A stretch of DNA of 64,000 nt from Mycolicibacterium rufum (GTDB lineage: Bacteria > Actinomycetota > Actinomycetes > Mycobacteriales > Mycobacteriaceae). The stretch lies in NCBI RefSeq assembly GCF_022374875.2, contig NZ_CP092427.2:2170001-2234000 (forward strand), given 5' to 3'. Shown piece after piece: positions 1 to 64,000 of the stretch. How positions within the stretch are numbered: position 1 is the stretch's first letter; the number at the start of each line of letters is the position of its first letter. Made by a program: the position numbers and the translations under genes. The notes beneath the pieces were generated by a model. That model was not told the origin of the DNA. It searched no databases and worked only from the letters and a program-made list of their open reading frames with translations.

Positions 1-172
1 CGTGCCGGACGCGCCGGGACTGGGCGTCACACTCGACGAGACCGCTGTCTGCGCCGCGCATGCGTTGTACACCCGCGAAGGCCTGGGCAGCCGCGACGAC
101 GCGGCCGCGATGCAGTACCTGATTCCCGGATGGACCTTCGACAGCAAACGACCTGCACTGCAGAGGGATTGA
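1..172 (+). CDS. C-terminal end of an enolase-superfamily (mandelate racemase-like) protein
   Basis: Only the last 56 codons are in the window, read from base 2 to the TGA at 170-172. The visible residues contain VPDAPGLGVTLDE, the tail signature of mandelate racemase / sugar acid dehydratase members, in which the C-terminal strand closes the TIM barrel. These enzymes abstract the alpha proton of carboxylate sugars and are often dehydratases. The next gene, a 2-hydroxyacid dehydrogenase, starts 1 nt after the stop, so the two probably form a carbohydrate-acid catabolic operon. The catalytic part lies outside the window, so substrate cannot be assigned. Confidence 0.6.
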   Translation, partial: VPDAPGLGVTLDETAVCAAHALYTREGLGSRDDAAAMQYLIPGWTFDSKRPALQRD

Positions 173-173
173 C

Positions 174-1139
174 GTGAAGATCCTGGTCGCCGACCCCAAC
201 CTCGTTCCGCACCGCGACCGGTTCGAGGCGATGGCCCCGCCAGGTTCGGACATCCGCTGGCTGACCACCGGGGTGCCGGAGGACGAGCTACGCGACGCCG
301 AGGTCTACGTCGGCAGCCGGTTCACCGCCGACATGGCCTCCACCGCCGAGAAGCTGCGGCTGATCCACGTGGCCGGCGCCGGCACCGACAAGGTCGACTT
401 CGCCGCGCTGACCCCGGAGATACTGGTGGCCAATACGTTTCACCATGAGCGGTCGATCGCGGAGTACGTGGTGGGCGCGGCGGTGATGTTGCGCCGCGGC
501 TTCCTCAGCCAGGACCGAGCACTGCGCGACGGGGTGTGGGCGACCGCCGTCTACGACCGGTCCCTCGCTCAACCGCCAACCCTCGGCGAGGCGCGCATCG
601 GCTTCGTCGGGTTCGGACACATCGGAATGCGCAGCTGGAACCTGTTGCGCGCGTTCGGCTGTACGGCCGCCGCAGTCACCGGCTCGGGCGCCGTCGCCCC
701 TGACGCAGGGCTGACGTGGGCCGGTGACACCGGGCAGCTGAACCGACTGATGCGCGAGAGTGACGTGGTGGTGGTGTCCGCGCCACTCAACGACCACACC
801 GAGGGCATGATCGGAGCCGAGCAGCTCGACGAGCTGGGCCCCGACGGGGTGCTGATCAACGTCGGGCGCGGGCCCCTGGTGCAGGAGCGGGCGCTCTACG
901 AGGCGCTGGCGGGACGGGCGATCGCCGGCGCCGCCATCGACGTCTGGTATCGGTACCCCAGCGGCGGTGGCGGTGGCGCGCCCAGCGATCTGCCGTTCGG
1001 TTCACTGCCGAATCTGCTGATGACGCCGCACTCGTCGGGGATCACCGCCGACACCTTCGCCGGCCGCGTGGACGACGTGACCGGGAATATCGCCCGGCTG
1101 CAGCGTGGAGAGCCGCTGCGCAATCTCGTCGCGCGCTGA
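174..1139 (+). CDS. D-isomer-specific 2-hydroxyacid dehydrogenase family protein
   Basis: 321 residues from a GTG start directly after the preceding stop. The nucleotide-binding motif GFGHIG is at residues 146-151 inside a Rossmann domain. It is followed by the NVGRG loop (catalytic Arg) and a TPHSSG segment near the C-terminus carrying the catalytic His, the usual order for this family. Such enzymes reduce 2-oxoacids or oxidise 2-hydroxyacids with NAD(P). The catalytic domain contains a glycine run (SGGGGGAP) before the C-terminal lobe, an unusual loop. Coupling to the upstream dehydratase-like gene suggests use of a sugar-acid intermediate; that is inference. Confidence 0.85.
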   Translation: MKILVADPNLVPHRDRFEAMAPPGSDIRWLTTGVPEDELRDAEVYVGSRFTADMASTAEKLRLIHVAGAGTDKVDFAALTPEILVANTFHHERSIAEYVVGAAVMLRRGFLSQDRALRDGVWATAVYDRSLAQPPTLGEARIGFVGFGHIGMRSWNLLRAFGCTAAAVTGSGAVAPDAGLTWAGDTGQLNRLMRESDVVVVSAPLNDHTEGMIGAEQLDELGPDGVLINVGRGPLVQERALYEALAGRAIAGAAIDVWYRYPSGGGGGAPSDLPFGSLPNLLMTPHSSGITADTFAGRVDDVTGNIARLQRGEPLRNLVAR

Positions 1140-1147
1140 CCCGCAGA

Positions 1148-2311
1148 CTAGGGGTTGTACTGCGGTTCGTGGAACCGGTTGATGATCGGGATGCGCTCGA
1201 TGATGCGGTCACGCAGTCGCGGCTGCTGAGCGTCCACGGTGACCGGGGGCGGCACCGCCGCGGGCAGCGGCCCACCCGGCTGAACCAGGATAGGGGCCCC
1301 GGGCGCCGGCGGCAGATAGTTCGGCGGTGCGGGCGGCGGCACGTAGTCCGGCGCCGGCGGGACGTACTCCGGCGCGGGAGCGATCGGCTCGTCGTACACC
1401 GGCGGCGCCGCGGGGGCGGGCACCTCGACGGCCTCCGGAGCCGGCATCTCGTTGACGACGGGGGCGGCCGGCGCAGGCGGCGGCGCGGCCGGCGACGGCG
1501 GCAGCACCTCGGCCGGTGGCGGGGCGGCCTCGCGGACCGGTTCCTGCACCGAGCGGACCATCTGCGGCGATGGCGTCTCGGGCGTCAAGCTCAGGCCCAC
1601 CGCCGCGGACACCGACACCACGAGCGTCACGACGGCGGCTGCGAGCACGGATGCGAGCAAGGCCGTCGGCGAGAGCCGCGCGCCCCGCCCGTCCTGCTGC
1701 TGGGCGTCGAGCATCGCGACCGCGGAGGCCGACGCGAGCGCCGCTCCGCGGGCCAGCGCGAGGTCGGCCTGCTCGGCGGAGACGACGGGTACGTCGGTGC
1801 GCTGCTGCAGGGCGGAGACCACTCCCGCGACGTCGCCGGACCCCAGGACGAACACCGCGTCGGGCCCGACGACCTCGACATCGCCGACATCGAAGAAGTC
1901 GACGCGGTCGGCGGTGACTCCGTCGGGGGTGACCGCGGCCAGCACCGACGGGCCAGGCTCGGCCACGCAGACCGCCACCCGCTCGCAGGCAGCCATCTCG
2001 GCGATGCCCAGCGCGAGGGCTTCGGCGGCCTCGATGTCGGACACCGCGATGACGTTCTCGACACCACGGTCGGTCAGTGCCTGCCAGACCTCGCTGGCGG
2101 CACTCTCGGCGGCCGCGGCCCAGGTCAGGCCCACCGCGTGCACGCGGCGGGGCGCGGCGTCGGCCATCAGGGAGTCCAGCAGCGCGCCCGCATCGAAATC
2201 CTGCAGAGCCCGCGCACCGCGGTTCAGAGTGGCGCCGTCACCGGTGGTTCCCTCGACGAGCACCCAGCGCGCCGATGACGGCGTCATCGACAAGCCGAGC
2301 ACAAGGTCCAT
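1148..2311 (-). CDS. DUF7159-like membrane protein with a proline-rich tail
   Basis: 387 residues. The N-terminal 200 residues look like an actin-like/ATPase-fold remnant beginning MDLVLGLSMTP, typical of mycobacterial proteins annotated as DUF7159. A single transmembrane segment follows at about residues 215-240. The remaining 150 residues are extremely rich in Pro, Ala and Val and presumably lie outside the membrane. The topology suggests a cytosolic domain anchored to a periplasmic or wall-spanning arm. No catalytic motif is visible. It converges with the dehydrogenase gene, with 8 nt between stops. The family assignment is from overall look, not from a search. Confidence 0.6.
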   Translation of the reverse strand: MDLVLGLSMTPSSARWVLVEGTTGDGATLNRGARALQDFDAGALLDSLMADAAPRRVHAVGLTWAAAAESAASEVWQALTDRGVENVIAVSDIEAAEALALGIAEMAACERVAVCVAEPGPSVLAAVTPDGVTADRVDFFDVGDVEVVGPDAVFVLGSGDVAGVVSALQQRTDVPVVSAEQADLALARGAALASASAVAMLDAQQQDGRGARLSPTALLASVLAAAVVTLVVSVSAAVGLSLTPETPSPQMVRSVQEPVREAAPPPAEVLPPSPAAPPPAPAAPVVNEMPAPEAVEVPAPAAPPVYDEPIAPAPEYVPPAPDYVPPPAPPNYLPPAPGAPILVQPGGPLPAAVPPPVTVDAQQPRLRDRIIERIPIINRFHEPQYNP

Positions 2312-2381
2312 GACGTAACGATCCGATCTCTTCGCGACTAACGGTCGACCCTACCGCGCGCGGTCGCGCCCGCAAATCCGA

Positions 2382-2546
2382 TCAGGACGTCCCGTCGGCC
2401 AGCCCACGCCGCCACGCCATCGCCGCGTGGGCGGTCATTTCGTGGAAGGCCAGCCAGGAGAGGTCGGCGTCGCCCATGCACCGGTGCGGCGCCCCCAGCC
2501 ACGACGGCCGCTCGGCGCCGCATCGCAGGCACTGCGCGCAGGTCAT
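2382..2546 (-). CDS. Small Cys-rich (zinc-ribbon-like) protein
   Basis: 54 residues if translation starts at the ATG at 2544-2546. It contains CAQCLRC and a later single Cys in HRC, then a helix with HEMTAHAAMAW. The Cys spacing resembles a minimal metal site. A GAGAG purine stretch lies immediately upstream, which is closer than ideal for a ribosome site. Longer in-frame starts exist as far as 2708 but would run through the promoter region of the divergent secreted-protein gene. Function unknown. It could be spurious, because the only support is the Cys pattern and the amphipathic C-terminus. Confidence 0.35.
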   Translation of the reverse strand: MTCAQCLRCGAERPSWLGAPHRCMGDADLSWLAFHEMTAHAAMAWRRGLADGTS

Positions 2547-2605
2547 CTCTCGAACATCCCACGCGGGCCGGCCCGATGCAGCCTCGAGTAACCGACGCCA
2601 CACCG

Positions 2606-2628
2606 CTGTCCCCCGACCGGAGGACACC
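2606..2628 (+). repeat. Upstream direct repeat, copy 1
   Basis: A 23-bp stretch starting CTGTCCCCCGACCGG and ending GGACACC, about 125 bp before the start of the small secreted protein gene. A near-identical copy lies at 2969-2991 before the tandem gene copy, so the duplicated unit includes upstream DNA as well as the coding part. It could carry a promoter or operator, but no clear -10/-35 pair is visible within it. Confidence 0.6.
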
Positions 2629-2754
2629 ACATTCCTCCGCACCATCCACCGGCCGACGGACAGACCGGGGCCGTCCGCCCCGGCATTCTTGGGACATCGC
2701 CGGAACAACCCGGCCGATCACAACCAGACATCAACGGACACAGGAGAATTCATC

Positions 2755-2964
2755 ATGAACGCACGCACCCGCTTCCTCGCCCTGCCGCTGCTGACCGCCG
2801 GCATCCTCGGCGGCGCGGTCGGCGTGGCCGGCACCGCCGCCGCTTCGACCACAACGGTCGACCACAACAGCCACGTCGCCACCACCCCGCGCGACACCCG
2901 CTCGCACATGCCCACCCACTTCCGCGTCTTCGGTGAGCGGCACGCCGCACACCTCGGCCGCTGA
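2755..2964 (+). CDS. Small secreted protein, intact tandem copy
   Basis: 69 residues from ATG 2755, with a strong AGGAGA ribosome site at 2742-2747. The N-terminus is a classical signal peptide: RTR basic start, then LALPLLTAGILGGAVGVAG, and an AAAS cleavage region near residue 30. The mature part is only about 40 residues, rich in His, Thr and Arg, with no Cys. The function is unknown. The signal region is duplicated in the next reading frame block (3100-3283), where it is damaged. The His-rich tail of both copies could bind metal; this is inference only. Confidence 0.6.
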   Translation: MNARTRFLALPLLTAGILGGAVGVAGTAAASTTTVDHNSHVATTPRDTRSHMPTHFRVFGERHAAHLGR

Positions 2965-2968
2965 GCGG

Positions 2969-2991
2969 CTGTCCCCCGATCGGTGGACACC
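2969..2991 (+). repeat. Upstream direct repeat, copy 2
   Basis: Second copy of the 23-bp element (CTGTCCCCCGATCGG, ending GGACACC), differing from the 2606 copy at two positions. It lies about 110 bp before the ATG of the frameshifted secreted-protein copy, the same relative place as copy 1. This shows that the whole promoter-plus-gene unit was duplicated in tandem. Confidence 0.6.
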
Positions 2992-3099
2992 CTCTTCATC
3001 TCCCTCATCCACCGGGCGGCGGACAGACTGCCGCCCGGTGACGCGGCAGGCTCGAGACATCGCCGAAACGGACCGCCCCGAGAACCCCAGGAGCTCACC

Positions 3100-3283
3100 A
3101 TGACCATCCGCACCCGCTTCCTCGCCCTGCCGCTGCTGACCGCCGGCATTGGCGGGCACCGCCGCGGCCGACAGCGCTGCGCCGTCCTCGGGCATCCAGG
3201 CCGCCGCCGCGACAGCGCAACGTCCCCAGTCCGAGTCCCAGGCCCAGCGGCACCATCACCACCACCGCCATCAGGGCGAGTGA
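3100..3283 (+). pseudogene. Frameshifted tandem copy of the small secreted protein
   Basis: The ATG at 3100 has an AGGAG site and encodes the same signal start (TRFLALPLLTAGI) as the gene at 2755. The frame is then lost. The expected continuation (LAGTAAADSAAPSS, ending in a run of five His, then RHQGE and TGA at 3281-3283) is in the next frame, from 3149. Compared with the first copy, 20 nt inside the signal peptide are missing, which accounts exactly for the shift. The downstream frame still looks like a good mature domain, so the lesion may be recent, or a sequencing error. It is read as a pseudogene here. Confidence 0.6.
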
Positions 3284-3312
3284 GCCGAGGCCAGAATGCG
3301 GCTGCATCGGAC

Positions 3313-3334
3313 CGGCCCTCCTCGCGGAGGGCCG
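3313..3334. terminator. Stem-loop between convergent genes
   Basis: CGGCCCTCC, loop TCGC, GGAGGGCCG: a perfect 9-bp stem placed between the end of the frameshifted secreted-protein copy and the stop of the AraC gene (3340). There is no T-run, so if it terminates it would do so as the GC-rich hairpin type common in mycobacteria, for both strands. Confidence 0.5.
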
Positions 3335-3339
3335 TGTGG

Positions 3340-4275
3340 TCATGCGATGCAGCACCGGCGAGCGAACTCGGTGGGTGAGCAACCGGTCGCGCGGGCGAAC
3401 GCCGTGGTGAACGCCGGTGCCGAGCGGTAGCCCACCCGCGCGGCGATCTGGGCCGTCGAAAGCGTTCCCGACCGCAGCAGGTCCTTGGCCAGCGCGAGGC
3501 GCCACTCCAGGAGGTAATGCATCGGCGTCATGCCCACGGTCTCGGTGAAGCGCCGCGCGAACGCCGCGCGCGATATCGACGCGGCCCCCGCGAGACCCTC
3601 GACTGTCCAGCCGTAGGCGATGTCGGCATGCAACGCGTGCAGAGCGGGAGCCAACACCGGGTCCGCGAGGGCCGCGACGAGTCCGCGCTGACGGTCGGCC
3701 GGCACCGGGGTGTTCGCGCGCATCGCCTCGATCAGCAGCACTTCGACCAGGCGCTCCAGGATCGCCGTGCTCGACCCGCTGTCGCCGTGCGCCTCCTGCT
3801 CGGCGATGAGCCCGATGATGCGGCTCAGGCGGTCCGACCCCGGTTCGCCGCGCCGCACCACCACCAGCGTGGGCAGCAGCGAGACGAGCAACGCCGCGTG
3901 GGCCGGATCGAACCGGAAGTACCCACCGAGCATCCGCATCGTGACGGGCGCGCCCTCATCGCCGTGCCGGGTGAGGCGCGCGTAGTCCAGCGGGACGACG
4001 GTGGGCTCGATGCCGCGGGTGGCGCTCAACGTGAAGCCCGGCATGCGCGGCATCAGCAGGAAGTCGCCGGCGTGCAGGTCGACGCCATCGAGCCCGTCAG
4101 GCTCGAGAATGCAGGCGCCCTCGAGCATGAGGCAGAACGCCGGGTCACCGTAGGGCGGCTTCCGGACGCTCCAACGCCCACCTCCGTCGACCGTCTTGGA
4201 GAGCACGGCCTGCGGGCGCAACAACGGAATCAACGCGTCCCACAGGCCGGACGCGGAGATCTCCGCCGCTGCCAC
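3340..4275 (-). CDS. AraC-family transcriptional regulator with cupin sensor domain
   Basis: 311 residues from a GTG start. The first 190 residues form a cupin-type sensor of the AraC_binding class (LLRPQAV, CLMLEGACIL, GDFLLMPRMPGF). The C-terminal 100 residues hold the two helix-turn-helix motifs: a first helix region around ISRAAFARRFTETVGMTPMHYL, and a second around TAQIAARVGYRSAPAFTTAFAR. It lies 30 nt downstream of an SDR gene on the same strand and is probably cotranscribed with it. AraC regulators with this sensor often control an adjacent oxidoreductase in response to a small aromatic or aldehyde; the effector here is unknown. Confidence 0.85.
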   Translation of the reverse strand: MAAAEISASGLWDALIPLLRPQAVLSKTVDGGGRWSVRKPPYGDPAFCLMLEGACILEPDGLDGVDLHAGDFLLMPRMPGFTLSATRGIEPTVVPLDYARLTRHGDEGAPVTMRMLGGYFRFDPAHAALLVSLLPTLVVVRRGEPGSDRLSRIIGLIAEQEAHGDSGSSTAILERLVEVLLIEAMRANTPVPADRQRGLVAALADPVLAPALHALHADIAYGWTVEGLAGAASISRAAFARRFTETVGMTPMHYLLEWRLALAKDLLRSGTLSTAQIAARVGYRSAPAFTTAFARATGCSPTEFARRCCIA

Positions 4276-4305
4276 AGCGCAGACGCTATCCCAGCCTGCG
4301 CTGGG

Positions 4306-5043
4306 TCACCCCGCGAGCGCCACCGCGTCGGCTCCGGCAGGGAAGCGGAGCCGATCGGTGGTGTCCTGCGCCGCCGCGAAGACGACGTCGGCGACCTCCT
4401 GCGGCGTCGTGACCGGGCCAGGCGCGGCGAACGACGCCATGATCGGCTCGGCGAATGCCTGGTACTCCGCCGGGATCGATCCGGCCATCCGGCCGCTGCC
4501 GTTGCTGGTGAACTGCGTTGACGGACCGTAGCCGGGCTCGACGAGTTTGGCCCGCACGCCGAAGTCTGCGAGCTCGAGCGCCAGCGACCCGGTGAAACCC
4601 TCGATCGCCGTCTTGCTGGCGGTGTAGGCGGCGGCCAGCGGCATCGCGGCCAGCGTCACGCTCGAGGTCACGTTGACGATCACGCCCGACCGCCGGGCCC
4701 GCATCGCCGGGATGACCGCCTGCGTCATCGCCATCACACCGAAGGTGTTGGTCTCGAACAACTCTCGAACCGTGGGCATCGGTGTCGCCTCGAAGGCACC
4801 GACCGCGCCGATTCCGGCGTTGTTGACAAGGACATCGATCGGGCCGCAGCGCTGAACCGTTGCGGAAATGCTGGACGGGTCGGTGACATCGAGCGGCCAA
4901 AGCTGGACGCGGTCGGACTCCGGGAGCACATCCTCGCGCGGAGTACGCATCGTCGCAATGACATTCCAGCCGGCCTCGAGGAATCGGTGCGCGGTCGCCA
5001 GGCCGTACCCCGAGGAGCACCCGGTGATCAGAACAGAGGTCAT
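4306..5043 (-). CDS. Short-chain dehydrogenase/reductase (SDR)
   Basis: 245 residues, starting at ATG 5043 (MTSVLITGCSSGYG), where the cofactor motif TGxxxGxG begins five residues in. An in-frame ATG 12 codons upstream would put a non-homologous tail before the Rossmann strand and was not chosen. The NNAG motif is near residue 80, and the catalytic Tyr-x-x-x-Lys appears as YTASK. It is a classical NAD(P)-dependent oxidoreductase of unknown substrate. The AraC regulator follows at 30 nt and probably controls this transcript. Confidence 0.85.
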   Translation of the reverse strand: MTSVLITGCSSGYGLATAHRFLEAGWNVIATMRTPREDVLPESDRVQLWPLDVTDPSSISATVQRCGPIDVLVNNAGIGAVGAFEATPMPTVRELFETNTFGVMAMTQAVIPAMRARRSGVIVNVTSSVTLAAMPLAAAYTASKTAIEGFTGSLALELADFGVRAKLVEPGYGPSTQFTSNGSGRMAGSIPAEYQAFAEPIMASFAAPGPVTTPQEVADVVFAAAQDTTDRLRFPAGADAVALAG

Positions 5044-5118
5044 GCACCGAAAGCTAAGCGCACCCTCGTCGCACGGCAATGCGGAACCGTCTGCGGTTGT
5101 TTCGCGATCGTCTCCGCG

Positions 5119-6441
5119 TCAGGCGGCGGCACCGTCAGCGGCGGAGCCGCCGGCTGCGCTGGATTCGCTCGGTGCGGGTTCGGCCTTGGTGGGGGCGCCG
5201 CCCGCCTTCGTCTCGCCCGCCTTCGTGTCATCCGCCTTCGTCTCGTCGGCCTTCGTGTCATCCGCTGTCGTGTCGTCGGCCTTCCGGTCCTCGGCGGCGT
5301 GGCGGGATTCCTCACGGAGCCGCTTGCGGTCCTGCCAGGTGGTGCGCTTGGCCGCCGGTTCCTCGGTCGCCTGGGGTTCGGGGTCGGGAGCCGAGCGCTG
5401 CTGTGCGGTTGTGGCGGCCGAATCGTCGGCTGGCTCGACCGTCGTTGTCGCCTGGCGGCGCGGGAAGAACGTGGCCCGGGTCGGGGTGCCGTAATCATCG
5501 CGGTTGTAAGCGGTTTCGATGATCTTGCGCAGCGGGGCGTCCAGCGCGGCGATCACCGGATCGGGCAGGAAAGGATCGAGCGGCATCAGCAGCGGGATCG
5601 GATAGGTCTTGATGACGTAGTAGGCGGTGTTCGACCCGGTGTCGAACTGGTAGTAGTCACTGTCGCCGGAGTTCCTGGCCGCCTCGAGGTCGGCCGCGGT
5701 CACCGCGAACTGTGTATTGCCGTGCACCAGAGCCATTCCCGCCACGGCGTTGGCGACGGCCAACGGGTTCCACAGGTACGTGGGGAAATCCGCCCAGCCG
5801 TCGTACTGACGGGCGACGTCGATGGTGGCGTCACCGGTGTTCGGGGTGGCGCCGTTGAACGTGACGTCCAAGAACGGGATGTGCAGACCCTCGAACCGCT
5901 CGAGGATGCCCCCGTTGGGCCTGTTGGGGTTCGCGACAAGAATGTAGGTGTTGCCGGTGTGGTCGGCTTTGTACTGCGACGCGACGGCGGCGCCCTGTGA
6001 GAACCCGAAGATGATGCCGCCCGGGGCGGGTTGCGCGGCCTCGAGGTTGGTCACTCCCTGGGCGACGGAGTCGTCGAACGTGAGGTCCTTGAAGCCGCCG
6101 TGGGAGAACGGCCGGAATCCGGCGTTGTAGTCCACCTTCTCGTACGGTCCGTCGGGCGTCGGAGCCGCCGTCCCGTTGACCACGACGCCGATGAAGTCCT
6201 CGTACTCCTGTTGGGTCGGCTGGTAGCCGATGTTGGTCCCGCGCAGATAGTGCAGCGTCGCGAGCAGCTGCGGGCTGACCGACATCGTGGGCGCGGTGCC
6301 GAGCAGGGCGGCCCCCGCGACGGCGACCCCCGCCATCCCGACCGCGGACACCGCCGCTGCAGCGCCCCGCCTCCGGCGCTGTGTCGACCGCGGCGGCTGC
6401 GCCCGGTGACGGCCCTGCGTGCGTGCCCGACGAATCCCCAT
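5119..6441 (-). CDS. Secreted PE-PPE-domain serine hydrolase
   Basis: 440 residues. An Arg-rich N-terminus and hydrophobic segment (residues 28-55) look like a signal anchor. The PE-PPE alpha/beta hydrolase domain (PF08237 type) covers about residues 60-310, with the nucleophile elbow GFSQG at 146-150 (Ser148). In other mycobacteria this domain is an esterase or acyltransferase acting on the cell envelope; here it lacks a PE or PPE leader. The last 130 residues are low-complexity, rich in Lys, Asp, Glu, Thr and Ala, and encoded by a 15-bp tandem repeat (5203-5292). Substrate unknown. Confidence 0.8.
   Translation of the reverse strand: MGIRRARTQGRHRAQPPRSTQRRRRGAAAAVSAVGMAGVAVAGAALLGTAPTMSVSPQLLATLHYLRGTNIGYQPTQQEYEDFIGVVVNGTAAPTPDGPYEKVDYNAGFRPFSHGGFKDLTFDDSVAQGVTNLEAAQPAPGGIIFGFSQGAAVASQYKADHTGNTYILVANPNRPNGGILERFEGLHIPFLDVTFNGATPNTGDATIDVARQYDGWADFPTYLWNPLAVANAVAGMALVHGNTQFAVTAADLEAARNSGDSDYYQFDTGSNTAYYVIKTYPIPLLMPLDPFLPDPVIAALDAPLRKIIETAYNRDDYGTPTRATFFPRRQATTTVEPADDSAATTAQQRSAPDPEPQATEEPAAKRTTWQDRKRLREESRHAAEDRKADDTTADDTKADETKADDTKAGETKAGGAPTKAEPAPSESSAAGGSAADGAAA
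5203..5292. repeat. 15-bp tandem repeat (about six units) inside the PE-PPE hydrolase gene
   Basis: Six consecutive 15-mers of the type CGCCTTCGTGTCATC encode, on the minus strand, the five-residue unit ADDTK or ADETK. The third and fourth units match the first two most closely; the last two have drifted. The unit length is a multiple of three, so copy number changes would keep the frame. Confidence 0.75.
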
Positions 6442-6911
6442 TGCGTCCCCCTCGTAGAGTCAGCAGCAGTGTACGTCGGGAGATTTGCTGACGCGTCGAC
6501 TTGCTCGCATTCGTGCCACAGTTGATCAAGATCAGAGCCGACATTCCCGACATCCGAGAGCGAGAAGGCGCCGGTTTGGGAGTTGCTGCCGTTCGGATCA
6601 GCTAGCTCGCCCTCCCGCATCGCCGCGACTCGCTGATGTGGGTGCGGGACCAGGGCGTTTTCGGCCGGCTCGAAGCCACCGGATCGCTACGAGCGTCACT
6701 GATCACAAATCGACGCGAATCCGGGAAGTTGGCGATGTCGATGCCTCCACGAATCTTGATCTGCATGGTGTCCATAAACAGGCTTGAACTGCTCTCTAAA
6801 GCAAAGACAGGTCACTTTCTTGACGTGAAAGTCGACTCACAGCAAATGAACAGGTTTACAGTCTTCAGAAGGGAGGGCTGCTTCGAGGCGTCCTGTTCGC
6901 GAGGAGGCGAC
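6442..6911. other. 470-bp intergenic region upstream of the first sugar dehydrogenase
   Basis: No convincing gene. The stretch 6760-6880 is visibly richer in A and T than its surroundings and is the likely promoter region for the gene starting at 6912. It contains a TTGACG hexamer at 6820 but no well-spaced -10. The frame of the downstream gene stays open back to 6636, but that extension lacks a ribosome site and the paralogue has no counterpart, so it is treated as untranslated. Confidence 0.5.
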
Positions 6912-8732
6912 ATGAGGGGTGAACCAGCCGAGGCGGATCGGGTCCGGTCCACGAATGGTCACGCGCGATCCGTCGGTCGGGTCGGTGGATTGGCGGTCGC
7001 TCTGGGGATCGGAGCAGCCGCGCTCTCCGGGACTGCTGTCGCCTCGGCGGACACGGCCGACGCGGGGACCGAACCCTCCGCGGCCGCGTCGCCGACCACC
7101 CAGACGATGAGCAGAGTCGAAAAGCGCAAAGCTGCGCGGGAGGCCAGGGCGTCGCGCAGGGCCGAAATGAGAGCCTCTGCCGCACAACGGCGTTCGACCG
7201 ACCACGACACCGTCATCGAGGTCGAGAAGCCGTCCGCGACGCCGGACGTGGACGCCGGCGTGACGCAGGACGAGGATGCGGAAGCGGGCCCCCGCGCCGG
7301 GCGCTGGACACGGGTCGCGGCCGCCCGGTCTGCGGGGGCCGCAGACACCGCGACCGTCGCCTCGGCCGCGGCACCCAGCGGCTCCTTCTTCTTCAACGTG
7401 ACGCCGACGCTGTCCCATGATCCGGCCGAGAACGCATCGGTGGACGGGAACATCGTCGGCGATCTGCACCCTGTCGACCCCGACTCGACGAAGCTGACCT
7501 ACAGCGCCAGCCGCCCCTCCCACGGAACCGTCAAGATCAACCCCGACGGCACCTTCGTCTACACCCCGACCGCGACGTTCACCGGACAGGACCTGTTCAG
7601 GGTCACGGTGAGCGACGCGCGTAGCGGCCTGCACTTCCACGGTGCCAGCGGGCTGCTCGGCCTGCTCACCTTCGGCCTGCTCGGCGGCAGTGGCCACCGA
7701 ACAACGGAAACCGTGCTGATCGGATTCGATCGCGCAATCGTTGCGTCCGGATTCGACCAACCCACGGATTTCCGCTTCCTGCCCGACGGACGGATCATCG
7801 TCGCCGAGAGGGGCGGCGTCATCAAGATGGTCGACGCCGACGGCACCGTCCTTGCGCAGCCTGTGGTCACCCTGGCGGTCAACACCCTCTTCGAGCGCGG
7901 AATCCAGGGCATCGCCGTCGATCCCACGTTCAACTCCAACGGGTACCTCTATGTCGCATACACGACGCCGGATGCGCACGACCGGCTGACCCGGCTGACT
8001 GTCATCGGGAACACGGCCGCCCTGGCGACGGAAAAAGTGCTCTTCGAGACCACCGAAACCGTGTCGACATCCCATCGAGGCGGCGGACTTGCGTTCGGTC
8101 CGGATGGAAAGCTGTACTGGGCCAAAGGTGACGACCTGACCGCCGCCAATGCGCAGAATCTGACGAACATCCACGGCAAGATCCTCCGCATCAACCCCGA
8201 CGGCTCGGTGCCCTCGGACAACCCCGACCTCGGGCCGGGCTCGAATCCGTTGATCTGGGCCTACGGATTCCGCAATCCCTTCCGGATGTCGTTCACCTCC
8301 GACGGCAGACTCTTGGTCGCCGACGTCGGCCAGTCGGCGTTCGAAGAGCTCAACCTGGTCACCAAGGGTGGCAACTACGGGTGGCCGGGTTCGGAAGGGC
8401 CGTGCACGAGCAACTGCGCAGGCCAGACCAATCCCATCTACAGCTACCCGCATGGCGGCTCCGGCGCGGCCATCACGGCGGGGGTCTACTACACGGGCGA
8501 CCAACTGGGCGCGGGCTATCAGAACAAGGTGTTCATCGCCGACGAGGTAGAAGGCTGGATCAAGGTCATCACGTGCAACACCGACTTCACGTCGTGCGGC
8601 AACTCGAAGACCTTCGACCCCGAGGCAGGTGCGACGGTGGCGATGGCTCAGGGACCCGATGACAACCTGTATCAGCTGGTGTACACGGGATCACTGGTAC
8701 GCATCGGGCCTGCGGGCAGCACGCCGATCTGA
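6912..8732 (+). CDS. Secreted PQQ-type sugar dehydrogenase with cadherin-like domain
   Basis: 606 residues. The start is ATG 6912, with GGAGG at 6902-6906; the paralogue at 9533 has the same GAGGAGGCG spacing. The N-terminus carries GRVGGLAVALGIGAA, a signal segment ending ASA. A charged Arg/Ala/Glu linker follows, then one cadherin-like/VCBS domain (PTLSHDPAENASVDG to FRVTVSDA). The last 350 residues are a six-bladed propeller of the glucose/sorbosone dehydrogenase family (PF07995): GFDQPTDFRFLPDGR, then GFRNPFRMSF and a Cys pair in CTSNC. The family oxidises aldose sugars with PQQ or, in some members, no known cofactor. The substrate is unassigned. Confidence 0.8.
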   Translation: MRGEPAEADRVRSTNGHARSVGRVGGLAVALGIGAAALSGTAVASADTADAGTEPSAAASPTTQTMSRVEKRKAAREARASRRAEMRASAAQRRSTDHDTVIEVEKPSATPDVDAGVTQDEDAEAGPRAGRWTRVAAARSAGAADTATVASAAAPSGSFFFNVTPTLSHDPAENASVDGNIVGDLHPVDPDSTKLTYSASRPSHGTVKINPDGTFVYTPTATFTGQDLFRVTVSDARSGLHFHGASGLLGLLTFGLLGGSGHRTTETVLIGFDRAIVASGFDQPTDFRFLPDGRIIVAERGGVIKMVDADGTVLAQPVVTLAVNTLFERGIQGIAVDPTFNSNGYLYVAYTTPDAHDRLTRLTVIGNTAALATEKVLFETTETVSTSHRGGGLAFGPDGKLYWAKGDDLTAANAQNLTNIHGKILRINPDGSVPSDNPDLGPGSNPLIWAYGFRNPFRMSFTSDGRLLVADVGQSAFEELNLVTKGGNYGWPGSEGPCTSNCAGQTNPIYSYPHGGSGAAITAGVYYTGDQLGAGYQNKVFIADEVEGWIKVITCNTDFTSCGNSKTFDPEAGATVAMAQGPDDNLYQLVYTGSLVRIGPAGSTPI

Positions 8733-8751
8733 AAGCGGCTCATCAATACAA

Positions 8752-9060
8752 CTAGCTCGCCCGCAGGTGGCGATGCTGGGGATGCTCGGCCTCCCACTTC
8801 CGCTCGACCCGCTTGACCCGCTGATGTTCGAGCGTGATCAACAGCGCGCCCGCAGTGACGAGCGCCCCGGCGATCAAGCCGAGAATCAAAGACAGATCCC
8901 GGTTGCCGTAAGCCGTCGCAGCGACGGTGCCGGCGATCAGCACCGTGCCGATGCCGATGAGAATCAGTCCGGGCAGCCAGAGCGTGTCGATGAAGGACTC
9001 GCCGCTGTGCGGCAGGGTGGTACGAACGTGGTCCACCGGATCACGATGAGCGCCTTTCAT
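8752..9060 (-). CDS. usfY: UsfY-like small membrane protein
   Basis: 102 residues from ATG 9060, with AAGGAG seven bases upstream. The N-terminus reads DPVDHVRTTLPHSGESFIDTLWLPG, which I recognise as the signature of mycobacterial UsfY, a small protein named for the sigF region. Two transmembrane segments follow (about residues 28-50 and 57-77), then a basic tail. Here it is not beside sigF but between two sugar dehydrogenase paralogues. The upstream sequence has GGCGTAT about 30 nt before the start, a weak resemblance to a SigF -10; this is inference. Function unknown in any species to my knowledge. Confidence 0.6.
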   Translation of the reverse strand: MKGAHRDPVDHVRTTLPHSGESFIDTLWLPGLILIGIGTVLIAGTVAATAYGNRDLSLILGLIAGALVTAGALLITLEHQRVKRVERKWEAEHPQHRHLRAS

Positions 9061-9532
9061 CGCATCTCCTTCCTCTCAAGAGATGCCTCGAGGATACGCC
9101 TCTGTGAGCTGGGTCACACAGGCTCGTCAGCAATTGGTCATCTCTGATGCGAGCATCGAGAGCAGGCCACCGACCCCCCGCGCTGCCGCCCGCCGACACT
9201 GGCGTCGAGAATTTGCCACAACAGCGACACCGGTTCAACCGGACCGATGTCAGAACATCCGTCTGCACAGTTCGTGCGCCATCCCGGCCGGAGATCGCGG
9301 CTGCGGATCGGCCGTGCGTCTGAGTTCGCCACAAAGGAACGGATTCGCACTTTTCCTGCCCAGACCACACCGCCAGACGAAAAGCGTTGCCCGCGTGGAC
9401 ATCACATCCCGGAGCATTCCCGCCGAAAAGGCGTTGCGGCGCTCACAGGCGACCTACAGTCGTGCCATCGGGGCATCGGCTGGACACCGCCGAGTGGGAG
9501 GTGCAGGGCGCCCCGGCGCGCGAGGAGGCGTC
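9061..9532. other. 472-bp intergenic region upstream of the second sugar dehydrogenase
   Basis: Divergent spacer between usfY and the second dehydrogenase. No coding signal stands out. A TTGCGG hexamer near 9433 and TACAGT 15 nt later is the best SigA-like pair, about 75 nt before the ATG. The open frame that runs back to 9083 from the dehydrogenase has no ribosome site and is not called as coding. Confidence 0.4.
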
Positions 9533-11038
9533 ATGGGGAACTCGGCTCTGCACATCGGACGCGTCGGCGGTCTCGCCGTCGCCCTCGGCATCGGGGCGGC
9601 GGTCCTCACCGGTCAGGCGATCGCCTCCGCCGACACCGGCGACACGTCTTCCCCAGCGAATGCCACTGCTACCGAACATGATTCGTCCACTCCTGCCGGG
9701 CCGCGAGTGCGGCGCGGTGCGGCGGAGGACAAACCGACCGCCGGTGAGCGCGCCACCAAACGGGCGGAGGTACGTGCCGAGCGGGCAGAGGCACGCGCCC
9801 AGCGTGCGGAGGCGCGTGCGGAGCGCATCGCCGAGCGGACCGACCGCGTCGAGCAGCGCCGCCAGCGGACGGTGCGCGTCACGTCGCCCGAACCCACCGA
9901 GCCGACCGCTGCGGCGGCCGCCGCAGATCCGGTCCGGCCCCGGGACCGCGTCGCCGGTCTGATCGACGTGGTGGCCTCCGGGCTGGCCGGCGCCGGCGCG
10001 CGTCAGACGGCGCAGGCCACCGTCGCCGCCGCACCCGACCGCACCGTCGTCGCCTCGGGGCTGAACCAGCCGACCGACTTCCAGTTCCTGCCCGACGGGC
10101 GGATCCTCGTCGCCGAGAAAGGGGGCCGGATCCGCATCGTCGAGGACGGCACCGTGGCGCGTCGACCGCTCTACCGCATCTTCACCCCCACCCAGGGTGA
10201 GCGCGGCCTGGGCGCGCTGGCCGTCGACCCCGACTTCGCGAACAACGGCTACATCTACGTCGCATACACCACGCTCGGCGCCCGCGATCGACTCGCGCGG
10301 CTGACGGTCCGCGGCGACCGCGTGGTGTTCGGCTCCCAGAAGGTCCTGCTGCAAACGACAGACCCGTCGGCGTGGTACCACCACGGCGGCGCCCTCGGAT
10401 TCGGTCCCGACGGGGCGCTGTACTGGGGCGTCGGCGACAACAAGAACTCCGACAACGCCCAGGACCTGGGCACCATCCACGGCAAGATCGTCCGGATCAA
10501 CCCCGACGGCAGCATTCCGGCCGGCAATCCTGTCTTCGACGATCCCGACGCACTGCCACAGATTTACGCCTACGGCTTCCGCAACCCGTTCCGCCTCACG
10601 TTCACCCCCAGCGGTGACCTCCTGGTCGCCGACGTCGGGGAGAACTCCTTCGAAGAGGTCGACAACGTGATCGCGGGCGGCGACTACGGTTGGCCCGGCT
10701 CAGAGGGCGATTGCACGAGCAATTGCAGCGGCATACAGGACCCGATCTACGCCTACAGCCACGACGGCAGCGGTGCATCCATCACCGCGGTGCTGTTCTA
10801 CACCGGCGGCCAGCTCGGCTCCGAATTCCAGGACGCCCTGCTCGTCGCCGACTTCATCAAGGGCTGGATCAAGGCCCTCGACTGCACCGCTGACTTCTCG
10901 TCCTGTGGCAACGCCCGCGACTTCGACCCGCAGGCGGGGCAGACGGTGGCGCTCGCCCAAGGCCCCGACGGTGCGTTGTACCAGTTGGATTACGGCTCAG
11001 GACGGATCGTCCGGATCGGCACGCCGACAGCGGTGTGA
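9533..11038 (+). CDS. Secreted PQQ-type sugar dehydrogenase, paralogue without cadherin-like domain
   Basis: 501 residues from ATG 9533, with GGAGG 6 nt upstream. It shares the leader GRVGGLAVALGIGAA with the gene at 6912. A 60-residue Arg/Glu/Ala linker (RAERAEARAQRAEARAERI) then looks like a charged single helix. No cadherin-like domain is present, so the propeller starts at about residue 165 (LNQPTDFQFLPDGRI). The propeller is close to its neighbour: NPFRLTF, then a GWPGSEG and CTSNC loop, with a second Cys pair in the CTADFSSC segment. Secretion, then oxidation of an extracellular sugar or wall glycan, is the likely role. It ends in TGA abutting the stop of the convergent PLD gene (TGATCA). 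Confidence 0.8.
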   Translation: MGNSALHIGRVGGLAVALGIGAAVLTGQAIASADTGDTSSPANATATEHDSSTPAGPRVRRGAAEDKPTAGERATKRAEVRAERAEARAQRAEARAERIAERTDRVEQRRQRTVRVTSPEPTEPTAAAAAADPVRPRDRVAGLIDVVASGLAGAGARQTAQATVAAAPDRTVVASGLNQPTDFQFLPDGRILVAEKGGRIRIVEDGTVARRPLYRIFTPTQGERGLGALAVDPDFANNGYIYVAYTTLGARDRLARLTVRGDRVVFGSQKVLLQTTDPSAWYHHGGALGFGPDGALYWGVGDNKNSDNAQDLGTIHGKIVRINPDGSIPAGNPVFDDPDALPQIYAYGFRNPFRLTFTPSGDLLVADVGENSFEEVDNVIAGGDYGWPGSEGDCTSNCSGIQDPIYAYSHDGSGASITAVLFYTGGQLGSEFQDALLVADFIKGWIKALDCTADFSSCGNARDFDPQAGQTVALAQGPDGALYQLDYGSGRIVRIGTPTAV

Positions 11039-12031
11039 TCAGTCCTCGCGTCTGTGCAACGCGAGCTGATCGACCTCGCGCTGATTGCGTCCCGCAAGGT
11101 CCGCCAGCAGCGCTTCGTCGCTGAGATCCAGTGGGGCCGAGTGCTTCCAGTCATGATGCGCAACCTCGTTGAGCCGCTTGAGCAGCTTTTTGTCGTCGGC
11201 TTCGATGGCCAGTTCCCGGCGGTGGTCGAAGCTGCCCGGCGACAGGTTGATCGAGCCGACGACGGCCCGCTCGTGATCGGCCAGGATCATCTTGGCGTGC
11301 AGTTTGAGGTGCTTGAGCCGATGGATCTTGATGCCGACGTCATCGAGGATGCGCAGTCCGCTGACCCCCTCGAGCAGCTTGTCCGCCTTGAGATGATGGG
11401 GTGCGCGCGCCATCACGTGCACCTTGACTCCGCGGCGCGCCGCCCGCACCAGCCGCTCGATGATCACCGGATCCTGGTAGCGCTCGTTCTGCACGAACAG
11501 CGTCTCCTCGGCGCGATCGATGAACTCGGCGATCCGGGCGCGCCCGTTCGTCGGGCACCAGATCAGCCGCGCTGAATCTCCCGGATCAAAATCCTCACGC
11601 GCCCAGTCGGCTTCGAAGCACTCGATGATCTCGAGCACCTCGTGCGCCGTCGGCGTCACCACCGCGTAGTCGCGGGTCGCTGTGAAGTTCTCGTCGGTCC
11701 AGTTGAGCGATTCGACGAACGCGTACTCGTCGTCGATCACCATCGACTTCTCGTGCGTGAGATCGAAGGACGGGCTGCTCTCGGTGACCTGGATACCGCA
11801 CTGCTGCAACAGGTCCCGCGCACCGTCGTTGTCGGTCTCGCCGTCGCGCCGCACCGGGTTGAGCATCACCTTGACCAGCACGCCGCGTTGATGGGCCGCG
11901 ACGATCGCGTCGAGGAGCGGCTGGTGACTGAAGGCGAACATCTTGACGCGCAGCGACGTCGTCGCCCCGTGGATCGCGTCGAGCACGGGCTGCGCCGAAT
12001 CGTCGGGCAGGATGATCAGTGATCGCGTCAC
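11039..12031 (-). CDS. Phospholipase D-like protein
   Basis: 330 residues, GTG start. Two HxK-type PLD motifs are visible: HEKSMVIDDEYAFVES in the first half, and HAKMILADHERAVVGSINLS in the second, as in cardiolipin synthases and PLD nucleases. There is no signal peptide or transmembrane helix, so it is probably cytosolic or peripheral. Its start overlaps the stop of the upstream ABC exporter by 4 nt (GTGA), which implies translational coupling and a shared role, perhaps handling of a phospholipid or of a phosphodiester substrate linked to the exporter. Substrate cannot be read from sequence. Confidence 0.8.
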   Translation of the reverse strand: MTRSLIILPDDSAQPVLDAIHGATTSLRVKMFAFSHQPLLDAIVAAHQRGVLVKVMLNPVRRDGETDNDGARDLLQQCGIQVTESSPSFDLTHEKSMVIDDEYAFVESLNWTDENFTATRDYAVVTPTAHEVLEIIECFEADWAREDFDPGDSARLIWCPTNGRARIAEFIDRAEETLFVQNERYQDPVIIERLVRAARRGVKVHVMARAPHHLKADKLLEGVSGLRILDDVGIKIHRLKHLKLHAKMILADHERAVVGSINLSPGSFDHRRELAIEADDKKLLKRLNEVAHHDWKHSAPLDLSDEALLADLAGRNQREVDQLALHRRED

Positions 12032-13803
12032 GGCGTCTGGTCCTCGTACTGGATGCGGTGGAGCTCAGCGTATCTGCCGTTGCGCTCGAGCAGCTCGTCG
12101 TGGGTGCCCTCCTCCACCACGCGCCCCTCCTCGAGCACCACGATCTTGTCGGCGTCGCGGATCGTGGAGAGCCGGTGGGCGATCGTGATCACCGTGCGGT
12201 CGCTCATCAACCGCTGCAGTGCGGTCATCACCAGATGCTCGGACTGGGCGTCGAGCGCCGCGGTCGGCTCATCGAGGATCAGGATCGGACTGTTGCGGAT
12301 CAGTGCGCGGGCGATCCCGATGCGCTGGCGCTGCCCGCCCGACAGCGTCATCCCGCGCTCCCCCACGGCGCTGTCGTAGCCCTGCGGCATGTCGGAGATG
12401 AAATCGTGCGCGTTGGCCAGTTTCGCCGCCTCGACGATCTCCTCGTGCGAGGCGTCGGGCCGACCGAAGGCGATGTTGTCCCGCACCGTTCCGCGGAAGA
12501 GCACCGTGTCCTGCAGCACGTAGCCGACCTGCTGGCGCAGCTCGTGCAGCTTGTAGTCCCGCAGGTCGACACCGTCGATCTGCACCGAGCCCATCGACGG
12601 GTCGTAGAACCGCGGAATGAGGCTCACCAGAGAGGATTTCCCGCTGCCCGTGTGTCCGACGATGCCGACGAGCTGGCCCGGCGCGACGTCGAACGTGACG
12701 TCGCGCAGCACCGGTTTCTCGCCGTCGTAGCTGAACGCCACCTTGTCGAACCGCACCGCGCCCTTGATCCGGGCGGCGTCGACGGCGTCGGGCTTCTCCA
12801 CGATGCTCGTCTCGGCGTCGAGCAGGGCCGCCACGCGCTCCACACCGACGGCGGCCATCGCGATCGTGTTGGTCAGCTTCGCCAGGTCCTGAACCGGTTT
12901 GAAGAACGACGCCAGATAACTGATGAACACGGTGAGCGTGCCGGCGGTCATCGCGCCGGCGAGGATCAGCGCCGACCCGCGCCACAGCACCAGGGCGGTA
13001 CACGCGGCGACGACGACGGCGACGATCGGCGACACCACCGACTTGACCCTCCGCGCGTTGAGCGCGGCGTCGACGGCCTCCTGGCCCGCGGCGGCCAACT
13101 GCTTCTCCTGCAGGGCTTCCCGGTCGAAGGCCTTGACCACCCGGATCGACTGCAACCCCTCCTCGGCGACCGCGACGATGTCCGATTCCCGTCGGCGCAC
13201 CTCGTGCGTGGCCGCCTTGACCGCCTTGCGGATCCGGGAGACGAACAACAGCAGCAGCGGTGCCACCGCCAGCGCGACCAGCGTGAAATCCCACTGCAGC
13301 CACAGCATCAGGCCCAGCATGCCGAGGATGGTCAGCAGGTCGGTGGCGATGCCCAGCGTCGACGCCGACGCGAAATCCTGGATGGTGTCGACGTCGTCGG
13401 TGAGCGTGGACAGGATCGGCCCGACGCGGTGGGTGTCGAAGTAGCTCAGCGAAAGCTGCTGCAGATGGTGGTAGGCGCGGGTGCGCAAATCGTTGCCGAC
13501 CTTCTGGCCGACCGTCTCGGTGAGGTAGTTGGCGACGTAGGTGGCGATCGCCGCGATGACCGCGATGACGATCACCATGATCGCGGCGAGGCCCGCGATG
13601 TGCATGCGGCTCTCGCCCCCCAGGATGGGCTGCAGCATCCCGTGCAGCCACGCCGGCAGCGGGTGGTCACCCACGACGCTGTCGAGCACCACCTTCAACG
13701 GCCACGGCGCGGCGAGGCCCATGGCGATCTGGACGCACAGCACCGCGAAGATCCCGGCCACCAGCCACCGGTAGGGGCGGAGCAGATCAAGGATCAGTCT
13801 CAC
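12028..13803 (-). CDS. ABC exporter, fused permease and ATPase
   Basis: 591 residues if the GTG at 13803 is used (MRLILDLLRPYRW), with GCGAGG about 8 nt upstream. That gives the typical half-exporter length; the frame stays open far upstream without support. Six transmembrane helices fill residues 10-320. The ATPase follows: Walker A GHTGSGKSS, Q-loop, signature LSGGQRQRIG, Walker B ILILDEPT, and a switch His in AHRLS. It is an MsbA/multidrug type that works as a dimer. It is translationally coupled to a PLD-family gene and divergent from a membrane protein 120 nt away. Substrate unknown. Confidence 0.85.
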   Translation of the reverse strand: MRLILDLLRPYRWLVAGIFAVLCVQIAMGLAAPWPLKVVLDSVVGDHPLPAWLHGMLQPILGGESRMHIAGLAAIMVIVIAVIAAIATYVANYLTETVGQKVGNDLRTRAYHHLQQLSLSYFDTHRVGPILSTLTDDVDTIQDFASASTLGIATDLLTILGMLGLMLWLQWDFTLVALAVAPLLLLFVSRIRKAVKAATHEVRRRESDIVAVAEEGLQSIRVVKAFDREALQEKQLAAAGQEAVDAALNARRVKSVVSPIVAVVVAACTALVLWRGSALILAGAMTAGTLTVFISYLASFFKPVQDLAKLTNTIAMAAVGVERVAALLDAETSIVEKPDAVDAARIKGAVRFDKVAFSYDGEKPVLRDVTFDVAPGQLVGIVGHTGSGKSSLVSLIPRFYDPSMGSVQIDGVDLRDYKLHELRQQVGYVLQDTVLFRGTVRDNIAFGRPDASHEEIVEAAKLANAHDFISDMPQGYDSAVGERGMTLSGGQRQRIGIARALIRNSPILILDEPTAALDAQSEHLVMTALQRLMSDRTVITIAHRLSTIRDADKIVVLEEGRVVEEGTHDELLERNGRYAELHRIQYEDQTP

Positions 13804-13923
13804 GGCGGTGGCTGCCTCGCTGTCGATGTGGTCGATGGAGCGGGGAAACAGTACATCGTGAAGGTTGCCGGCGGGGGTCAACGCGGTAGGGTCGCAACCA
13901 CTCTGCCCGGGGGTGTCAGCAAC

Positions 13924-14769
13924 GTGAACACGGCCGTCCGCCGATACCTCGGCGCCGCGTCCCGGTCGATGGCGCGGTCGAGCGCCCCACGGCCATTCAC
14001 CGCCCGGCGCGCGGCGCGGGACTTCCAGCTGCCGCTGCTGCGCTCGATCGCCGCGGAGATCCGCTGGATGTTCACCCCACCGCGTACCTGCCTGATGGGG
14101 GTGTCGATCAACGCGGTCCTCGCCGCCCTGTGGCTGCTGGTGCAGCCGCTGACCCGACACGGCGCGCACGCCGACCTCATCGTCGTCGTCGACACCTACT
14201 TCGCCTCGTTCATCCTGGCCGACGTCACCACGACCAACCTGCTCGGAGCCGACCACCACCGGGTGCACACGGCATACACGGACGGCACCCCGATGTGGCG
14301 GATCCTGCTGGTCAAGAACGCCGCGCTGTTCGTCATCGTCGGCGTGCCGACGCTCGCGGTGGGGGTGGCGTTCGCCCTCACACTCGATCACCCGTCCCGA
14401 CTGCTGCGCACGGTGCCCAACGTGCTGGTGCCGGTCTTCACCTGGTTCGGTGTCGGCAACCTCGTCTCGGTGCTGTTGCCCGTCGCCGCCCTTCCTCTGC
14501 TGCGGCGGTGGCGGCGCCGCCACGACAGGACCAGCCTGCTCGTCTGGCTGACGGCACTCGCGCTGCCCTACGCGCTGTACTACGTCGCCGACCCGATCGG
14601 CGGCGTCGAGCACCAACTGTTCTGGAACCGGTTACCGGCCGCGATCGGCCCGCTGCTGGGGCGCGACACGAAGACCTTCGTGCACCTGGCCGTCGCCCTG
14701 ACGGTCTGGGTGCTCGGCACCGGGGCGGCGGTGTGGTGGGTGCGCCGGCGCGGATTCCGAATGCGGTGA
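13924..14769 (+). CDS. Polytopic membrane protein of unknown function
   Basis: 281 residues from GTG 13924. The next in-frame ATG (13969) is a possible alternative. The first 45 residues are basic, followed by about six transmembrane helices (around LMGVSINAVLAALWLL, ILLVKNAALFVIVGVPTLAVGV, LVPVFTWFGVGNLVSVLLPVAALPLL, LLVWLTALALPYALYYV and a C-terminal one). The pattern resembles ABC-2-type permeases without an ATPase partner. The divergent ABC exporter makes a joint role possible, but nothing in the sequence proves it. Confidence 0.7.
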   Translation: MNTAVRRYLGAASRSMARSSAPRPFTARRAARDFQLPLLRSIAAEIRWMFTPPRTCLMGVSINAVLAALWLLVQPLTRHGAHADLIVVVDTYFASFILADVTTTNLLGADHHRVHTAYTDGTPMWRILLVKNAALFVIVGVPTLAVGVAFALTLDHPSRLLRTVPNVLVPVFTWFGVGNLVSVLLPVAALPLLRRWRRRHDRTSLLVWLTALALPYALYYVADPIGGVEHQLFWNRLPAAIGPLLGRDTKTFVHLAVALTVWVLGTGAAVWWVRRRGFRMR

Positions 14770-14859
14770 CGGCGCGGGACACTCGACGGCCACTCGGCGG
14801 ACACCGGAACCGGCTAGGTTGACCGAAGAGACGATCCGCCCGGCGAGAGGTGCACTGTC

Positions 14860-15869
14860 ATGTCCAACCATTTCACCGGACTGAGCCTCGGACCGCCCCT
14901 AGGCGATCAACGTCTGGATCTCTGCGACCTCTATGCGTTCCAGTCCCCGACCGATGATGCGCGAACGGTGTTGATCCTCAACGCCAATCCGAACGCCGAC
15001 GCTCTGCACCCCGACGCGGTGTACCGGCTCGCGATCGACACCGATGGCGACCTGCTCAACGACATCGCGTTCAGCTTCGTCTTCTCCGAGCCGCAGGACG
15101 GCCGGCAGACGGTGGACGTCTACCTGGCCCGCGGCGCGGAGTCCCGGGATCCCGAGCCGGTCGGCGAGAAGATCTTCTCGGCGGTCGAGGTGTCGTTCGC
15201 CGCCGAGCCCAACATCGTCCGAGCGGGCGACATCACCTTCGCCGCCGGCGCCCGCAGCGACGCGTTCTTCTTCGACTTCGACGGCATTAAGGCGCTTTTC
15301 GACACGTCGGGCAAGCGCAACTTCACCGAACCGCACCTGGGCGATCTCGGCGGCGCGTCGCCGTGGACGGGCGAGGACTCGAACCTGACGGCCAACGTCT
15401 GCTCGATGGCGCTCGAGATCCCGACCAGCATGCTGGAGGCGACTGGGCCGATCCGGATCTGGGGACGGTGCAGCGTGCGGGAGAACGGCACCCTGCGGCA
15501 CGTCGACCGGGCCGGCCACCCGTCGGTCAGCAGCTTCTTCAACACCGATGACACGAAGCTCGAGTACAACGCCAGCGAGCCGGTCGACGACTGGGACCGC
15601 TGGCTCGACCAGTTCGTCCACCTGCTCGGGCACACCGGCGGCTACAGCAGGGAGGACGCCGTGGAGGTGATCGAGGCGGAGGGGACGTTGCCGGACATGC
15701 TGACGTTCGATCCGGGGCTGCCCGCGCGATATCCGAACGGCCGGACGTTCACCGACGACGTCATCGACTACCGGCTGGCGTTCCTCACGAAGAACGAGTG
15801 CCCGCCCTCGGGCCTGTCACCGCACACCGACACCCTGACCGAATTCCCGTACCTGGGCCCGCCGCACTC

Positions 15870-15873
<4 letters not shown>
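14860..15873 (+). CDS. DUF4331 family protein
   Basis: 337 residues starting MSNHFTGLSLG, with GAGAGG upstream. It matches the DUF4331 pattern: an N-terminal DLYAFQSP segment, LILNANPNAD, a DTDGDLLNDIAFSF strand, and a C-terminal FLTKNECPPSG-like end. The family is found in bacteria without an assigned reaction; its beta-rich fold with acidic loops suggests a Ca-binding structural protein. No signal peptide is seen. Its TAG stop shares the tetranucleotide CTAG with the stop of the convergent aldo/keto reductase. Confidence 0.75.
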
Positions 15874-16838
<965 letters not shown>

Positions 16839-16898
16839 GATCAATCCCTTCCGTCAGGTCGCCATCTCGACGCTAATGAGCCGCGACGAGATCACCCA

Positions 16899-16913
16899 GG
16901 GTGCAGTGCACCC
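16899..16913. promoter_or_regulatory. Perfect 15-bp palindrome upstream of the aldo/keto reductase
   Basis: GGGTGCA, centre G, TGCACCC. It lies between the Cys-rich gene and the aldo/keto reductase on the same strand, 61 nt before the reductase start, a plausible operator position. No regulator is encoded alongside, so the binding protein is unknown. Confidence 0.4.
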
Positions 16914-16938
16914 AGGAACGGGGACAACGAGGCTGTGA

Positions 16939-17247
16939 TCACCAGTAGTACGGCCGGTGGTAGAGCTTCTGATCGCCGGCGGGAAGGTCGTCGACATCGA
17001 GACGACCATTGCGGACCTTGCGCAGCTGCTCGCGCAGAATCGTCCGCTCGATCCTGCGTTGGTCCCGATTCCAGTCCGAAGCTATCGGACCGATGCACCG
17101 CTCCCCCCGCGGACACTGGGGGTCGGTCATGACACACCGGCATAGCCGGTCCCCACGCTCGGCCTCGTGACATCCGCAACCGCACGTGTTGTCATGCCAA
17201 TCCCAGAACCGTCTGACACGGGGATGGTCTCTGTCGGTGTGGGCCAC
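16939..17247 (-). CDS. Cys-rich protein of unknown function
   Basis: 102 residues from GTG 17247, preceded by a strong AGAGGAGG site with 7-nt spacing, which supports real translation. Seven Cys lie between residues 22 and 51 (CGCGC, CRC, then CPRGERC), with His at 27. The C-terminal half is basic and helical, ending HRPYYW. The Cys cluster is a likely metal or Fe-S site; it does not fit the WhiB spacing. The 18-bp inverted repeat at 17263-17280 lies directly upstream, so expression is probably controlled by a repressor binding there. Confidence 0.6.
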   Translation of the reverse strand: MAHTDRDHPRVRRFWDWHDNTCGCGCHEAERGDRLCRCVMTDPQCPRGERCIGPIASDWNRDQRRIERTILREQLRKVRNGRLDVDDLPAGDQKLYHRPYYW

Positions 17248-17262
17248 TTCGGGCCCTCCTCT

Positions 17263-17280
17263 CCTAGGTAACTACCTAGG
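17263..17280. promoter_or_regulatory. Inverted repeat CCTAGGTA-AC-TACCTAGG (operator candidate)
   Basis: Two perfect 8-bp arms with a 2-nt spacer, located 16-33 nt before the GTG of the Cys-rich protein and just outside its ribosome site. The position overlaps the expected -10 or transcription start. Such compact arms are typical of dimeric MarR, TetR or GntR regulators. No regulator gene is adjacent. Confidence 0.6.
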
Positions 17281-17403
17281 CATCGGTCACCTCCCTGGTC
17301 GAAGACAGCCGCTCAGTGTAGGGCGCGGCGGGCTGTCGTCGTGATCTTTTGTTTCTTCGCGTTGGCGGCGGACTCACCGGAGACGCTCGACCCCAGAAAC
17401 GAC

Positions 17404-17431
17404 GTCAGGCCCCCTCGAAAGGGGGCCTGAC
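17404..17431 (-). terminator. Strong hairpin downstream of tRNA-Tyr
   Basis: GTCAGGCCCCCT, loop CGAA, AGGGGGCCTGAC: a 12-bp perfect stem that begins 5 nt after the tRNA 3' end on the minus strand. It is followed by GTCGTTTCT, a weak T-rich tail. It is the clearest terminator-like structure in the window. Confidence 0.75.
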
Positions 17432-17436
17432 CAGCG

Positions 17437-17519
17437 TGGCAGGTAGTGGATTCGAACCACTGTAGGCGTAAGCCGACGGATTTACAGTCCGCTCCCATTG
17501 GCCGCTCGGGCAACCTGCC
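17437..17519 (-). tRNA. tRNA-Tyr (GTA anticodon)
   Basis: Read on the minus strand, the acceptor arms GGCAGGT and ACCTGCC pair perfectly, followed by discriminator A. The anticodon loop reads CTGTAAA, giving GTA for tyrosine. The variable arm is long (class II), as expected for bacterial tRNA-Tyr, and the T-loop GGTTCGAATCC is canonical. Total 83 nt. The CCA end is not encoded (the next base is C, then AC). Confidence 0.95.
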
Positions 17520-17658
17520 GGTGACGCGTAGAGCGCGCACAGCAGGATACAACGAGGACATACCCCGAGAACAAATCGCCAGGGTGGTGTGGCCCGCCGC
17601 GAGGCGTCCGGCCAAGATGGGATCGAGAACCGACACCTACGAGGGAGGGACGGGTCCC

Positions 17659-18150
17659 ATGGCGGATTCATCGTTCGACGTCGTCAGCAAGGTCGACCGG
17701 CAGGAGGTCGACAACGCGCTCAACCAGGCCGCCAAGGAGCTGAGCACCCGCTTCGACTTCCGCGGCACCGACACCACCATCGCCTGGAAGGGCGACGAGG
17801 TGATCGAGCTGGTGAGCTCCACCGAGGAACGGCTCAAGGCCGCGGTCGACGTGTTCAAGGAGAAACTGGTCCGCCGCGACATCTCGATGAAGGCGTTCGA
17901 TGCCGGCGACCCGCAGCCCAGCGGCAAGACCTTCCGGCTCACCGGCACCCTCAAGCAGGGCATCTCCAGCGAGGACGCCAAGAAGATCACCAAGCTCATC
18001 CGCGACGAAGGCCCCAAGGGCGTCAAGGCCCAGATCCAGGGCGAGGAGATCCGCGTCAGCTCCAAGAAGCGCGACGACCTGCAGGCGGTTCAGGCTCTGC
18101 TGCGCGGTGCCGACCTGGACGTCGCGCTGCAGTTCGTCAACTACCGGTGA
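17659..18150 (+). CDS. YajQ-family nucleotide-binding protein
   Basis: 163 residues from ATG 17659, preceded by GAGGGAGGGA. It matches the YajQ family over its whole length: [20 protein letters not shown] at the start, [28 protein letters not shown], and LQFVNYR at the C-terminus. Family members fold as two RRM-like halves. They bind c-di-GMP or RNA in some species, but the mycobacterial role is not established. It stands alone after tRNA-Tyr and is followed by a hairpin repeat (18153-18216) that probably ends its transcript. Confidence 0.9.
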
Positions 18151-18152
18151 GC

Positions 18153-18216
18153 GTGTCGAGACTGCGCTGAGGGCGCGATTTTCCCGGATTTCACCGCCCT
18201 GAGCGCAGCCTCAACG
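18153..18216. repeat. 64-bp hairpin repeat element, copy 1
   Basis: An imperfect palindrome starting GTGTCGAGACTGCGCTGAGG and ending GCGCAGCCTCAACG, forming a stem of about 20 bp. A second copy at 35781-35844 has the same length without gaps and matches at 41 of 64 positions by hand count. In both copies the minus-strand stop codon of the neighbouring gene (TCA on the plus strand) is at element positions 59-61. It starts 2 nt after the YajQ stop and runs into the lipoprotein stop, so it probably serves as a two-way terminator. Confidence 0.65.
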
Positions 18217-18723
18217 CAACTCCAGTGTGATGTCGACCGGGCCGTCGGAGCCGTGGTCGCCCATGTTGCGGCACTCCCCGTAGAACTGCAGCGCGCCGTA
18301 TCCGGGGTCGGCGGACCGCGGGCCGACCGCGGCCGTCACGCCGTCGCGGTTGAGCGAGTCACCGTGCACGACCTGACCCTGCGGCGCGCCGCTCACCCAT
18401 CCCTGCGCGACCAGGGCGTCGCGGATCTGCGCGTACACCGCACCGGGATCAGCGGGCAGCTTGAACGCCACTTCCACGCGGCCCTGGAACGGCGGCTCGC
18501 CCTGGTCGTTGCACGACCCGAACGAGAAGCCGCCCGTCACGTCGTCCAGCGTCACCGCCCGCACCAGGGCCACCGCCGGGTCGACGACCTGCGCGCGGGT
18601 CTGCTCGTCGGACAGGGCGTTCTCCGGCTCGTCGTACGGATTGTCTTGCGCCGGGCCGGAATCGGACATGTGACAGCCTCCCAGGGCGAGCACGATCAGC
18701 AGCGTGGACAGCAGTCGGGTCAT
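18211..18723 (-). CDS. Lipoprotein, LppJ-like
   Basis: 170 residues. A signal peptide with lipobox LALGGC puts the acylated Cys at about residue 17, so the protein is anchored outside the membrane. The mature part has a Cys pair (GSCNDQGEPPF and GECRNMG) and the segment GRVEVAFKLPADPGAVYAQI. It lies 2 nt downstream of a DUF1023 hydrolase gene. The same pairing occurs in M. tuberculosis as Rv2079 with lppJ (Rv2080), from memory, so it is probably the orthologue or a paralogue of that pair. Function unknown. Confidence 0.7.
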   Translation of the reverse strand: MTRLLSTLLIVLALGGCHMSDSGPAQDNPYDEPENALSDEQTRAQVVDPAVALVRAVTLDDVTGGFSFGSCNDQGEPPFQGRVEVAFKLPADPGAVYAQIRDALVAQGWVSGAPQGQVVHGDSLNRDGVTAAVGPRSADPGYGALQFYGECRNMGDHGSDGPVDITLELR

Positions 18724-18725
18724 CA

Positions 18726-20564
18726 CTAGATGGGTCTTCCGTCGAATCGGTGGTCGGAGGTGACCGCACCGTTGTCGCGCGGCGCCTCGGGGTCGAGGAT
18801 TGCCGGCCCCAGCGGAATGTCGGTGTGCGGCAACGGAACATCGCCGAACGGGGTCGGGATGCGGTCGGGTGTGCCGATGGTCGGCGCGGTCCGGCCGTCC
18901 GCCAGCATGCCCAGCTCGCCGAGCGCGTCGCCGTGGCCGGACGCGATGGCCGACATGCTGTACAACGACTCGCTGCCCATCGTGTAGTAGTACGAGTGGT
19001 CGTCGAAGTCCGGCAGGTTGGAGCCCGGCACCTCCGCATGGAAGCGCACCGCGCCGAACGACTCCGCCGACGCGTCGTCGCCCAACCCCACCGACACCCC
19101 CATCGGATCGGCCAGCGGACCGTTGAGCACGTCGGCCGCCATGTCGCTGGCGCCGATCCAGCCGACCGGGTCGGTCGAAGCGTTGCCGACGTAGACCTGG
19201 CCGCCCTGCAGATTGAAGTCGGCCGCCGAATGGGCCAGATCCGTTCCCGGACAACCGATCAGCACCGCGTTGGTGGCCTTCATATTGCTGCCGGCGAACG
19301 CGTCGGCGACGGTCGTCGATCCGTAGGAGTGTCCGAGCACCGTGATGTTCGGCTCGCCCGCGCCGGTGTGCGTGACGTGCAGGCTGTTGACGTCGCCGGC
19401 CAGCAGCGCGCCGCCGGCGCGGGCCAGCTCGGGGTTCGCGATGCGCGGATCGGTGAAGCTGTCGGGCGCGTCGTAGCCCATCCACATGATGACCGCGTTC
19501 TGCTTCGTCGGGTCGGCCTTGCCCATCTGGTCGAGCAGGTTGATCCCGTCGTTGCGGCCGCTGTTGAGCCAGTCCGACTGCAGGCTGCTGCCGGTGCCGG
19601 GCACGATCACCCCGATGTTGTCGGCGGTGTCGGGGTTGCCCAGCGCGATGGCCGCGGTGCCCTGCCCGTTGTAGGCCAGCGGGTCGTAACCGAACAGGTA
19701 CGTCTTGCGCGGCCGGGCCGGGTTGTCGCCCTCGGCCTGGTGTTTGAGGCCCTGACGGGCCTTCAGCCCGTTCTGGTAGGCGAGGACGTCCGCTCGGTTC
19801 AGCCCGTACCGTTCCGGATGCGCAGCCACGTCGTCGGCGCCGACGCCGTTGGCGCTCGCGGCGTGCTCGACGCGCGCGATGTCACGGTCCATCACCGTGC
19901 GATTGAGCTGATCGCGCACCTCGACGGGCAGCCCGTCCAGGTTGCCCAGCCCGCGCGGCGCCGTCTCGGTGAACCGTTTCCTGTCGGCGTCGCTCAGCGA
20001 GTCCCACCACTGCTTGACCTGCTCGGGCGACGCCCCGGGAGGCGGGGGCGCCGGCAGCGGCGTCCCGGGCGGGGTGGCCGGCGGGACACCGCCGATCGCA
20101 GTGCGCACGGCGCCTGCGGTGGCCGCGTCGATCTGATCGAACAGCTGCAGCAATCGCTGGATGACCGCGGTGAATCCCGGCTCGAACTGCTTGAGCAGCG
20201 GCGGGAAGATCGGCGCGATCGCGCGCCCGTCGTCGGTGACCGTCCACCCGGCCGCCCGCAGCGTCCCGACGATGCCCATCAGCCCCGCCCGCGTCGCCTC
20301 CATCTGCGCACCGCCGGTGGCCAGCGCGGACTGCACCGACTCGAGGCGGGCCCGCAACTGCAGCTGCTCGGTGAGGTTCTTCTCCGCCTGGGCGATCGCC
20401 GCATCCGCCGCCGCACCCTGCCACGCGGCCCGCAACCGGTCCAGGGCCTGTTGCTGCTCGGTGATCGCGCCGTCGAGATCGGCGATCGTGCCGCCGAGTC
20501 GACCCGCGGCCGCCGTCAGGCCTTGCGGATCGGATGCCTCGACCGTCGATACCGTGACCGACAA
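18726..20564 (-). CDS. DUF1023 alpha/beta hydrolase with WXG-like N-terminus
   Basis: 612 residues from TTG 20564, with GAGGGGG upstream. The N-terminal 110 residues are helical, with a WQG turn at 48-50, like the WXG100/ESX helical hairpin. A Pro-rich stretch at 160-178 separates it from the DUF1023 hydrolase (PF06259). The nucleophile elbow is GHSYG at 411-415 (Ser413), preceded by PGTGS, the oxyanion side. The architecture suggests an ESX-type secreted hydrolase working with the lipoprotein encoded 2 nt downstream. Substrate unknown; secretion is inferred from the WXG-like fold. Confidence 0.8.
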   Translation of the reverse strand: MSVTVSTVEASDPQGLTAAAGRLGGTIADLDGAITEQQQALDRLRAAWQGAAADAAIAQAEKNLTEQLQLRARLESVQSALATGGAQMEATRAGLMGIVGTLRAAGWTVTDDGRAIAPIFPPLLKQFEPGFTAVIQRLLQLFDQIDAATAGAVRTAIGGVPPATPPGTPLPAPPPPGASPEQVKQWWDSLSDADRKRFTETAPRGLGNLDGLPVEVRDQLNRTVMDRDIARVEHAASANGVGADDVAAHPERYGLNRADVLAYQNGLKARQGLKHQAEGDNPARPRKTYLFGYDPLAYNGQGTAAIALGNPDTADNIGVIVPGTGSSLQSDWLNSGRNDGINLLDQMGKADPTKQNAVIMWMGYDAPDSFTDPRIANPELARAGGALLAGDVNSLHVTHTGAGEPNITVLGHSYGSTTVADAFAGSNMKATNAVLIGCPGTDLAHSAADFNLQGGQVYVGNASTDPVGWIGASDMAADVLNGPLADPMGVSVGLGDDASAESFGAVRFHAEVPGSNLPDFDDHSYYYTMGSESLYSMSAIASGHGDALGELGMLADGRTAPTIGTPDRIPTPFGDVPLPHTDIPLGPAILDPEAPRDNGAVTSDHRFDGRPI

Positions 20565-20681
20565 ACGCGAACCCCCTCAGCAAAGTCGTTCTCATTATGC
20601 CCACTGCCGCGCCCCCGTCGGCGCACCGATCGGTTCGAAATCGGCCCTCGAGCCGCAGCTGCCGCCCTAATGTGGTCACTC

Positions 20682-21707
20682 ATGGCACCTGCACAGCGCG
20701 AACCGAAAGTCGTCGTCCTCGGTGGCGGATCCTGGGGCACCACCGTGGCGTCCATCTGCGCGCGGCGCGGGCCGACGCTGCAGTGGGTACGTTCGCAGGA
20801 GACCGCCGACGACATCAACTCCCACCACCGCAACACCAAGTACCTCGGCAACGAGGTGGAGTTGGCGCACGACCTGCGCGCCACCACCGATTTTGTCGAG
20901 GCCGCCGAGTGCGCGGACGTGATCGTGATGGGGGTGCCGTCGCACGGATTCCGCGGTGTGCTCACCGAACTCGCCGCCTCGTTGCGCCCGTGGGTTCCGG
21001 TGGTGTCGCTGGTCAAGGGTCTCGAGCAGGGCACCAACTACCGCATGAGCCAGGTCGTCGACGAGGTGTTGCCGGGTCACCCGGCCGGAATCCTCGCCGG
21101 GCCCAACATCGCCCGCGAGGTCGCCGAGGGCTACGCGGCCGCCGCGGTACTGGCCATGCCCGACCAGCATCTGGCCGCCAACCTCGCGAACCTGTTCCGC
21201 ACCAAGCGTTTTCGTACCTACACCACCGACGACGTGGTGGGGGTCGAGATGGCGGGCGCGCTGAAGAACGTCTACGCGATCGCGGTCGGCATGGGCTACT
21301 CACTGGGGATCGGGGAGAACACCCGCGCGATGGTGATGGCCCGCGCGGTGCGCGAGATGTCGAAGATGGGCGAGGCCCTGGGCGGCCACCGCGACACGTT
21401 CGCCGGGCTCGCCGGGATGGGCGACCTGATCGTGACGTGCACCAGCCAGCGCAGCCGCAACCGGCACGTCGGCGAACAACTCGGTGCCGGCAAGCCGATC
21501 AACGAGATCATCGCATCGATGAACCAGGTCGCCGAGGGCGTGAAGGCCTCCAGCGTGATCATGTCGTTCGCCGAGGAACTGGGCATCTCGATGCCGATCG
21601 CCCGCGAGGTCGACGGCGTGGTCAACCACGGGTCGACGGTCGAGGACGCCTATCACGGCCTGATGCTGGAGAAGCCGGGCCACGAGGTCCACGGCGCCGG
21701 CTTCTGA
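20682..21707 (+). CDS. gpsA: Glycerol-3-phosphate dehydrogenase [NAD(P)+]
   Basis: 341 residues from ATG 20682; an in-frame ATG four codons earlier (20670) is possible. The Rossmann motif GGGSWGTT is near residue 15. The family signatures GPNIAREVAEG, GALKNVYAIAVGM and TFAGLAGMGDLIVTCTS are all present, with the catalytic Lys in the ALKN segment. The enzyme reduces dihydroxyacetone phosphate to sn-glycerol 3-phosphate for phospholipid synthesis. M. tuberculosis has its gpsA (Rv0564c) beside htpX, as this window does at a distance of 1.1 kb. Confidence 0.95.
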   Translation: MAPAQREPKVVVLGGGSWGTTVASICARRGPTLQWVRSQETADDINSHHRNTKYLGNEVELAHDLRATTDFVEAAECADVIVMGVPSHGFRGVLTELAASLRPWVPVVSLVKGLEQGTNYRMSQVVDEVLPGHPAGILAGPNIAREVAEGYAAAAVLAMPDQHLAANLANLFRTKRFRTYTTDDVVGVEMAGALKNVYAIAVGMGYSLGIGENTRAMVMARAVREMSKMGEALGGHRDTFAGLAGMGDLIVTCTSQRSRNRHVGEQLGAGKPINEIIASMNQVAEGVKASSVIMSFAEELGISMPIAREVDGVVNHGSTVEDAYHGLMLEKPGHEVHGAGF

Positions 21708-21708
21708 C

Positions 21709-22251
21709 CTAGTTGACGTAGGGGTTGGTGCCCTCGGGCCGGGCCACCAGCGGGTTGACCTCGTTGACGATCCACGACGCCGACGGGCTCACCACGAAAC
21801 CCGACTGGTTGCGGCTGTCCACGCAGGCCGTCACGGTGCCGTCACCGCCGCAGCTGACGTCGCCGAAGCTGAGCCGGGTGTTCGGCGGCAGCGTGTTGAC
21901 CGGGCCGCCGTAGATCGGGGCGGGCGCCACCGAGAAGCCGGGCACCCCGCCGGCCGAACCGCTGACCAGGTTGGCGCCCTCCGGGGCGCCGGGCAGCACC
22001 CCGTTGCAGCCGTAGCCACCGGAGCGCTGCAGCATGCAGGTCAAGCCGTTGACGCTGAACGCGTACGCAGCGCCGTCGAACACCGCGTAGTTCTTCGGGT
22101 TCGCGGGCGCCCACGCGTTCACGTTGGGAGCCGGCGGCGTCGGTGGCGGAGTGGGCGGCGCGGGCTGGGCGGCCGCCAGACCGGACGCACTGAGGACACC
22201 GGCCGCGGCGACGCCGACGGCACCGAGGAAAGCTCTGCTCGACACGGTCAC
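21709..22251 (-). CDS. Exported protein, paralogue 1
   Basis: 180 residues from GTG 22251. A signal peptide ending in LAAAQP is followed by a short Pro-rich run. The mature domain of about 130 residues has paired Cys in TCMLQRSGGYGC and DVSCGGDGTVTAC, likely two disulfides. Segments YGCNGVLPGAP and SGFVVSP recur in the next gene, showing a tandem paralogous pair. The domain resembles small beta-rich exported mycobacterial proteins with no known function. Its stop begins 1 nt after the convergent gpsA stop. Confidence 0.7.
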   Translation of the reverse strand: MTVSSRAFLGAVGVAAAGVLSASGLAAAQPAPPTPPPTPPAPNVNAWAPANPKNYAVFDGAAYAFSVNGLTCMLQRSGGYGCNGVLPGAPEGANLVSGSAGGVPGFSVAPAPIYGGPVNTLPPNTRLSFGDVSCGGDGTVTACVDSRNQSGFVVSPSASWIVNEVNPLVARPEGTNPYVN

Positions 22252-22289
22252 AGCCTAGATGTCGCCGGTCGGGCCATCAGTGTTAGCGG

Positions 22290-22748
22290 TCAGTAGGAGT
22301 AGGTGCCCGTCGGGCTGATGACGAAACCGGACTGGTCGACGGTGTTCGTGCAGGAGGTGATGACGCCGTCGGTGCCACAGCTGACGGTGCGGAAGCTCAT
22401 CCGGGTGTTGACCGGCAGCGGCAGCGGGTTGGCCGTCGCGCCGTACATCGGGCCGTTGGCGTGCCCGAACCCCGGCGGACCGCCCGCCCAGCCCGTGACG
22501 ACGTTCGCGCCGCCCGGCGCCCCCGGCAGCGACCCGTTGCACCCGTAGCTGCCCGTCTGGCGGTCCATCACGCACGTCACTCCACCGGGCGCGGCGAACG
22601 AGTACCAGGCGCCGTCGGGCGACGCGTACGGCTGCGGATTGATCGGCGGCAGTGCGTTGACGTTGAGCGGCGACGGGTCGGCCGCGGCGACGGCGGGCGC
22701 GGCGAGCGCGGCGGTGGCCGCGACGCCGATCAGGATTCGGGTCAGCAC
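22290..22748 (-). CDS. Exported protein, paralogue 2
   Basis: 152 residues, starting at GTG 22748 (MLTRILIGVAATAALAAP), which has AAGG at 8-nt spacing; a GTG three codons upstream is weaker. The signal peptide ends AVAAADP. The mature domain repeats the pattern of its neighbour: TCVMDRQTGSYGCNGSLPGAPGG, SCGTDGVITSC and SGFVISP, with the same four Cys. It lies 38 nt upstream of paralogue 1 and probably shares its transcript. It lacks the Pro-rich insert and the C-terminal extension of its partner. Confidence 0.7.
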   Translation of the reverse strand: MLTRILIGVAATAALAAPAVAAADPSPLNVNALPPINPQPYASPDGAWYSFAAPGGVTCVMDRQTGSYGCNGSLPGAPGGANVVTGWAGGPPGFGHANGPMYGATANPLPLPVNTRMSFRTVSCGTDGVITSCTNTVDQSGFVISPTGTYSY

Positions 22749-22813
22749 GACGCACACCTTAAGCCGGGGGCGCCGAAACGTGCACCGCCAGAGGGGAAAG
22801 TCTGACGGGCCCG

Positions 22814-23692
22814 TCAGTACTGGCCCGGGCCCCGCCCGGCCATGGCCTCCAGGCGGGCGATCCGGTCGGCGATCGGCGGATGCGTGGCGAACAGCTTGCC
22901 GATCTTCTCGCCCGAGCGGAACGGGTTCGCGATCATCAGGTGCGCCTGGTCGGCCAGCTGCGGCTCCGGCGGCAACGGCGCCCGCTCCACGCCGGCGCTG
23001 ATCTTGCGCAGCGCGCTCGCCAACGCCAGTGGGTCACCGGTCAGCTCCGCGCCGGACTGGTCCGCCTGGTACTCCCGCGACCGCGACACCGCCAGCCGGA
23101 TGACCGTCGCCGCGATCGGTCCGAGCAGCGAAACCAGAAGAATGGCAAAGGGATTGGCACCACCCTCGCGGTTGCCGCCGAACATGCTGGCGAAGAACGC
23201 CAGGTTGGCCAGCGCCGTGATCACCGACGCCATCGCCCCGGCCACGCAGCTGATCAGGATGTCGCGGTTGTAGACGTGGGAGAGCTCGTGGCCGAGCACC
23301 GCGCGCAGTTCCCGCTCGTTGAGCATGCCCAGGATGCCGGTGGTGCAGCACACCGCGGCGTTACGCGGATTGCGGCCTGTAGCGAACGCGTTGGGGGCGG
23401 CGGTGTCGCTGATGTAGAGCCGCGGCATGGGCTGGCGCGCGGTGGTGGCCAGCTCCCGCACGATCCGGTACATCACCGGCGCCTGCATCTCGGTGACCGG
23501 CTGCGCGTGCATCGCCCGCAGCGCCAACTTGTCGCTGTTGAAGTACACGTAGGCGTTCATGCCGAGGGCGAACAGCACCGCCAGGAACATGATGTTGCGC
23601 CCGAACATCGCGCCGACGGCCACGATCAGACCCGAGAACACCACCAGCAACAGGAACGTCTTGGCCCTGTTGGCGTGCGGATGCCACGTCAT
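22814..23692 (-). CDS. htpX: Protease HtpX
   Basis: 292 residues from ATG 23692. Two N-terminal transmembrane helices (residues 10-55) precede the cytosolic M48 metalloprotease domain. The zinc motif is HELSH, followed by two more hydrophobic segments and the third ligand in SREYQADQ. HtpX degrades misfolded membrane proteins. It is 79 nt downstream of the prenyl synthase gene on the same strand, matching the grcC1-htpX order in M. tuberculosis (Rv0562-Rv0563). Confidence 0.95.
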
Positions 23693-23771
23693 CGCGGATT
23701 CCTCCTCACCCCACCTGCAGAACTCATTCGCTCGTTCAACGCTCGGGTACGCCGCGCAGGTTCCGCGGTAC

Positions 23772-24779
23772 TCAGCCGTGCCGGTTGATCGTGTAGTCGA
23801 CCAGCGCGGCCAGCGCCTGACGGCCGGGGCCGTCGGGCAGCGCGGCGAGTTCCTCCTCGGCCTGCCGGGCGTACCCGGCGACCGTCTCCTTGGCCTTGAC
23901 GATGCCCTGCGAGGAGCGCAGCAGCCGCAGCGCCTCGGCCACATCGGCGTCGTCGTCGAGGGGGCGGGCCAGCAGTTCCCGCAGCCGGTCGGCGTCGGGC
24001 CCCGTCTCGCGCAGCGCGTAGAGCACCGGCAGCGTGTGCACGCCCTCCCGCAGATCGGTGCCGGGCACCTTGCCGGACTCGTCGGGGTCGCTGTCGATGT
24101 CGATGATGTCGTCGGAGATCTGGAACGCGGTTCCGACGATCCCGCCGAGCCGGGCCAGCCGCTCGATCTGGGCGTCGTCCGCGCCGGAGAACGTCGCACC
24201 GAAGCGGCCCGACGCCGCGATCAGGCAGGCCGTCTTCTCGTAGACCACCTTCAGGTAGTGCTCGACCTCGTCCACGTGCTCCGCGACGCCGCGGGTCTCC
24301 CGCATCTGGCCCGTGACCAGCAGCGCGAAGGTGTCCGCGATGATCCGCACGGCGTCCGGCCCCAGCCTGCTGACCAGCCGCGACGCCGTCGCGAACAGGT
24401 AGTCGCCTGCCAGGATCGCGATGTTGTTGCCCCATCGCGCGTTGGCGCTGACCGCCCCGCGCCGCACCTGGGCCTCGTCCATCACGTCGTCGTGGTACAG
24501 CGTCGCCAGGTGCACCAGCTCGATGACCGCACCCGCGACGGTGACCTGCCAGGCGTCCGGCTCCGGGCCGAGCTGGGCCGACAGCACCGTGAACAGCGGG
24601 CGGAACCGTTTGCCGCCGGCTTCGAACAGATGGGTGACCGCCTCGGCCATCAGCTCGTCGGCGCGGCCGAGTTCCTCCGACATGAGCGCCTCGATCCGGG
24701 CCACTCCGTCACGGACGCCTTGGGCGAACTCGGCATCGCCGAAGTCCACTCCCGCCACCACGTTCGCCGGTGTCCTCAC
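23772..24779 (-). CDS. grcC: Polyprenyl diphosphate synthase, GrcC type
   Basis: 335 residues from GTG 24779. Both Asp-rich motifs of trans-prenyltransferases are intact: the first in YHDDVMDEA, the second in DDIIDIDSD, with the upstream GGKRFRP lysine/arginine site. These enzymes chain isopentenyl diphosphate onto an allylic primer; in this menaquinone neighbourhood the likely product is the tail of menaquinone. The start codon is only 21 nt from the start of the divergent menJ gene, so both promoters must overlap. Confidence 0.9.
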
Positions 24780-24800
24780 ACAGCCAACATACTGGGAGCC
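24780..24800. promoter_or_regulatory. 21-bp shared promoter region between grcC and menJ
   Basis: Only 21 bases separate the two divergent start codons. The centre AACATACT (read AGTATGTT on the other strand) could serve as a -10 element in both directions, giving leaderless or near-leaderless transcripts. The -35 parts, if any, would lie inside the opposite gene. Confidence 0.4.
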
Positions 24801-26021
24801 ATGCAGACGAGCGCTGATGTGGTGGTCGTCGGGGCCGGTCCGGCCGGTTCGGCGGCCGCGGCGTGGGCGGCGCGCGCCGGGCGCGAGGTGCTGGTGCTCG
24901 ACTCGGCGAGCTTCCCGCGCGACAAGGCCTGCGGCGACGGGCTGACCCCCCGGGCGGTGGCCGAGATGCGGCGGCTGGGCCTCGACCGGTGGCTGGACGG
25001 GCGGATCACCCACCACGGGTTGCGGATGTCGGGCTTCGGCGCCGACGTGGAGATCCCGTGGCCGGGCCGGTCGTTCCCGCCGATCAGCAGTGCGGTGCCG
25101 CGCCTGGAACTCGACGAACGCATCCGGCTGGTGGCCGTCGACGACGGCGCGAAGATGAAGCTCGGTGTCAAAGCCGTTGACGTGCAACGCTCTCCCGATG
25201 GGCGGGTGACGGCCGTGGTGCTCGACTCCGGCGAGGAGGTGCGCTGCGCGGACCTGATCGTCGCCGACGGGGCACGGTCGACGCTGGGGCGGGCGCTGGG
25301 CCGTGAGTGGCACAAGGACACCGTCTACGGCGTTGCTATCCGCGGCTACATCGCCACCCCACGCCACGACGAACCCTGGATCACGTCGCACCTGGAACTA
25401 CGCTCGCCGGCCGGGGAGGTGCTGCCCGGCTACGGCTGGATCTTCCCGCTGGGCACCCGCGAGGTGAACATCGGCGTCGGCGCACTCGCGACCTCCAAGC
25501 GGCCCGCCGACGCGGCGCTGCGGCCATTACTGAATCATTACGTCGAGCTGCGCCGCGACGAATGGGGCTTCGACGGCTCTGTGCGGGCGGCTCGTTCGGC
25601 ACTGTTGCCGATGGGCGGCGCGGTGTCCGGGGTGGCCGGACCGAACTGGATGCTGATCGGCGACGCCGCGGCGTGCGTGAACCCGCTCAACGGCGAGGGC
25701 ATCGACTACGGGCTGGAGACCGGGCGGCTGGCCGCGTCGATGCTGGGCTCGGGCGACTACACGCAGGCCTGGCCCGCGGTCCTGCACGCGCACTACGCGC
25801 GCGGGTTCTCGATCGCGCGCCGGCTGGCGCTGCTGTTGACGTTCCCCCGGTTCCTGCCGGCGACGGGGCCGCTGGCGATGCGCTCCTCGGCGTTGATGAC
25901 GGTCGCGGTGCGGGTGATGGGCAACTTCGTCACCGACGAGGACGACGACGTGGTGGCCCGGGTGTGGCGTGGCGCCGGCCGGCTGTCCGGCCGCGTGGAC
26001 GCGCGCCGCCCGTTCACGTGA
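24801..26021 (+). CDS. menJ: Menaquinone reductase MenJ (geranylgeranyl reductase family)
   Basis: 406 residues from ATG 24801. The FAD-binding motif GAGPAGSAAA is at residues 11-20. The family motif CGDGLTPRAV follows, then the second flavin motif GDAAACVNPLNGEGIDYG. Its M. tuberculosis counterpart Rv0561c saturates the beta-isoprene of menaquinone-9. The position next to the prenyl synthase and htpX fits this assignment. The C-terminal part has a hydrophobic segment that may touch the membrane. Confidence 0.9.
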   Translation: MQTSADVVVVGAGPAGSAAAAWAARAGREVLVLDSASFPRDKACGDGLTPRAVAEMRRLGLDRWLDGRITHHGLRMSGFGADVEIPWPGRSFPPISSAVPRLELDERIRLVAVDDGAKMKLGVKAVDVQRSPDGRVTAVVLDSGEEVRCADLIVADGARSTLGRALGREWHKDTVYGVAIRGYIATPRHDEPWITSHLELRSPAGEVLPGYGWIFPLGTREVNIGVGALATSKRPADAALRPLLNHYVELRRDEWGFDGSVRAARSALLPMGGAVSGVAGPNWMLIGDAAACVNPLNGEGIDYGLETGRLAASMLGSGDYTQAWPAVLHAHYARGFSIARRLALLLTFPRFLPATGPLAMRSSALMTVAVRVMGNFVTDEDDDVVARVWRGAGRLSGRVDARRPFT

Positions 26022-26031
26022 GGTCCCACTG

Positions 26032-26099
26032 CTCCGCGAGCGCGCGCGTCTGCACGTCGCCACGCGGCGTGTCGCGGCATTATGTGCGCGTTCGCGGAG
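26032..26099 (+). repeat. GC-rich hairpin repeat, family A copy 1
   Basis: A 68-bp element beginning CTCCGCGAGCGCGCGCGTC and ending TTCGCGGAG, lying between menJ and the next gene. Two more copies are at 26514-26591 and 27687-27750, both in the opposite orientation. Shared core: CCGCGAGCGCGCG, then GTCTGCAC or GTTTGCAC. Confidence 0.65.
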
Positions 26100-26106
26100 A
26101 TCGAGC

Positions 26107-26514
26107 GTGACGGCGGTGTACCGGGCGCCGATGCGGTCGCGCCGGGACGACATCGATTCACATCTGGCCGTCGAGCGCGCGCTGCGCGTCGGTGTGTGCG
26201 GGTTCGGCCGCTTCGACGTCCCCGAGCGGCGGGTGGAGCGTTTCGCCGACGCGGCCGAGGGGTCCTTCGTGTGGACGCGCGACGGCGACGGGCTGTTCTG
26301 GCTGGGCCGCCTCACCGGACCGTACGTCTACGACGCCGATGGCGAGGACGTCGACCTCGTGCACGTCCGGCCCTGCCGCTGGCGCGACACGCCTGTCGTC
26401 GAAACGCTCTGTCCCGCAGCCGTCCTCGCGACGTTCGCCCGAGGCGGGCGGAACTTTCAGCAGATCCACGACCCGCATGTCGGCGAGGAGTCGACGCGTC
26501 TGTGGCAGGGATAG
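26107..26514 (+). CDS. Conserved protein of unknown function
   Basis: 135 residues from GTG 26107, with GGAG about 9 nt upstream; ATG 26131 is an alternative. It is an all-beta/acidic small protein with RSRRDDIDSHLAVERALRVGVCGFG, VWTRDGDGLFWLGRLTGPY and GGRNFQQIHD near the end. I recall this family as widespread in mycobacteria but cannot name a function. No transmembrane or signal segment is seen. It sits between two copies of the family A hairpin repeat. Confidence 0.65.
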   Translation: MTAVYRAPMRSRRDDIDSHLAVERALRVGVCGFGRFDVPERRVERFADAAEGSFVWTRDGDGLFWLGRLTGPYVYDADGEDVDLVHVRPCRWRDTPVVETLCPAAVLATFARGGRNFQQIHDPHVGEESTRLWQG

Positions 26515-26591
26515 CGCGCTCGCGGGCGACGAAGGCGCGCACGATGCACGCCGGTCGCGGCGTGTCGATGTGCAGACGCGCGCGCTCGCGG
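26514..26591 (-). repeat. GC-rich hairpin repeat, family A copy 2
   Basis: The minus-strand reading matches copy 1 over CCGCGAGCGCGCGCGTCTGCAC. It fills the gap between two convergent genes: the first base overlaps the TAG of the upstream gene, and the end is 14 nt from the esterase stop. This placement suggests a two-way transcription end. Confidence 0.65.
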
Positions 26592-26604
26592 GGCGGGGTG
26601 GGTG

Positions 26605-27663
26605 TCAGGCCAATGAGTGGGCGAAGCCGCTGACGTCGCGGATGCTGGCAGCGAACACCTCCGGCATCGCGGCCGCGAGCAGCAGATCGCCCCCGTGGCA
26701 GGTGCCCGCGACCACGCGCCCGACCGTCGGAACCCCGGCCCGCAGCAGCCTGCGGTAGTACTGCAGGCCCTCGTCGCGTAGTAGGTCGAGTTCGTTGACC
26801 GAGATGACATGCGGTGGCAGGCCGGTCAATTCGTCGTCGGTGGCCACGTACGCCCAGCACGCGGCATCGTCGACGTGTCGTCCGTCGGGATCGTAGAGCG
26901 AACCGAGGATCGTCAATTGTTCACGGCTGATGAAGTATTCGTCGTTCTCGGTCAGCGACGGCAGCTCGTCGTGGCCGTCCTGCCACCGGTTGGAGATGAA
27001 CGGGCACTGCGCGTAGAAGCCTGCGACAGCGTCGATCCAACCTTCGCGTTTCGCCTTGTGCGCCAATGTCAACGTCAGGTTCCCCCCGCCGGACTCCCCC
27101 GACACGACGAGGTGGCTGACGCCCAGCTCGCCTCGCTGCTCGTCAACCCAGCGCGCGGCCGACGCGCAGTCGTTGAGGCCCGCCGGATACGGGTGCGGGC
27201 CGAGGGCGCCGCCGGAGTTGCGGAACTCGACGCCGATGACGACGAGGCCGGTGGCGGCGAGGTGTTCACGCAGCCGGATGTAGGGTATGTCGGCGGCGCT
27301 GGCGATCGCCATGCCGCCCCCGTGCAGGTGCAGGATCGCCGGCAGCGGACCGGGCGCGTCATCGGGTCGGCTGACGAACAGCGTGATGGCGTTGCCGTCG
27401 CTGCCGGTGATCGTCGTCGTGGTGGTGGTGACGCCGGCGGGTGGTGCGACGTTCTGCGCGAGCGCGTCGAAGATGGCGCCGATGCCCTGTTCACTCATGG
27501 TCGCGTAGGCCAGGCGCTCCTCCAACGGGGAGTGAGCGCCCAGGCCGGAGGGCGGCAGCCGGCCGTCGAGGCCGAAGGCGGCCAGCGCGGCGACCATCCG
27601 CGGGTCGGAGCGGGGGTCGCTGGCGAGCGTGGCATCGGGATCGGCGTGGCGTCCGTGCAGCAT
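26605..27663 (-). CDS. Alpha/beta hydrolase, hormone-sensitive-lipase-like esterase
   Basis: 352 residues from ATG 27663. The oxyanion motif HGGGMAIAS and the nucleophile elbow GESGGGN (Ser catalytic) place it in the HSL/acetyl-hydrolase family. The Asp and His of the triad are probably in the NELDLLRDEG and GTCHGGD segments. An N-terminal helical cap of about 90 residues precedes the core. It is cytosolic by appearance. Substrates of this family are short acyl esters. It is flanked on both sides by family A hairpin repeats. Confidence 0.8.
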   Translation of the reverse strand: MLHGRHADPDATLASDPRSDPRMVAALAAFGLDGRLPPSGLGAHSPLEERLAYATMSEQGIGAIFDALAQNVAPPAGVTTTTTTITGSDGNAITLFVSRPDDAPGPLPAILHLHGGGMAIASAADIPYIRLREHLAATGLVVIGVEFRNSGGALGPHPYPAGLNDCASAARWVDEQRGELGVSHLVVSGESGGGNLTLTLAHKAKREGWIDAVAGFYAQCPFISNRWQDGHDELPSLTENDEYFISREQLTILGSLYDPDGRHVDDAACWAYVATDDELTGLPPHVISVNELDLLRDEGLQYYRRLLRAGVPTVGRVVAGTCHGGDLLLAAAMPEVFAASIRDVSGFAHSLA

Positions 27664-27686
27664 GGTCGTGACGCTACTTTCGCGGA

Positions 27687-27750
27687 CCGCGAGCGCGCGC
27701 GAAAGTACGCGGAATGCGGCGCGTCGGCGTGCAAACACGCGCGCTCGCGG
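27687..27750 (-). repeat. GC-rich hairpin repeat, family A copy 3
   Basis: A 64-bp element with nearly perfect terminal arms (CCGCGAGCGCGCG both ways), between the esterase start and the menG stop. The minus-strand reading gives GTGTTTGCACGCCGACGCG, the variant of the shared core. Confidence 0.65.
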
Positions 27751-27759
27751 AAAAAGGGA

Positions 27760-28446
27760 TCAGGGCTTGGTGGCGGCGTGCAGCGCGACGATGCCGCCGG
27801 TCAGGTTGCGCCAGGACACGTCCGTCCAGCCGGCGGCCTCGATGCGACGGGCCAGCTCGGCCTGATCGGGCCACGCGCGGATCGACTCGGCGAGGTAGAC
27901 GTAGGCGTCGGGGTTCGACGACACCGCGCGGGCCATCGCCGGCAGCGCCTTCATCAGGTACTCCTTGTACACCGTGGCGAACGGACCGTTCGTCGGTGTG
28001 GAGAACTCGCAGACCACCAGCCGGCCGCCCGGACGCGTCACCCGCGCCATCTCCCGCAGCCCCGCGACGTGGTCGACCACGTTGCGCAACCCGAAGCTGA
28101 TCGTCACCGCGTCGAACACGCCGTCGGCGAACGGCAGTTCGGTGGCGTCGCCGGCGACCTTCGGCACCGGCCGCGCCGACCCCGCGGCCAGCATGCCGAC
28201 CGAGAAGTCCGCCGCCACACACCACGCCCCCGACGTGGCGAGCTCGGCCGTCGACACCGCCGTCCCGGCAGCCAGGTCGAGCACCTTGTCACCGGGCCCG
28301 ATCCGCAGCGCCTCGCGGGTGGCCCGCCGCCAGAAGCGGTCCTGCCCCAGCGAGAGCACCGTGTTGGTGAGGTCGTAGCGCCGCGCGACGCCGTCGAACA
28401 TCGACGCCACCTCGTGCGGATCCTTCTCCAGCGACGCGCGGTTCAC
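27760..28446 (-). CDS. menG: Demethylmenaquinone methyltransferase
   Basis: 228 residues from GTG 28446. UbiE/COQ5 family: [16 protein letters not shown] at the start, the SAM motif [12 protein letters not shown] near residue 60, and FGLRNVVD and [16 protein letters not shown] in the middle. It methylates demethylmenaquinone at the end of the pathway, using SAM. The M. tuberculosis orthologue is Rv0558, in the same neighbourhood. Confidence 0.92.
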
Positions 28447-28538
28447 ACTGGCGAACGTATCACCGGCCCGGCCTGACAGTTTCCTGTGCGGTTCGCCGTC
28501 AGGGAATGCTCACGGACTCGACGGCCTTGACCTAGAGC

Positions 28539-29363
28539 ATGAGTGAAAAAGTCTGGTTCATCACCGGTGCGTCGCGCGGCTTCGGACGCGAATGGTCGAT
28601 CGCCGCGCTCGAGCGCGGCGACAAGGTCGCCGCCACCGCCCGCGACCTGTCCACCCTCGACGACCTCGTCACCAAATACGGCGACGCCCTGCTGCCGATC
28701 CGCCTCGACGTCACCGACCGCGACGCCGACTTCGCGGCCGTCCAGCAGGCCCACGAGCACTTCGGCCGGCTCGACATCGTCGTCAACAACGCCGGCTACG
28801 GGCAGTTCGGCTTCATCGAGGAGCTCTCCGAGCAGGAGGCCCGCGATCAGATCGAGACCAACGTGTTCGGAGCCCTGTGGATCACCCAGGCGGCCCTGCC
28901 GCTGCTGCGCGCCCAGCGCAGCGGCCACATCATCCAGGTGTCGTCGATCGGTGGCATCACGGCATTCCCCAACGTCGGCATCTACCACGCCTCGAAGTGG
29001 GCCCTGGAGGGCTTCTCCCAGGCGCTGGCGCAGGAGGTCGCCGAATTCGGCGTGCACGTCACGCTGGTCGAGCCGGGCGGTTTCTCCACCGACTGGGCGG
29101 GCCCGTCGGCCAAGCACGCCGCCGAGCTGCCCGACTACGCGGAGATCCACGCGAAGGCGGCCGAGTTGCGGGCGTCGCGCAGCGCGAAGCCGGGCGATCC
29201 GACCGCCTCGGCGCGCGCGATCCTGAAGGTCGTCGACGCGGCCGAGCCGCCGCTGCGGGTGTTCTTCGGGGAGCTGCCGCTGCAGCTGGCCAAGGCCGAC
29301 TACGAGAAGCGACTGGCGACCTGGGAGCAGTGGCAGCCGGTGGCGGTCGAGGCGCAGGGCTGA
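28539..29363 (+). CDS. Short-chain dehydrogenase/reductase
   Basis: 274 residues from ATG 28539. TGASRGFG is at residues 9-16, followed by NNAG and the catalytic YHASK. The insert after the active site (EPGGFSTDW) and the C-terminal helix are those of the SDR subgroup resembling KR-like oxidoreductases of unknown substrate. It starts 92 nt from the divergent menG and its stop is 1 nt before the convergent methyltransferase stop. Confidence 0.88.
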   Translation: MSEKVWFITGASRGFGREWSIAALERGDKVAATARDLSTLDDLVTKYGDALLPIRLDVTDRDADFAAVQQAHEHFGRLDIVVNNAGYGQFGFIEELSEQEARDQIETNVFGALWITQAALPLLRAQRSGHIIQVSSIGGITAFPNVGIYHASKWALEGFSQALAQEVAEFGVHVTLVEPGGFSTDWAGPSAKHAAELPDYAEIHAKAAELRASRSAKPGDPTASARAILKVVDAAEPPLRVFFGELPLQLAKADYEKRLATWEQWQPVAVEAQG

Positions 29364-29364
29364 G

Positions 29365-29991
29365 TCAGATCGCGGCGAGCTCGGCCATTCCGCGCTCGCC
29401 GATGATCTCGACGTCCTTGAGCCGCAACGACACTCGCTGACCGAACTCCTCGACCGCGTCGAGGCCGACCGACGCCCATTCGAACCAGGGGCCGACCTCG
29501 TCGTCGGTTTCCAGTCGCAGCATGGTCGTCGACGCGCCGGTGACGGACGGGTCGAATTCGACGACGCAGTGGCCGCCCTCGCGCAGCAGCGCGCGGCAGC
29601 GGTTGAACAGCCGCAGCGGGTCGGCGCCGATGCCGACGTTCCCGTCGGCCAGCAGCACGGTCTGCCACCAGCCCTCGCGCGGCAGCATGTCGAACACGTC
29701 GCCGCGCAACGCCCGTGCCCCGCGCTGTTCGGCCAGGTGCACCGCGACGGCCGACTGGTCGATACCGACGGCCGGGACGCCCCGCCGGGCCAGCCACGCC
29801 GCGAAGCGGCCTGGTCCACATGCCAGGTCGACGGTCGGGCCCTCGGCCCGGGCGGCCAGCGCCGCGTCGAACGGATCGTCGTCGCAGTCGGCCAGCCACC
29901 GGTCGACCGGCAGCACCCGGGTCTGGTAGTCCGCGCCGCGGACCCAACATCGCTGCCCGGTGAGCGCGGCCTCGTACAGGGCACCGATCAT
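29365..29991 (-). CDS. SAM-dependent methyltransferase
   Basis: 208 residues from ATG 29991 (MIGALYEAALTG), with GAGGA upstream. Longer in-frame starts run into sequence without methyltransferase homology. Class I fold: motif I VDLACGPGRFAAW near residue 70, the acidic residue in VGIDQS, and a motif III-like LLADGNVGIGADPLRLF. The TVLLADGN insertion replaces the usual motif II. Substrate unknown. Convergent with the SDR gene. Confidence 0.8.
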   Translation of the reverse strand: MIGALYEAALTGQRCWVRGADYQTRVLPVDRWLADCDDDPFDAALAARAEGPTVDLACGPGRFAAWLARRGVPAVGIDQSAVAVHLAEQRGARALRGDVFDMLPREGWWQTVLLADGNVGIGADPLRLFNRCRALLREGGHCVVEFDPSVTGASTTMLRLETDDEVGPWFEWASVGLDAVEEFGQRVSLRLKDVEIIGERGMAELAAI

Positions 29992-30098
29992 GGGAATCCT
30001 CGCTCTCCGCTGAGCCGCCGACACATCGCTGTGCCGCCGTGAACGCAGCAGCAGAGCCGTTGAACCTGTACCCGCCCAGGAAACCGGCAAACTTCGCG

Positions 30099-30929
30099 TC
30101 AGCCGAAGTCGAGCAGGGTGTAGGCGCCGCGGTGGTTCCTCATCGGTCGCCACCCCCAGATCGCGGGGAACACCCGCTCGAAGAAGAAGCCGCGCCCGCG
30201 GGGCATCGGCAGGTCATGCACCGCGGTGATCCCCGGCACGGTGCCGGCCAACGCCGCCAGCTGCGCGGCCGACAGGCTGAACGGCATTGGCGGAACCCGG
30301 TAGCGCGCGGAGGACCGCATGCCTTTCGGCGCGAGCTTTTTCACCATCACCGGCGGCAGGTCGAAGATCATCTGGCCGCCCGGGAACCGCCGTGCGCACG
30401 CGGCGATCAGTGCCATCGCCTCGTCGGGCTGCAGGTACATCAGCAGGCCCTCAGCGGTGATGATCACACCCTCGCTGGTGTCGACCGCGTCCGTCCAGCT
30501 CTCGTCGAGTGCCGACTGGGCGAGCAGCGTGATGCGCGGCGACGTCGGCAACAGGCGGCGGCGCAACGCGATGACCGGTTCGAGATCGACCGACAGCCAA
30601 CGGAATCGGTGATCCGACGGGGTCGCGTCGAGCCGCCAGAACGTGGACTGCAGCCCCTCGGCGAGGGCGACGACGGTCGCCGACGGATGCCGGGTGAGGT
30701 AGGCCGAGATTGCGCGGTCGAACGCCAGTGAGCGCAGCGCCATCTCCTGGCCCTTACGACGGCCGAACTTGTCGAAGTCGAAGTCGATCGCCTCGACCAG
30801 GCCGACGGCCATCGGGTCGTCGATGATCGCGTCGGGGTGCCGTGCCTGATACGCCCGACCGTTCAGCGTCAGGAGAGCCGTCTCGGAGACACCTGCCAGC
30901 GCGCCGGCGTCGACCTTCTCGGGGGGCAT
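30099..30929 (-). CDS. LCMT-type SAM-dependent methyltransferase
   Basis: 276 residues, resembling the leucine carboxyl methyltransferase/PPM1 family common in mycobacteria (SETALLTLNGRAYQARH at the start, VALAEGLQSTFWRLD as motif I, then WLSVDLEPV). It is probably a cytosolic O-methyltransferase acting on a small carboxylate. It follows mgtA on the same strand at 9 nt and may share its transcript. Confidence 0.82.
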   Translation of the reverse strand: MPPEKVDAGALAGVSETALLTLNGRAYQARHPDAIIDDPMAVGLVEAIDFDFDKFGRRKGQEMALRSLAFDRAISAYLTRHPSATVVALAEGLQSTFWRLDATPSDHRFRWLSVDLEPVIALRRRLLPTSPRITLLAQSALDESWTDAVDTSEGVIITAEGLLMYLQPDEAMALIAACARRFPGGQMIFDLPPVMVKKLAPKGMRSSARYRVPPMPFSLSAAQLAALAGTVPGITAVHDLPMPRGRGFFFERVFPAIWGWRPMRNHRGAYTLLDFG

Positions 30930-30938
30930 CCCACCAAA

Positions 30939-32066
30939 TTACGCGGCCCGCGCCCCGCGTCGGCCGGCCACGTCGTCGTAGTGGCTCAGCAACTCGTCGC
31001 AGATCACCGGCCACGTCCGGCCCAGTACGCTGCGCCGCGCCGCCGGCGAATACCGCCGCCGCTCAGCGACGAGATGGTCGACCGAGGCCGACAACCTGTC
31101 AGTGAACTCGCCCACCGGCAACAGCAACCCGGTGCGGTAGGGCGCGACCAGGTCCCGCGGGCCGCCCGCATCCGGGGCGATGACCGGCACCCCGGAGGCC
31201 ATGGCCTCCTGCACCGCCTGGCAGAACGTCTCGTGCTCGCCGGGATGGACGAACACGTCCATGCTGGCGTAGGCCGTCGCGAGCTCAGCGCCGTAGAGCG
31301 CGCCGGTGAACACCGCGCCCGGCAGCGCCGCCTCCAGCTTCGGCCGGTCGACGCCGTCCCCGACGACCACGACCTGCACGTCGTCGCGCCGCGCCAGGAC
31401 CGCCAGCCGTTCCACGTGCTTCTCCGGGGCCAGCCGGCCGACGAACCCGACGACGGGCTTACCCTCGGGCGACCACGACCGGTGCAGCCGCTCATCGCGC
31501 GCCGACGGGGCGAAACCGGTCACGTCCACCCCGCGCGACCACTTCTGCACCCGCGGAATGCCATGAGCGACAAGGTCGTCGATCGCCGCGGTGGACGGTG
31601 CGAGGGTGCGGTCGGCCTTGCTGTGCAGACGCCGGGTCCAGGTCCACGCCGCCCGCGACATCACGCCGACGCCGTAGCTCTGGGCGAACCCGGCGATGTC
31701 GGTCTGGAACACCGCCACCGTCGGCACCCCGAGGTGGCGCGCGGCGTGCACGCCGCCCCAGCCCAGCAGCGCGGGCGAGGCCAGGTGCACGACGTCGGGA
31801 TCGAACCCGCGCAGCACGCCCACCATCCGCGGCCGCGGCACGCCCAACGGCAGCGACGTCACCGTGGGAAACATCATCGACGGGACCCGGTGCACCCGGA
31901 CTCCGTCGTGCACCTTGTCGGCCGCGGGCTGACCGCGTGGCGTGTCCGGGGCGATGACCAGGACTTCGTGCCCGGTGCGACGGAGATGCTCCATCACCCG
32001 AAGCATCGAGTTGGTGACGCCGTTGACATTCGGGAGGAACGATTCTGCGACGATGGCGACGCGCAC
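30939..32066 (-). CDS. mgtA: GDP-mannose-dependent mannosyltransferase MgtA
   Basis: 375 residues from GTG 32066 ([16 protein letters not shown]). GT4/GT-B fold: N-terminal VNGV segment, HLASPALLG, and the C-terminal donor site [21 protein letters not shown] with the E-x7-E pattern. It matches M. tuberculosis MgtA (Rv0557), which mannosylates a glucuronosyl diacylglycerol to form Gl-X-type glycolipids. The length is close to that enzyme. Divergent from a DsbA-like lipoprotein 91 nt away. Confidence 0.88.
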
Positions 32067-32157
32067 ACGACGACGGTGACATCGCCACCTGTCCCGGAGG
32101 TTGCCGACAGGGATATGTCGCACGAATTGCCGGTTCTGCGGCGCTATTCTTCACCGC

Positions 32158-32841
32158 ATGCGCACACCGCGGACGGTGCTGGCCGTCGCGACGATCGGGC
32201 TGATGCTGGGCGCCGTCGGCTGCTCGAAGGACGTCACCGGCACCGCTCGGCCCGACCCGGCCACGGCACCGCTGGCGCTGTCCGACGACGGATTCGGCAT
32301 CGTCGCCGGCTACGACGACGCTCCGGCCCAGATCGAGATCTTCACCGAACCCCAGTGCACCCACTGCCACGATCTGCAGCAGGCGTACGGCGACCAGATC
32401 GCCTACTACGTCACCGTGGGCGGGTTGCGGGTCACCTACCGCCCCCTGACGTTCCTCGACCAGGACAGCGACTATTCGGCGACGGTGGCCAACGCGATGT
32501 TCGTCGCCGCCGAACCGGCCGGGGACGCGACCACGACCGGCACCCAGTTCCAGCACTTCGTCGAAGAGCTGTGGGCGCAACAGGATCCGGGCGGTCCGGC
32601 GTTCACCGGCGAGGAACTGAGTGGCATCGCCAGGGATGCCGGTCTACCGGAACCCGTGGCCGACAACGTGTCCCGCGATCAGGAGGCCGTCGACGTCGAC
32701 GCAATGGAGGAGGCCAACTACAGCCTTCTCTACGACGTCGACCCGGGCAGCACCGGAACGCCGACGGTCGTGGACCTGGAGACCGGCGAGAAGATCGATC
32801 TCTCCGACGAGACCTGGCTCGATCAGCTCGTCGCGTCCTGA
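32158..32841 (+). CDS. DsbA-like thioredoxin-fold lipoprotein
   Basis: 227 residues from ATG 32158. Signal peptide with lipobox LGAVGC, Cys at about residue 22, then a Thr/Ala-rich linker. The thioredoxin-like domain carries CTHC (Cys-x-x-Cys) after IEIFTEPQ and a cis-Pro segment at GTPTVVD. It is expected to work in the periplasmic space on disulfides or as a thiol-disulfide exchange protein. Its last 19 nt overlap the 3' end of the convergent DUF3592-like gene. Confidence 0.85.
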   Translation: MRTPRTVLAVATIGLMLGAVGCSKDVTGTARPDPATAPLALSDDGFGIVAGYDDAPAQIEIFTEPQCTHCHDLQQAYGDQIAYYVTVGGLRVTYRPLTFLDQDSDYSATVANAMFVAAEPAGDATTTGTQFQHFVEELWAQQDPGGPAFTGEELSGIARDAGLPEPVADNVSRDQEAVDVDAMEEANYSLLYDVDPGSTGTPTVVDLETGEKIDLSDETWLDQLVAS

Positions 32842-33350
32842 GGTACCGCCTCGGCGTCGATGCGGCGCTGCACGAGCGCGGTGACGCCGAGCGCGGCGCC
32901 CGCGACCAGCCATCCGAGCACCGCGATCGACCCCGCGGGGATGATGGCCAGCGACGCGTCGCGGTCCTTCACCCGCACCAGATCCGGGTTGTTGGTGTCG
33001 TATTCGACGTAGATGCGCATGCCGTTCTCCAACTCGGAGGGGTACAGCACGCCGAGTTCGGGTCGGTAGGTCACCCGGTCGGGGGTGACGAACTCGATCG
33101 TCGAGCGGCGCGGGCCCGCGTCGAGCACGGTGGCCGCGGCCACCCCCATGTGCCGCTCGATCTGGCGGTCGTCACGCCACGCGCCGACGATCAGCAGCAC
33201 CGACTGCAGCGTGACCAGGCACGCCGCGACCACGATGCCGATGCGCACGCGCCGCAGGATCCGGCCCCGTCGCGTCTCCCCCGGCTCTCCGTAGAGGTGC
33301 GGAATGGCGAACTGCCACAACGCTTTCAGCCGGGCGAGCAGCGCCCTCAC
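32823..33350 (-). CDS. DUF3592-like membrane protein
   Basis: 175 residues from GTG 33350. Two transmembrane segments (residues 38-58 and 137-160) bracket a periplasmic domain of about 75 residues ([37 protein letters not shown]). This topology and sequence fit the conserved mycobacterial protein Rv0556 and the DUF3592 family. Function unknown. Its GTG overlaps the menD stop by 4 nt (GTGA), so it is translated with menD and may be a membrane partner of the pathway; that is inference. Confidence 0.75.
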
Positions 33351-34978
33351 AGCACCGCCTTGATCGATGCGTGCAGCGCCCGCAGCGACGAGCGGTCGGC
33401 CTTGACCTCGAGCACCCGCATCCCGTCGTGCGGCTCATCGAGGGCGGCGGCCAGATCGGCCACCTCGATCTGGCGGCTCTCCACGTGATAGGCGCGGCAC
33501 AGCGCACCGACGTCGACGTCGTGCGGTGTGCCGAAGATGCGGGAGGAGACGTCGGAAAAGCGAGGGTCGCCCTGTTCGAGCAACTCGAAGATGCCGCCGC
33601 CGTTGTCGTTGGACACCACGATGGTCAGGTCCGACGGCATCGGCTCGGTCGGCCCGACCAGCAGGCCCGAGCTGTCGTGCACGAACGTCAGATCGCCGAT
33701 CAGCGCGACCGTGCGGCCCCGGTGCGCGCACGCCGCCCCGATCGCCGTCGACACGGTGCCGTCGATCCCGGCGACACCGCGGTTGGAGCGCACCTTGACC
33801 TCGGCGGTGTTGAAACCGACCAGCGCGATGTCGCGCACCGGGTTCGAGGCGCCCAGCACCAGCTGGTCACCGGGGCGCACCGCGTCGGCCACGGCGGCGG
33901 CGACGTGCAGACCGGTGGTCAGCGGGTGGGCGGCCAACTGGCCGCGCACCGCCTCGCACGCGTGCCGGTGCGCGTCGGCGCACCGGTCCAGCCACTCCGT
34001 CGCCGGCGCTCCGGCCGTGACCGCCCGGGTGCCCGTCGCCTGCGAATTGCCCGACACGTCCGGCCAGCGCGGGCCCGTGGTCAGCGCGTACACCGGGATC
34101 GACGGATCGGCCAGCAACGCCGACACCGGGCGGTGCAGCGTCGGGCGGCCGAGCATGATCACCTGCTTGGGCCGAATCAGGTTGAGCGCCAGCGGGTGCA
34201 GCGGATTGCGCGCGTACGGCGCCGTCGGTTCGGCGACCGTGGGCAGATGCTCGAGGTTCGGGTGCACGCCCGCGCCGTGCCCGGCGATGACGACGGTGTC
34301 GGGGGTCAGGTCGATGTCCAGCGGCTGGTCGAAGCTGACCGGTGGGGTGATCGTCCACGGCCGCCCGTCGGGGCGGCCCTCCGGCGCATACGGCGCGCCG
34401 GGCTCGTCGACGGGTGGCACCAACGGTTCCCGCAGCGGGATGTCGAACTGCACCGGGCCTGCGTTGGCCGAGCGGGCCCCCGTTGCGGCGACGAGCACCC
34501 GGCAGGTCGCCGAGCGCCACTGCGCGTTGAGGGACGCCATCTTCTCGGGGGCGTCCTCGGCGAGCCCGAGGCTGATGTTGGCGCGCATCTGGGTGCCGAA
34601 GTAGCCGAGCTGCTCGAAGGTCTGGTTGGCCCCCGTGCCGAGCAGCTCGTAGGGCCGGTTGGCCGACAGCACGATCAGCGGCACGCGGGCGTAGTTGGCC
34701 TCCACCACGGCGGGGCCCAGGTTGGCCACCGCGGTGCCCGAGGTCATCGCCACGCACACCGGCGCGTTTTCGGCGACCGCCAGCCCGATGGCCAGGAAAC
34801 CGGCGGTGCGCTCGTCGATGCGTACGTGCAGGCGCAAACGGCCGGCGCGGTCGGCGTCGTGCAGGGCGAACGCGAGCGGGGCGTTGCGCGATCCGGGGCA
34901 CAGCACGACGTCGCGGACGCCGCCGCGCACCAGTTCGTCGACGACCACCCGGGCCTGCGCCGTCGAGGGGTTCACCAC
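33347..34978 (-). CDS. menD: 2-succinyl-5-enolpyruvyl-6-hydroxy-3-cyclohexene-1-carboxylate synthase
   Basis: 543 residues, GTG 34978 overlapping the TAG of the upstream gene by one base (TAGTG); a second GTG follows directly. ThDP-dependent MenD fold: N-terminal [12 protein letters not shown] and [17 protein letters not shown], then the ThDP site [15 protein letters not shown] and [16 protein letters not shown]. It condenses 2-oxoglutarate with isochorismate. The downstream membrane gene overlaps it by 4 nt. Orthologue of Rv0555. Confidence 0.93.
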
Positions 34979-35760
34979 TACAGGGTATCGGCGAAGAAAT
35001 TGAGGATCGCGGTGTTGACCACCTGCGGCTTCTCGATGAACCCGAGGTGGCCGGTGCCCGGGATCTCCAGGAACGTCGCGTTGGGCATCGCGTTGGCGAC
35101 CTCGCGGCCCAGGTAGGAGGGCAGCACGACGTCGTCGGCGAACCCGATCACCAGGGCGGGGGTCTGCACGTTCTGGTAGGCGGCCAGCCGGCTGCTCTGC
35201 GGTGCGATCGACAGCTGCGTGCGCATGCCGGGCGTCGGCTTCTGCGGCCACATCGTGAACATGTCGATCCAGTCCCGGATGACGTTGTCGTCGTTCAGCG
35301 TCTTCGGCGAAAAGCTCTCCAGCAGGCGGACTTTCGCCTCGAAATCGACCGGGAGTTCGATCCCGGAGTCTGCGAGCGCCTGCTCGCCCTTCCAGAAGAA
35401 GTCGCGGGTGCGGTCGTGGCGGCCGCGGGTGGCCATCAGCACCGCCGAGCGCACCAGTTCGGGACGCGCGACCATCAGTTCCTGGGCGATGTAGGAGCCC
35501 ATCGACAGCGCCACGATCCGCACCGGAGCGAGCCCGAGTCGCTCGATGATGTCGACGACGTCACCGACCATCGTCTCGGTGGTGAAGCCGTCGGCGTTCT
35601 CGGTGGCGCCGACGCCGCGGTTGTCGAACGTCACACATCGGTAGCCCGCCCGGGCGAAGACAGGCACCTGGTGCAGGTGCCAGGTGCGGCCCGCACCCCC
35701 GCGACCGGCGATGAAGAGCACCGGATCGCCGGTGCCGCGATCGTCATAGGCCAGATTCAT
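34978..35760 (-). CDS. bpoC: Alpha/beta hydrolase, BpoC-like
   Basis: 260 residues from ATG 35760. [14 protein letters not shown] oxyanion region ([16 protein letters not shown]), nucleophile elbow SMGSY with LSMG, triad Asp in FADDVVLPS and His in GTGHLGF. It matches M. tuberculosis Rv0554 (bpoC), a serine hydrolase named a peroxidase by similarity. Coupled to menD, it is a candidate for the missing MenH step (pyruvate elimination). The GxSxG form here is GxSMG rather than a haloperoxidase-type sequence, so the peroxidase name is doubtful. Confidence 0.82.
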
Positions 35761-35780
35761 CCGGACGACGCTACTGGAGT

Positions 35781-35844
35781 GCGTTCAGACTGCGCCCACG
35801 GTGGTGAATCGCCCGAAATCCGCGCCCTGGACGCAGTGTCAACG
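35781..35844. repeat. 64-bp hairpin repeat element, copy 2
   Basis: GCGTTCAGACTGCGCCCACG at the start and GACGCAGTGTCAACG at the end, same length and arrangement as copy 1 at 18153. It lies between the bpoC-like start and the DJ-1 gene stop. The DJ-1 stop codon is inside it at the same element position (59-61) as the lipoprotein stop in copy 1. Confidence 0.65.
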
Positions 35845-36561
35845 CCGACGGCGACCACGCCGGACGCGCGCCAGGGCGGCGTCCCACATCAGACCGCCGG
35901 CGGCCGCGATCGACGCCGGCTTGGCCAGGTCACGGCTCATCAGCGCGGTGGCGGCGGCCTTGGTGGACGCGGACGCCTTGGACATGTGGCCGGAGTCGAA
36001 CGGCGGCTGCGGGTCGTACTCCATCGACAGCTGGATGACCTTGGCCTTCGCCTCCCCACCGATCTGACCGGCCAGCCACAGCCCCAGGTCGATGCCCGCC
36101 GAGACCCCGGCGCACGTGACGATGCGGTCGTCGGCGGGCACGATGCGCTCGTCCCCGACCGGGATCGCGCCGAACGTCCGCAGCACCGGCAGCGCCGCCC
36201 AGTGGGACGTCGCACGCTTGCCGTCGAGCAGGCCCGCGGCGGCCAGGATCACCGATCCCGAGCACACCGACGCGGTCCACGTCGACGTGGCGTGCGCCTG
36301 CCGCACCCACTCGAGCACGATCTTGTCGCGGGCGTGCTCGAGGGTGGTCATCCCGCCGGGGATCAGCACGACGTCCGGCGACGGCGTCTCGGCGAAGCTG
36401 TGGGTGGCCCCGACGAGCAGCACCTGGGAATCCGCGGCGATCGGGCCCGGCTGGTGCCAGACGAATCGGACCTCGGTGTCGGGCAACCAGCGCAGGCACT
36501 CGTACGGGCCGATGAAATCCAGCGCGGTGAACCCGGGATAGAGCACGATCGCGACCTGCAT
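35839..36561 (-). CDS. DJ-1/PfpI family protein
   Basis: 240 residues from ATG 36561. DJ-1/PfpI core: VAIVLYPGFTALDFIGPYE at the N-terminus, VVLIPGGM in the middle, and the nucleophile elbow with Cys in ASVCSGSVILA. The last 60 residues (SMEYDPQPPFDSG onward) extend beyond the core and are basic. Members act as glyoxalase III, isonitrile hydratase or chaperone. The closest resemblance is the isonitrile-hydratase-like group. It is 13 nt downstream of a GlxA-type regulator on the same strand, a common pairing. Confidence 0.85.
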   Translation of the reverse strand: MQVAIVLYPGFTALDFIGPYECLRWLPDTEVRFVWHQPGPIAADSQVLLVGATHSFAETPSPDVVLIPGGMTTLEHARDKIVLEWVRQAHATSTWTASVCSGSVILAAAGLLDGKRATSHWAALPVLRTFGAIPVGDERIVPADDRIVTCAGVSAGIDLGLWLAGQIGGEAKAKVIQLSMEYDPQPPFDSGHMSKASASTKAAATALMSRDLAKPASIAAAGGLMWDAALARVRRGRRRR

Positions 36562-36574
36562 GGCCGGTCTCCTT

Positions 36575-37535
36575 TCAGGCGAACGTCTTTCGGTACTGGT
36601 CTGGGGAGACGCCGAGACGGCGGACGAAGTTGCGGCGCAACGTCTCCGAGGAGCCGAACCCGCAGCGCGCGGCGATGACAGTGACGGGGTCGTCGGTCTC
36701 CTCGAGCTGACGGCGTGCCGCCTCGACCCGGATCCGCTCGACGTAGGCGCCGGGCGCTTCGCCGACCTCCTCGGTGAACACCCGGGTGAAGTGCCGCGGG
36801 CTCATCGCCGCGATTCGCGCCAGGTCGGCGATGCTGTGTCCGTCCCCGGGTGCGGCCTCGATGGCTTCCTGCACGTCGCGGATCGGGGTGCGGCGGGCGC
36901 GCGGCATCCACACGGGCGCGGCGAACTGCGTCTGCCCGCCCGGCCGGCGCAGGTACATCACCAGGTAGCGCGCCACGGTCTGCGCGGCCTCGGTGCCGTG
37001 GTCGTCCTCGACGAGCGCCAGTGCCAGGTCGATTCCGGCGGTGACGCCGGCGGCCGTCCACACCCGTTCCGAGCTGCGGACGAAGATGGGGTCCGGGTCG
37101 ACGGTGATCGCCGGGAACTCCGAGGCCAGCTGCGCCGCGAACGCCCAGTGTGTGGTGGCGACGCAACCGTCGAGCAGGCCGGCCTGCGCGGCCAGCACCG
37201 CGCCGGTGCACACGCTGACCACCCGGCGCGCGTGCGGGGCGACCGCGGCGATCCAGTCGATCAGCTCGGCGTCCTTGCGCGCGACCTCCGTGCCGTACCC
37301 GCCGGGCAGCACCAGTGTCGACCGGCGCCACGGGGTCGGGCAGCGGGTCGGCGACCAGCGTCAGCCCGGTGCCGGTGCTGACCGGGGCGCCGTGCGCCGA
37401 GACCACGCGGACGTCGTAGCCCTCGGCGCCGTGTGCACCCGCGTACAGCGACGCCCCGGTGAACACCTCGAACGGTCCCACCATGTCGAGGGCCTGCACA
37501 CCCTCGAAGCCGAGGATCAGGACCTGCCGCGCCAT
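36575..37535 (-). pseudogene. GlxA-family (DJ-1 plus AraC) regulator, frameshifted
   Basis: The protein is split into two frames. The first frame, from ATG 37535 (MARQVLILGFEGVQALDMVGP), runs through the N-terminal DJ-1 sensor up to PDPVAPVD. The second frame takes up the DJ-1 core (LVLPGGYGTE, VSVCTGAVLAAQAGLL) and an intact AraC C-terminus (SIADLARIAAMSPRHFTRVFTE and VIAARCGFGSSETLRRNF). At 37314-37318 a single base lies where three (a Thr codon) are expected, so the change is a 2-nt loss or 1-nt gain. Everything else is intact. A sequencing error is possible; otherwise this is a recent loss of control over the DJ-1 gene 13 nt downstream. Confidence 0.7.
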
Positions 37536-37589
37536 GGGTCTCAGTCTGAGCGCGACCGGTCATGGCGTCCAGGACATGCATCCCACAGA

Positions 37590-38555
37590 TCAGGACATGA
37601 GCGGAGAGCACTCCCGGATGCGCTCGATCCACCAGTCCCGGCGCGCCGGCGGCGCCGCCAGCGCGGCGACCCGCGCGGGGTCGGGGGTGATCGCGGCCGC
37701 CGGCAGGAACCCGTCGACCGGCGGCGCGGGCTCGGCGACGTCCTCGACGAAGAGGCTGCCGGTGCCCAGCCCGCAGGCATGCCGCAGCTCGGGCAGACAC
37801 CCCGCGGCGACCAGCCCGGCGCCGATACCGACCGCGGAGTCCAGCGCGCTCGACACCACCACCGGGATGTCGATCTGCGCGGCGATCGCCAGCATGGCCC
37901 GCACCCCGCCCAGCGGTGCCACCTTGAGCACCGCGACGTCGGCCGCCCCGGCACGCACCACGAGCAGCGGGTCGTCGGCCTTGCGGATGCTCTCGTCGGC
38001 GGCGACCGGGACGTCGACCTGGCGGCGCACCTCCGCCAGTTCGGGCACCGTCGCGCACGGCTGCTCGAGGTACTCCAGCGGACCGTCGGCCGTGAGCGCC
38101 GCCGCCGCGGCGACGGCGTCCTCGACGCTCCAGCCGCCGTTGGCGTCGACCCGGACCGTCGGCACGGCGGCGCGGACGGCGTTCACGCGCGCGACGTCGT
38201 CGGCGAGCGACTGCCCGGGTTCGGCGACCTTCACCTTCGCGGTGCGCGCGCCGGGGAACCGGGCCAGCACCTCGGGGACCTGAGCGGCCGGGACGGCGGG
38301 GACGGTCGCGTTGATCGGAATGCGGTGCCGCCGCGGCGCGGGCAGCGGCTGGTAGGCGGCCTCGAGTCCGGCGGCGAGCCAGTGCGCCGCTTCGGCGGGT
38401 CCGTACTCGACGAACGCCCCGAACTCGCCCCAGCCCGCCGGGCCGTCGATCAGCGCGACCTCGCGGGTGGTGATGCCACGGAAACGCACCCGCATCGGCA
38501 GGGCGACGACGTGCACACGGTCGAGAAGGTCGGCGAGGTCCATCGCGTCGATCAT
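37590..38555 (-). CDS. menC: o-Succinylbenzoate synthase
   Basis: 321 residues. MenC subgroup of the enolase superfamily: Lys acid/base in AKVKVAEPG, metal ligands in VRVDANGGW, EQP and AADESIRKA, and the second Lys in KVAPLGGVRA. It dehydrates SHCHC to o-succinylbenzoate in menaquinone synthesis. Its ATG overlaps the stop of the upstream MarR gene by 4 nt (ATGA), an unusual pairing that may bring menC under that regulator's transcript. Orthologue of Rv0553. Confidence 0.93.
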   Translation of the reverse strand: MIDAMDLADLLDRVHVVALPMRVRFRGITTREVALIDGPAGWGEFGAFVEYGPAEAAHWLAAGLEAAYQPLPAPRRHRIPINATVPAVPAAQVPEVLARFPGARTAKVKVAEPGQSLADDVARVNAVRAAVPTVRVDANGGWSVEDAVAAAAALTADGPLEYLEQPCATVPELAEVRRQVDVPVAADESIRKADDPLLVVRAGAADVAVLKVAPLGGVRAMLAIAAQIDIPVVVSSALDSAVGIGAGLVAAGCLPELRHACGLGTGSLFVEDVAEPAPPVDGFLPAAAITPDPARVAALAAPPARRDWWIERIRECSPLMS

Positions 38556-39001
38556 CGGTCATCGCGGGGTTGCGCCTGCGCGAAGGCCGTCGCGATCTGG
38601 TCGAGCCCCCGCACCAGAGCGCGGCGGTCGCGGTCGTCGAGAGCGGCGCCGGCCGCGGCGACGGCCTGGCCGAGGGGCCGGTAGATCTCGGCGAGCGCGC
38701 GCCATGTCGGGTCCCGCAGGGCCACCAGCACACTGCGCCGGTCACGCTCGGCGGCGCGGCGCTCCACCAGGCGTGCCGCTTCGAGCCGATCGATGAGCGC
38801 GGTCACCGATCCGCGCGACAGCCCGAGGTACTCGGCCAGCGACGCCGCGCTGCGCGGACCGTCCTCCAACGAGTTCAGCGCACGCAGGTCACTGCGGCCG
38901 ACGCCCAGCGCGCGGCACGCCGCCTCGTCGAAGTCCTCCATCGCGCGCCACAGGGCGCGGCATGCCTCGAGGACGGTGGGTTGTCCAGATATCCCAGCCA
39001 T
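38552..39001 (-). CDS. MarR-family transcriptional regulator
   Basis: 149 residues from ATG 39001. Winged helix: SAASLAEYLGLSRGSVTALIDRLEAARLVERR with the wing in ERDRRSVLVAL. A helical C-terminal half would form the dimer interface. It is divergent from an SRPBCC gene 47 nt away, and a perfect inverted repeat (39020-39032) lies in that gap, so it probably represses both itself and the neighbour. menC follows with a 4-nt overlap. Confidence 0.88.
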   Translation of the reverse strand: MAGISGQPTVLEACRALWRAMEDFDEAACRALGVGRSDLRALNSLEDGPRSAASLAEYLGLSRGSVTALIDRLEAARLVERRAAERDRRSVLVALRDPTWRALAEIYRPLGQAVAAAGAALDDRDRRALVRGLDQIATAFAQAQPRDDR

Positions 39002-39019
39002 GGTTTGATGACCGTATCA

Positions 39020-39032
39020 TTCGATCATCGAA
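39020..39032. promoter_or_regulatory. Inverted repeat TTCGAT-C-ATCGAA (MarR operator candidate)
   Basis: Perfect 6-bp arms around one base, midway between the divergent MarR and SRPBCC starts. A further partial repeat (TGAT...ATCA) lies 5 nt before it. The position covers both expected -10 regions. Confidence 0.5.
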
Positions 39033-39048
39033 CTTTCTGGAAGGTCCG

Positions 39049-39507
39049 ATGCAGTGGACAGAGAGTGTCACGATCGACCGGCCGCTGGCCCGGGTGCGGC
39101 AGGCGATCGCGGACGAGAACGAACTGCTGCAGTGGTCGGCGTGGCCGGAGGCCACCGGTTACACGTGCCGCATCGACGGTGACGGACGAAGCATCGGATC
39201 CGCCATCGTGTTCACCGACACCAAGGGGACGACGCAGGGCCGCCAGATCCTGCACGCGCTCGACAATCGCAGCGTCGACTACCGGATGCGCAACCGCGGT
39301 CCCGGCGGCCGGGAGATGACCCCGCACTTGAAGTTCCGCCTCGAGGACGTCGACGGCGCACGCACCCGTGTGCATCTGGACTTTCACGCCGAAGCACCCC
39401 TGCCGCTGGGCCTGCGCCACCTCGTCGAGGCCGCGATGGGCCGTCGCGTGAGGAAGCTGCACGTGAAGGACCTCGACCAGCTCAAGGCGCACGTCGAGGA
39501 ACACTGA
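39049..39507 (+). CDS. SRPBCC (START-like) family protein
   Basis: 152 residues from ATG 39049, with GGAAGG upstream. It begins MQWTESVTIDRPLARVRQAIADEN, the usual start of polyketide-cyclase/START-like folds that bind a hydrophobic ligand in a beta-grip cavity. A helix at the C-terminus closes the pocket. It is divergent from a MarR regulator, so the regulated ligand or stress may be what this protein binds. Substrate unknown. Confidence 0.8.
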   Translation: MQWTESVTIDRPLARVRQAIADENELLQWSAWPEATGYTCRIDGDGRSIGSAIVFTDTKGTTQGRQILHALDNRSVDYRMRNRGPGGREMTPHLKFRLEDVDGARTRVHLDFHAEAPLPLGLRHLVEAAMGRRVRKLHVKDLDQLKAHVEEH

Positions 39508-39566
39508 CCCATCTGCGGATGGATCGGCGGCGAATACTCCAGTGAGTTCCCGGGAAGGAAGGTGCC

Positions 39567-40184
39567 GTGAATCCGATTCTGAAGTTCGCCAGTCAGCTCG
39601 GTGAGTCCGCTCTGTCGATCGTCGGCGTGCGGACCGTCGAGGAGCCCCACTACATCCGGCGACCGCTGACCGACACCGTCGAGATCCGGCAGTACGGTTC
39701 CCGGATCGCCGCCGAGACCACCGTCACCGGCGAGAAGCAGAAAGCCCTCAACACCGGCTTCCCCCGCCTCGCCGGCTACATCTTCGGCGGCAATCACCGC
39801 GACACCGAGATCGCGATGACCGCACCGGTCAGCCAGCAGTCCGCCAAGGAGGAGATCGCGATGACCGCGCCGGTCTCCCAGACCGGCAGCGCCGAGGACG
39901 GCTGGACGGTGCGGTTCTTCATGCCGTCGAAGTGGTCGATGGAGACGCTGCCCGAACCCGACGACGAGAACGTCCGGCTGGTGACCGTGCCTCCGCAGAC
40001 CGTCGCGGTACTGACGTTCACGGGTGACCGCAGCGCGGCCGCCGTCGCCGCGCGCAGCGAGGAACTGCGCACGACGCTGCGGGACAACGGCATCGAGCCC
40101 GTGGGTGAGACGACCGCGTGGTTCTACGATCCGCCGTGGACGCTGCCGTTCCGGCGGCGCAACGAGGTCGTCGTCGGCATCTAG
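39567..40184 (+). CDS. SOUL-family haem-binding protein
   Basis: 205 residues from GTG 39567 with GGAAGGAAGG upstream. SOUL domain: EEPHYIRRPLTDTVEIRQYG, ALNTGFPRLAGYIFGGN and FMPSKWSMETLPEP. The block EIAMTAPVSQ occurs twice (separated by QSAKE), a local duplication of the family's conserved MTAPV segment. The family binds haem or porphyrin. Its TAG shares CTAG with the stop of the convergent FadD gene. Confidence 0.85.
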   Translation: MNPILKFASQLGESALSIVGVRTVEEPHYIRRPLTDTVEIRQYGSRIAAETTVTGEKQKALNTGFPRLAGYIFGGNHRDTEIAMTAPVSQQSAKEEIAMTAPVSQTGSAEDGWTVRFFMPSKWSMETLPEPDDENVRLVTVPPQTVAVLTFTGDRSAAAVAARSEELRTTLRDNGIEPVGETTAWFYDPPWTLPFRRRNEVVVGI

Positions 40185-41743
40185 ACCGTGGCGCGGTCCC
40201 GGCCGTCCCAATGCGGTTTGCGCAGTTCCTTTTTCAGCACCTTGCCGGTGGGGTTGCGGGGCAACTCGTCGGTGATGTCGATGGTCTTGGGGCACTTGTA
40301 GGCGGCGAGCCGCTCGCGGGCGAACGCGATCAGGTCCTTCTCCGAGACCTCGGACTCGACGACGACGACCGCCTTGACGACCTCGCCCCACTTCTCGTCG
40401 GGCACGCCGATCACCGCGACCTCGACCACCGCCTCGTGCTCGGCGAGTACCCGCTCGACCTCGATCGAGTAGATGTTCTCGCCGCCGGAGATGATCATGT
40501 CCTTGAGCCGGTCCTCGACGAAGATGAAGCCGCCGTCGTCGACCCGGCCGATGTCTCCGGTGCGGAACCAGCCGTCCTCGGTGACCGCTTCGGCGGTCGC
40601 CTCCGGCTTGTTGTGGTAGCCCTTCATCAATTGCGGTGTCTTGAACCACAATTCGCCCTGCTCCCCGGTGGGCACGTCCTCGAGGGTGTCCGGGTCGACG
40701 ACCCGCACCTCGGCGTTGGGCACCAGCGTGCCCGCGCTCGACAGGCGCTCCTCGCGGCCGGGGTCGCGGTGCGCCTCGGGCAGCAGGTGGCTGATCACGC
40801 CGCACACCTCGGTGAGCCCGTAGGCCTGGATGAAATCGGTGTCGGGCCACGCCTGTAACGCCTGCCGCAGCAGGGGCAGCGGCATCGGGGACGCGCCGTA
40901 GGCGTAGGTCTTGAGCGCGCTGAACAACTTGACCGCGTCCTCGCCCGATTCCAGCACCTTGGCCAGCACGGCCGGCACCAGGAAGGTTCGGTTGGCGCCC
41001 TTGAGGATTGCGCCGGCCAGCGCGGCGCCGTCGACGTCGCGGGTCATCACGCTGGGGAAGCCGTCGTGAATACCGAACTGCACGTAGGACGATCCGCCGA
41101 CATGGAACAGCGGCATCGAGACCATGTTCTTGTCGCCCTCGTCGAACTCGAAGCCTTCGTGGGCGTTCACGGTGTGGGCGATGATGTTGGCCTGCGTGAG
41201 CTCGACGCCCTTGGGCCGGCCGGTGGTGCCCGAGGAGTACATGATGATCGCGACGTCGCCGGGTTCGACGTCGTCGGAACGGTGCACCGGGGTCGAGCTC
41301 TCGAGGATCTTCTCGTACTCGTCGTCGCCTTCGGGCGTGACGGCGATGACGTGCTCGATGTGGGCGAGCTTGTCGCGGATCCGGTCGATCGAGCTCATGA
41401 ACTCGGCGCCCGCGATGAGCACCTTCGCGCCGGAGTCGTTGAGCACGTAGTCGAGTTCGTCGGCGGCCAACCGGAAGTTGATGATCGCGGTGGCCGCGCC
41501 CAGCGATGCGGCCGCGATGGTGGTCTCGACGCACGCGGGATGGTTCTTGTCGAGGAACGCCACCACGTCGCCGCGCCCGACGCCGCGCTCGGTCAGCGCC
41601 CCGGCCAGCCGCCGGATCCGGTCGTCCCACTGCGCCCAGGTCCAGTTGCGGTCGAGATAGTCCATCGCCTCGGCGTCGGGGGTGGTGGCCGCCCAGTGGG
41701 CGACTCGTTCGTCGAGGAAGCGGGGTTCGGGCAGATCGGCCAT
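40181..41743 (-). CDS. Fatty-acyl-CoA/AMP synthetase (FadD family)
   Basis: 520 residues from ATG 41743. ANL superfamily: P-loop YSSGTTGRPKG, adenylate motifs AYGLTEVCG and FRTGDIGRVDDGG, the hinge EDRLKDMIISGGENIYSIEVE, and the catalytic Lys in PTGKVLKKELR. It activates a carboxylic acid as an adenylate and probably transfers it to CoA. The chain-length preference is not readable. It is monocistronic; the upstream 140 nt hold no gene. Confidence 0.88.
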   Translation of the reverse strand: MADLPEPRFLDERVAHWAATTPDAEAMDYLDRNWTWAQWDDRIRRLAGALTERGVGRGDVVAFLDKNHPACVETTIAAASLGAATAIINFRLAADELDYVLNDSGAKVLIAGAEFMSSIDRIRDKLAHIEHVIAVTPEGDDEYEKILESSTPVHRSDDVEPGDVAIIMYSSGTTGRPKGVELTQANIIAHTVNAHEGFEFDEGDKNMVSMPLFHVGGSSYVQFGIHDGFPSVMTRDVDGAALAGAILKGANRTFLVPAVLAKVLESGEDAVKLFSALKTYAYGASPMPLPLLRQALQAWPDTDFIQAYGLTEVCGVISHLLPEAHRDPGREERLSSAGTLVPNAEVRVVDPDTLEDVPTGEQGELWFKTPQLMKGYHNKPEATAEAVTEDGWFRTGDIGRVDDGGFIFVEDRLKDMIISGGENIYSIEVERVLAEHEAVVEVAVIGVPDEKWGEVVKAVVVVESEVSEKDLIAFARERLAAYKCPKTIDITDELPRNPTGKVLKKELRKPHWDGRDRATV

Positions 41744-41883
41744 GGTCAGCAGCGTGCCACGCCCGCGCCCGCCCCGAGGCGAAACTTTTCTTCCCGGCGA
41801 TGTCGATTTCGGCCGCTGCCGTTCGACGAGTGGGTGAAGGGCATCCTGAACACGACCCTTCCCACCGAGAAGAAGGAGAGACC

Positions 41884-42303
41884 ATGACCCGCTACATGCT
41901 GATCCTGCGTTCCACCCCGGAGGCCGAGAAGGCCATGGAGAACGTTGACTTCAACGACGTCATCGCCGCGATGGGCCGCTACAACGAGGAGCTCCTCGAG
42001 GCTGGGGTGCTGCTGGCCGGGGAGGGCCTGGCCGGTCCCGAGGAGGGCTTCGTCGTGAACTTCGACGCCGAGGCGCCGGTGCTCACCGACGGTCCGTACA
42101 CCGAGGCCAAGGAGCTGTTCAACGGCTTCTGGATCCTCGGGGTGTCGTCGATCGAGGAGGCCAAGCAGTGGGCGCTCAAATGCCCGCTCGGCTACGGCGC
42201 GCGGCTCGAGGTTCGGCGTGTCACCGAGACCGAGGAGTTCCCGCAGGACAACGAGTGGGTGCAGAAGGAGATGCAGTGGAAGAAGGAGGGCTACCCGGGC
42301 TGA
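41884..42303 (+). CDS. YCII-related (DGPF-domain) protein
   Basis: 139 residues from ATG 41884 with AAGGAG upstream. Ferredoxin-like YCII fold: MTRYMLILRSTPEAE, then the signature VLTDGPYTEAKELFNGF, the DGP(F/Y) motif. In actinobacteria such genes are usual partners of ECF42 sigma factors. Here the sigma factor is 2.7 kb away (45011), with two genes between. The role is unknown. A strong hairpin (42314-42349) follows. Confidence 0.85.
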   Translation: MTRYMLILRSTPEAEKAMENVDFNDVIAAMGRYNEELLEAGVLLAGEGLAGPEEGFVVNFDAEAPVLTDGPYTEAKELFNGFWILGVSSIEEAKQWALKCPLGYGARLEVRRVTETEEFPQDNEWVQKEMQWKKEGYPG

Positions 42304-42313
42304 GCGCCGCAGC

Positions 42314-42349
42314 GCCGGCGTGGCGGGCTGTTCGGGCCGCCACGCCGGC
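42314..42349. terminator. Stem-loop between convergent genes
   Basis: GCCGGCGTGGCGG pairs with CCGCCACGCCGGC over 13 bp with a 10-nt loop. It lies 10 nt after the YCII stop and 8 nt before the stop of the convergent exported protein, so it can end both transcripts. It has no T-run. Confidence 0.7.
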
Positions 42350-42357
42350 GGGGTCGG

Positions 42358-43125
42358 TCACACGTCCTGTTCGACGTGACCGAATTCGACGTTCTTGCCG
42401 TTGAAGTCGCCGCGGCAGGACACGCTCACGTGGTAGGTCGACAGCGGCGGCGGCGCGAGCACCGGGAAGCTCGTGCTGCCGTTGGGCCCGATGGAGAAGG
42501 TCTTGTTGACACCCGGCAGCACCGGGTTCGTCGCGACGTAGGTGCACGTGCCGGCGATCGCCGAGGAGTTGGTGACGTTCACCGTCCACGTCAGCCCGCG
42601 GTCGAACGACACCCGGATCGCGTCGGTCGGCGCCTCCACCGGCTTCGGGGCGTCCGGGACGGCCACCGGCACGGGATCCGGGCCTTTCGCGACCGGCGGC
42701 GCCTCCGGCGCTTTGGCCGGGGAACCCAGCACGATCGTGACGACGTCGACCTCGCGGTCCTCGTGGCGGATGAACCCCACGCCGAAGTCGGTGAAGTCGC
42801 AGTTGGTGATCACGCCACCGGCGCCGCGCGAGTAGGCACTCGTCGTCGCCGCCGCCTGCGGGTCCCCGGATCCGAGGAACGCCAGCGTCCGTCCGTTGTA
42901 GCCGGCGGGCTGCCCGTCGACCGGGTTCTCCGAGCGCGCGTAGGCCTGGGCCGCGCCTTCGAGGACTCCCCTGTCGTAGTGCAGCGCCGGGCAGCGCGCC
43001 GGGCGGTCCTTGTTGACGGTGTTGATGATGGCGTCCAGCGGGTCGGCGTGTGCGACCGGCATCGCCGCCAGTGAGCCGGCGAAAGCGGTGGCCAGGGCCA
43101 GTGATACGGCAGTTCGGGTGGTCAT
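42358..43125 (-). CDS. Exported CAP-like protein
   Basis: 255 residues from ATG 43125 with GGGGAG upstream. The signal peptide is cleaved after PVAHAD. The next 125 residues (DPLDAIINTVNKDRPARCPAL, YARSENPVDGQPAGYNGRT and GFIRHEDREVDVVTIVL) resemble a reduced CAP/SCP domain. A Pro/Ala/Val linker leads to a beta domain of about 90 residues (GLTWTVNVTNSSAIAGTCTY). Secreted and of unknown function. A perfect 18-bp palindrome (43204-43221) is 79 nt upstream, a likely regulator site. Confidence 0.7.
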   Translation of the reverse strand: MTTRTAVSLALATAFAGSLAAMPVAHADPLDAIINTVNKDRPARCPALHYDRGVLEGAAQAYARSENPVDGQPAGYNGRTLAFLGSGDPQAAATTSAYSRGAGGVITNCDFTDFGVGFIRHEDREVDVVTIVLGSPAKAPEAPPVAKGPDPVPVAVPDAPKPVEAPTDAIRVSFDRGLTWTVNVTNSSAIAGTCTYVATNPVLPGVNKTFSIGPNGSTSFPVLAPPPLSTYHVSVSCRGDFNGKNVEFGHVEQDV

Positions 43126-43203
43126 CGGAAAGTCTCCCCTCGGTGCGGACCGGCGCTCTGCCGACCGTCGAGGGAAGTGTTTCGCCGGCCGCGTCCGCGA
43201 TCG

Positions 43204-43221
43204 CGCGTAGTCGACTACGCG
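43204..43221. promoter_or_regulatory. Perfect 18-bp palindrome CGCGTAGTCGACTACGCG
   Basis: Uninterrupted inverted repeat between the divergent exported protein (start 43125) and fadD8 (start 43302). It lies 79 nt before the first and 81 nt before the second, so it could govern either. The GTAGTCGACTAC core looks like a response-regulator or LuxR-type site. Confidence 0.55.
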
Positions 43222-43276
43222 ACTTGCGCGCACCCCGGCCGTCGGCGCTGCGGGTACCGGGCCTGGTGACTAAAAT

Positions 43277-43290
43277 TGGAACACGTTCTA
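43277..43290 (+). promoter_or_regulatory. KstR-like operator upstream of fadD8
   Basis: TGGAACACGTTCTA fits the published KstR pattern TnnAACnnGTTnnA. It starts 25 nt before the fadD8 ATG, right after TAAAAT (43271-43276), a plausible -10. KstR represses cholesterol-degradation genes in mycobacteria. From memory, fadD8 (Rv0551c) is listed in that regulon; this should be checked. Confidence 0.65.
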
Positions 43291-43301
43291 ATCTGTAGCC
43301 C

Positions 43302-44903
43302 ATGAGTGATCTGCTGCGGCATCCCCTGCACTCCGGCCACCTGACCGTCGGCGCCCTGAAGCGCCACCGCGACCGGCCCGTGCTGTTCCTCGGCGACACC
43401 ACGCTCACCGGCGGTGAGCTGGCCGATCGCATCAGCCAGTACATCCAGGCGTTCGAGGCGCTGGGCGCTGGCACCGGCGCCGCGGTGGGTCTGCTCTCGC
43501 TGAATCGGCCCGAGGTGCTGATGATCATCGGCGCCGGCCAGACCCAGGGCTACCGGCGCACCGCACTACACCCTCTGAGCTCGCTGGACGACCACGCCTA
43601 CGTGCTCGCCGACGCCGAGGTGACCTCGCTGATCATCGACCCCAACCCGATGTTCGTCGAGCGTGCGCTGGGGCTGCTGGAGAAGGTGCCGTCCCTCGAG
43701 CAGATTCTGACGATCGGTCCCGTCCCCGCCGAACTCGCCGACGTCGCCGCCGTCGACCTCAGCGCCGAAGCGGCGAAGTACGCGCCGCAGCCTCTGGTCG
43801 CGGCCGACCTGCCGCCCGACCACATCGGCGGCCTCACCTACACCGGCGGCACCACCGGCAAGCCCAAAGGCGTGATGGGCACGACGCAGTCGATCACCAC
43901 GATGACGACGGTGCAGCTGGCCGAGTGGGAATGGCCGGAGAACCCGCGCTTCCTGATGTGCACGCCGCTGTCGCACGCGGGCGCGGCGTTCTTCACGCCG
44001 GTGATCGTGAAGGGCGGCGAGCTGATCGTGCTCACCAAGTTCGACCCCGCCGAGGTGCTGCGCGTGATCGAGGAGCAGAAGATCACCGCCACCATGCTGG
44101 TGCCGTCGATGATCTACGCGTTGATGGACCACCCCGACTCACACACCCGCGACCTGTCGTCGCTGGAGACCGTGTACTACGGGGCCTCGGCGATGAATCC
44201 CGTCCGGCTCAAGGAGGCGATCCGGCGGTTCGGGCCGATCTTCGCGCAGTACTACGGGCAGTCCGAGGCACCGATGGTGATCACGTACCTGTCGAAGAAG
44301 GACCACGACGAGAAACGGCTCACGTCCTGCGGGCGGCCCACGCTGTTCGCGCGGGTGGCGCTGCTCGGCGACGACGGCCAGCCGGTGCCGCAGGGTGAGG
44401 TGGGTGAGATCTGCGTGTCCGGCCCGCTGCTGTCCGGCGGGTACTGGAAGCTGCCCGACGCGACCGCCGACACCTTCCGGGACGGGTGGATGCACACCGG
44501 CGACCTGGCCCGTGAGGACTCCGACGGCTTCTACTACATCGTCGACCGCACCAAGGACATGATCGTCACCGGCGGGTTCAACGTGTTCCCGCGTGAGGTG
44601 GAAGACGTTGTGGCCGAGCATCCGTCGGTCGCGCAGGTATGCGTGATCGGAACGCCCGACGAGAAGTGGGGCGAGGCGGTGACGGCCGTGGTGGTGCTGC
44701 GACCCGACGCCGCGAATGACGAGACCGCGGTGGCGACGATGACCTCGGAGATCCAGGTGGCGGTCAAGGAGCGCAAGGGCTCGGTGCACTCGCCCAAGCA
44801 GGTGATCGTCGTCGACTCCGTGCCGGTGACCGCGCTGGGCAAGCCGGACAAGAAGGCGGTGCGGGCGCAGTTCTGGGAGGGCGCGGGGCGTTCGGTCGGC
44901 TGA
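43302..44903 (+). CDS. fadD8: Acyl-CoA synthetase FadD8
   Basis: 533 residues from ATG 43302. The N-terminus (LLRHPLHSGHLTVGALKRHR) and the whole length match what I remember of M. tuberculosis FadD8 (Rv0551c). ANL motifs: YTGGTTGKPKG, YGQSEAPMV, HTGDLAREDSDG, DRTKDMIVTGGFNVFPREVE and the Lys in GKPDKKAV. It probably activates a cholesterol-derived or fatty acid. The operator at 43277 places it under a KstR-type repressor. Confidence 0.88.
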   Translation: MSDLLRHPLHSGHLTVGALKRHRDRPVLFLGDTTLTGGELADRISQYIQAFEALGAGTGAAVGLLSLNRPEVLMIIGAGQTQGYRRTALHPLSSLDDHAYVLADAEVTSLIIDPNPMFVERALGLLEKVPSLEQILTIGPVPAELADVAAVDLSAEAAKYAPQPLVAADLPPDHIGGLTYTGGTTGKPKGVMGTTQSITTMTTVQLAEWEWPENPRFLMCTPLSHAGAAFFTPVIVKGGELIVLTKFDPAEVLRVIEEQKITATMLVPSMIYALMDHPDSHTRDLSSLETVYYGASAMNPVRLKEAIRRFGPIFAQYYGQSEAPMVITYLSKKDHDEKRLTSCGRPTLFARVALLGDDGQPVPQGEVGEICVSGPLLSGGYWKLPDATADTFRDGWMHTGDLAREDSDGFYYIVDRTKDMIVTGGFNVFPREVEDVVAEHPSVAQVCVIGTPDEKWGEAVTAVVVLRPDAANDETAVATMTSEIQVAVKERKGSVHSPKQVIVVDSVPVTALGKPDKKAVRAQFWEGAGRSVG

Positions 44904-44923
44904 CGATGCGCTGAGGGACGAGC

Positions 44924-44981
44924 CGAGCAGACGTGAACTCGGACGCTCCGCGCGTGTTGAGTGCGAGTTTGTGTCTGCTCG
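44924..44981. repeat. Hairpin element with 18-nt arms (CGAGCAGAC...)
   Basis: CGAGCAGACGTGAACTCG and its reverse, CGAGTTTGTGTCTGCTCG, pair with three mismatches across a 22-nt loop. The element lies between fadD8 and the sigma-factor gene, 30 nt before its GTG. The sequence resembles an intergenic repeat seen in other mycobacteria, but only one copy is in the window. Confidence 0.55.
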
Positions 44982-45010
44982 CCGGGAATGGGCACGGGCA
45001 GAATGACACC

Positions 45011-46264
45011 GTGGCCCCCGCCGACCTGCAACGCACCGTGGACGCGGTCTGGCGGATGGAGGCCGCGAAGATCGTCGCGACCTTGACCGCCGCCGTCGGA
45101 GACATCGGCCTCGCCGAGGACCTGGCCGCCGAAGCGCTCGTCGACGCGCTGACGCAGTGGCCCGAGCGCGGCGTGCCCCGCAATCCCGGGGCGTGGCTGA
45201 CCACCGTCGCCAAACGCAAGGCCGTCGACCACTGGCGCCGTCGCGACACCCTCGACGCCAAATACGCGGTGCTCGCCCGCGATCTGGAGACCGTCACCGA
45301 CCAGGCCTGGGACCCCGACCGCATCGACGACGATGTGCTGCGGCTGATCTTCATGGCGGCACACCCGAGCCTGCCAAGGGAGAGCCAGATCGCATTGACC
45401 CTGCGCCTCGTCGGCGGCCTGACCACCGAGGAGATCGCCGCCGCCTTCCTCGTCCCGAAAGCCACCGTGGCGCAACGCATCACGAGGGCCAAGAAATCGC
45501 TGGCCGGGGTGCCGTTCGAGATTCCGGACCGCTCGGATCATCCGCAGCGGCTCTCCGCGGTGCTCAGCGTCATCTATCTGGTGTTCAACGAGGGGTACTC
45601 GGCGTCGTCGGGCCAGCGCTGGATCCGCGACGGGTTGTGCAGCGAGGCGCTGCGTCTGGGCCGGGTGCTGGCGGCGCTGCTGCCCGGGGAGGCGGAGGTG
45701 GCCGGCCTGCTCGCGCTGATGGAGTTCCAGTCCTCCCGGCTGCGCGCACGCACCGAGGCAGACGGCACACCGATCCTGCTCGAGGATCAGGACCGCGGCC
45801 GCTGGGATCGTGCCGCCATCGGACGCGGAGTCGAGGCACTGCGTCGGGCATCAGAGACGTTGCAGCGCAACGGCATCGGCTGGGGGTGGTACACGTTGCA
45901 GGCCGCGCTCGCGGAGTGCCACGCCGTCGCGCCGACCGCCGCGGACACCGACTGGACCCGGATCGTGTCGCTCTACGACGCGCTGCGCCGGCTCGCCCCG
46001 TCTCCCGTCGTGGACCTCAACCGCGCGGTGGCCATCGCCATGGCCGACCCCGCGACGGGTCCCGCCGAGGCGTTGCGTCTGATCGACGACATCCGTGGCC
46101 TCGACGGTTCCTACCTGGTACCCAGCGTGCGCGGCGAACTCCTCTCCCGGATGGGCCGCCCCGGCGACGCGGCCGGCGAGTTCGACCGTGCCGCCGCACT
46201 GGCCGAGAACGAGGCCGAGCGGAAGGTGCTGGCCGACAAAGCCCGCCGCGCCCGCGCCGGCTAG
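45011..46264 (+). CDS. ECF42-type RNA polymerase sigma factor
   Basis: 417 residues from GTG 45011. Region 2 lies at the start (AEDLAAEALVDALTQWPERGVPRNPGAWLTT) and region 4 around LRLVGGLTTEEIAAAFLVPKATVAQRITRAKK. The C-terminal 230 residues are helical and TPR-like, an extension that defines ECF42 and probably replaces an anti-sigma factor. The usual DGPF partner lies 2.7 kb away at 41884. It converges with the NodS-like methyltransferase gene and shares its CTAG stop. Confidence 0.87.
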   Translation: MAPADLQRTVDAVWRMEAAKIVATLTAAVGDIGLAEDLAAEALVDALTQWPERGVPRNPGAWLTTVAKRKAVDHWRRRDTLDAKYAVLARDLETVTDQAWDPDRIDDDVLRLIFMAAHPSLPRESQIALTLRLVGGLTTEEIAAAFLVPKATVAQRITRAKKSLAGVPFEIPDRSDHPQRLSAVLSVIYLVFNEGYSASSGQRWIRDGLCSEALRLGRVLAALLPGEAEVAGLLALMEFQSSRLRARTEADGTPILLEDQDRGRWDRAAIGRGVEALRRASETLQRNGIGWGWYTLQAALAECHAVAPTAADTDWTRIVSLYDALRRLAPSPVVDLNRAVAIAMADPATGPAEALRLIDDIRGLDGSYLVPSVRGELLSRMGRPGDAAGEFDRAAALAENEAERKVLADKARRARAG

Positions 46265-46884
46265 GACCCGGGCACCGAGGTGCGTGCGGCGACCGAACGC
46301 GCGCTCGCCGTGTCGAACACATCGATGACCACGTCGTCGTCCCGGTACCCGCCGAGACGGTGCAGCCCGGACGTCTGCCCGATCACGTCGTTGGCCGCAT
46401 CGCCGGTCATCGGGTAGTCATCGACCGGGTGCCGCCAGTGCGCGGCGACCACCGTGGCCGACGGCGCGAGCCGGGGCACCTCGCGGTCGAGCACCTGACG
46501 CAGCGTCTCCGGCTGCAGGTAGTAGCACAACTCCGAGAGCACCACGAGATCGAAAGGACCGGCGGGCCAGGGCTCGTCGACCGACCCGCGGATCAACCGG
46601 ACCCGCTCGGCCACCTCCGCCGCGGCCAACCGGCGATGCGTCGCGTCCAGCGCTGCACCGCTGACGTCGGTGCTCGTCACGCGGTCACAGCGCTGCGCCA
46701 GTAGTGCGGTCAGCACACCGACCGAGCAGCCCGGCTCGAACGCGTGGCGGTAGCGGCGGTAGGGCAGCACGGCCATCGTGATGGCGTACTTGCGCTGCTC
46801 GTACCACCGCGTCCCCAGCTCCCACGGGTCGCCGGCGTCGGCGTACATGCGGTCGAAATAGGAATCGGGCAGGCGCGCGCTCAA
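46261..46884 (-). CDS. NodS-like SAM-dependent methyltransferase
   Basis: 207 residues from a TTG at 46884 that overlaps the PIG-L stop by 4 nt (TTGA). The NodS signature is clear: PDSYFDRMYADAGDPWELGTRWYEQRKY, motif I AFEPGCSVGVLTALLAQ, then TDVSGAALDATHRR and LVVLSELCYYLQP. In rhizobia, NodS N-methylates the deacetylated glucosamine of Nod factors. The last gene of a coupled run with GT2, ACAD and PIG-L genes. Confidence 0.87.
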   Translation of the reverse strand: MSARLPDSYFDRMYADAGDPWELGTRWYEQRKYAITMAVLPYRRYRHAFEPGCSVGVLTALLAQRCDRVTSTDVSGAALDATHRRLAAAEVAERVRLIRGSVDEPWPAGPFDLVVLSELCYYLQPETLRQVLDREVPRLAPSATVVAAHWRHPVDDYPMTGDAANDVIGQTSGLHRLGGYRDDDVVIDVFDTASARSVAARTSVPGS

Positions 46885-47648
46885 CAGAACGCCACCTCAC
46901 CGACGGTCAGCAGCCGGTGCAGCACGGCCGGCGGAAGTACCGGATCACCCCCGGGAACCGGTGCGGTGAACTGACTTTCGAAGCAGCGGGCCGCGCGTCG
47001 TTTCCGCTCGAGGGCCGCCGCGGTGAGGCGGGTCATGCGGGCGCGGGCCCACGGCACCGCATCGTCGCCGGGCCGAGCCCAGTGCCACATCCACACCGGG
47101 TACTCCACCAGCACCGCGCCGCACTGCTGCGCCGCCGTCGCGGCCGCCCTGCCGACCGCCTCGTGATCGGGATGGCCGTCACCCCGCCACGGCGCGGCGC
47201 ACCATGTGCCTGCCGGCTTGCCGTCGAGGATCTCGAGGAGCAGATCCACCAGACGTCCCTCGTGTGCCGCCACCGCACCGTCGGGTAGTCCCAAGCTGAT
47301 CGGCGCGTACACCCCCAGCGCCGCGGCCGCCTCGCGCAGCTCCGCCCGCCGGGTCTGCTCGAGCCGATAGCGTTGCAGCAGCGACAGTTCCGGATAGGCG
47401 GCACCCCCGTCGGTGGCCGATACGATCTGGGCGCGCACCCCTGAGTCCGCCAGCAGCGCCGCCGTCGCGCCGAAACCCAGTGTCTCGTCGTCGGGGTGGG
47501 CGCCGACGACCACCAGTTCCGGGCACTCCGCGAGGTCGAGGTCCGGCAGCTGCAGGCCTGCGTCCACCCACGTCTGCGTCGGGGTCCCGCCCTCGGGGAC
47601 GGGCTGCGCCGACAGCCGTGCCCCGTTGCCGACCTGCGCGGCCGTCAC
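46881..47648 (-). CDS. PIG-L family N-acetylglucosaminyl deacetylase-like protein
   Basis: 255 residues from GTG 47648, overlapping the previous stop by 4 nt (GTGA). The zinc-site motif AHPDDE is followed by the second ligand segment GDGHPDHEAVG. MshB and Mca belong to this family, but the N-terminal tail (TPTQTWVDAGLQLPDLDL) does not match either. It should remove an N-acetyl group from a sugar. Context with a GT2 and a NodS-like methyltransferase points to a glycan or glycolipid substrate. Confidence 0.87.
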   Translation of the reverse strand: MTAAQVGNGARLSAQPVPEGGTPTQTWVDAGLQLPDLDLAECPELVVVGAHPDDETLGFGATAALLADSGVRAQIVSATDGGAAYPELSLLQRYRLEQTRRAELREAAAALGVYAPISLGLPDGAVAAHEGRLVDLLLEILDGKPAGTWCAAPWRGDGHPDHEAVGRAAATAAQQCGAVLVEYPVWMWHWARPGDDAVPWARARMTRLTAAALERKRRAARCFESQFTAPVPGGDPVLPPAVLHRLLTVGEVAFC

Positions 47649-48586
47649 GCGGACGCCCCGGCCAGCTCGCCCAGCCGTTGCAGGTCGCGCTCGGCGTGGC
47701 TCTGCCGCACGTAGACGGTCAGATCGGCCACCCGTTGGGCATGCTCGGCGTCCAGGCACAGCGGGGCGGGTCCGAGCGCGCGTCCCGTCCGGTCGACGGC
47801 TTCGGCCACCGCCGTCTCGACCACGGCGCGGGCCCTGCGGGCGAGCAGCTCCGCGCGGCCGGTGCGGTTGCCGGGATCCGCGTCGACCTCGGCGGCGACC
47901 GTGGCCAGCGTCGCGGCCGCGGCGGTCAGGGCGGCGTCGACAGCGCCGAGGTGCGCCAGCGCGTGCGCGTCGGCCTTCCCGGCGGCCGCCCGCGCGTAGA
48001 GCGGGGCCGCCACCGCCCGCGCGCCGCCGAGCCAGCACGCCGCCACCCCGGCCGCGCCGTGCCAGAATCCCGGCCGCGTCAGGTAGTCACCGGGAGCGCC
48101 GACGGCGACCGCCGGGGTCTCGTCGAACTGCACCGATCGCGTGTCGGACCCGGCCATGCCGGTGTTGTGCCACGCGCTGGGTAGCGGCCGCACCCCGGGC
48201 GCATCGAGAGCGACGGCGAACAGGCCGCGCTGGCCGCCCGGCAGCTGCGCGGTCACCAGGGCGTGCGAGCACAGACCAGCCCCGGAGCACCACACCTTGG
48301 TGCCGGTCACCCGGACCGCATCGTTGAGCTCGGTGGCGCACAGCGCGGTGTCGCCCGACTCGGCGGCCCACACCCCCCACCACTGACCCGGCTGCGGGCG
48401 GGGCCCGCCGAGCTCGGCGAGGATCGCGACCGCATCGGCGTGGGCCTCGGCGAGCCGCCCGGCCGTGACGTCGACCTCGGCCAGAGCGGCCAGCCGCTGC
48501 CAGCGCAGCACGGTGGCACCGTGGCCCGGCAGCGGCAGATCCAGATCACCGGAGGACAACCAGCGTTCGACAAGCGCCGGCGTCAC
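47645..48586 (-). CDS. Acyl-CoA dehydrogenase-fold protein (short form)
   Basis: 313 residues from GTG 48586, 4-nt overlap with GT2. About 60-70 residues shorter than a normal ACAD, mostly at the N-terminus. The middle beta domain (GVWAAESGDTAL, VTGTKVWCSGAGLCSHALVTAQL, GMAGSDTRSVQFDETP) and the C-terminal helices (AVDRTGRALGPAPLCLDAEHAQRVADL) are present. Whether the catalytic Glu is kept could not be settled by eye. ACAD-fold enzymes can also act as flavin monooxygenases on amino sugars, an option in this operon. Confidence 0.8.
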   Translation of the reverse strand: MTPALVERWLSSGDLDLPLPGHGATVLRWQRLAALAEVDVTAGRLAEAHADAVAILAELGGPRPQPGQWWGVWAAESGDTALCATELNDAVRVTGTKVWCSGAGLCSHALVTAQLPGGQRGLFAVALDAPGVRPLPSAWHNTGMAGSDTRSVQFDETPAVAVGAPGDYLTRPGFWHGAAGVAACWLGGARAVAAPLYARAAAGKADAHALAHLGAVDAALTAAAATLATVAAEVDADPGNRTGRAELLARRARAVVETAVAEAVDRTGRALGPAPLCLDAEHAQRVADLTVYVRQSHAERDLQRLGELAGASA

Positions 48587-49284
48587 GAGGCGGCTTTTCG
48601 CGACAGCCCCCTGAGGTGGTCGGCGAATCCGCCCGGGGCACGCCCCTCGGCGCGATCGGAGGTCGCCACCGACAGGCCGCTGTCGCGGTGGATCCACCGC
48701 CCGGCGGCGGTGAAGCGCTCGACCAGCTCGACGTCCTCGCCGCTCGCCAGCGGGCGGAATCCCCCGACCGCCCAGTACGCGCCTGCCCGGAAGCCCATGT
48801 TGGCGCCGTGCACGTGCCGGTGCCCGCCCCGCCCGGACCGGTAGCCGCGCAGATAGCGGCGGGCCACCGCCGCGGGGAAGTTCCGCCACGACGGCACCCG
48901 CACCACCCCGAGCACCATGTCGGCGCCCGGCGCCGTCATCCGGACCAACCAGTCGGCGTCGACCGCGCTGTCGGCGTCGGTGGTCGCGTACCAGGTCTGC
49001 ATCCCGTCGTCGTAGAGGCCGCGCGCGTAGGCGAACCCCGCCGCCCGCGCCGCACCCACATTGCCCGCGTCGACCGACACGAAGTGCACGTCCGGTCCGA
49101 ACTGCCCGGCCAGCATCTCGCTGCCGTCGTCGCAGGAATCGAGCACCACGACGGTGAGCACCGGAACGGAGACACACAGCGCCGCCGTCGCGAGCGCGCG
49201 CAGGCAGCCGGGCAGGTGATCGGCCTCGTTGTGCGCGGGGACCACGACGACGATCTGGAGTGGGAACGCCTCGCCAATGGGCAT
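48583..49284 (-). CDS. Family 2 glycosyltransferase
   Basis: 233 residues from ATG 49284. GT-A fold: VVVPAHNEADHLPGCLRAL at the start, DSCDDGS, the DxD-type site in TTDADSAVDADWL, and FRPLASGEDVELVERF near the acceptor side. No transmembrane helix, so it is cytosolic or peripheral. First gene of the coupled run GT2, ACAD, PIG-L, NodS; the acceptor is unknown. 43 nt separate it from the divergent HAD gene, leaving a very short shared promoter. Confidence 0.87.
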   Translation of the reverse strand: MPIGEAFPLQIVVVVPAHNEADHLPGCLRALATAALCVSVPVLTVVVLDSCDDGSEMLAGQFGPDVHFVSVDAGNVGAARAAGFAYARGLYDDGMQTWYATTDADSAVDADWLVRMTAPGADMVLGVVRVPSWRNFPAAVARRYLRGYRSGRGGHRHVHGANMGFRAGAYWAVGGFRPLASGEDVELVERFTAAGRWIHRDSGLSVATSDRAEGRAPGGFADHLRGLSRKAAS

Positions 49285-49327
49285 ACCGGTTAGTTAGCCA
49301 ATCAGCGAAGTTTTCACACCTGGCACG

Positions 49328-50044
49328 ATGGGTGGCGTGGGCGACGCCGTGACAGATGTGGACGCTGTGCTGTTCGACTTCTCGGGCACCCTGTTCCGTC
49401 TCGAGGAGGACGAGAGCTGGTTCGAGGGCATGCAGCTCGATACTCCCGACAACCGTGAGGTCGACGAGCACGTGCGCGCCGAGCTGGTGCACCGGCTGAC
49501 CGCCCCGACCGGCCGGACCGTGTCGATGACCCCGGAGGCGCTGGAGGCGTGGGTCAACCGCGACCTCGCGCCGCATCTGCACCGCGAGGCGTATCTGCAC
49601 GTGCTGCGCGAGTCGGGCCTGGCCCGTCATCACGCGGAGTCGTTGTACGCCAAGGTGATCGACCCGGCGTCGTGGACGGCCTACCCGGACACCGCGACGG
49701 TGCTGGCCGGGCTCAAGGCGCGCGGCATCAAGACCGCGGTGGTGTCGAACATCGCCTTCGACATCCGGCCGGCCTTCGAGCGGATCGGCGCGGCGGGCGA
49801 CGTCGACGCGTTCGTGCTGTCGTTCGAACTCGGCGCCGTCAAACCCGACCCCGCGATCTTCACCGCCGCGCTCGACCGGCTCGGGGTCGCGGCCGATCGC
49901 GCGCTGATGGTCGGCGACAGCGACGAGGCCGACGGAGGCGCCCGCGCGCTGGGTTGTGCCTTCGCGTTGGTCGATCCGCTCCCGACGCGGGAGCGCCGCG
50001 ACGGTCTGGTCGCGGCACTGTGGCCCCACGGCATCCAGATCTGA
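49328..50044 (+). CDS. HAD-family hydrolase
   Basis: 238 residues from ATG 49328; GTG 49337 is an alternative. Motif I is FDFSGTL, so the second Asp of the usual DxD is Ser. Motif II is VVSNIAFD, the lysine is in LGAVKPDP, and motif IV is VGDSDEADGG. Losing the general-acid Asp argues against a simple phosphatase; some dehalogenase or phosphonatase-like HADs have other residues there. Followed at 20 nt by an F420-type oxidoreductase. Confidence 0.82.
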   Translation: MGGVGDAVTDVDAVLFDFSGTLFRLEEDESWFEGMQLDTPDNREVDEHVRAELVHRLTAPTGRTVSMTPEALEAWVNRDLAPHLHREAYLHVLRESGLARHHAESLYAKVIDPASWTAYPDTATVLAGLKARGIKTAVVSNIAFDIRPAFERIGAAGDVDAFVLSFELGAVKPDPAIFTAALDRLGVAADRALMVGDSDEADGGARALGCAFALVDPLPTRERRDGLVAALWPHGIQI

Positions 50045-50064
50045 TATCGCCTACCGTCGAGGCC

Positions 50065-50505
50065 ATGGCCAATCCGCAGCCCCCGTGGTGGCTCAAGCCG
50101 CTCAACAAAGTCCTGATGACCGCGTCGCGCGTTGGGCTGATCAAAGACGGGCCGATGGTGCTGACGGTGACGGGCCGTAAATCCGGGCAGCCGCGCTCCA
50201 CGCCGATCACCCCGTTCGAGGTCGACGGCAAGCGCTACGTCGTCGGCGGCTTCCCCGGCGCCGACTGGGTGCGCAACGCGCAGACGAACCCGGACGCCGT
50301 GCTGACGCGCGGCAAGGTGCGGGAACCGGTGCGCATGGTCGAGCTGTCCGCCGAGGAGGCCCGCCCCCTGCTGCGGCAGTTTCCGATCCTGGTGCCGACG
50401 GGCGTGAGCTTCATGAAGAACGCCGGACTGGTCACCGGGCCGAACCCCGACGAGTTCGAGGCGCTGGCCGGGCGCTGCTCGGTGTTCCGGTTCGATAGCG
50501 TCTGA
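50065..50505 (+). CDS. Deazaflavin-dependent nitroreductase-like protein (Ddn family)
   Basis: 146 residues from ATG 50065. Split-barrel F420-dependent fold: GRKSGQPRSTPITPFEVDGKRYVVGGF and ADWVRNAQTNPDAVL. The family includes Ddn, which uses F420H2 and can reduce quinones. The next gene is menB, 3 nt away, so this protein may act on menaquinone or its precursors. That is inference from context. Confidence 0.83.
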   Translation: MANPQPPWWLKPLNKVLMTASRVGLIKDGPMVLTVTGRKSGQPRSTPITPFEVDGKRYVVGGFPGADWVRNAQTNPDAVLTRGKVREPVRMVELSAEEARPLLRQFPILVPTGVSFMKNAGLVTGPNPDEFEALAGRCSVFRFDSV

Positions 50506-50508
50506 CGG

Positions 50509-51408
<900 letters not shown>

Positions 51409-51421
51409 CAGGACCAGACTT

Positions 51422-52309
51422 GTGAACCGGAGAAACCCGCTGCGCCGGCTGGCCGACCAGGTGGTGCTGACCAGCATGCGGCCGCCACTGATTCCGACGC
51501 TGCTGCAGTACCGCCCCGACCGGGAGATCGTCGACCTCAAGGGCAAGCGGATCCTGCTGACCGGCGCCTCGTCGGGCATCGGGGAGGCCGCGGCCGAGAA
51601 GCTCGCCCGCCGCGGCGCCACCGTGGTCGCGGTCGCCCGCCGCCAGGATCTGCTCGACGCGCTGGTCACCCGCATCACCGAAGCCGGCGGCGACGCCCGC
51701 GCCCACGCCTGTGACCTGTCCGACCTCGAAGCGGTCGACGCGCTGGTGTCCACGGTCGAGGGCGAGCTCGGGGGCATCGACATCCTGGTCAACAACGCCG
51801 GACGCTCGATCCGGCGGCCGCTGGCCGAATCCCTGGAGCGCTGGCACGACGTCGAACGCACGATGGCGCTGAACTACTACGGCCCGGTGCGGCTGATCCG
51901 CGGGCTGTCTCCCGGCATGCTCGAACGCGGCGACGGCCACATCATCAACGTCTCCACCTGGGGCGTGAAGACCGAGTCACCCCCGCTGTTCGGCGTCTAC
52001 AACGCATCGAAGGCGGCGCTGTCGTCGATCAGCCGGATCATCGAGACCGAGTGGAGCGACCGCGGCGTGCACTGCACGACGCTGTACTACCCGTTGGTCA
52101 AAACCCCGATGATCGCGCCGACCCGCGCCTACGACGGGCTGCCCGGACTGTCGGCCGAGGAGGCCGCGGGCTGGATCATCACCGCGGCCCGGCACCGGCC
52201 GGTCAGCATCGCCCCGCGCATCGCGGTCACCGCGCACGCGATCAACAGCATCGCCCCCGCCGCCGTCGACACGCTGATGAAGCGGCAGCGCATGCAGCCA
52301 CGGGAATGA
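51422..52309 (+). CDS. Short-chain dehydrogenase/reductase
   Basis: 295 residues from GTG 51422. A 35-residue N-terminal extension (RRLADQVVLTSMRPPLIPTL) precedes LLTGASSGIGEAAA. NNAG and YNASK are intact. It corresponds to Rv0547c beside menB in M. tuberculosis. Substrate unknown. Its TGA overlaps the ATG of the next FadD gene by 4 nt (ATGA). Confidence 0.87.
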   Translation: MNRRNPLRRLADQVVLTSMRPPLIPTLLQYRPDREIVDLKGKRILLTGASSGIGEAAAEKLARRGATVVAVARRQDLLDALVTRITEAGGDARAHACDLSDLEAVDALVSTVEGELGGIDILVNNAGRSIRRPLAESLERWHDVERTMALNYYGPVRLIRGLSPGMLERGDGHIINVSTWGVKTESPPLFGVYNASKAALSSISRIIETEWSDRGVHCTTLYYPLVKTPMIAPTRAYDGLPGLSAEEAAGWIITAARHRPVSIAPRIAVTAHAINSIAPAAVDTLMKRQRMQPRE

Positions 52310-53847
52310 CCGCGATCCACGGCGTCGCCGATGTCGTGCGGGTGCACGGCCGCGAGCGCCCCGACGCCCCGGCCCTGATCGTCGCCGACCGGACCCTGAC
52401 CTACGGCGACCTCGACGCGCTGTCCAGCCGCGCCGCGCAGGCGTTCGCCGCGGCCGGTGTCGGGGTCGGTGACCGGGTGGCGTTCCTCGACCACAACGGC
52501 GCCGAGTTCTTCATCGCGGTGTTCGGGTTGGCGAAGCTCGGCGCGGTCGGCGTACCGGTGAACTGGCGGCTGGCCCCGCCGGAGATCGCGCACATCCTCG
52601 GCGACTGCGGGGCCGCCGCGATCGTCGTCGGCGCCGACTTCTTCGGCCACATCGAGGCCGTCGAGACGCAGCTCGACGCCCGCGTCGTCGCGATCGGCGC
52701 CCACCCCCGCTGGCCGGACTTCCACGAATGGCTGCAGGCCCATCCCCCGGTCGATCCCGGCGTCGTCACCGGACCCGACGACCTGGTGTTCCTGATGTAC
52801 ACCTCCGGCACCACGGGGCTGCCCAAGGGCGTCATGCTCTCCAACACCAACTACGTGTGCAAGACCAGCGGCGTGGAACGGCCGTGGCGGTTCGACGCGG
52901 ACGCGGTCAGCCTCGCGGTGATGCCGCTGTTCCACATGGCCGGGTCGGGGTGGGCGTTCGCCGGCCTGTGGCACGGGGCGGTGACGGTCGTGCTGCGTGA
53001 TGTCGACCCGGCGGCGATCCTCGACGCGATCACCACCCACCGCGTCACCAACATGCTGGTGGTGCCCGCGGTGGTGCAGTTCCTGCTCGACACTGCGGGC
53101 ATCGACGCGGCCGACCTGTCGAGTCTGCGGATCGTCGTCTACGGCGCCTCCCCGATCAGCGACGACGTGCTGACCCGCGGCATGGCCCGGTTCGGCGGCG
53201 TCTTCGCCCAGGTGTACGGCATGACCGAGACCACCGGCTCGATCACCCAGCTCGACGGCGACGAACACCGCCCCGAGTTGTTGCGCTCGTGCGGAAAACC
53301 CTACGCGTGGGTGGAGATTCGCGTCGTCGGACCGGACGGCCGGGACGTCCCGACCGGCCGCGTCGGCGAGGTCTGGACTCGCTCGGCGCAGAACATGCTG
53401 GGCTACTGGGCCAACCCCGACGCGACCGCGGCGACCCTGACCGCCGACGGGTGGCTGCGCACCGGCGACGCCGGCTATCTCGACGCTGACGGCTATCTGT
53501 ACCTGCACGACCGCATCAAGGACATGATCGTCTCGGGCGGGGAGAACGTGTACCCGGCCGAGGTGGAGAACGTCCTGATGACCCATCCGGGTGTGGCCGA
53601 CGCCGCCGTCATCGGCGTGCCCGATCAGCGGTGGGGTGAGGCCGTCAAGGCCGTCGTGGTGCCCACCACCGGCGCGGGCGTGACCGAGGCGGACCTGATC
53701 GGGTACGCGCGTACCCGACTCGGCGGCTTCAAGCTGCCCAAGAGCGTCGACTTCGTCGACGCGCTGCCCCGCACCCCGAGCGGCAAGATCCTCAAACGCG
53801 CCCTGCGCGAACCGTATTGGGCCGACGCTGACCGGCGCATCGGCTGA
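52306..53847 (+). CDS. Acyl-CoA synthetase (FadD family)
   Basis: 513 residues from ATG 52306, coupled to the SDR gene. P-loop YTSGTTGLPKG, YGMTETTG, RTGDAGYLDADG, hinge DRIKDMIVSGGENVYPAEVE and the Lys in PSGKILKRALR are all present. It activates a carboxylic acid with CoA. The SDR partner suggests a short catabolic or biosynthetic module beside menB, without a known substrate. This gene has no counterpart at the same place in M. tuberculosis, as far as I recall. Confidence 0.87.
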   Translation: MTAIHGVADVVRVHGRERPDAPALIVADRTLTYGDLDALSSRAAQAFAAAGVGVGDRVAFLDHNGAEFFIAVFGLAKLGAVGVPVNWRLAPPEIAHILGDCGAAAIVVGADFFGHIEAVETQLDARVVAIGAHPRWPDFHEWLQAHPPVDPGVVTGPDDLVFLMYTSGTTGLPKGVMLSNTNYVCKTSGVERPWRFDADAVSLAVMPLFHMAGSGWAFAGLWHGAVTVVLRDVDPAAILDAITTHRVTNMLVVPAVVQFLLDTAGIDAADLSSLRIVVYGASPISDDVLTRGMARFGGVFAQVYGMTETTGSITQLDGDEHRPELLRSCGKPYAWVEIRVVGPDGRDVPTGRVGEVWTRSAQNMLGYWANPDATAATLTADGWLRTGDAGYLDADGYLYLHDRIKDMIVSGGENVYPAEVENVLMTHPGVADAAVIGVPDQRWGEAVKAVVVPTTGAGVTEADLIGYARTRLGGFKLPKSVDFVDALPRTPSGKILKRALREPYWADADRRIG

Positions 53848-53866
53848 CGTGATAGACACTGGAGCC

Positions 53867-54253
53867 ATGGAGATCCTGGCCAGCCGGGTGCTGTTCCGCC
53901 CTACCGACTATCACCGATCGCTGGTCTTCTACCGCGACGGGCTGGGGCTCGCGATCGCCCGCGAGTACCCCGGGGGCACGGTGTTCTACGCCGGGCAGTC
54001 GCTGATCGAGCTCGCCGGCCACGGCGCCCCGCCCGCCGGCGGGCCGCCGTTCCCCGGCGGGCTGTGGCTGCAGGTGCGTGACCTGCACGCGACCCAGAAT
54101 GCGTTGCGGGAGCGCGGAATCGAGATCACCCGGGAGGCCCGCCGCGAGCCGTGGGGGCTGTTCGAGATGCACGTCACCGATCCCGACGGGGTGACGCTGA
54201 TCTTCGTGCAGGTGCCCGAAGACCACCCGCTGCGCCGCGACGTCCGCGACTGA
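53867..54253 (+). CDS. Glyoxalase/bleomycin-resistance-like (VOC) protein
   Basis: 128 residues from ATG 53867, with GGAG upstream. Two beta-alpha-beta-beta-beta modules of the VOC fold: LASRVLFRPTDYHRSLVFYRDGLGL and LWLQVRDLHATQNAL with DPDGVTLIFVQVPEDH. Metal ligands are plausible at the first Glu/His positions but were not confirmed. Corresponds to Rv0546c. It ends RDVRD, and the codons for this end are repeated 2.96 kb further on. Confidence 0.83.
   Translation: MEILASRVLFRPTDYHRSLVFYRDGLGLAIAREYPGGTVFYAGQSLIELAGHGAPPAGGPPFPGGLWLQVRDLHATQNALRERGIEITREARREPWGLFEMHVTDPDGVTLIFVQVPEDHPLRRDVRD
54237..54251 (+). repeat. 15-bp direct repeat, left copy
   Basis: GCGACGTCCGCGACT, at the 3' end of the glyoxalase gene. 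The right copy is at 57202-57216. The two copies bracket the patatin and membrane-protein genes. Confidence 0.75.
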
Positions 54254-54333
54254 AGAAGTGATATGTGCGATGGGCCCAGCGGCGGGGCGTCTTCCGGATA
54301 CGATGCTCGCTTCAGGATTCTGGGGGGATCTCC

Positions 54334-55335
54334 ATGCGAGTGTTGTCGATCGATGGCGGCGGTACGAGGGGCTACCTGCCCGCCCTGGTGTTGCAGGAAC
54401 TCGAACGGCGCGCGAAGAGGCCCGCGTCGGACCTGTTCGACCTGATCGTCGGCACATCGACCGGCGGCATCATCGGTATCGGGCTCGCCGCGGGTCGATC
54501 GGCCACCGAACTCGCGCAGTTCTACCCACGCTACGGTCGAGCGATCTTCGGCGGCTCCGACACCAGACCGCGATGGAAACAACGCTTGTTCGGTACCACA
54601 GGCGACTTCGCCAGAGACTGGGAATCCAGCCTCCGGAAGATCGGGAGCCCGTTCGGAGGTGACCCCGGGGGCGGCGGTAATGCGCGGCACTCAGCCGACG
54701 GGCTCGACGCCGCGCTCGGCGAAGTGCTCGGCGAGATGACACTTGCCCAGGTGTCCACTCCGTTGATTGCCACAACGTTCGACGCGGCATCCGGCGTCCC
54801 CGTTCTACTGACGAGCCGCGATGCGGCGAAGTCCGCCGACCGAGATCTGCCACTGCGCCTCGTCGCGCGAGCCACCTCGGCAGCGCCGACGTTCTTTCCA
54901 CCCCTGGAGACAACCTGGGCAGGCGCCACTCGCCGTTTCATCGACGGGGGAGTATGGGCGAACAACCCCGCGCATCTCGGCATGCTCGAAGCCATCACCA
55001 GCGCGAGCGCAGATCCTCGATCGGTCACGCTCGTGTCACTGGGCACGGGAGCCGCCCCGACCCGGCCGTCATTCCAACTCGACCTCAGCTGGATCAGCGC
55101 CGCGATGGACACCGTGGCCCTTGCCACCACGGTTCACACCGGCCATACGCTCTGTCAGCGATACCTCAGTCCCGACCGATACCACCGCCTCCAGGTGACC
55201 GATCCCGGCATCGCCGGCGCGATGGACGATCCGTCTGCCGAGCGGCTGGCCGCACTTGCCTCAGCGGCGAATCGACTGATCGCAGATCACAGCGACCATC
55301 TCGACCGGGTCCTGCAACAGCTCATCGTCAGCTGA
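54334..55335 (+). CDS. Patatin-like phospholipase
   Basis: 333 residues from ATG 54334, with GGGGGG 6 nt upstream. Patatin features in order: oxyanion loop DGGGTRGY at 7-14, nucleophile elbow GTSTG at 40-44 (Ser42), catalytic Asp204 in IDGGVWANNP. It resembles the cPLA2-like effectors seen in some bacterial defence systems, but no nucleotide cyclase lies nearby. The base composition is visibly less GC-rich than the flanking genes. The membrane-protein gene follows after 17 nt; the two lie between the 15-bp repeats and were probably acquired together. Confidence 0.82.
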   Translation: MRVLSIDGGGTRGYLPALVLQELERRAKRPASDLFDLIVGTSTGGIIGIGLAAGRSATELAQFYPRYGRAIFGGSDTRPRWKQRLFGTTGDFARDWESSLRKIGSPFGGDPGGGGNARHSADGLDAALGEVLGEMTLAQVSTPLIATTFDAASGVPVLLTSRDAAKSADRDLPLRLVARATSAAPTFFPPLETTWAGATRRFIDGGVWANNPAHLGMLEAITSASADPRSVTLVSLGTGAAPTRPSFQLDLSWISAAMDTVALATTVHTGHTLCQRYLSPDRYHRLQVTDPGIAGAMDDPSAERLAALASAANRLIADHSDHLDRVLQQLIVS

Positions 55336-55352
55336 CGCATCGGGGATTCATC

Positions 55353-57218
55353 GTGAGAATCGCGCCCGCCAGGCACATCGCGTTGCAGAAGTCCGCGGAG
55401 TTTCGTCGACGAATCCACCGACTGCACCCTCAGGCGCTGCCGCCTCGTCAACGGGCCGTCGTCATCGCCGTGGGCGCCACAGCGCTCATCGACATGGCCG
55501 TCATCGCACTGCGCATGCTGGGCTGGGTGCACTTCGACGTCATGAGTGAGTCCGCCGCCAATGCCGTCTGCGGTGTCCTGCTCTTTTGCGGCGCGGTGCT
55601 GGCCGCGGCCGTGATGGCGGGTGCCGCGCGCTCCCCTGCAGCAGCGAACGGTCTCGCTGAGCGCCTGGTGCGCGTCGGGACTCGCGCGCTGCCGGCGACA
55701 GGGCTGTTGATGTTGACCATCTGTGTGGCATTCATCGATGACGGCCTGCGAACCCGCACCGATTCCGTCTGGCCGCTCACCCGCGCCGCGATGTGGGCGT
55801 TCCTCGGAATCGCCGCGGTCTACGTCTGTCGCATCACGCGCACCCCGCTCGACCGGGTGATCGACACCGAACGAGCGCTCTCCGTGATCCTGCCCGGCCT
55901 CCTCGTCGTCGCGGCAATCGCTCTGCCCATGACTGCCGGCCTCTCGCCTTGGTATGTCACCGTGATGCTGGTCCCCGCCTTCTCCGTGCTCGCGAATATC
56001 GGAATCCCCGCCGTTGCCGGAATCTCTGTCGCCCTCACGATCAATGCACTGGAGGTCACTCGCGATCGCGGCACATGGGTGTCGGATGTCATCGGCGCGC
56101 GAAAGCCGCTCGTTCTCTGGTTGGTGGCGGCCAAATCGGTCCTGTTGATCGCCAGTTGGTTCATCTACCGCGCCTTCACGACCGATCCTGTCGCAACGCT
56201 CAGCATCCCGGACCTGTTGAGCGCGTTGATCGCCGCGGCGATCGCCGTCGTTTTGCTGGTGATCAACGGGCGCATCTCGATTGCGCTCCCCCGGCACGAG
56301 GCAGCGAGTCGCTACTCAGGGGTCATCCTCGGTGGAGCCTTGGCCGTAGGGTTCGGATCGGCGATGCTGCTGGGATCCGTTGCTGCGCAGATGGTCACGA
56401 GACCGTGGACCCTCGCGGGAGTCTGCTTCCTGCTGGCGCTCTGCTTACCAACCCGCCGCATTCGCCACCCCGGCGGTATCGCGTTCGCCTATCTCGGGAT
56501 TGCCGTCGTCGGATTCCTCCTAGCGGTCGTATTCGCCGCTCGCCCGGTGCCGACCTCGACTCGTTTCGACGCCGATGCGCGCATGGACGCCATTTTGACA
56601 GCTGGAGAGACCCTCGCCGTTGTTGCTCTGGCTGCGGCGACGGTGTGGATCATCGTCGCATCCATCCGGGCACGGCGATTCGGCTGGCTCGTCTACCTCG
56701 GCACGGTGGTGGTGTGGATCGTCGTTCAGTCTGTCTCGCGGGCAACCGGATTCAGCGAAATCTGGACCTTCGACGTGATGCTCACCGGACTGTTGGGCGT
56801 AGCGACAGTGCTTCTGCTACTGGGACTTCAACGCTCGATAGACGGTTTCGAGATTGTCGTCGTGCTGGTGGGGACGACCCTGCTCATCGAAGTCCCGATG
56901 ATGGCCCAATTTCTGCCCGACCGGATCGCGGTGCCGTTGGCGGTGATCGGAGTGTTGAGCCCCGGCGTCGCGTTGGTGGGAAAGGCGCTCGCCGACATGA
57001 CGGAACCCGCCGCGCAACGCCGGGCGGTGCTGCAGCTGGCAACGACCGCGCTGGTGTACAGCCTGCTATCGGCCGGAGTGTGGGTGAACGATCTCGACGT
57101 GACGCAGTTCACCGATCTCATCACGGCTTTCGCAACATCCGCGCTGGCGATCCCGATTCTTCTTCTTCTGATCGCCGCCCATCAGCGGCAGACCGCGCCA
57201 AGCGACGTCCGCGACTAG
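55353..57218 (+). CDS. Large polytopic membrane protein of unknown function
   Basis: 621 residues from GTG 55353. A basic N-terminus (AEFRRRIHRLHPQALPPRQRA) is followed by roughly 15 hydrophobic segments from residue 35 to the end, with short loops and no soluble domain. No transporter motif was recognised. It forms a two-gene unit with the patatin gene, so a membrane pore or scaffold controlled by a lipid-cleaving partner is possible; that is inference. It ends DVRD, encoded by the right 15-bp repeat, and its TAG shares CTAG with the convergent DUF3349 stop. Confidence 0.78.
   Translation: MRIAPARHIALQKSAEFRRRIHRLHPQALPPRQRAVVIAVGATALIDMAVIALRMLGWVHFDVMSESAANAVCGVLLFCGAVLAAAVMAGAARSPAAANGLAERLVRVGTRALPATGLLMLTICVAFIDDGLRTRTDSVWPLTRAAMWAFLGIAAVYVCRITRTPLDRVIDTERALSVILPGLLVVAAIALPMTAGLSPWYVTVMLVPAFSVLANIGIPAVAGISVALTINALEVTRDRGTWVSDVIGARKPLVLWLVAAKSVLLIASWFIYRAFTTDPVATLSIPDLLSALIAAAIAVVLLVINGRISIALPRHEAASRYSGVILGGALAVGFGSAMLLGSVAAQMVTRPWTLAGVCFLLALCLPTRRIRHPGGIAFAYLGIAVVGFLLAVVFAARPVPTSTRFDADARMDAILTAGETLAVVALAAATVWIIVASIRARRFGWLVYLGTVVVWIVVQSVSRATGFSEIWTFDVMLTGLLGVATVLLLLGLQRSIDGFEIVVVLVGTTLLIEVPMMAQFLPDRIAVPLAVIGVLSPGVALVGKALADMTEPAAQRRAVLQLATTALVYSLLSAGVWVNDLDVTQFTDLITAFATSALAIPILLLLIAAHQRQTAPSDVRD
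57202..57216 (+). repeat. 15-bp direct repeat, right copy
   Basis: GCGACGTCCGCGACT again, now forming the 3' end of the membrane-protein gene. Its last base is also part of the CTAG stop shared with the DUF3349 gene on the minus strand. Confidence 0.75.
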
Positions 57219-57514
57219 CGCGCCGGCGCCGCCAGCGGCCACCCCACCGAGGCCAGGCGGGCCGCCACCTGGTGCATCTCCTCGGGATTGGGTTCCTTGT
57301 CCGTCACCAGATGGATCGCCGCGTGGATCTCCTCGGGCGTCACCGTGTCGGAGTCGGCGCGCCGCAGCACGGTCTGTGCGACCTTCACGACCTCTTCCTC
57401 GGACAGCGTCCGGGCCAGCAGCGCCAGCAGGGGGAAGTAGTCGGTCTGCGGAACACCTTGGGGGTAGCCCTCGTGGAGCCACCCGAGAACGTTGTTGAGG
57501 ACGTTCTGGGCCAT
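57215..57514 (-). CDS. DUF3349 protein
   Basis: 99 residues from ATG 57514. DUF3349 pattern: VLGWLHEGYPQGVPQTDYFPLLALLARTLSEEEV and ASVGWPLA at the C-terminus, a small helical protein. It corresponds to Rv0543c of M. tuberculosis. A second DUF3349 gene lies at 59315 on the other strand. Function unknown. The tail encodes PAR and the stop that overlaps the membrane-protein stop. Confidence 0.87.
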   Translation of the reverse strand: MAQNVLNNVLGWLHEGYPQGVPQTDYFPLLALLARTLSEEEVVKVAQTVLRRADSDTVTPEEIHAAIHLVTDKEPNPEEMHQVAARLASVGWPLAAPAR

Positions 57515-57526
57515 CTGCGTGTCAGC

Positions 57527-57814
57527 TCACTTCTTGGGGAGGAAGGGGAACAGGTCGATACCGGTGTGGTGGATGATCGTCGCGCGGGTGATCCACAGGA
57601 CCGCGGTCAGGATCACCCAGCCGACGAACACGAAGAGCGCCACACCGAGGAACTTGAGCGCCGGATTGGGGTGCACCGCGGCGGTGCCGTCGGCGCCGTC
57701 GGTGCCGGCACCGCGGGAGAACGCCACCAGCCCGAGGGCGAAGACCGCAGGCAGACCGGCGCCGAGGACGAGACCGACGACGAGCACCTTGAGGATGCTC
57801 TCCAGGTAAGTCAT
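57527..57814 (-). CDS. Small membrane protein (Rv0544c-like)
   Basis: 95 residues from ATG 57814. Two hydrophobic segments, residues 8-30 and 54-76, with a charged Gly/Asp loop between. It matches the position and size of M. tuberculosis Rv0544c between pitA and a DUF3349 gene. Function unknown; as it lies 26 nt after pitA it may be an accessory of phosphate transport. Confidence 0.75.
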   Translation of the reverse strand: MTYLESILKVLVVGLVLGAGLPAVFALGLVAFSRGAGTDGADGTAAVHPNPALKFLGVALFVFVGWVILTAVLWITRATIIHHTGIDLFPFLPKK

Positions 57815-57840
57815 GGGATTTCCTTCGCTGTCGGCGTCGC

Positions 57841-59097
57841 TCAGACCGCGGCGGGCTTGGACTCTGTGGGCGTCGTGTCGCGCACCTCGGCGGGCACCAC
57901 CGAGTTCGTCGACGTGTCCCACTCCGCGTTGACGTTGCGGTGATCCACCTTCTGCTGCTGCGCCCGCCACCACATGTAGAAGGACAGGCCGACCAGGATC
58001 AGGAAGATCAGGCCGTCACCGGCCAGCGCCCACCCGGTCAGCGTCTCGACGCCGTGGGACAGCCAGAAGGCCAGCGCCCCGACCAGCGCGGCGGCGGGCA
58101 ACGTCACCAGCCAGGCGACGGCCATCCGGCCCGCGACCGCCCAGCGCACCTCGGCCCCCGGCTTGCCCACACCGCTGCCCAGGATCGATCCCGTCGCGAC
58201 GTGCGTGGTGGACAGCGCCATACCGGCGGCGCTCGAGCTCAGGATGATCGCGGCCGACGACGCCTCGGCGGCCAGGCCCTGCGGCGACTCGATCTCGACC
58301 AGGCCCTTACCCAGCGTGCGGATGACCCGCCAGCCGCCGATGTAGGTGCCCAGCCCGATCGCGACCGCACAGCTGAAGATGATCCAGAACGGCAGGCCGT
58401 TGGCCTTGACGTCGCCGGTGAGGTGGCCGGTGGTGATCAGCGCCAGCGCGATGACGCCCATGGTCTTCTGCGCGTCGTTGGTGCCGTGCGACAGCGCCAC
58501 CAGCGAGGCGGTGGCGATCTGGCCCCAGCGGAAGCCCTGCTCGCGGCGGTTCTTGAGCACCTTGCGGGTGATCCGGTAGACCAGCCAGGTGCCGCACGCG
58601 GCGACCAGGCACGCGATCACCGGCGCCGCGACCGCGGGGATCAGCACCTTCTGCGTGACGCCGGTCCAGTTGACGCCGTTCAGGCCGACCGCCGCGAGGC
58701 CGGCGCCGATCAGACCGCCGAACAGCGCGTGCGAGGAACTCGACGGGATGCCGAACAGCCAGGTCAACAGGTTCCACAGGATGCCGCCGATCAGGCCGGC
58801 GAAGATGATGGTCAACCCGGTCGAGGCGTCGATCGAGGGCAGCAGCGCACCGGTCTTGCTGTCCTGGATCTTCAGCACCGACGTGGTGACGGTGACCGCG
58901 ACCTCGACCGAGAGGAACGCGCCGACGAGGTTGAGGACACCGGCCAGCAGCACCGCCGTCTTCGGCTTGAGAGCACCCGTCGCGATCGACGTCGCCATCG
59001 CGTTGCCGGTGTCGTGGAACCCGTTGGTGAAGTCGAACGCCAGTGCTGTGACGATCAACAGCACCAGGATGATGAACTCTGCGCTCATGGCGCCCAT
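57841..59097 (-). CDS. pitA: Low-affinity inorganic phosphate transporter PitA
   Basis: 418 residues from ATG 59097 (MGAMSAEF), with GGAG 9 nt upstream; a second ATG three codons on is possible. PHO4/Pit family: two inverted halves, the first with DFTNGFHDTGNAMA and GIPSSSSHALFGGLIGA, the second with SHGTNDAQKTMG and STTHVATGSILGSG. About ten transmembrane helices. It imports phosphate with protons or cations. A Pho-box-like repeat is 87 nt upstream (59184). Confidence 0.92.
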   Translation of the reverse strand: MGAMSAEFIILVLLIVTALAFDFTNGFHDTGNAMATSIATGALKPKTAVLLAGVLNLVGAFLSVEVAVTVTTSVLKIQDSKTGALLPSIDASTGLTIIFAGLIGGILWNLLTWLFGIPSSSSHALFGGLIGAGLAAVGLNGVNWTGVTQKVLIPAVAAPVIACLVAACGTWLVYRITRKVLKNRREQGFRWGQIATASLVALSHGTNDAQKTMGVIALALITTGHLTGDVKANGLPFWIIFSCAVAIGLGTYIGGWRVIRTLGKGLVEIESPQGLAAEASSAAIILSSSAAGMALSTTHVATGSILGSGVGKPGAEVRWAVAGRMAVAWLVTLPAAALVGALAFWLSHGVETLTGWALAGDGLIFLILVGLSFYMWWRAQQQKVDHRNVNAEWDTSTNSVVPAEVRDTTPTESKPAAV

Positions 59098-59183
59098 TCT
59101 GCTGGTCTCCGATCGCTTTTGACTAATCGACATTGACCCGAAAACGAAAGGCCAAAAGGCACTTTTTCCAAAGCAGCCCAGGT

Positions 59184-59201
59184 GTTCATCTGATGTTCAT
59201 C
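59184..59201 (+). promoter_or_regulatory. Pho-box-like direct repeat GTTCATC-TGAT-GTTCATC
   Basis: Two identical 7-mers with an 11-bp period, the spacing expected for a phosphate response regulator (RegX3/PhoB type). It lies between pitA (start 87 nt to the left) and the DUF3349-menE genes (start 114 nt to the right). Location beside a phosphate transporter supports the reading. Confidence 0.6.
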
Positions 59202-59314
59202 TTGCCGCCGGGACCCGTTGTCCGGGCGCAGCTGTGGTCGCGTGTCGGTCAGGTCCCGGGTCTACTATCGGACTGCCGAGGGCGCATGCCCGGTGTCGTT
59301 CGTGGGAGCTGGCG

Positions 59315-59641
59315 TTGACCAAATTTCTGGCCAGGATCGTGGCGTGGATCGCGGCCGGGTACCCGGAGGGAGTGCCCGGTCCCGACCGGGTGCCGCTGCT
59401 GGCGCTGCTGCGGCGCCGGCTGACCGACGACGAGGTCAGGGCCGTGGTGGCGGAGCTGACCGCCCGCGCGGAATTCGGCGATCCGGCGACCAACGGCATC
59501 GACCCCGTCGACATCGGGGTGCTGATCACCCAGATCACCGACGACCTGCCCTCTCCCGACGACGTCGAACGCGTCCGCGAGCGGCTGGCGGCCCAGGGCT
59601 GGCCGCTGGACGACCCCCGGGACAGCGAGGACACCCCATAG
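59315..59641 (+). CDS. DUF3349 protein, second copy
   Basis: 108 residues from TTG 59315 with GGGAG six nt upstream. Same DUF3349 layout as the gene at 57215: IVAWIAAGYPEGVPGPDRVPLLALLRRRLTDDEV and RLAAQGWPL near the C-terminus. It directly precedes menE, so the two are likely cotranscribed, as Rv0543c-Rv0542c are. The other copy lies on the far side of pitA, so a duplication around an inverted pitA block is possible. Confidence 0.8.
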   Translation: MTKFLARIVAWIAAGYPEGVPGPDRVPLLALLRRRLTDDEVRAVVAELTARAEFGDPATNGIDPVDIGVLITQITDDLPSPDDVERVRERLAAQGWPLDDPRDSEDTP

Positions 59642-59691
59642 CCACGCTGCGTCCCCTGCCCGTCGGATCGGGCGCCGCGACGTCGGCGGCG

Positions 59692-60786
59692 ATGACGGCG
59701 ATCGGCGAAGCGCTCGACGGGCGGACGAGCCTGCTGCCGGTGCCCGCCGACGATCCGGACCAGTCCGCCGCGACCGCCCGTGCGCTGCGCGCCGGCGAAC
59801 CGATCGACGACGCGGTGGCTGCGGTGCTGTCGACGTCGGGCACGACAGGAACGCCCAAGGGGGCGATGCTGACCGCGGCGGCGCTGCTGGCCAGCGCCGA
59901 GGCCACCCACGAACGGCTCGGCGGCCCGGGGCGGTGGCTGCTGGCGTTACCGGCCTACCACGTCGCCGGCTTCCAGGTGCTGGTGCGCAGCGTGGTGGCG
60001 GGCAGCACCCCGGTGGCGGTGGCCGCGGGCGCGGGAGCGGCCGAGCTGGCGGTCGCGATCGAGGCGATGGGTTCCGGGCGCCGGTACGCGTCGCTGGTCG
60101 CCATCCAGTTGGACAAGGCCCTCGGGGATGCCCGCGCGACCGCGGCGCTGGCGTCGCTGGACGCTATCCTGATCGGCGGCGGCCCGATGCCGGCCTCGGT
60201 AGCGGAAAAGGCCGCAGCCGCAGGACTTCCGGTGACCCGCACCTACGGCATGAGCGAGACGGCCGGCGGATGCGTGTACGACGGGGTGCCGTTGCGTGGA
60301 GTGCGGGTGGCGCTCGACGAGGCGGGCCGGATCTCGTTGGGTGGGCCGACCGTGGCGTCGGGCTACCGCAACCCGGTGGACCCCGACCCGTTCACCAGCC
60401 CCGGCTGGTTCCGCACCGATGACATTGGCGCCGTGAATGATTCGGGAGTTCTGCGGGTTCTCGGTCGGGTCGACGACGCGATCAGCACCGGAGGGCTAAC
60501 GGTGTTGCCGGCACTGGTGGAGGCGGTGGTGGCCACGCACCCCGCGGTGGCCGACTGCGCGGTGTTCGGCGTGTCCGACGAACGACTGGGGCAGCGTGTC
60601 GTCGCCGCCGTCGTTCTCCTGGACGGGGCGACGATCACGCTGCCCGAGTTGCGTTCTCACGTGGCCGCGGCGTTGTCGCCGACGGCGGCGCCCCGGGAGG
60701 TGCACGTCGTCGGCGAACTGCCGCGGCGCGGGATCGGGAAGGTCGATCGCCGCGAGCTCATCCGCCGGTTCGGCGAAGAAGACTAG
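59692..60786 (+). CDS. menE: o-Succinylbenzoate-CoA ligase
   Basis: 364 residues from ATG 59692. The frame is open upstream and homologous-looking sequence (TLRPLPVGSG) starts near 59644, right at an ATAG overlapping the DUF3349 stop, so the true start may be a non-standard codon there. ANL motifs: LSTSGTTGTPKG, YGMSETAGGCVYDG, RTDDIGAVNDSG and the Lys in GIGKVDRRELI. It makes OSB-CoA. Much shorter than usual ANL enzymes at the N-terminus, as MenE of M. tuberculosis is. Confidence 0.88.
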   Translation: MTAIGEALDGRTSLLPVPADDPDQSAATARALRAGEPIDDAVAAVLSTSGTTGTPKGAMLTAAALLASAEATHERLGGPGRWLLALPAYHVAGFQVLVRSVVAGSTPVAVAAGAGAAELAVAIEAMGSGRRYASLVAIQLDKALGDARATAALASLDAILIGGGPMPASVAEKAAAAGLPVTRTYGMSETAGGCVYDGVPLRGVRVALDEAGRISLGGPTVASGYRNPVDPDPFTSPGWFRTDDIGAVNDSGVLRVLGRVDDAISTGGLTVLPALVEAVVATHPAVADCAVFGVSDERLGQRVVAAVVLLDGATITLPELRSHVAAALSPTAAPREVHVVGELPRRGIGKVDRRELIRRFGEED

Positions 60787-60956
60787 CTGGTGAACGTGTC
60801 CTTGATGTTCTCGCCGACCTTCTTCGCGCCCGAGACACCCTGATCCTTCTTGCCCTCGGCCTTGAGGTCGTCGTTGCCGGTGATGTTGCCGACCACTTCC
60901 TTGACCTGACCCACGGCGTCCTCGGCGGCGTTCTTGGCCTTGTCGATGAATCCCAT
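60783..60956 (-). CDS. CsbD-family stress protein
   Basis: 57 residues from ATG 60956 (MGFIDKAKNAAEDAVGQVKE), with AGAAGGG at good spacing. CsbD-like: repeated GKKDQG and GENIKDTF segments, disordered, no Cys. It begins 1 nt after the PLD stop. Such proteins rise under general stress in actinobacteria; here it is the last gene of an envelope-stress operon. Its stop overlaps the menE stop region by 4 nt on the other strand. Confidence 0.85.
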   Translation of the reverse strand: MGFIDKAKNAAEDAVGQVKEVVGNITGNDDLKAEGKKDQGVSGAKKVGENIKDTFTS

Positions 60957-60957
60957 G

Positions 60958-62541
60958 TCACTCATCCCTTCTCGTGTTCGCGGCGCCCGGTGCGGGTGCC
61001 GACACGAGTTGGTCGTCACCGGTGCCGGAATCCGAACGCGCCCAGGAGGTGATGTGCGACACGACCGTCGGGTAGACCCGCGTCACCGGCCACGTCACGA
61101 GCCCGTTGACCAGGCTGCCGAACCCCTCGAGCAGCGAAGAGGGGACGTGGTCGGGGTCCATCAGATCGTTCTCTCCCAGAGGTCCGGCGTCTCCGGAGAC
61201 CATGTGCCGGGTGAACTTTCGCAGTGATCGCCCGGTGCTGCGCAGCGCGTTGACGGCGGCCAGGAACGATCCGCGCCGCTCCATCTCCTCCCGGAACTCG
61301 GTCACCGACACGCCCAGGTGCTCGGAGACCAGATCGTCTCGGGTGAGCAGGATCTCGTGCGCGATGTCGGGCCGGCCGCCGGCCTCGATCGCGACGTCGC
61401 ACTCGCTGTCGAAGCCGAGGGAGCGGTTGTTGAGGTTCGACGAACCGATTCGCAACAGGACGTCGTCGATCACCATCACCTTGGAGTGCACATACACCGT
61501 CATGCCGCCGGTGGTGACGGGCCAGTAGACACCGAATCGGTTGTGCACGTCGGCATTCCACAGCTTGCGCAGCAGACGCTCCCGGGCGCTGTCCATCGAT
61601 TCCTGCTCCAGCCGGCTCTCCGAACTGCGGGGCAGGACGATCACGACCTCGGGGCCGTCGGGCTCGCGGAGCCGTGCGGCCAGTGCGTCGGCCAGTCGAC
61701 GCGACGCGAGGTACTGGTTCTCCAGGTAGATCACCGAGCGCGCCCGCCGGATCGCGGCGAGGTTGAGCGCCTCGACCTCGCGGACCTCGGGGCGGGTGCG
61801 CAGCGGGGGCTGCGTACGGGCGATCGCGACGTCGACGTCACGCAGCGCCGGGTTCAAGCCGCGCGGCCACACCGGCCCTTCCGGCGTCACCGGATGCAGC
61901 GTCACACCGGTCGCGTCGTGCCAGCGCTGACGCGCCTGGTCGGCCAGCGCCCTGGCCGCGTGATCGTCGACCACCGCGGCGACCTCGTGCCGGGGGCCGT
62001 AGGTGTGCCCCGCCGCCGAGCGGCCGTGATCGTGGCGCGCGTGCTCGCGCCTGTCCCAGCGGCCCAGGGTCAGGTCGATGCCGCCGCAGAACGCGACCGC
62101 GTCGTCGACGACGACGATCTTCTGGTGATGCACCGCTCCGGTGGGGCGGGCGCCGTCGACCGCGAAATGCATGCGCGGCAACGTCAGTCGGTTCACCAGC
62201 GACACCGGGGTGAGCCCGAACCAGAAGCCGTCGAGGGCGGGCAGCAGCTTGAGGTTCGACTTGAGCAGATAGACCTCGAGCTCGGGGCGCCGCCACACCA
62301 GCCAGGTCAGGAACAGCCCGAGATGGTTGGGGCCGCTCAACGACCCGCCGGTGGGCTCGAATGCGGTGCGCGCGTCCAGATCCCAGCCGATCAGCATGAT
62401 CCGCCTGCGCGCCCCGAGCATCGCCTCCTTGACGTAGTACAGGTAGTCGGCGCCGTCGACGAGTCGGCTGAAGCGCCCGGCGCGTTCCGTGCGCCAGCAC
62501 GTCACGCCGGGCACCAGCACCGGGCTGCCCTGTCCGGTCAT
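60958..62541 (-). CDS. Phospholipase D family protein
   Basis: 527 residues from ATG 62541, overlapping the preceding stop by 4 nt (ATGA). Two PLD motifs: HHQKIVVVDDAVAFCGGIDLT in the first half and HSKVMVIDDVLLRIGSSNLNN in the second. The two-HKD layout resembles cardiolipin synthases and phosphatidyltransferases, but no N-terminal transmembrane helices are present. It may act on a membrane phospholipid in a stress response, given its coupled partners. Confidence 0.83.
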   Translation of the reverse strand: MTGQGSPVLVPGVTCWRTERAGRFSRLVDGADYLYYVKEAMLGARRRIMLIGWDLDARTAFEPTGGSLSGPNHLGLFLTWLVWRRPELEVYLLKSNLKLLPALDGFWFGLTPVSLVNRLTLPRMHFAVDGARPTGAVHHQKIVVVDDAVAFCGGIDLTLGRWDRREHARHDHGRSAAGHTYGPRHEVAAVVDDHAARALADQARQRWHDATGVTLHPVTPEGPVWPRGLNPALRDVDVAIARTQPPLRTRPEVREVEALNLAAIRRARSVIYLENQYLASRRLADALAARLREPDGPEVVIVLPRSSESRLEQESMDSARERLLRKLWNADVHNRFGVYWPVTTGGMTVYVHSKVMVIDDVLLRIGSSNLNNRSLGFDSECDVAIEAGGRPDIAHEILLTRDDLVSEHLGVSVTEFREEMERRGSFLAAVNALRSTGRSLRKFTRHMVSGDAGPLGENDLMDPDHVPSSLLEGFGSLVNGLVTWPVTRVYPTVVSHITSWARSDSGTGDDQLVSAPAPGAANTRRDE

Positions 62542-63083
62542 CGCACGACGGTCCCTGCCTTGGTGTCGATGTGCAGGACGGTGCGCAGGGCGACGCTGTC
62601 GCCGAGCATGACCGCCGCGGTGCGGGCGGCCTCGTCGGCGGCGCCCACCGCGGCGGGCAGGCCGTGCCGGGCCGGCACCCGCGCGGTCAGCGTGATGGTC
62701 GGGCGGCCGTGCAGCAGCGTGGCCGCACCGGACGCTTTCGTCACGGCGGCGTCGGCGCCCAACGCGTCGGCGGCCGCCGCGGCGACCGCCGTGGCGTCGG
62801 CGGTCGCGGTGTCGTCACCGGGCAGGCCCACCCGGCTGGCCCGGGCCGCCCACCGGTGCGCGGCAAGCCACCGCAGCGCCACCAGGACGAGCACGACACC
62901 CGCGCCGCCGGCGGCCCACGGCCACCACGACGCCGACATCCAGTCGCCCAGCGGTGTTCGCACGGCGCCGTTCGCGCCGATCATGCCGTTGCGCCAGGCG
63001 ACGGCGCCCAGGCTCAGCGCCAGCAGGCCCAGTCCGATCAGGAACGTCACCGTGCGGTCGACGCCCACGGTCATGCGGGTCAT
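62538..63083 (-). CDS. DUF6286-like membrane protein
   Basis: 181 residues from ATG 63083. Two transmembrane segments (residues 12-32 and 56-72), then an alpha-beta domain (VGLPGDDTATADATAVAAAAADAL, TITLTARVPARHGLPA) like Asp23-type or DUF6286 modules. Coupled by ATGA overlaps to the gene before and after. Function unknown; a membrane anchor for the Asp23-like protein is a fair guess. Confidence 0.7.
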   Translation of the reverse strand: MTRMTVGVDRTVTFLIGLGLLALSLGAVAWRNGMIGANGAVRTPLGDWMSASWWPWAAGGAGVVLVLVALRWLAAHRWAARASRVGLPGDDTATADATAVAAAAADALGADAAVTKASGAATLLHGRPTITLTARVPARHGLPAAVGAADEAARTAAVMLGDSVALRTVLHIDTKAGTVVR

Positions 63084-63652
63084 GAGGTCTCCTCGGTTCG
63101 AGTGCGGACGACGACGCGCGGCGGGCGTTCGAGTGCGCCCAGGGTTTGGGTGACCGCGTCGGCGACGGTGCGGCGCAGCGCGCCGCTGTCGTCGCGGGTC
63201 ACCCGGCAGCGCAGCACGATGCGGCGCCGGGACGCGGTGGCCCGGGCGTCGACCACCCCGGCCACGTCGCGGGCGCGGGCGGTCGCCAGCTTGGCGATGC
63301 CGTCGACGGTCAGGTACACCGGCGTCTCGGCGCGCACGGCGACCACGGTGCGCCGGCGCGGCGACAGGGCGACCACCATCAGAGCCAGGCCCACCACGGC
63401 GAGCGCGACGCCCGCGGGGATCAGCCAACCACCGGGGGTGACGCCGTCGACGATGTCGGCGACGGCCGGCAGCCAGGTCGATCCGGAGGCCCACCCCAGT
63501 CCGATCACCGCGTCCCGGACGGCGACCACACCGACAGCGGCCAGCACGAGAGCCAGCACCACCGCGATTTTGCTGGCCCCGGCCGCGGCGACCGGAGCGG
63601 GGCCGGGGCGCAGCGAAACATGCTGCGGCGCAGGTGTTTCGAGCGTTGTCAT
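63080..63652 (-). CDS. DUF6286-like membrane protein
   Basis: 190 residues from ATG 63652. Two transmembrane segments (about residues 28-48 and 76-98), then a domain starting VVAVRAETPVYLTVDGIAKLATARARDVAGV. It has the same layout as the gene at 62538, so the two are probably an old duplication. It is coupled to the upstream Asp23-like gene by a 4-nt overlap. Function unknown. Confidence 0.72.
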   Translation of the reverse strand: MTTLETPAPQHVSLRPGPAPVAAAGASKIAVVLALVLAAVGVVAVRDAVIGLGWASGSTWLPAVADIVDGVTPGGWLIPAGVALAVVGLALMVVALSPRRRTVVAVRAETPVYLTVDGIAKLATARARDVAGVVDARATASRRRIVLRCRVTRDDSGALRRTVADAVTQTLGALERPPRVVVRTRTEETS

Positions 63653-64000
63653 GAGAGTGTCCTTCCGTTCGCGCGCCCTTCGGGCGTGACGACCGCCGCG
63701 ACGTGCACGGCGATGCCGTCGACCACGAGGCCCGCGTGGTCGCGCAGCGCAGTGGTGATGCGGGACCGCGCGTCCGCCGCCAGTGCCGCCAGCGGGCGGC
63801 CCCACTCCGCGGCGATCTCCACCTCGGTGCGGACGTGATCGCCGGCGACGACGGCGTCGACGCGCGGCAGATCGTGGCCGATGAGCCCGCTCAGTGCCTT
63901 CCCGTGCCGGCGGACACCGGGGGTGGTCAGCACGGCGGCCTCGACGAGGTGCTCGATTGCGCGGCCGCGGACCTGCAGACTGCCGCGATCACCGGGATCG
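63649..64000 (-). CDS. Asp23/Gls24-family protein, 5' end outside the window
   Basis: The last 116 codons are visible, and the frame runs on past 64000. Asp23-type: GSLQVRGRAIEHLVEAAVLTTPGV, then VEIAAEWGRPLAALAADARSRITTALRDHAGLVVDGIAVHV. These alkaline-shock proteins sit at the inner membrane and help in envelope homeostasis. Its TGA overlaps the next gene's ATG by 4 nt, making it the visible start of a coupled run of five genes ending in CsbD. Confidence 0.75.
   Translation of the reverse strand, partial: DPGDRGSLQVRGRAIEHLVEAAVLTTPGVRRHGKALSGLIGHDLPRVDAVVAGDHVRTEVEIAAEWGRPLAALAADARSRITTALRDHAGLVVDGIAVHVAAVVTPEGRANGRTLS

Follow-up and report, generated by a model that had tools for sequence, protein, structure and literature searches.

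Structure of the operon

The window, i.e., the whole stretch of 64,000 nucleotides of the Mycolicibacterium rufum genome analysed here (contig NZ_CP092427.2, positions 2,170,001 to 2,234,000), contains four genes on the minus strand at 46261..49284, in the order family 2 glycosyltransferase (GT2), acyl-CoA dehydrogenase (ACAD)-fold enzyme, PIG-L deacetylase and NodS-like methyltransferase. The features of the locus are as follows (positions of the window):

49295..49319, minus strand: candidate SigF-like promoter 10 nt ahead of the GT2 start codon, GTGT-N16-GGCTA, -35 element at 49316-49319, -10 element at 49295-49299
49284-48583, minus strand: GT2, family 2 glycosyltransferase of 233 aa with one GT-A domain; first gene of the operon
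48586-48583, minus strand: GTGA stop/start overlap of the GT2 and ACAD genes
48586-47645, minus strand: ACAD-fold flavoprotein-like enzyme, 313 aa, GTG start
47648-47645, minus strand: GTGA stop/start overlap of the ACAD and PIG-L genes
47648-46881, minus strand: PIG-L (LmbE-like) N-deacetylase, 255 aa, GTG start; PF02585, 2.8e-25
46884-46881, minus strand: TTGA stop/start overlap of the PIG-L and NodS-like genes
46884-46261, minus strand: NodS-like SAM methyltransferase, 207 aa, TTG start; PF05401, 1.4e-12

The three consecutive 4-nt overlaps, GTGA, GTGA and TTGA, had been proposed in an earlier sequence-only reading of this DNA and were confirmed on the minus strand. The families assigned there from motifs agree with Pfam for all four products: PF00535 for GT2 (49.6 bits, cut-off 23.3), PF02770 for the ACAD-like protein (35.0 bits, cut-off 33.3; the sole ACAD domain reported), PF02585 for PIG-L (89.7 bits, cut-off 28.2) and PF05401 for the NodS-like protein (48.3 bits, cut-off 24).

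Distribution and conservation of the gene set

The set is present in Actinomycetota, Pseudomonadota and Deinococcota, a range beyond actinobacteria that the earlier reading missed. The loci kept were the best 80 of 399, with close relatives carrying most of the weight. All four genes were found in 61 of the 72 loci that were identified via the ACAD gene alone and had enough contig on either side, three genes in 4, two in 2, and the ACAD gene without the other three in 5, which a strict four-step pathway leaves unexplained.

The gene order varies, including the position of GT2 in the operons of different lineages, but the set stays clustered and the in-frame overlaps are kept. In loci L001-L108, a sample that contains close relatives and counts a few species more than once, adjacent same-strand pairs no more than 200 nt apart have the NTGA overlap in 52/53 GT2-ACAD, 69/88 ACAD-PIG-L, 73/84 PIG-L-NodS and 27/33 NodS-GT2 pairs; two of the 11 PIG-L-NodS pairs lacking it are fused, and an ACAD-GT2 fusion protein (P0109) is present in the collection. 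Of 219 Pseudomonadota genomes, 19, the chosen centre among them, have a member of the ACAD family; a NodS-like gene lies within 4 kb in 18 of these 19, and 18 of 25 NodS-like matches are located within 4 kb of an ACAD gene. In mycobacterial genomes with a strong GT2 match (n = 69), PIG-L lies within 3 kb in all 58 with a listed location, and the genus sample of 396 genomes includes 187 with PIG-L matches of the operon type, divergent copies counted.

Since in-frame NTGA overlaps recur across loci, the linkage is not accidental, and chance adjacency of the four genes is ruled out by these overlaps together with the co-location in mycobacteria and Pseudomonadota. Scattering of the four genes, named in the earlier reading as grounds to refute it, was not seen: the genes do not stand apart in most of the genomes examined. 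No description of the set was found among the literature matches listed, and it is apparently undescribed.

Enzymes encoded by the operon

The GT2 protein contains PF00535 and the D, DxD and ED motifs of its family, and its predicted model is a single GT-A domain. Its fold matches favour no single donor, taking in enzymes that use GDP-fucose, UDP-GlcNAc, UDP-GlcA and others; the best is WrtF, a fucosyltransferase solved with oligosaccharide acceptors, and polyprenyl-phosphate sugar transferases are among the profile matches. The fold does not reveal the donor, because tied or near matches use differing ones. In the Nod-like GlcNAc transfer proposed earlier, GlcNAc was an assumption. A hydrophobic 19-residue segment above 1.9 occurs in 29 of 95 GT2 members, including that of the window, and rarely in the other three families (1/115, 7/99 and 0/96). 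In the predicted model of the window protein this stretch sits in a core helix and strand, and the enzyme is probably soluble.

PIG-L contains the HPDD and HPDH zinc/catalytic motifs, and its residues H51, D53, D54, E55, D157, H159, D161 and H162 are each kept in at least 98 of 99 sequences. The catalytic motifs of GT2, PIG-L and the NodS-like protein are intact, and the expectation of intact active sites in the last two was upheld by sequence alignment rather than by structures. The window PIG-L shares the zinc motif and family with MshB, BshB and diacetylchitobiose deacetylase (8bgn, 4e-11; 1uan, 4e-9; MshB 1q74, 3e-5), but it falls under every NCBIfam cut-off listed: 35.7 bits for MshB (cut-off 224.35), 56.4 for BshB1 (cut-off 182.5) and 42.3 for a third equivalog (cut-off 195.25). 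Identity as a mycothiol or bacillithiol enzyme was rejected on these scores. In contrast to MshB, BshB and diacetylchitobiose deacetylase, PIG-L of the operon has the additional conserved residues W186 (99/99) and W188-H189-W190 (92-93 of 97-98).

The methyltransferase belongs to the NodS superfamily (PF05401) and is related to NodS (3ofj, E 3.9e-9), but it scores 59.1 bits against the cut-off of 300 for NodS proper (NCBIfam NF041650). A solved relative is 4isc_A (1.5e-37), named 'Methyltransferase' without an assigned function; over the stretch shown, the NodS-like proteins encoded at nine Pseudomonas loci are 56-65% identical to it, and 4isc_A is apparently a solved member of the operon's family.

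With rhizobial NodC, NodB and NodS the operon would share the proposed chemistry, namely, amino-sugar transfer, N-deacetylation and N-methylation. Unlike the Nod-factor set, the operon has a GT2 that is a bare GT-A domain, a deacetylase that is PIG-L by Pfam and not of the NodB type, that of polysaccharide deacetylases, as well as an ACAD-fold enzyme and a stress context. By Pfam, neither NodA, an exporter nor a NodB-type deacetylase was found among the four genes and the six window neighbours scanned. Membership in the Nod-factor pathway was rejected on the absence of NodB-type deacetylase and NodA from these ten genes and on the NodS score, and the likeness is one of chemistry, by analogy.

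The ACAD-like protein has a nearly complete ACAD fold with the PF02770 middle domain. An earlier proposal made it an amine oxidase resembling the nitrososynthases, which act on amino sugars. The fold is indeed the same as in KijD3, DnmZ and 3mxl, but the profile matches to the flavin monooxygenases TdsC (3.2e-10) and DszC (1.2e-9) are stronger than those to the nitrososynthases 3mxl (7.7e-6) and DnmZ (5.1e-4); by profile the protein is nearer to the DszC/TdsC type, and the nitrososynthase assignment is not favoured. Comparison with KijD3-type structures gave the shared fold without separating the classes: in Foldseek, DnmZ, 3mxl and KijD3 ranked 7, 8 and 28, and nitrososynthases, present in that list, are absent among the 50 VIA matches listed. 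Identity to DszC, TdsC and other ACAD-fold flavin monooxygenases is about 18-21%, and the N-terminal region of the window protein is shorter. S101 aligns with DszC Ser163 in the profile alignment, whereas DszC His92 and Tyr96, both active-site residues, are unmatched, the window protein having R44 and A48 there. The invariant R294 and the near-invariant Q295 and H297 lie near DszC His391 by aligned range only, His391 being outside the profile alignment.

Promoter-like element and gene neighbourhoods

Of 53 dereplicated mycobacterial loci, 44 contain the element GT[GT]T-N15-17-GG[GC][AT]A, against a mean of 0.5 and a maximum of 3 in shuffles, and 30 contain GTGT-N15-17-GGCTA (shuffles 0.05). 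The published mycobacterial SigF consensus, GTTT-N14-19-GGGTA, occurs in its strict form in 2/53 loci and GTTT-N15-17-GGGNA in 12/53; the -10 element of the window, GGCTA, differs from the published GGGTA. Judging from these motifs, the operon may be controlled by SigF in the window species. According to one report (PMC4694148), M. smegmatis MSMEG_1097 is a strongly SigF-dependent GT2 gene with GTGT-N15-GGGTT 11 bp before its start; the window GT2 is a candidate, not an established, counterpart. Sites for alphaproteobacterial EcfG (GGAAC-N16-18-CGTT) gave no clear signal: the 26 case loci have 11 and the 19 control loci 2, but only that of locus L196 plausibly lies just upstream of the set. 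An EcfG promoter is not claimed.

Genes of trehalose metabolism and catalases adjoin the set in several lineages. In one Pseudomonas locus (L184) the set lies inside a trehalose/alpha-glucan cluster, between maltokinase/GlgB-type genes and isoamylase-type, GH77 and alpha-amylase-family genes. It is flanked by OtsAB and catalase in Acinetobacter and is near GlgE and catalase in Cupriavidus. The Sulfitobacter and Novosphingobium sets have a catalase nearby, the Paraburkholderia set a gene of the catalase family. Of 138 loci, 20 have a long catalase, identical or near-identical loci being among these. The drawn Pseudomonadota sample contains 3 catalases against 0.146 expected (P 5e-4). Stress markers, from a list picked after the annotated neighbours had been seen, occur in 7 of 19 Pseudomonadota regions and 0 of 19 controls (p 0.004), and 12 of the 19 contain none of the listed markers. 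Catalase is near the set in 7/31 mycobacterial, 3/41 other actinobacterial and 0/10 Pseudomonas/Luteimonas loci, and is absent from 4 of 9 plasmid regions inspected. In the window genome both catalases are more than 1 Mb from the operon, and the six window neighbours scanned include no recognised stress gene except an ECF sigma factor. Neighbour counts of the gene caller, which overlooked genes in some loci, are rough and include false ORFs; the neighbour-family tally covers 95 of 240 called neighbour proteins and has no control.

The conserved promoter-like element and the trehalose/catalase neighbours are context new here, overlooked in the sequence-only reading. With the spread beyond actinobacteria, they favour a stress metabolite over an envelope glycolipid specific to one taxon.

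Possible pathway and its alternatives

The envelope glycolipid, or a modified amino-sugar surface glycan, was the product first proposed for the operon. Of that glycan-tailoring pathway, the coherent, conserved operon with its intact GT2, PIG-L and NodS-like motifs stands; the GlcNAc donor was assumed, and the nitrososynthase step has lost ground. Tailoring of the envelope is consistent with the polyprenyl-phosphate sugar transferases and WrtF among the GT2 relatives and with extra glycosyltransferase genes near some loci, e.g., Novosphingobium L117 (a GT4 cluster occurs in 19/138 loci), but we regard it as unlikely: the three phyla share the set despite differing envelopes, the conserved four include no flippase, polymerase, acyltransferase or exporter, and GT2 has no domain besides GT-A.

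A pathway for a thiol or redox cofactor, with glycosyl transfer, PIG-L deacetylation and then tailoring as for mycothiol or bacillithiol, would suit the deacetylase type (BshB1 56 bits, MshB 36 bits) and the catalase neighbours. It is improbable, given scores far below the NCBIfam cut-offs, a set without a cysteine ligase, and the fact that mycobacteria already make mycothiol. No more credible is detoxification or salvage, in which the enzymes would act under stress on damaged glycosides or amines, degrading or mending them instead of making a product. The stress-gene neighbourhoods, the amidase Mca among PIG-L relatives (27 bits), the catabolic roles also known for flavin monooxygenases and ACADs, and the genomes keeping ACAD alone speak for it; however, no glycosidase is among the four by Pfam, and in-frame coupling of a nucleotide-sugar transferase with a SAM methyltransferase is more often a mark of synthesis.

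The reading we prefer, to which we give about an even chance, is that the four genes form one operon, translationally coupled and induced by stress, whose enzymes make a soluble amino-sugar conjugate that is N-deacetylated, N-methylated and flavin-oxidised. We infer its donor, acceptor, product, order of steps, type of oxidation and role as follows. A small soluble acceptor would receive an N-acetylated amino sugar through GT2, the most likely donor being of the nucleotide-GlcNAc type. PIG-L, a zinc enzyme, would take off the N-acetyl group, and the amine so exposed would be N-methylated by the NodS-like enzyme. The ACAD-fold flavoprotein could oxidise the product with reduced flavin and O2, as DszC/TdsC would, or act as a dehydrogenase. 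The product may help cells to survive general stress or drying, in concert with trehalose and catalase.

A narrower version, which we consider a long shot, is a cross-phylum general-stress metabolite: a soluble N-methylated amino-sugar conjugate on whose nitrogen the ACAD-fold flavoenzyme would place a hydroxyl group, giving a hydroxylamine or nitrone. Made in drying cells alongside trehalose and catalase, it would scavenge radicals in the cytosol, act as a compatible solute, or both. If one conserved stress compound is made, a survival metabolite common among bacteria would so far have gone unnoticed, and an apparent SigF-type operon of many mycobacteria would, if the reading is true, obtain a function. 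The four enzymes are small and open to direct testing.

Organization of the operon

The four-gene chain and the four family assignments of the sequence-only reading were borne out: the genes follow one another head to tail through the overlaps GTGA, GTGA and TTGA, in that order, and every protein scores above its Pfam cut-off. Judged by the organisms that carry the closest ACAD relatives, the window comes from a Mycobacterium/Mycolicibacterium genome. A HAD hydrolase gene is located upstream of the set in divergent orientation. CTAG at 46261-46264 represents the bases common to the stop codons of the NodS-like gene and of the ECF sigma factor gene downstream.

Genes of the set and other features of the window
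First gene, minus strand: family 2 glycosyltransferase (GT2), 233 residues
Second gene, minus strand: acyl-CoA dehydrogenase-fold protein (ACAD), 313 residues
Third gene, minus strand: PIG-L protein, 255 residues
Fourth gene, minus strand: NodS-like methyltransferase, 207 residues
44933-46264, plus strand: ECF sigma factor gene with DUF6596 domain, downstream of the set, convergent with the NodS-like gene
17436-17519, minus strand: tRNA-Tyr gene, also present in the window

The order GT2-ACAD-PIGL-NodS is found mostly in mycobacteria, Rhodococcus and Gordonia amicalis, and the order ACAD-PIGL-NodS-GT2 in Streptomyces, Actinoplanes relatives, Pseudomonas and Acinetobacter; some mycobacteria possess a diverged second version, arranged in the latter order (loci L148, L150, L151 and L152). 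Coupling is kept across lineages while gene order varies, in-frame NTGA overlaps joining 52/53 adjacent GT2-ACAD, 69/88 ACAD-PIGL, 73/84 PIGL-NodS and 27/33 NodS-GT2 pairs. A fused ACAD-GT2 protein (P0109) is present in the protein collection. A second PIG-L gene lies 3' of GT2 in six Pseudomonas loci (L097, L099, L101, L102, L103 and L107); locus L185 contains two PIG-L genes, with GT2 not recognised there.

Co-occurrence of the four families

Of 41 genomes from the genus and the order, 30 yielded an ACAD relative, in two of them (G030 and G016) only a weak one. A scan of genomes with the ACAD alignment provided the locus sample, the best 80 of 399 relatives, of which the 72 with ACAD flanked on both sides by 3.5 kb or more of contig were scored for linkage. 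All four families occur within 6 kb in 61 of these 72 loci; three families were found in four, two families in two, and ACAD alone in five.

In the genus samples, GT2 matches were detected in 75/178 genomes and PIG-L matches in 187/396. Where the GT2 match is strong (69 genomes; six with weaker matches were left out), PIG-L lies within 3 kb of GT2 in at least 58 (58/58 among the positions listed); of the remaining 11, nine contain a PIG-L match and two none.

In 219 Pseudomonadota genomes, drawn around one Pseudomonas picked for carrying the set, ACAD was found in 19 and a NodS-like match in 25, both being present no more than 4 kb apart in 18. The other seven NodS-like matches (G356, G269, G233, G249, G320, G241 and G407) are weaker, belong to genomes without an ACAD match and lie within open frames of 880-1218 residues, possibly encoding multi-domain proteins.

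Among nine plasmid regions picked by hand from search matches, all four families are represented in those of Acinetobacter, Pandoraea (with GT2 as two fragments), Sulfitobacter, Kitasatospora, Deinococcus sp. NW-56 (GT2 on the opposite strand) and Novosphingobium. PIG-L is separated in Cupriavidus, GT2 was not recognised in D. radiodurans, and Paraburkholderia contains the NodS-like and GT2 genes only.

Promoter-like element upstream of GT2

A strongly conserved promoter-like element is clearly present 5' of GT2 in mycobacteria, in the form GTTT-N15-17-GGG[AC]A, carried mostly by slow-growing species, or GTGT-N15-17-GGCTA, as in the window. The pattern, composed after viewing the sequences, matches 44 of 53 mycobacterial loci (dereplicated from 68), compared with a mean of 0.5 and a maximum of 3 in 300 dinucleotide shuffles; among the regions preceding ACAD, PIGL and NodS, matches number 0/53, 1/50 and 0/29, respectively. 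GTGT-N15-17-GGCTA occurs in 30/53 loci (shuffles 0.05), GTTT-N15-17-GGGNA in 12/53 (0.16) and the strict published SigF consensus GTTT-N14-19-GGGTA in only 2/53 (0.05). Conservation of the element is thus clear, with SigF as its likely but unproven user.

A published M. smegmatis sigF regulon (PMC4694148) includes MSMEG_1097, 'glycosyl transferase, group 2', with reductions of 5.6 and 5.0 log2 units and a GTGT-N15-GGGTT site located 11 bp ahead of its start. This layout closely resembles that of the window; MSMEG_1097 may or may not be the same GT2.

Neighbouring genes

In Pseudomonas locus L184 (the L099 locus), maltokinase-type and GlgB genes flank the set on one side, beyond an autotransporter gene and an endonuclease/phosphatase-family gene; the opposite flank carries isoamylase-type, alpha-amylase-family, GH77 and DUF3459 amylase genes. 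The domains may be read as a TreS/TreY/TreZ trehalose cluster, placing the set within trehalose/alpha-glucan genes. Among the plasmid regions, OtsAB and catalase were found near the set in Acinetobacter, GlgE and catalase in Cupriavidus, catalase in Sulfitobacter and Novosphingobium (the latter also with Ku) and a catalase-family gene in Paraburkholderia; catalase is absent from those of Pandoraea, both Deinococcus and Kitasatospora.

Stress markers picked from the plasmid-region annotations (catalase, OtsAB, DUF421, CsbD, PA2169-type, PRC-barrel and Ku) were found in 7/19 case versus 0/19 control regions of the Pseudomonadota sample, the controls coming from 13 of the case genomes (Fisher one-sided p 0.004); three other neighbour proteins, of 44 queries in all, each matched one control region. 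This sample contains 38 catalases in 95.5 Mb, hence 0.146 expected in the case regions; three were observed. A long catalase is located near the set in 20/138 loci, close and repeated loci included.

Near the set, some mycobacterial loci (L031, L033 and L040 among them) carry genes for CheB and CheR-PAS together with a STAS-like gene that scores just under its Pfam cut-off, and several also have a long catalase nearby; these loci resemble stress-signalling islands. Both catalase genes of the window genome are remote from the set, and no stress enzyme was found among the six window neighbours scanned, so the stress link of the window rests on the promoter.

Putative pathway

Families and motifs of the four enzymes are established at the sequence level; donor, acceptor, step order and product are inferred. 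In the simplest order, GT2 would act before PIG-L, followed by the NodS-like and ACAD-like enzymes, yielding a soluble conjugate bearing an N-methylated and oxidised amino sugar. An envelope glycolipid is a rather unlikely product of the set; a thiol-type cofactor pathway appears quite improbable, and the same holds for salvage or detoxification. The soluble conjugate is the preferred product.

No description of the four-gene set was found among the papers listed by a search of mostly open-access literature. The component families are already known; what looks new is the combination of the four, its wide distribution and the stress setting.

Lone and damaged copies

In the five loci with ACAD alone (L037, L040, L044, L074 and L096), the ACAD-like gene is intact and no GT2, PIG-L or NodS-like gene was detected in the locus; the lone ACAD may have its own use, or ACAD may decay last. 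Among other loci, L034 retains a GT2 remnant of 27 residues, the NodS-like gene of L039 is split by ~4 kb, and ACAD is truncated in L075.
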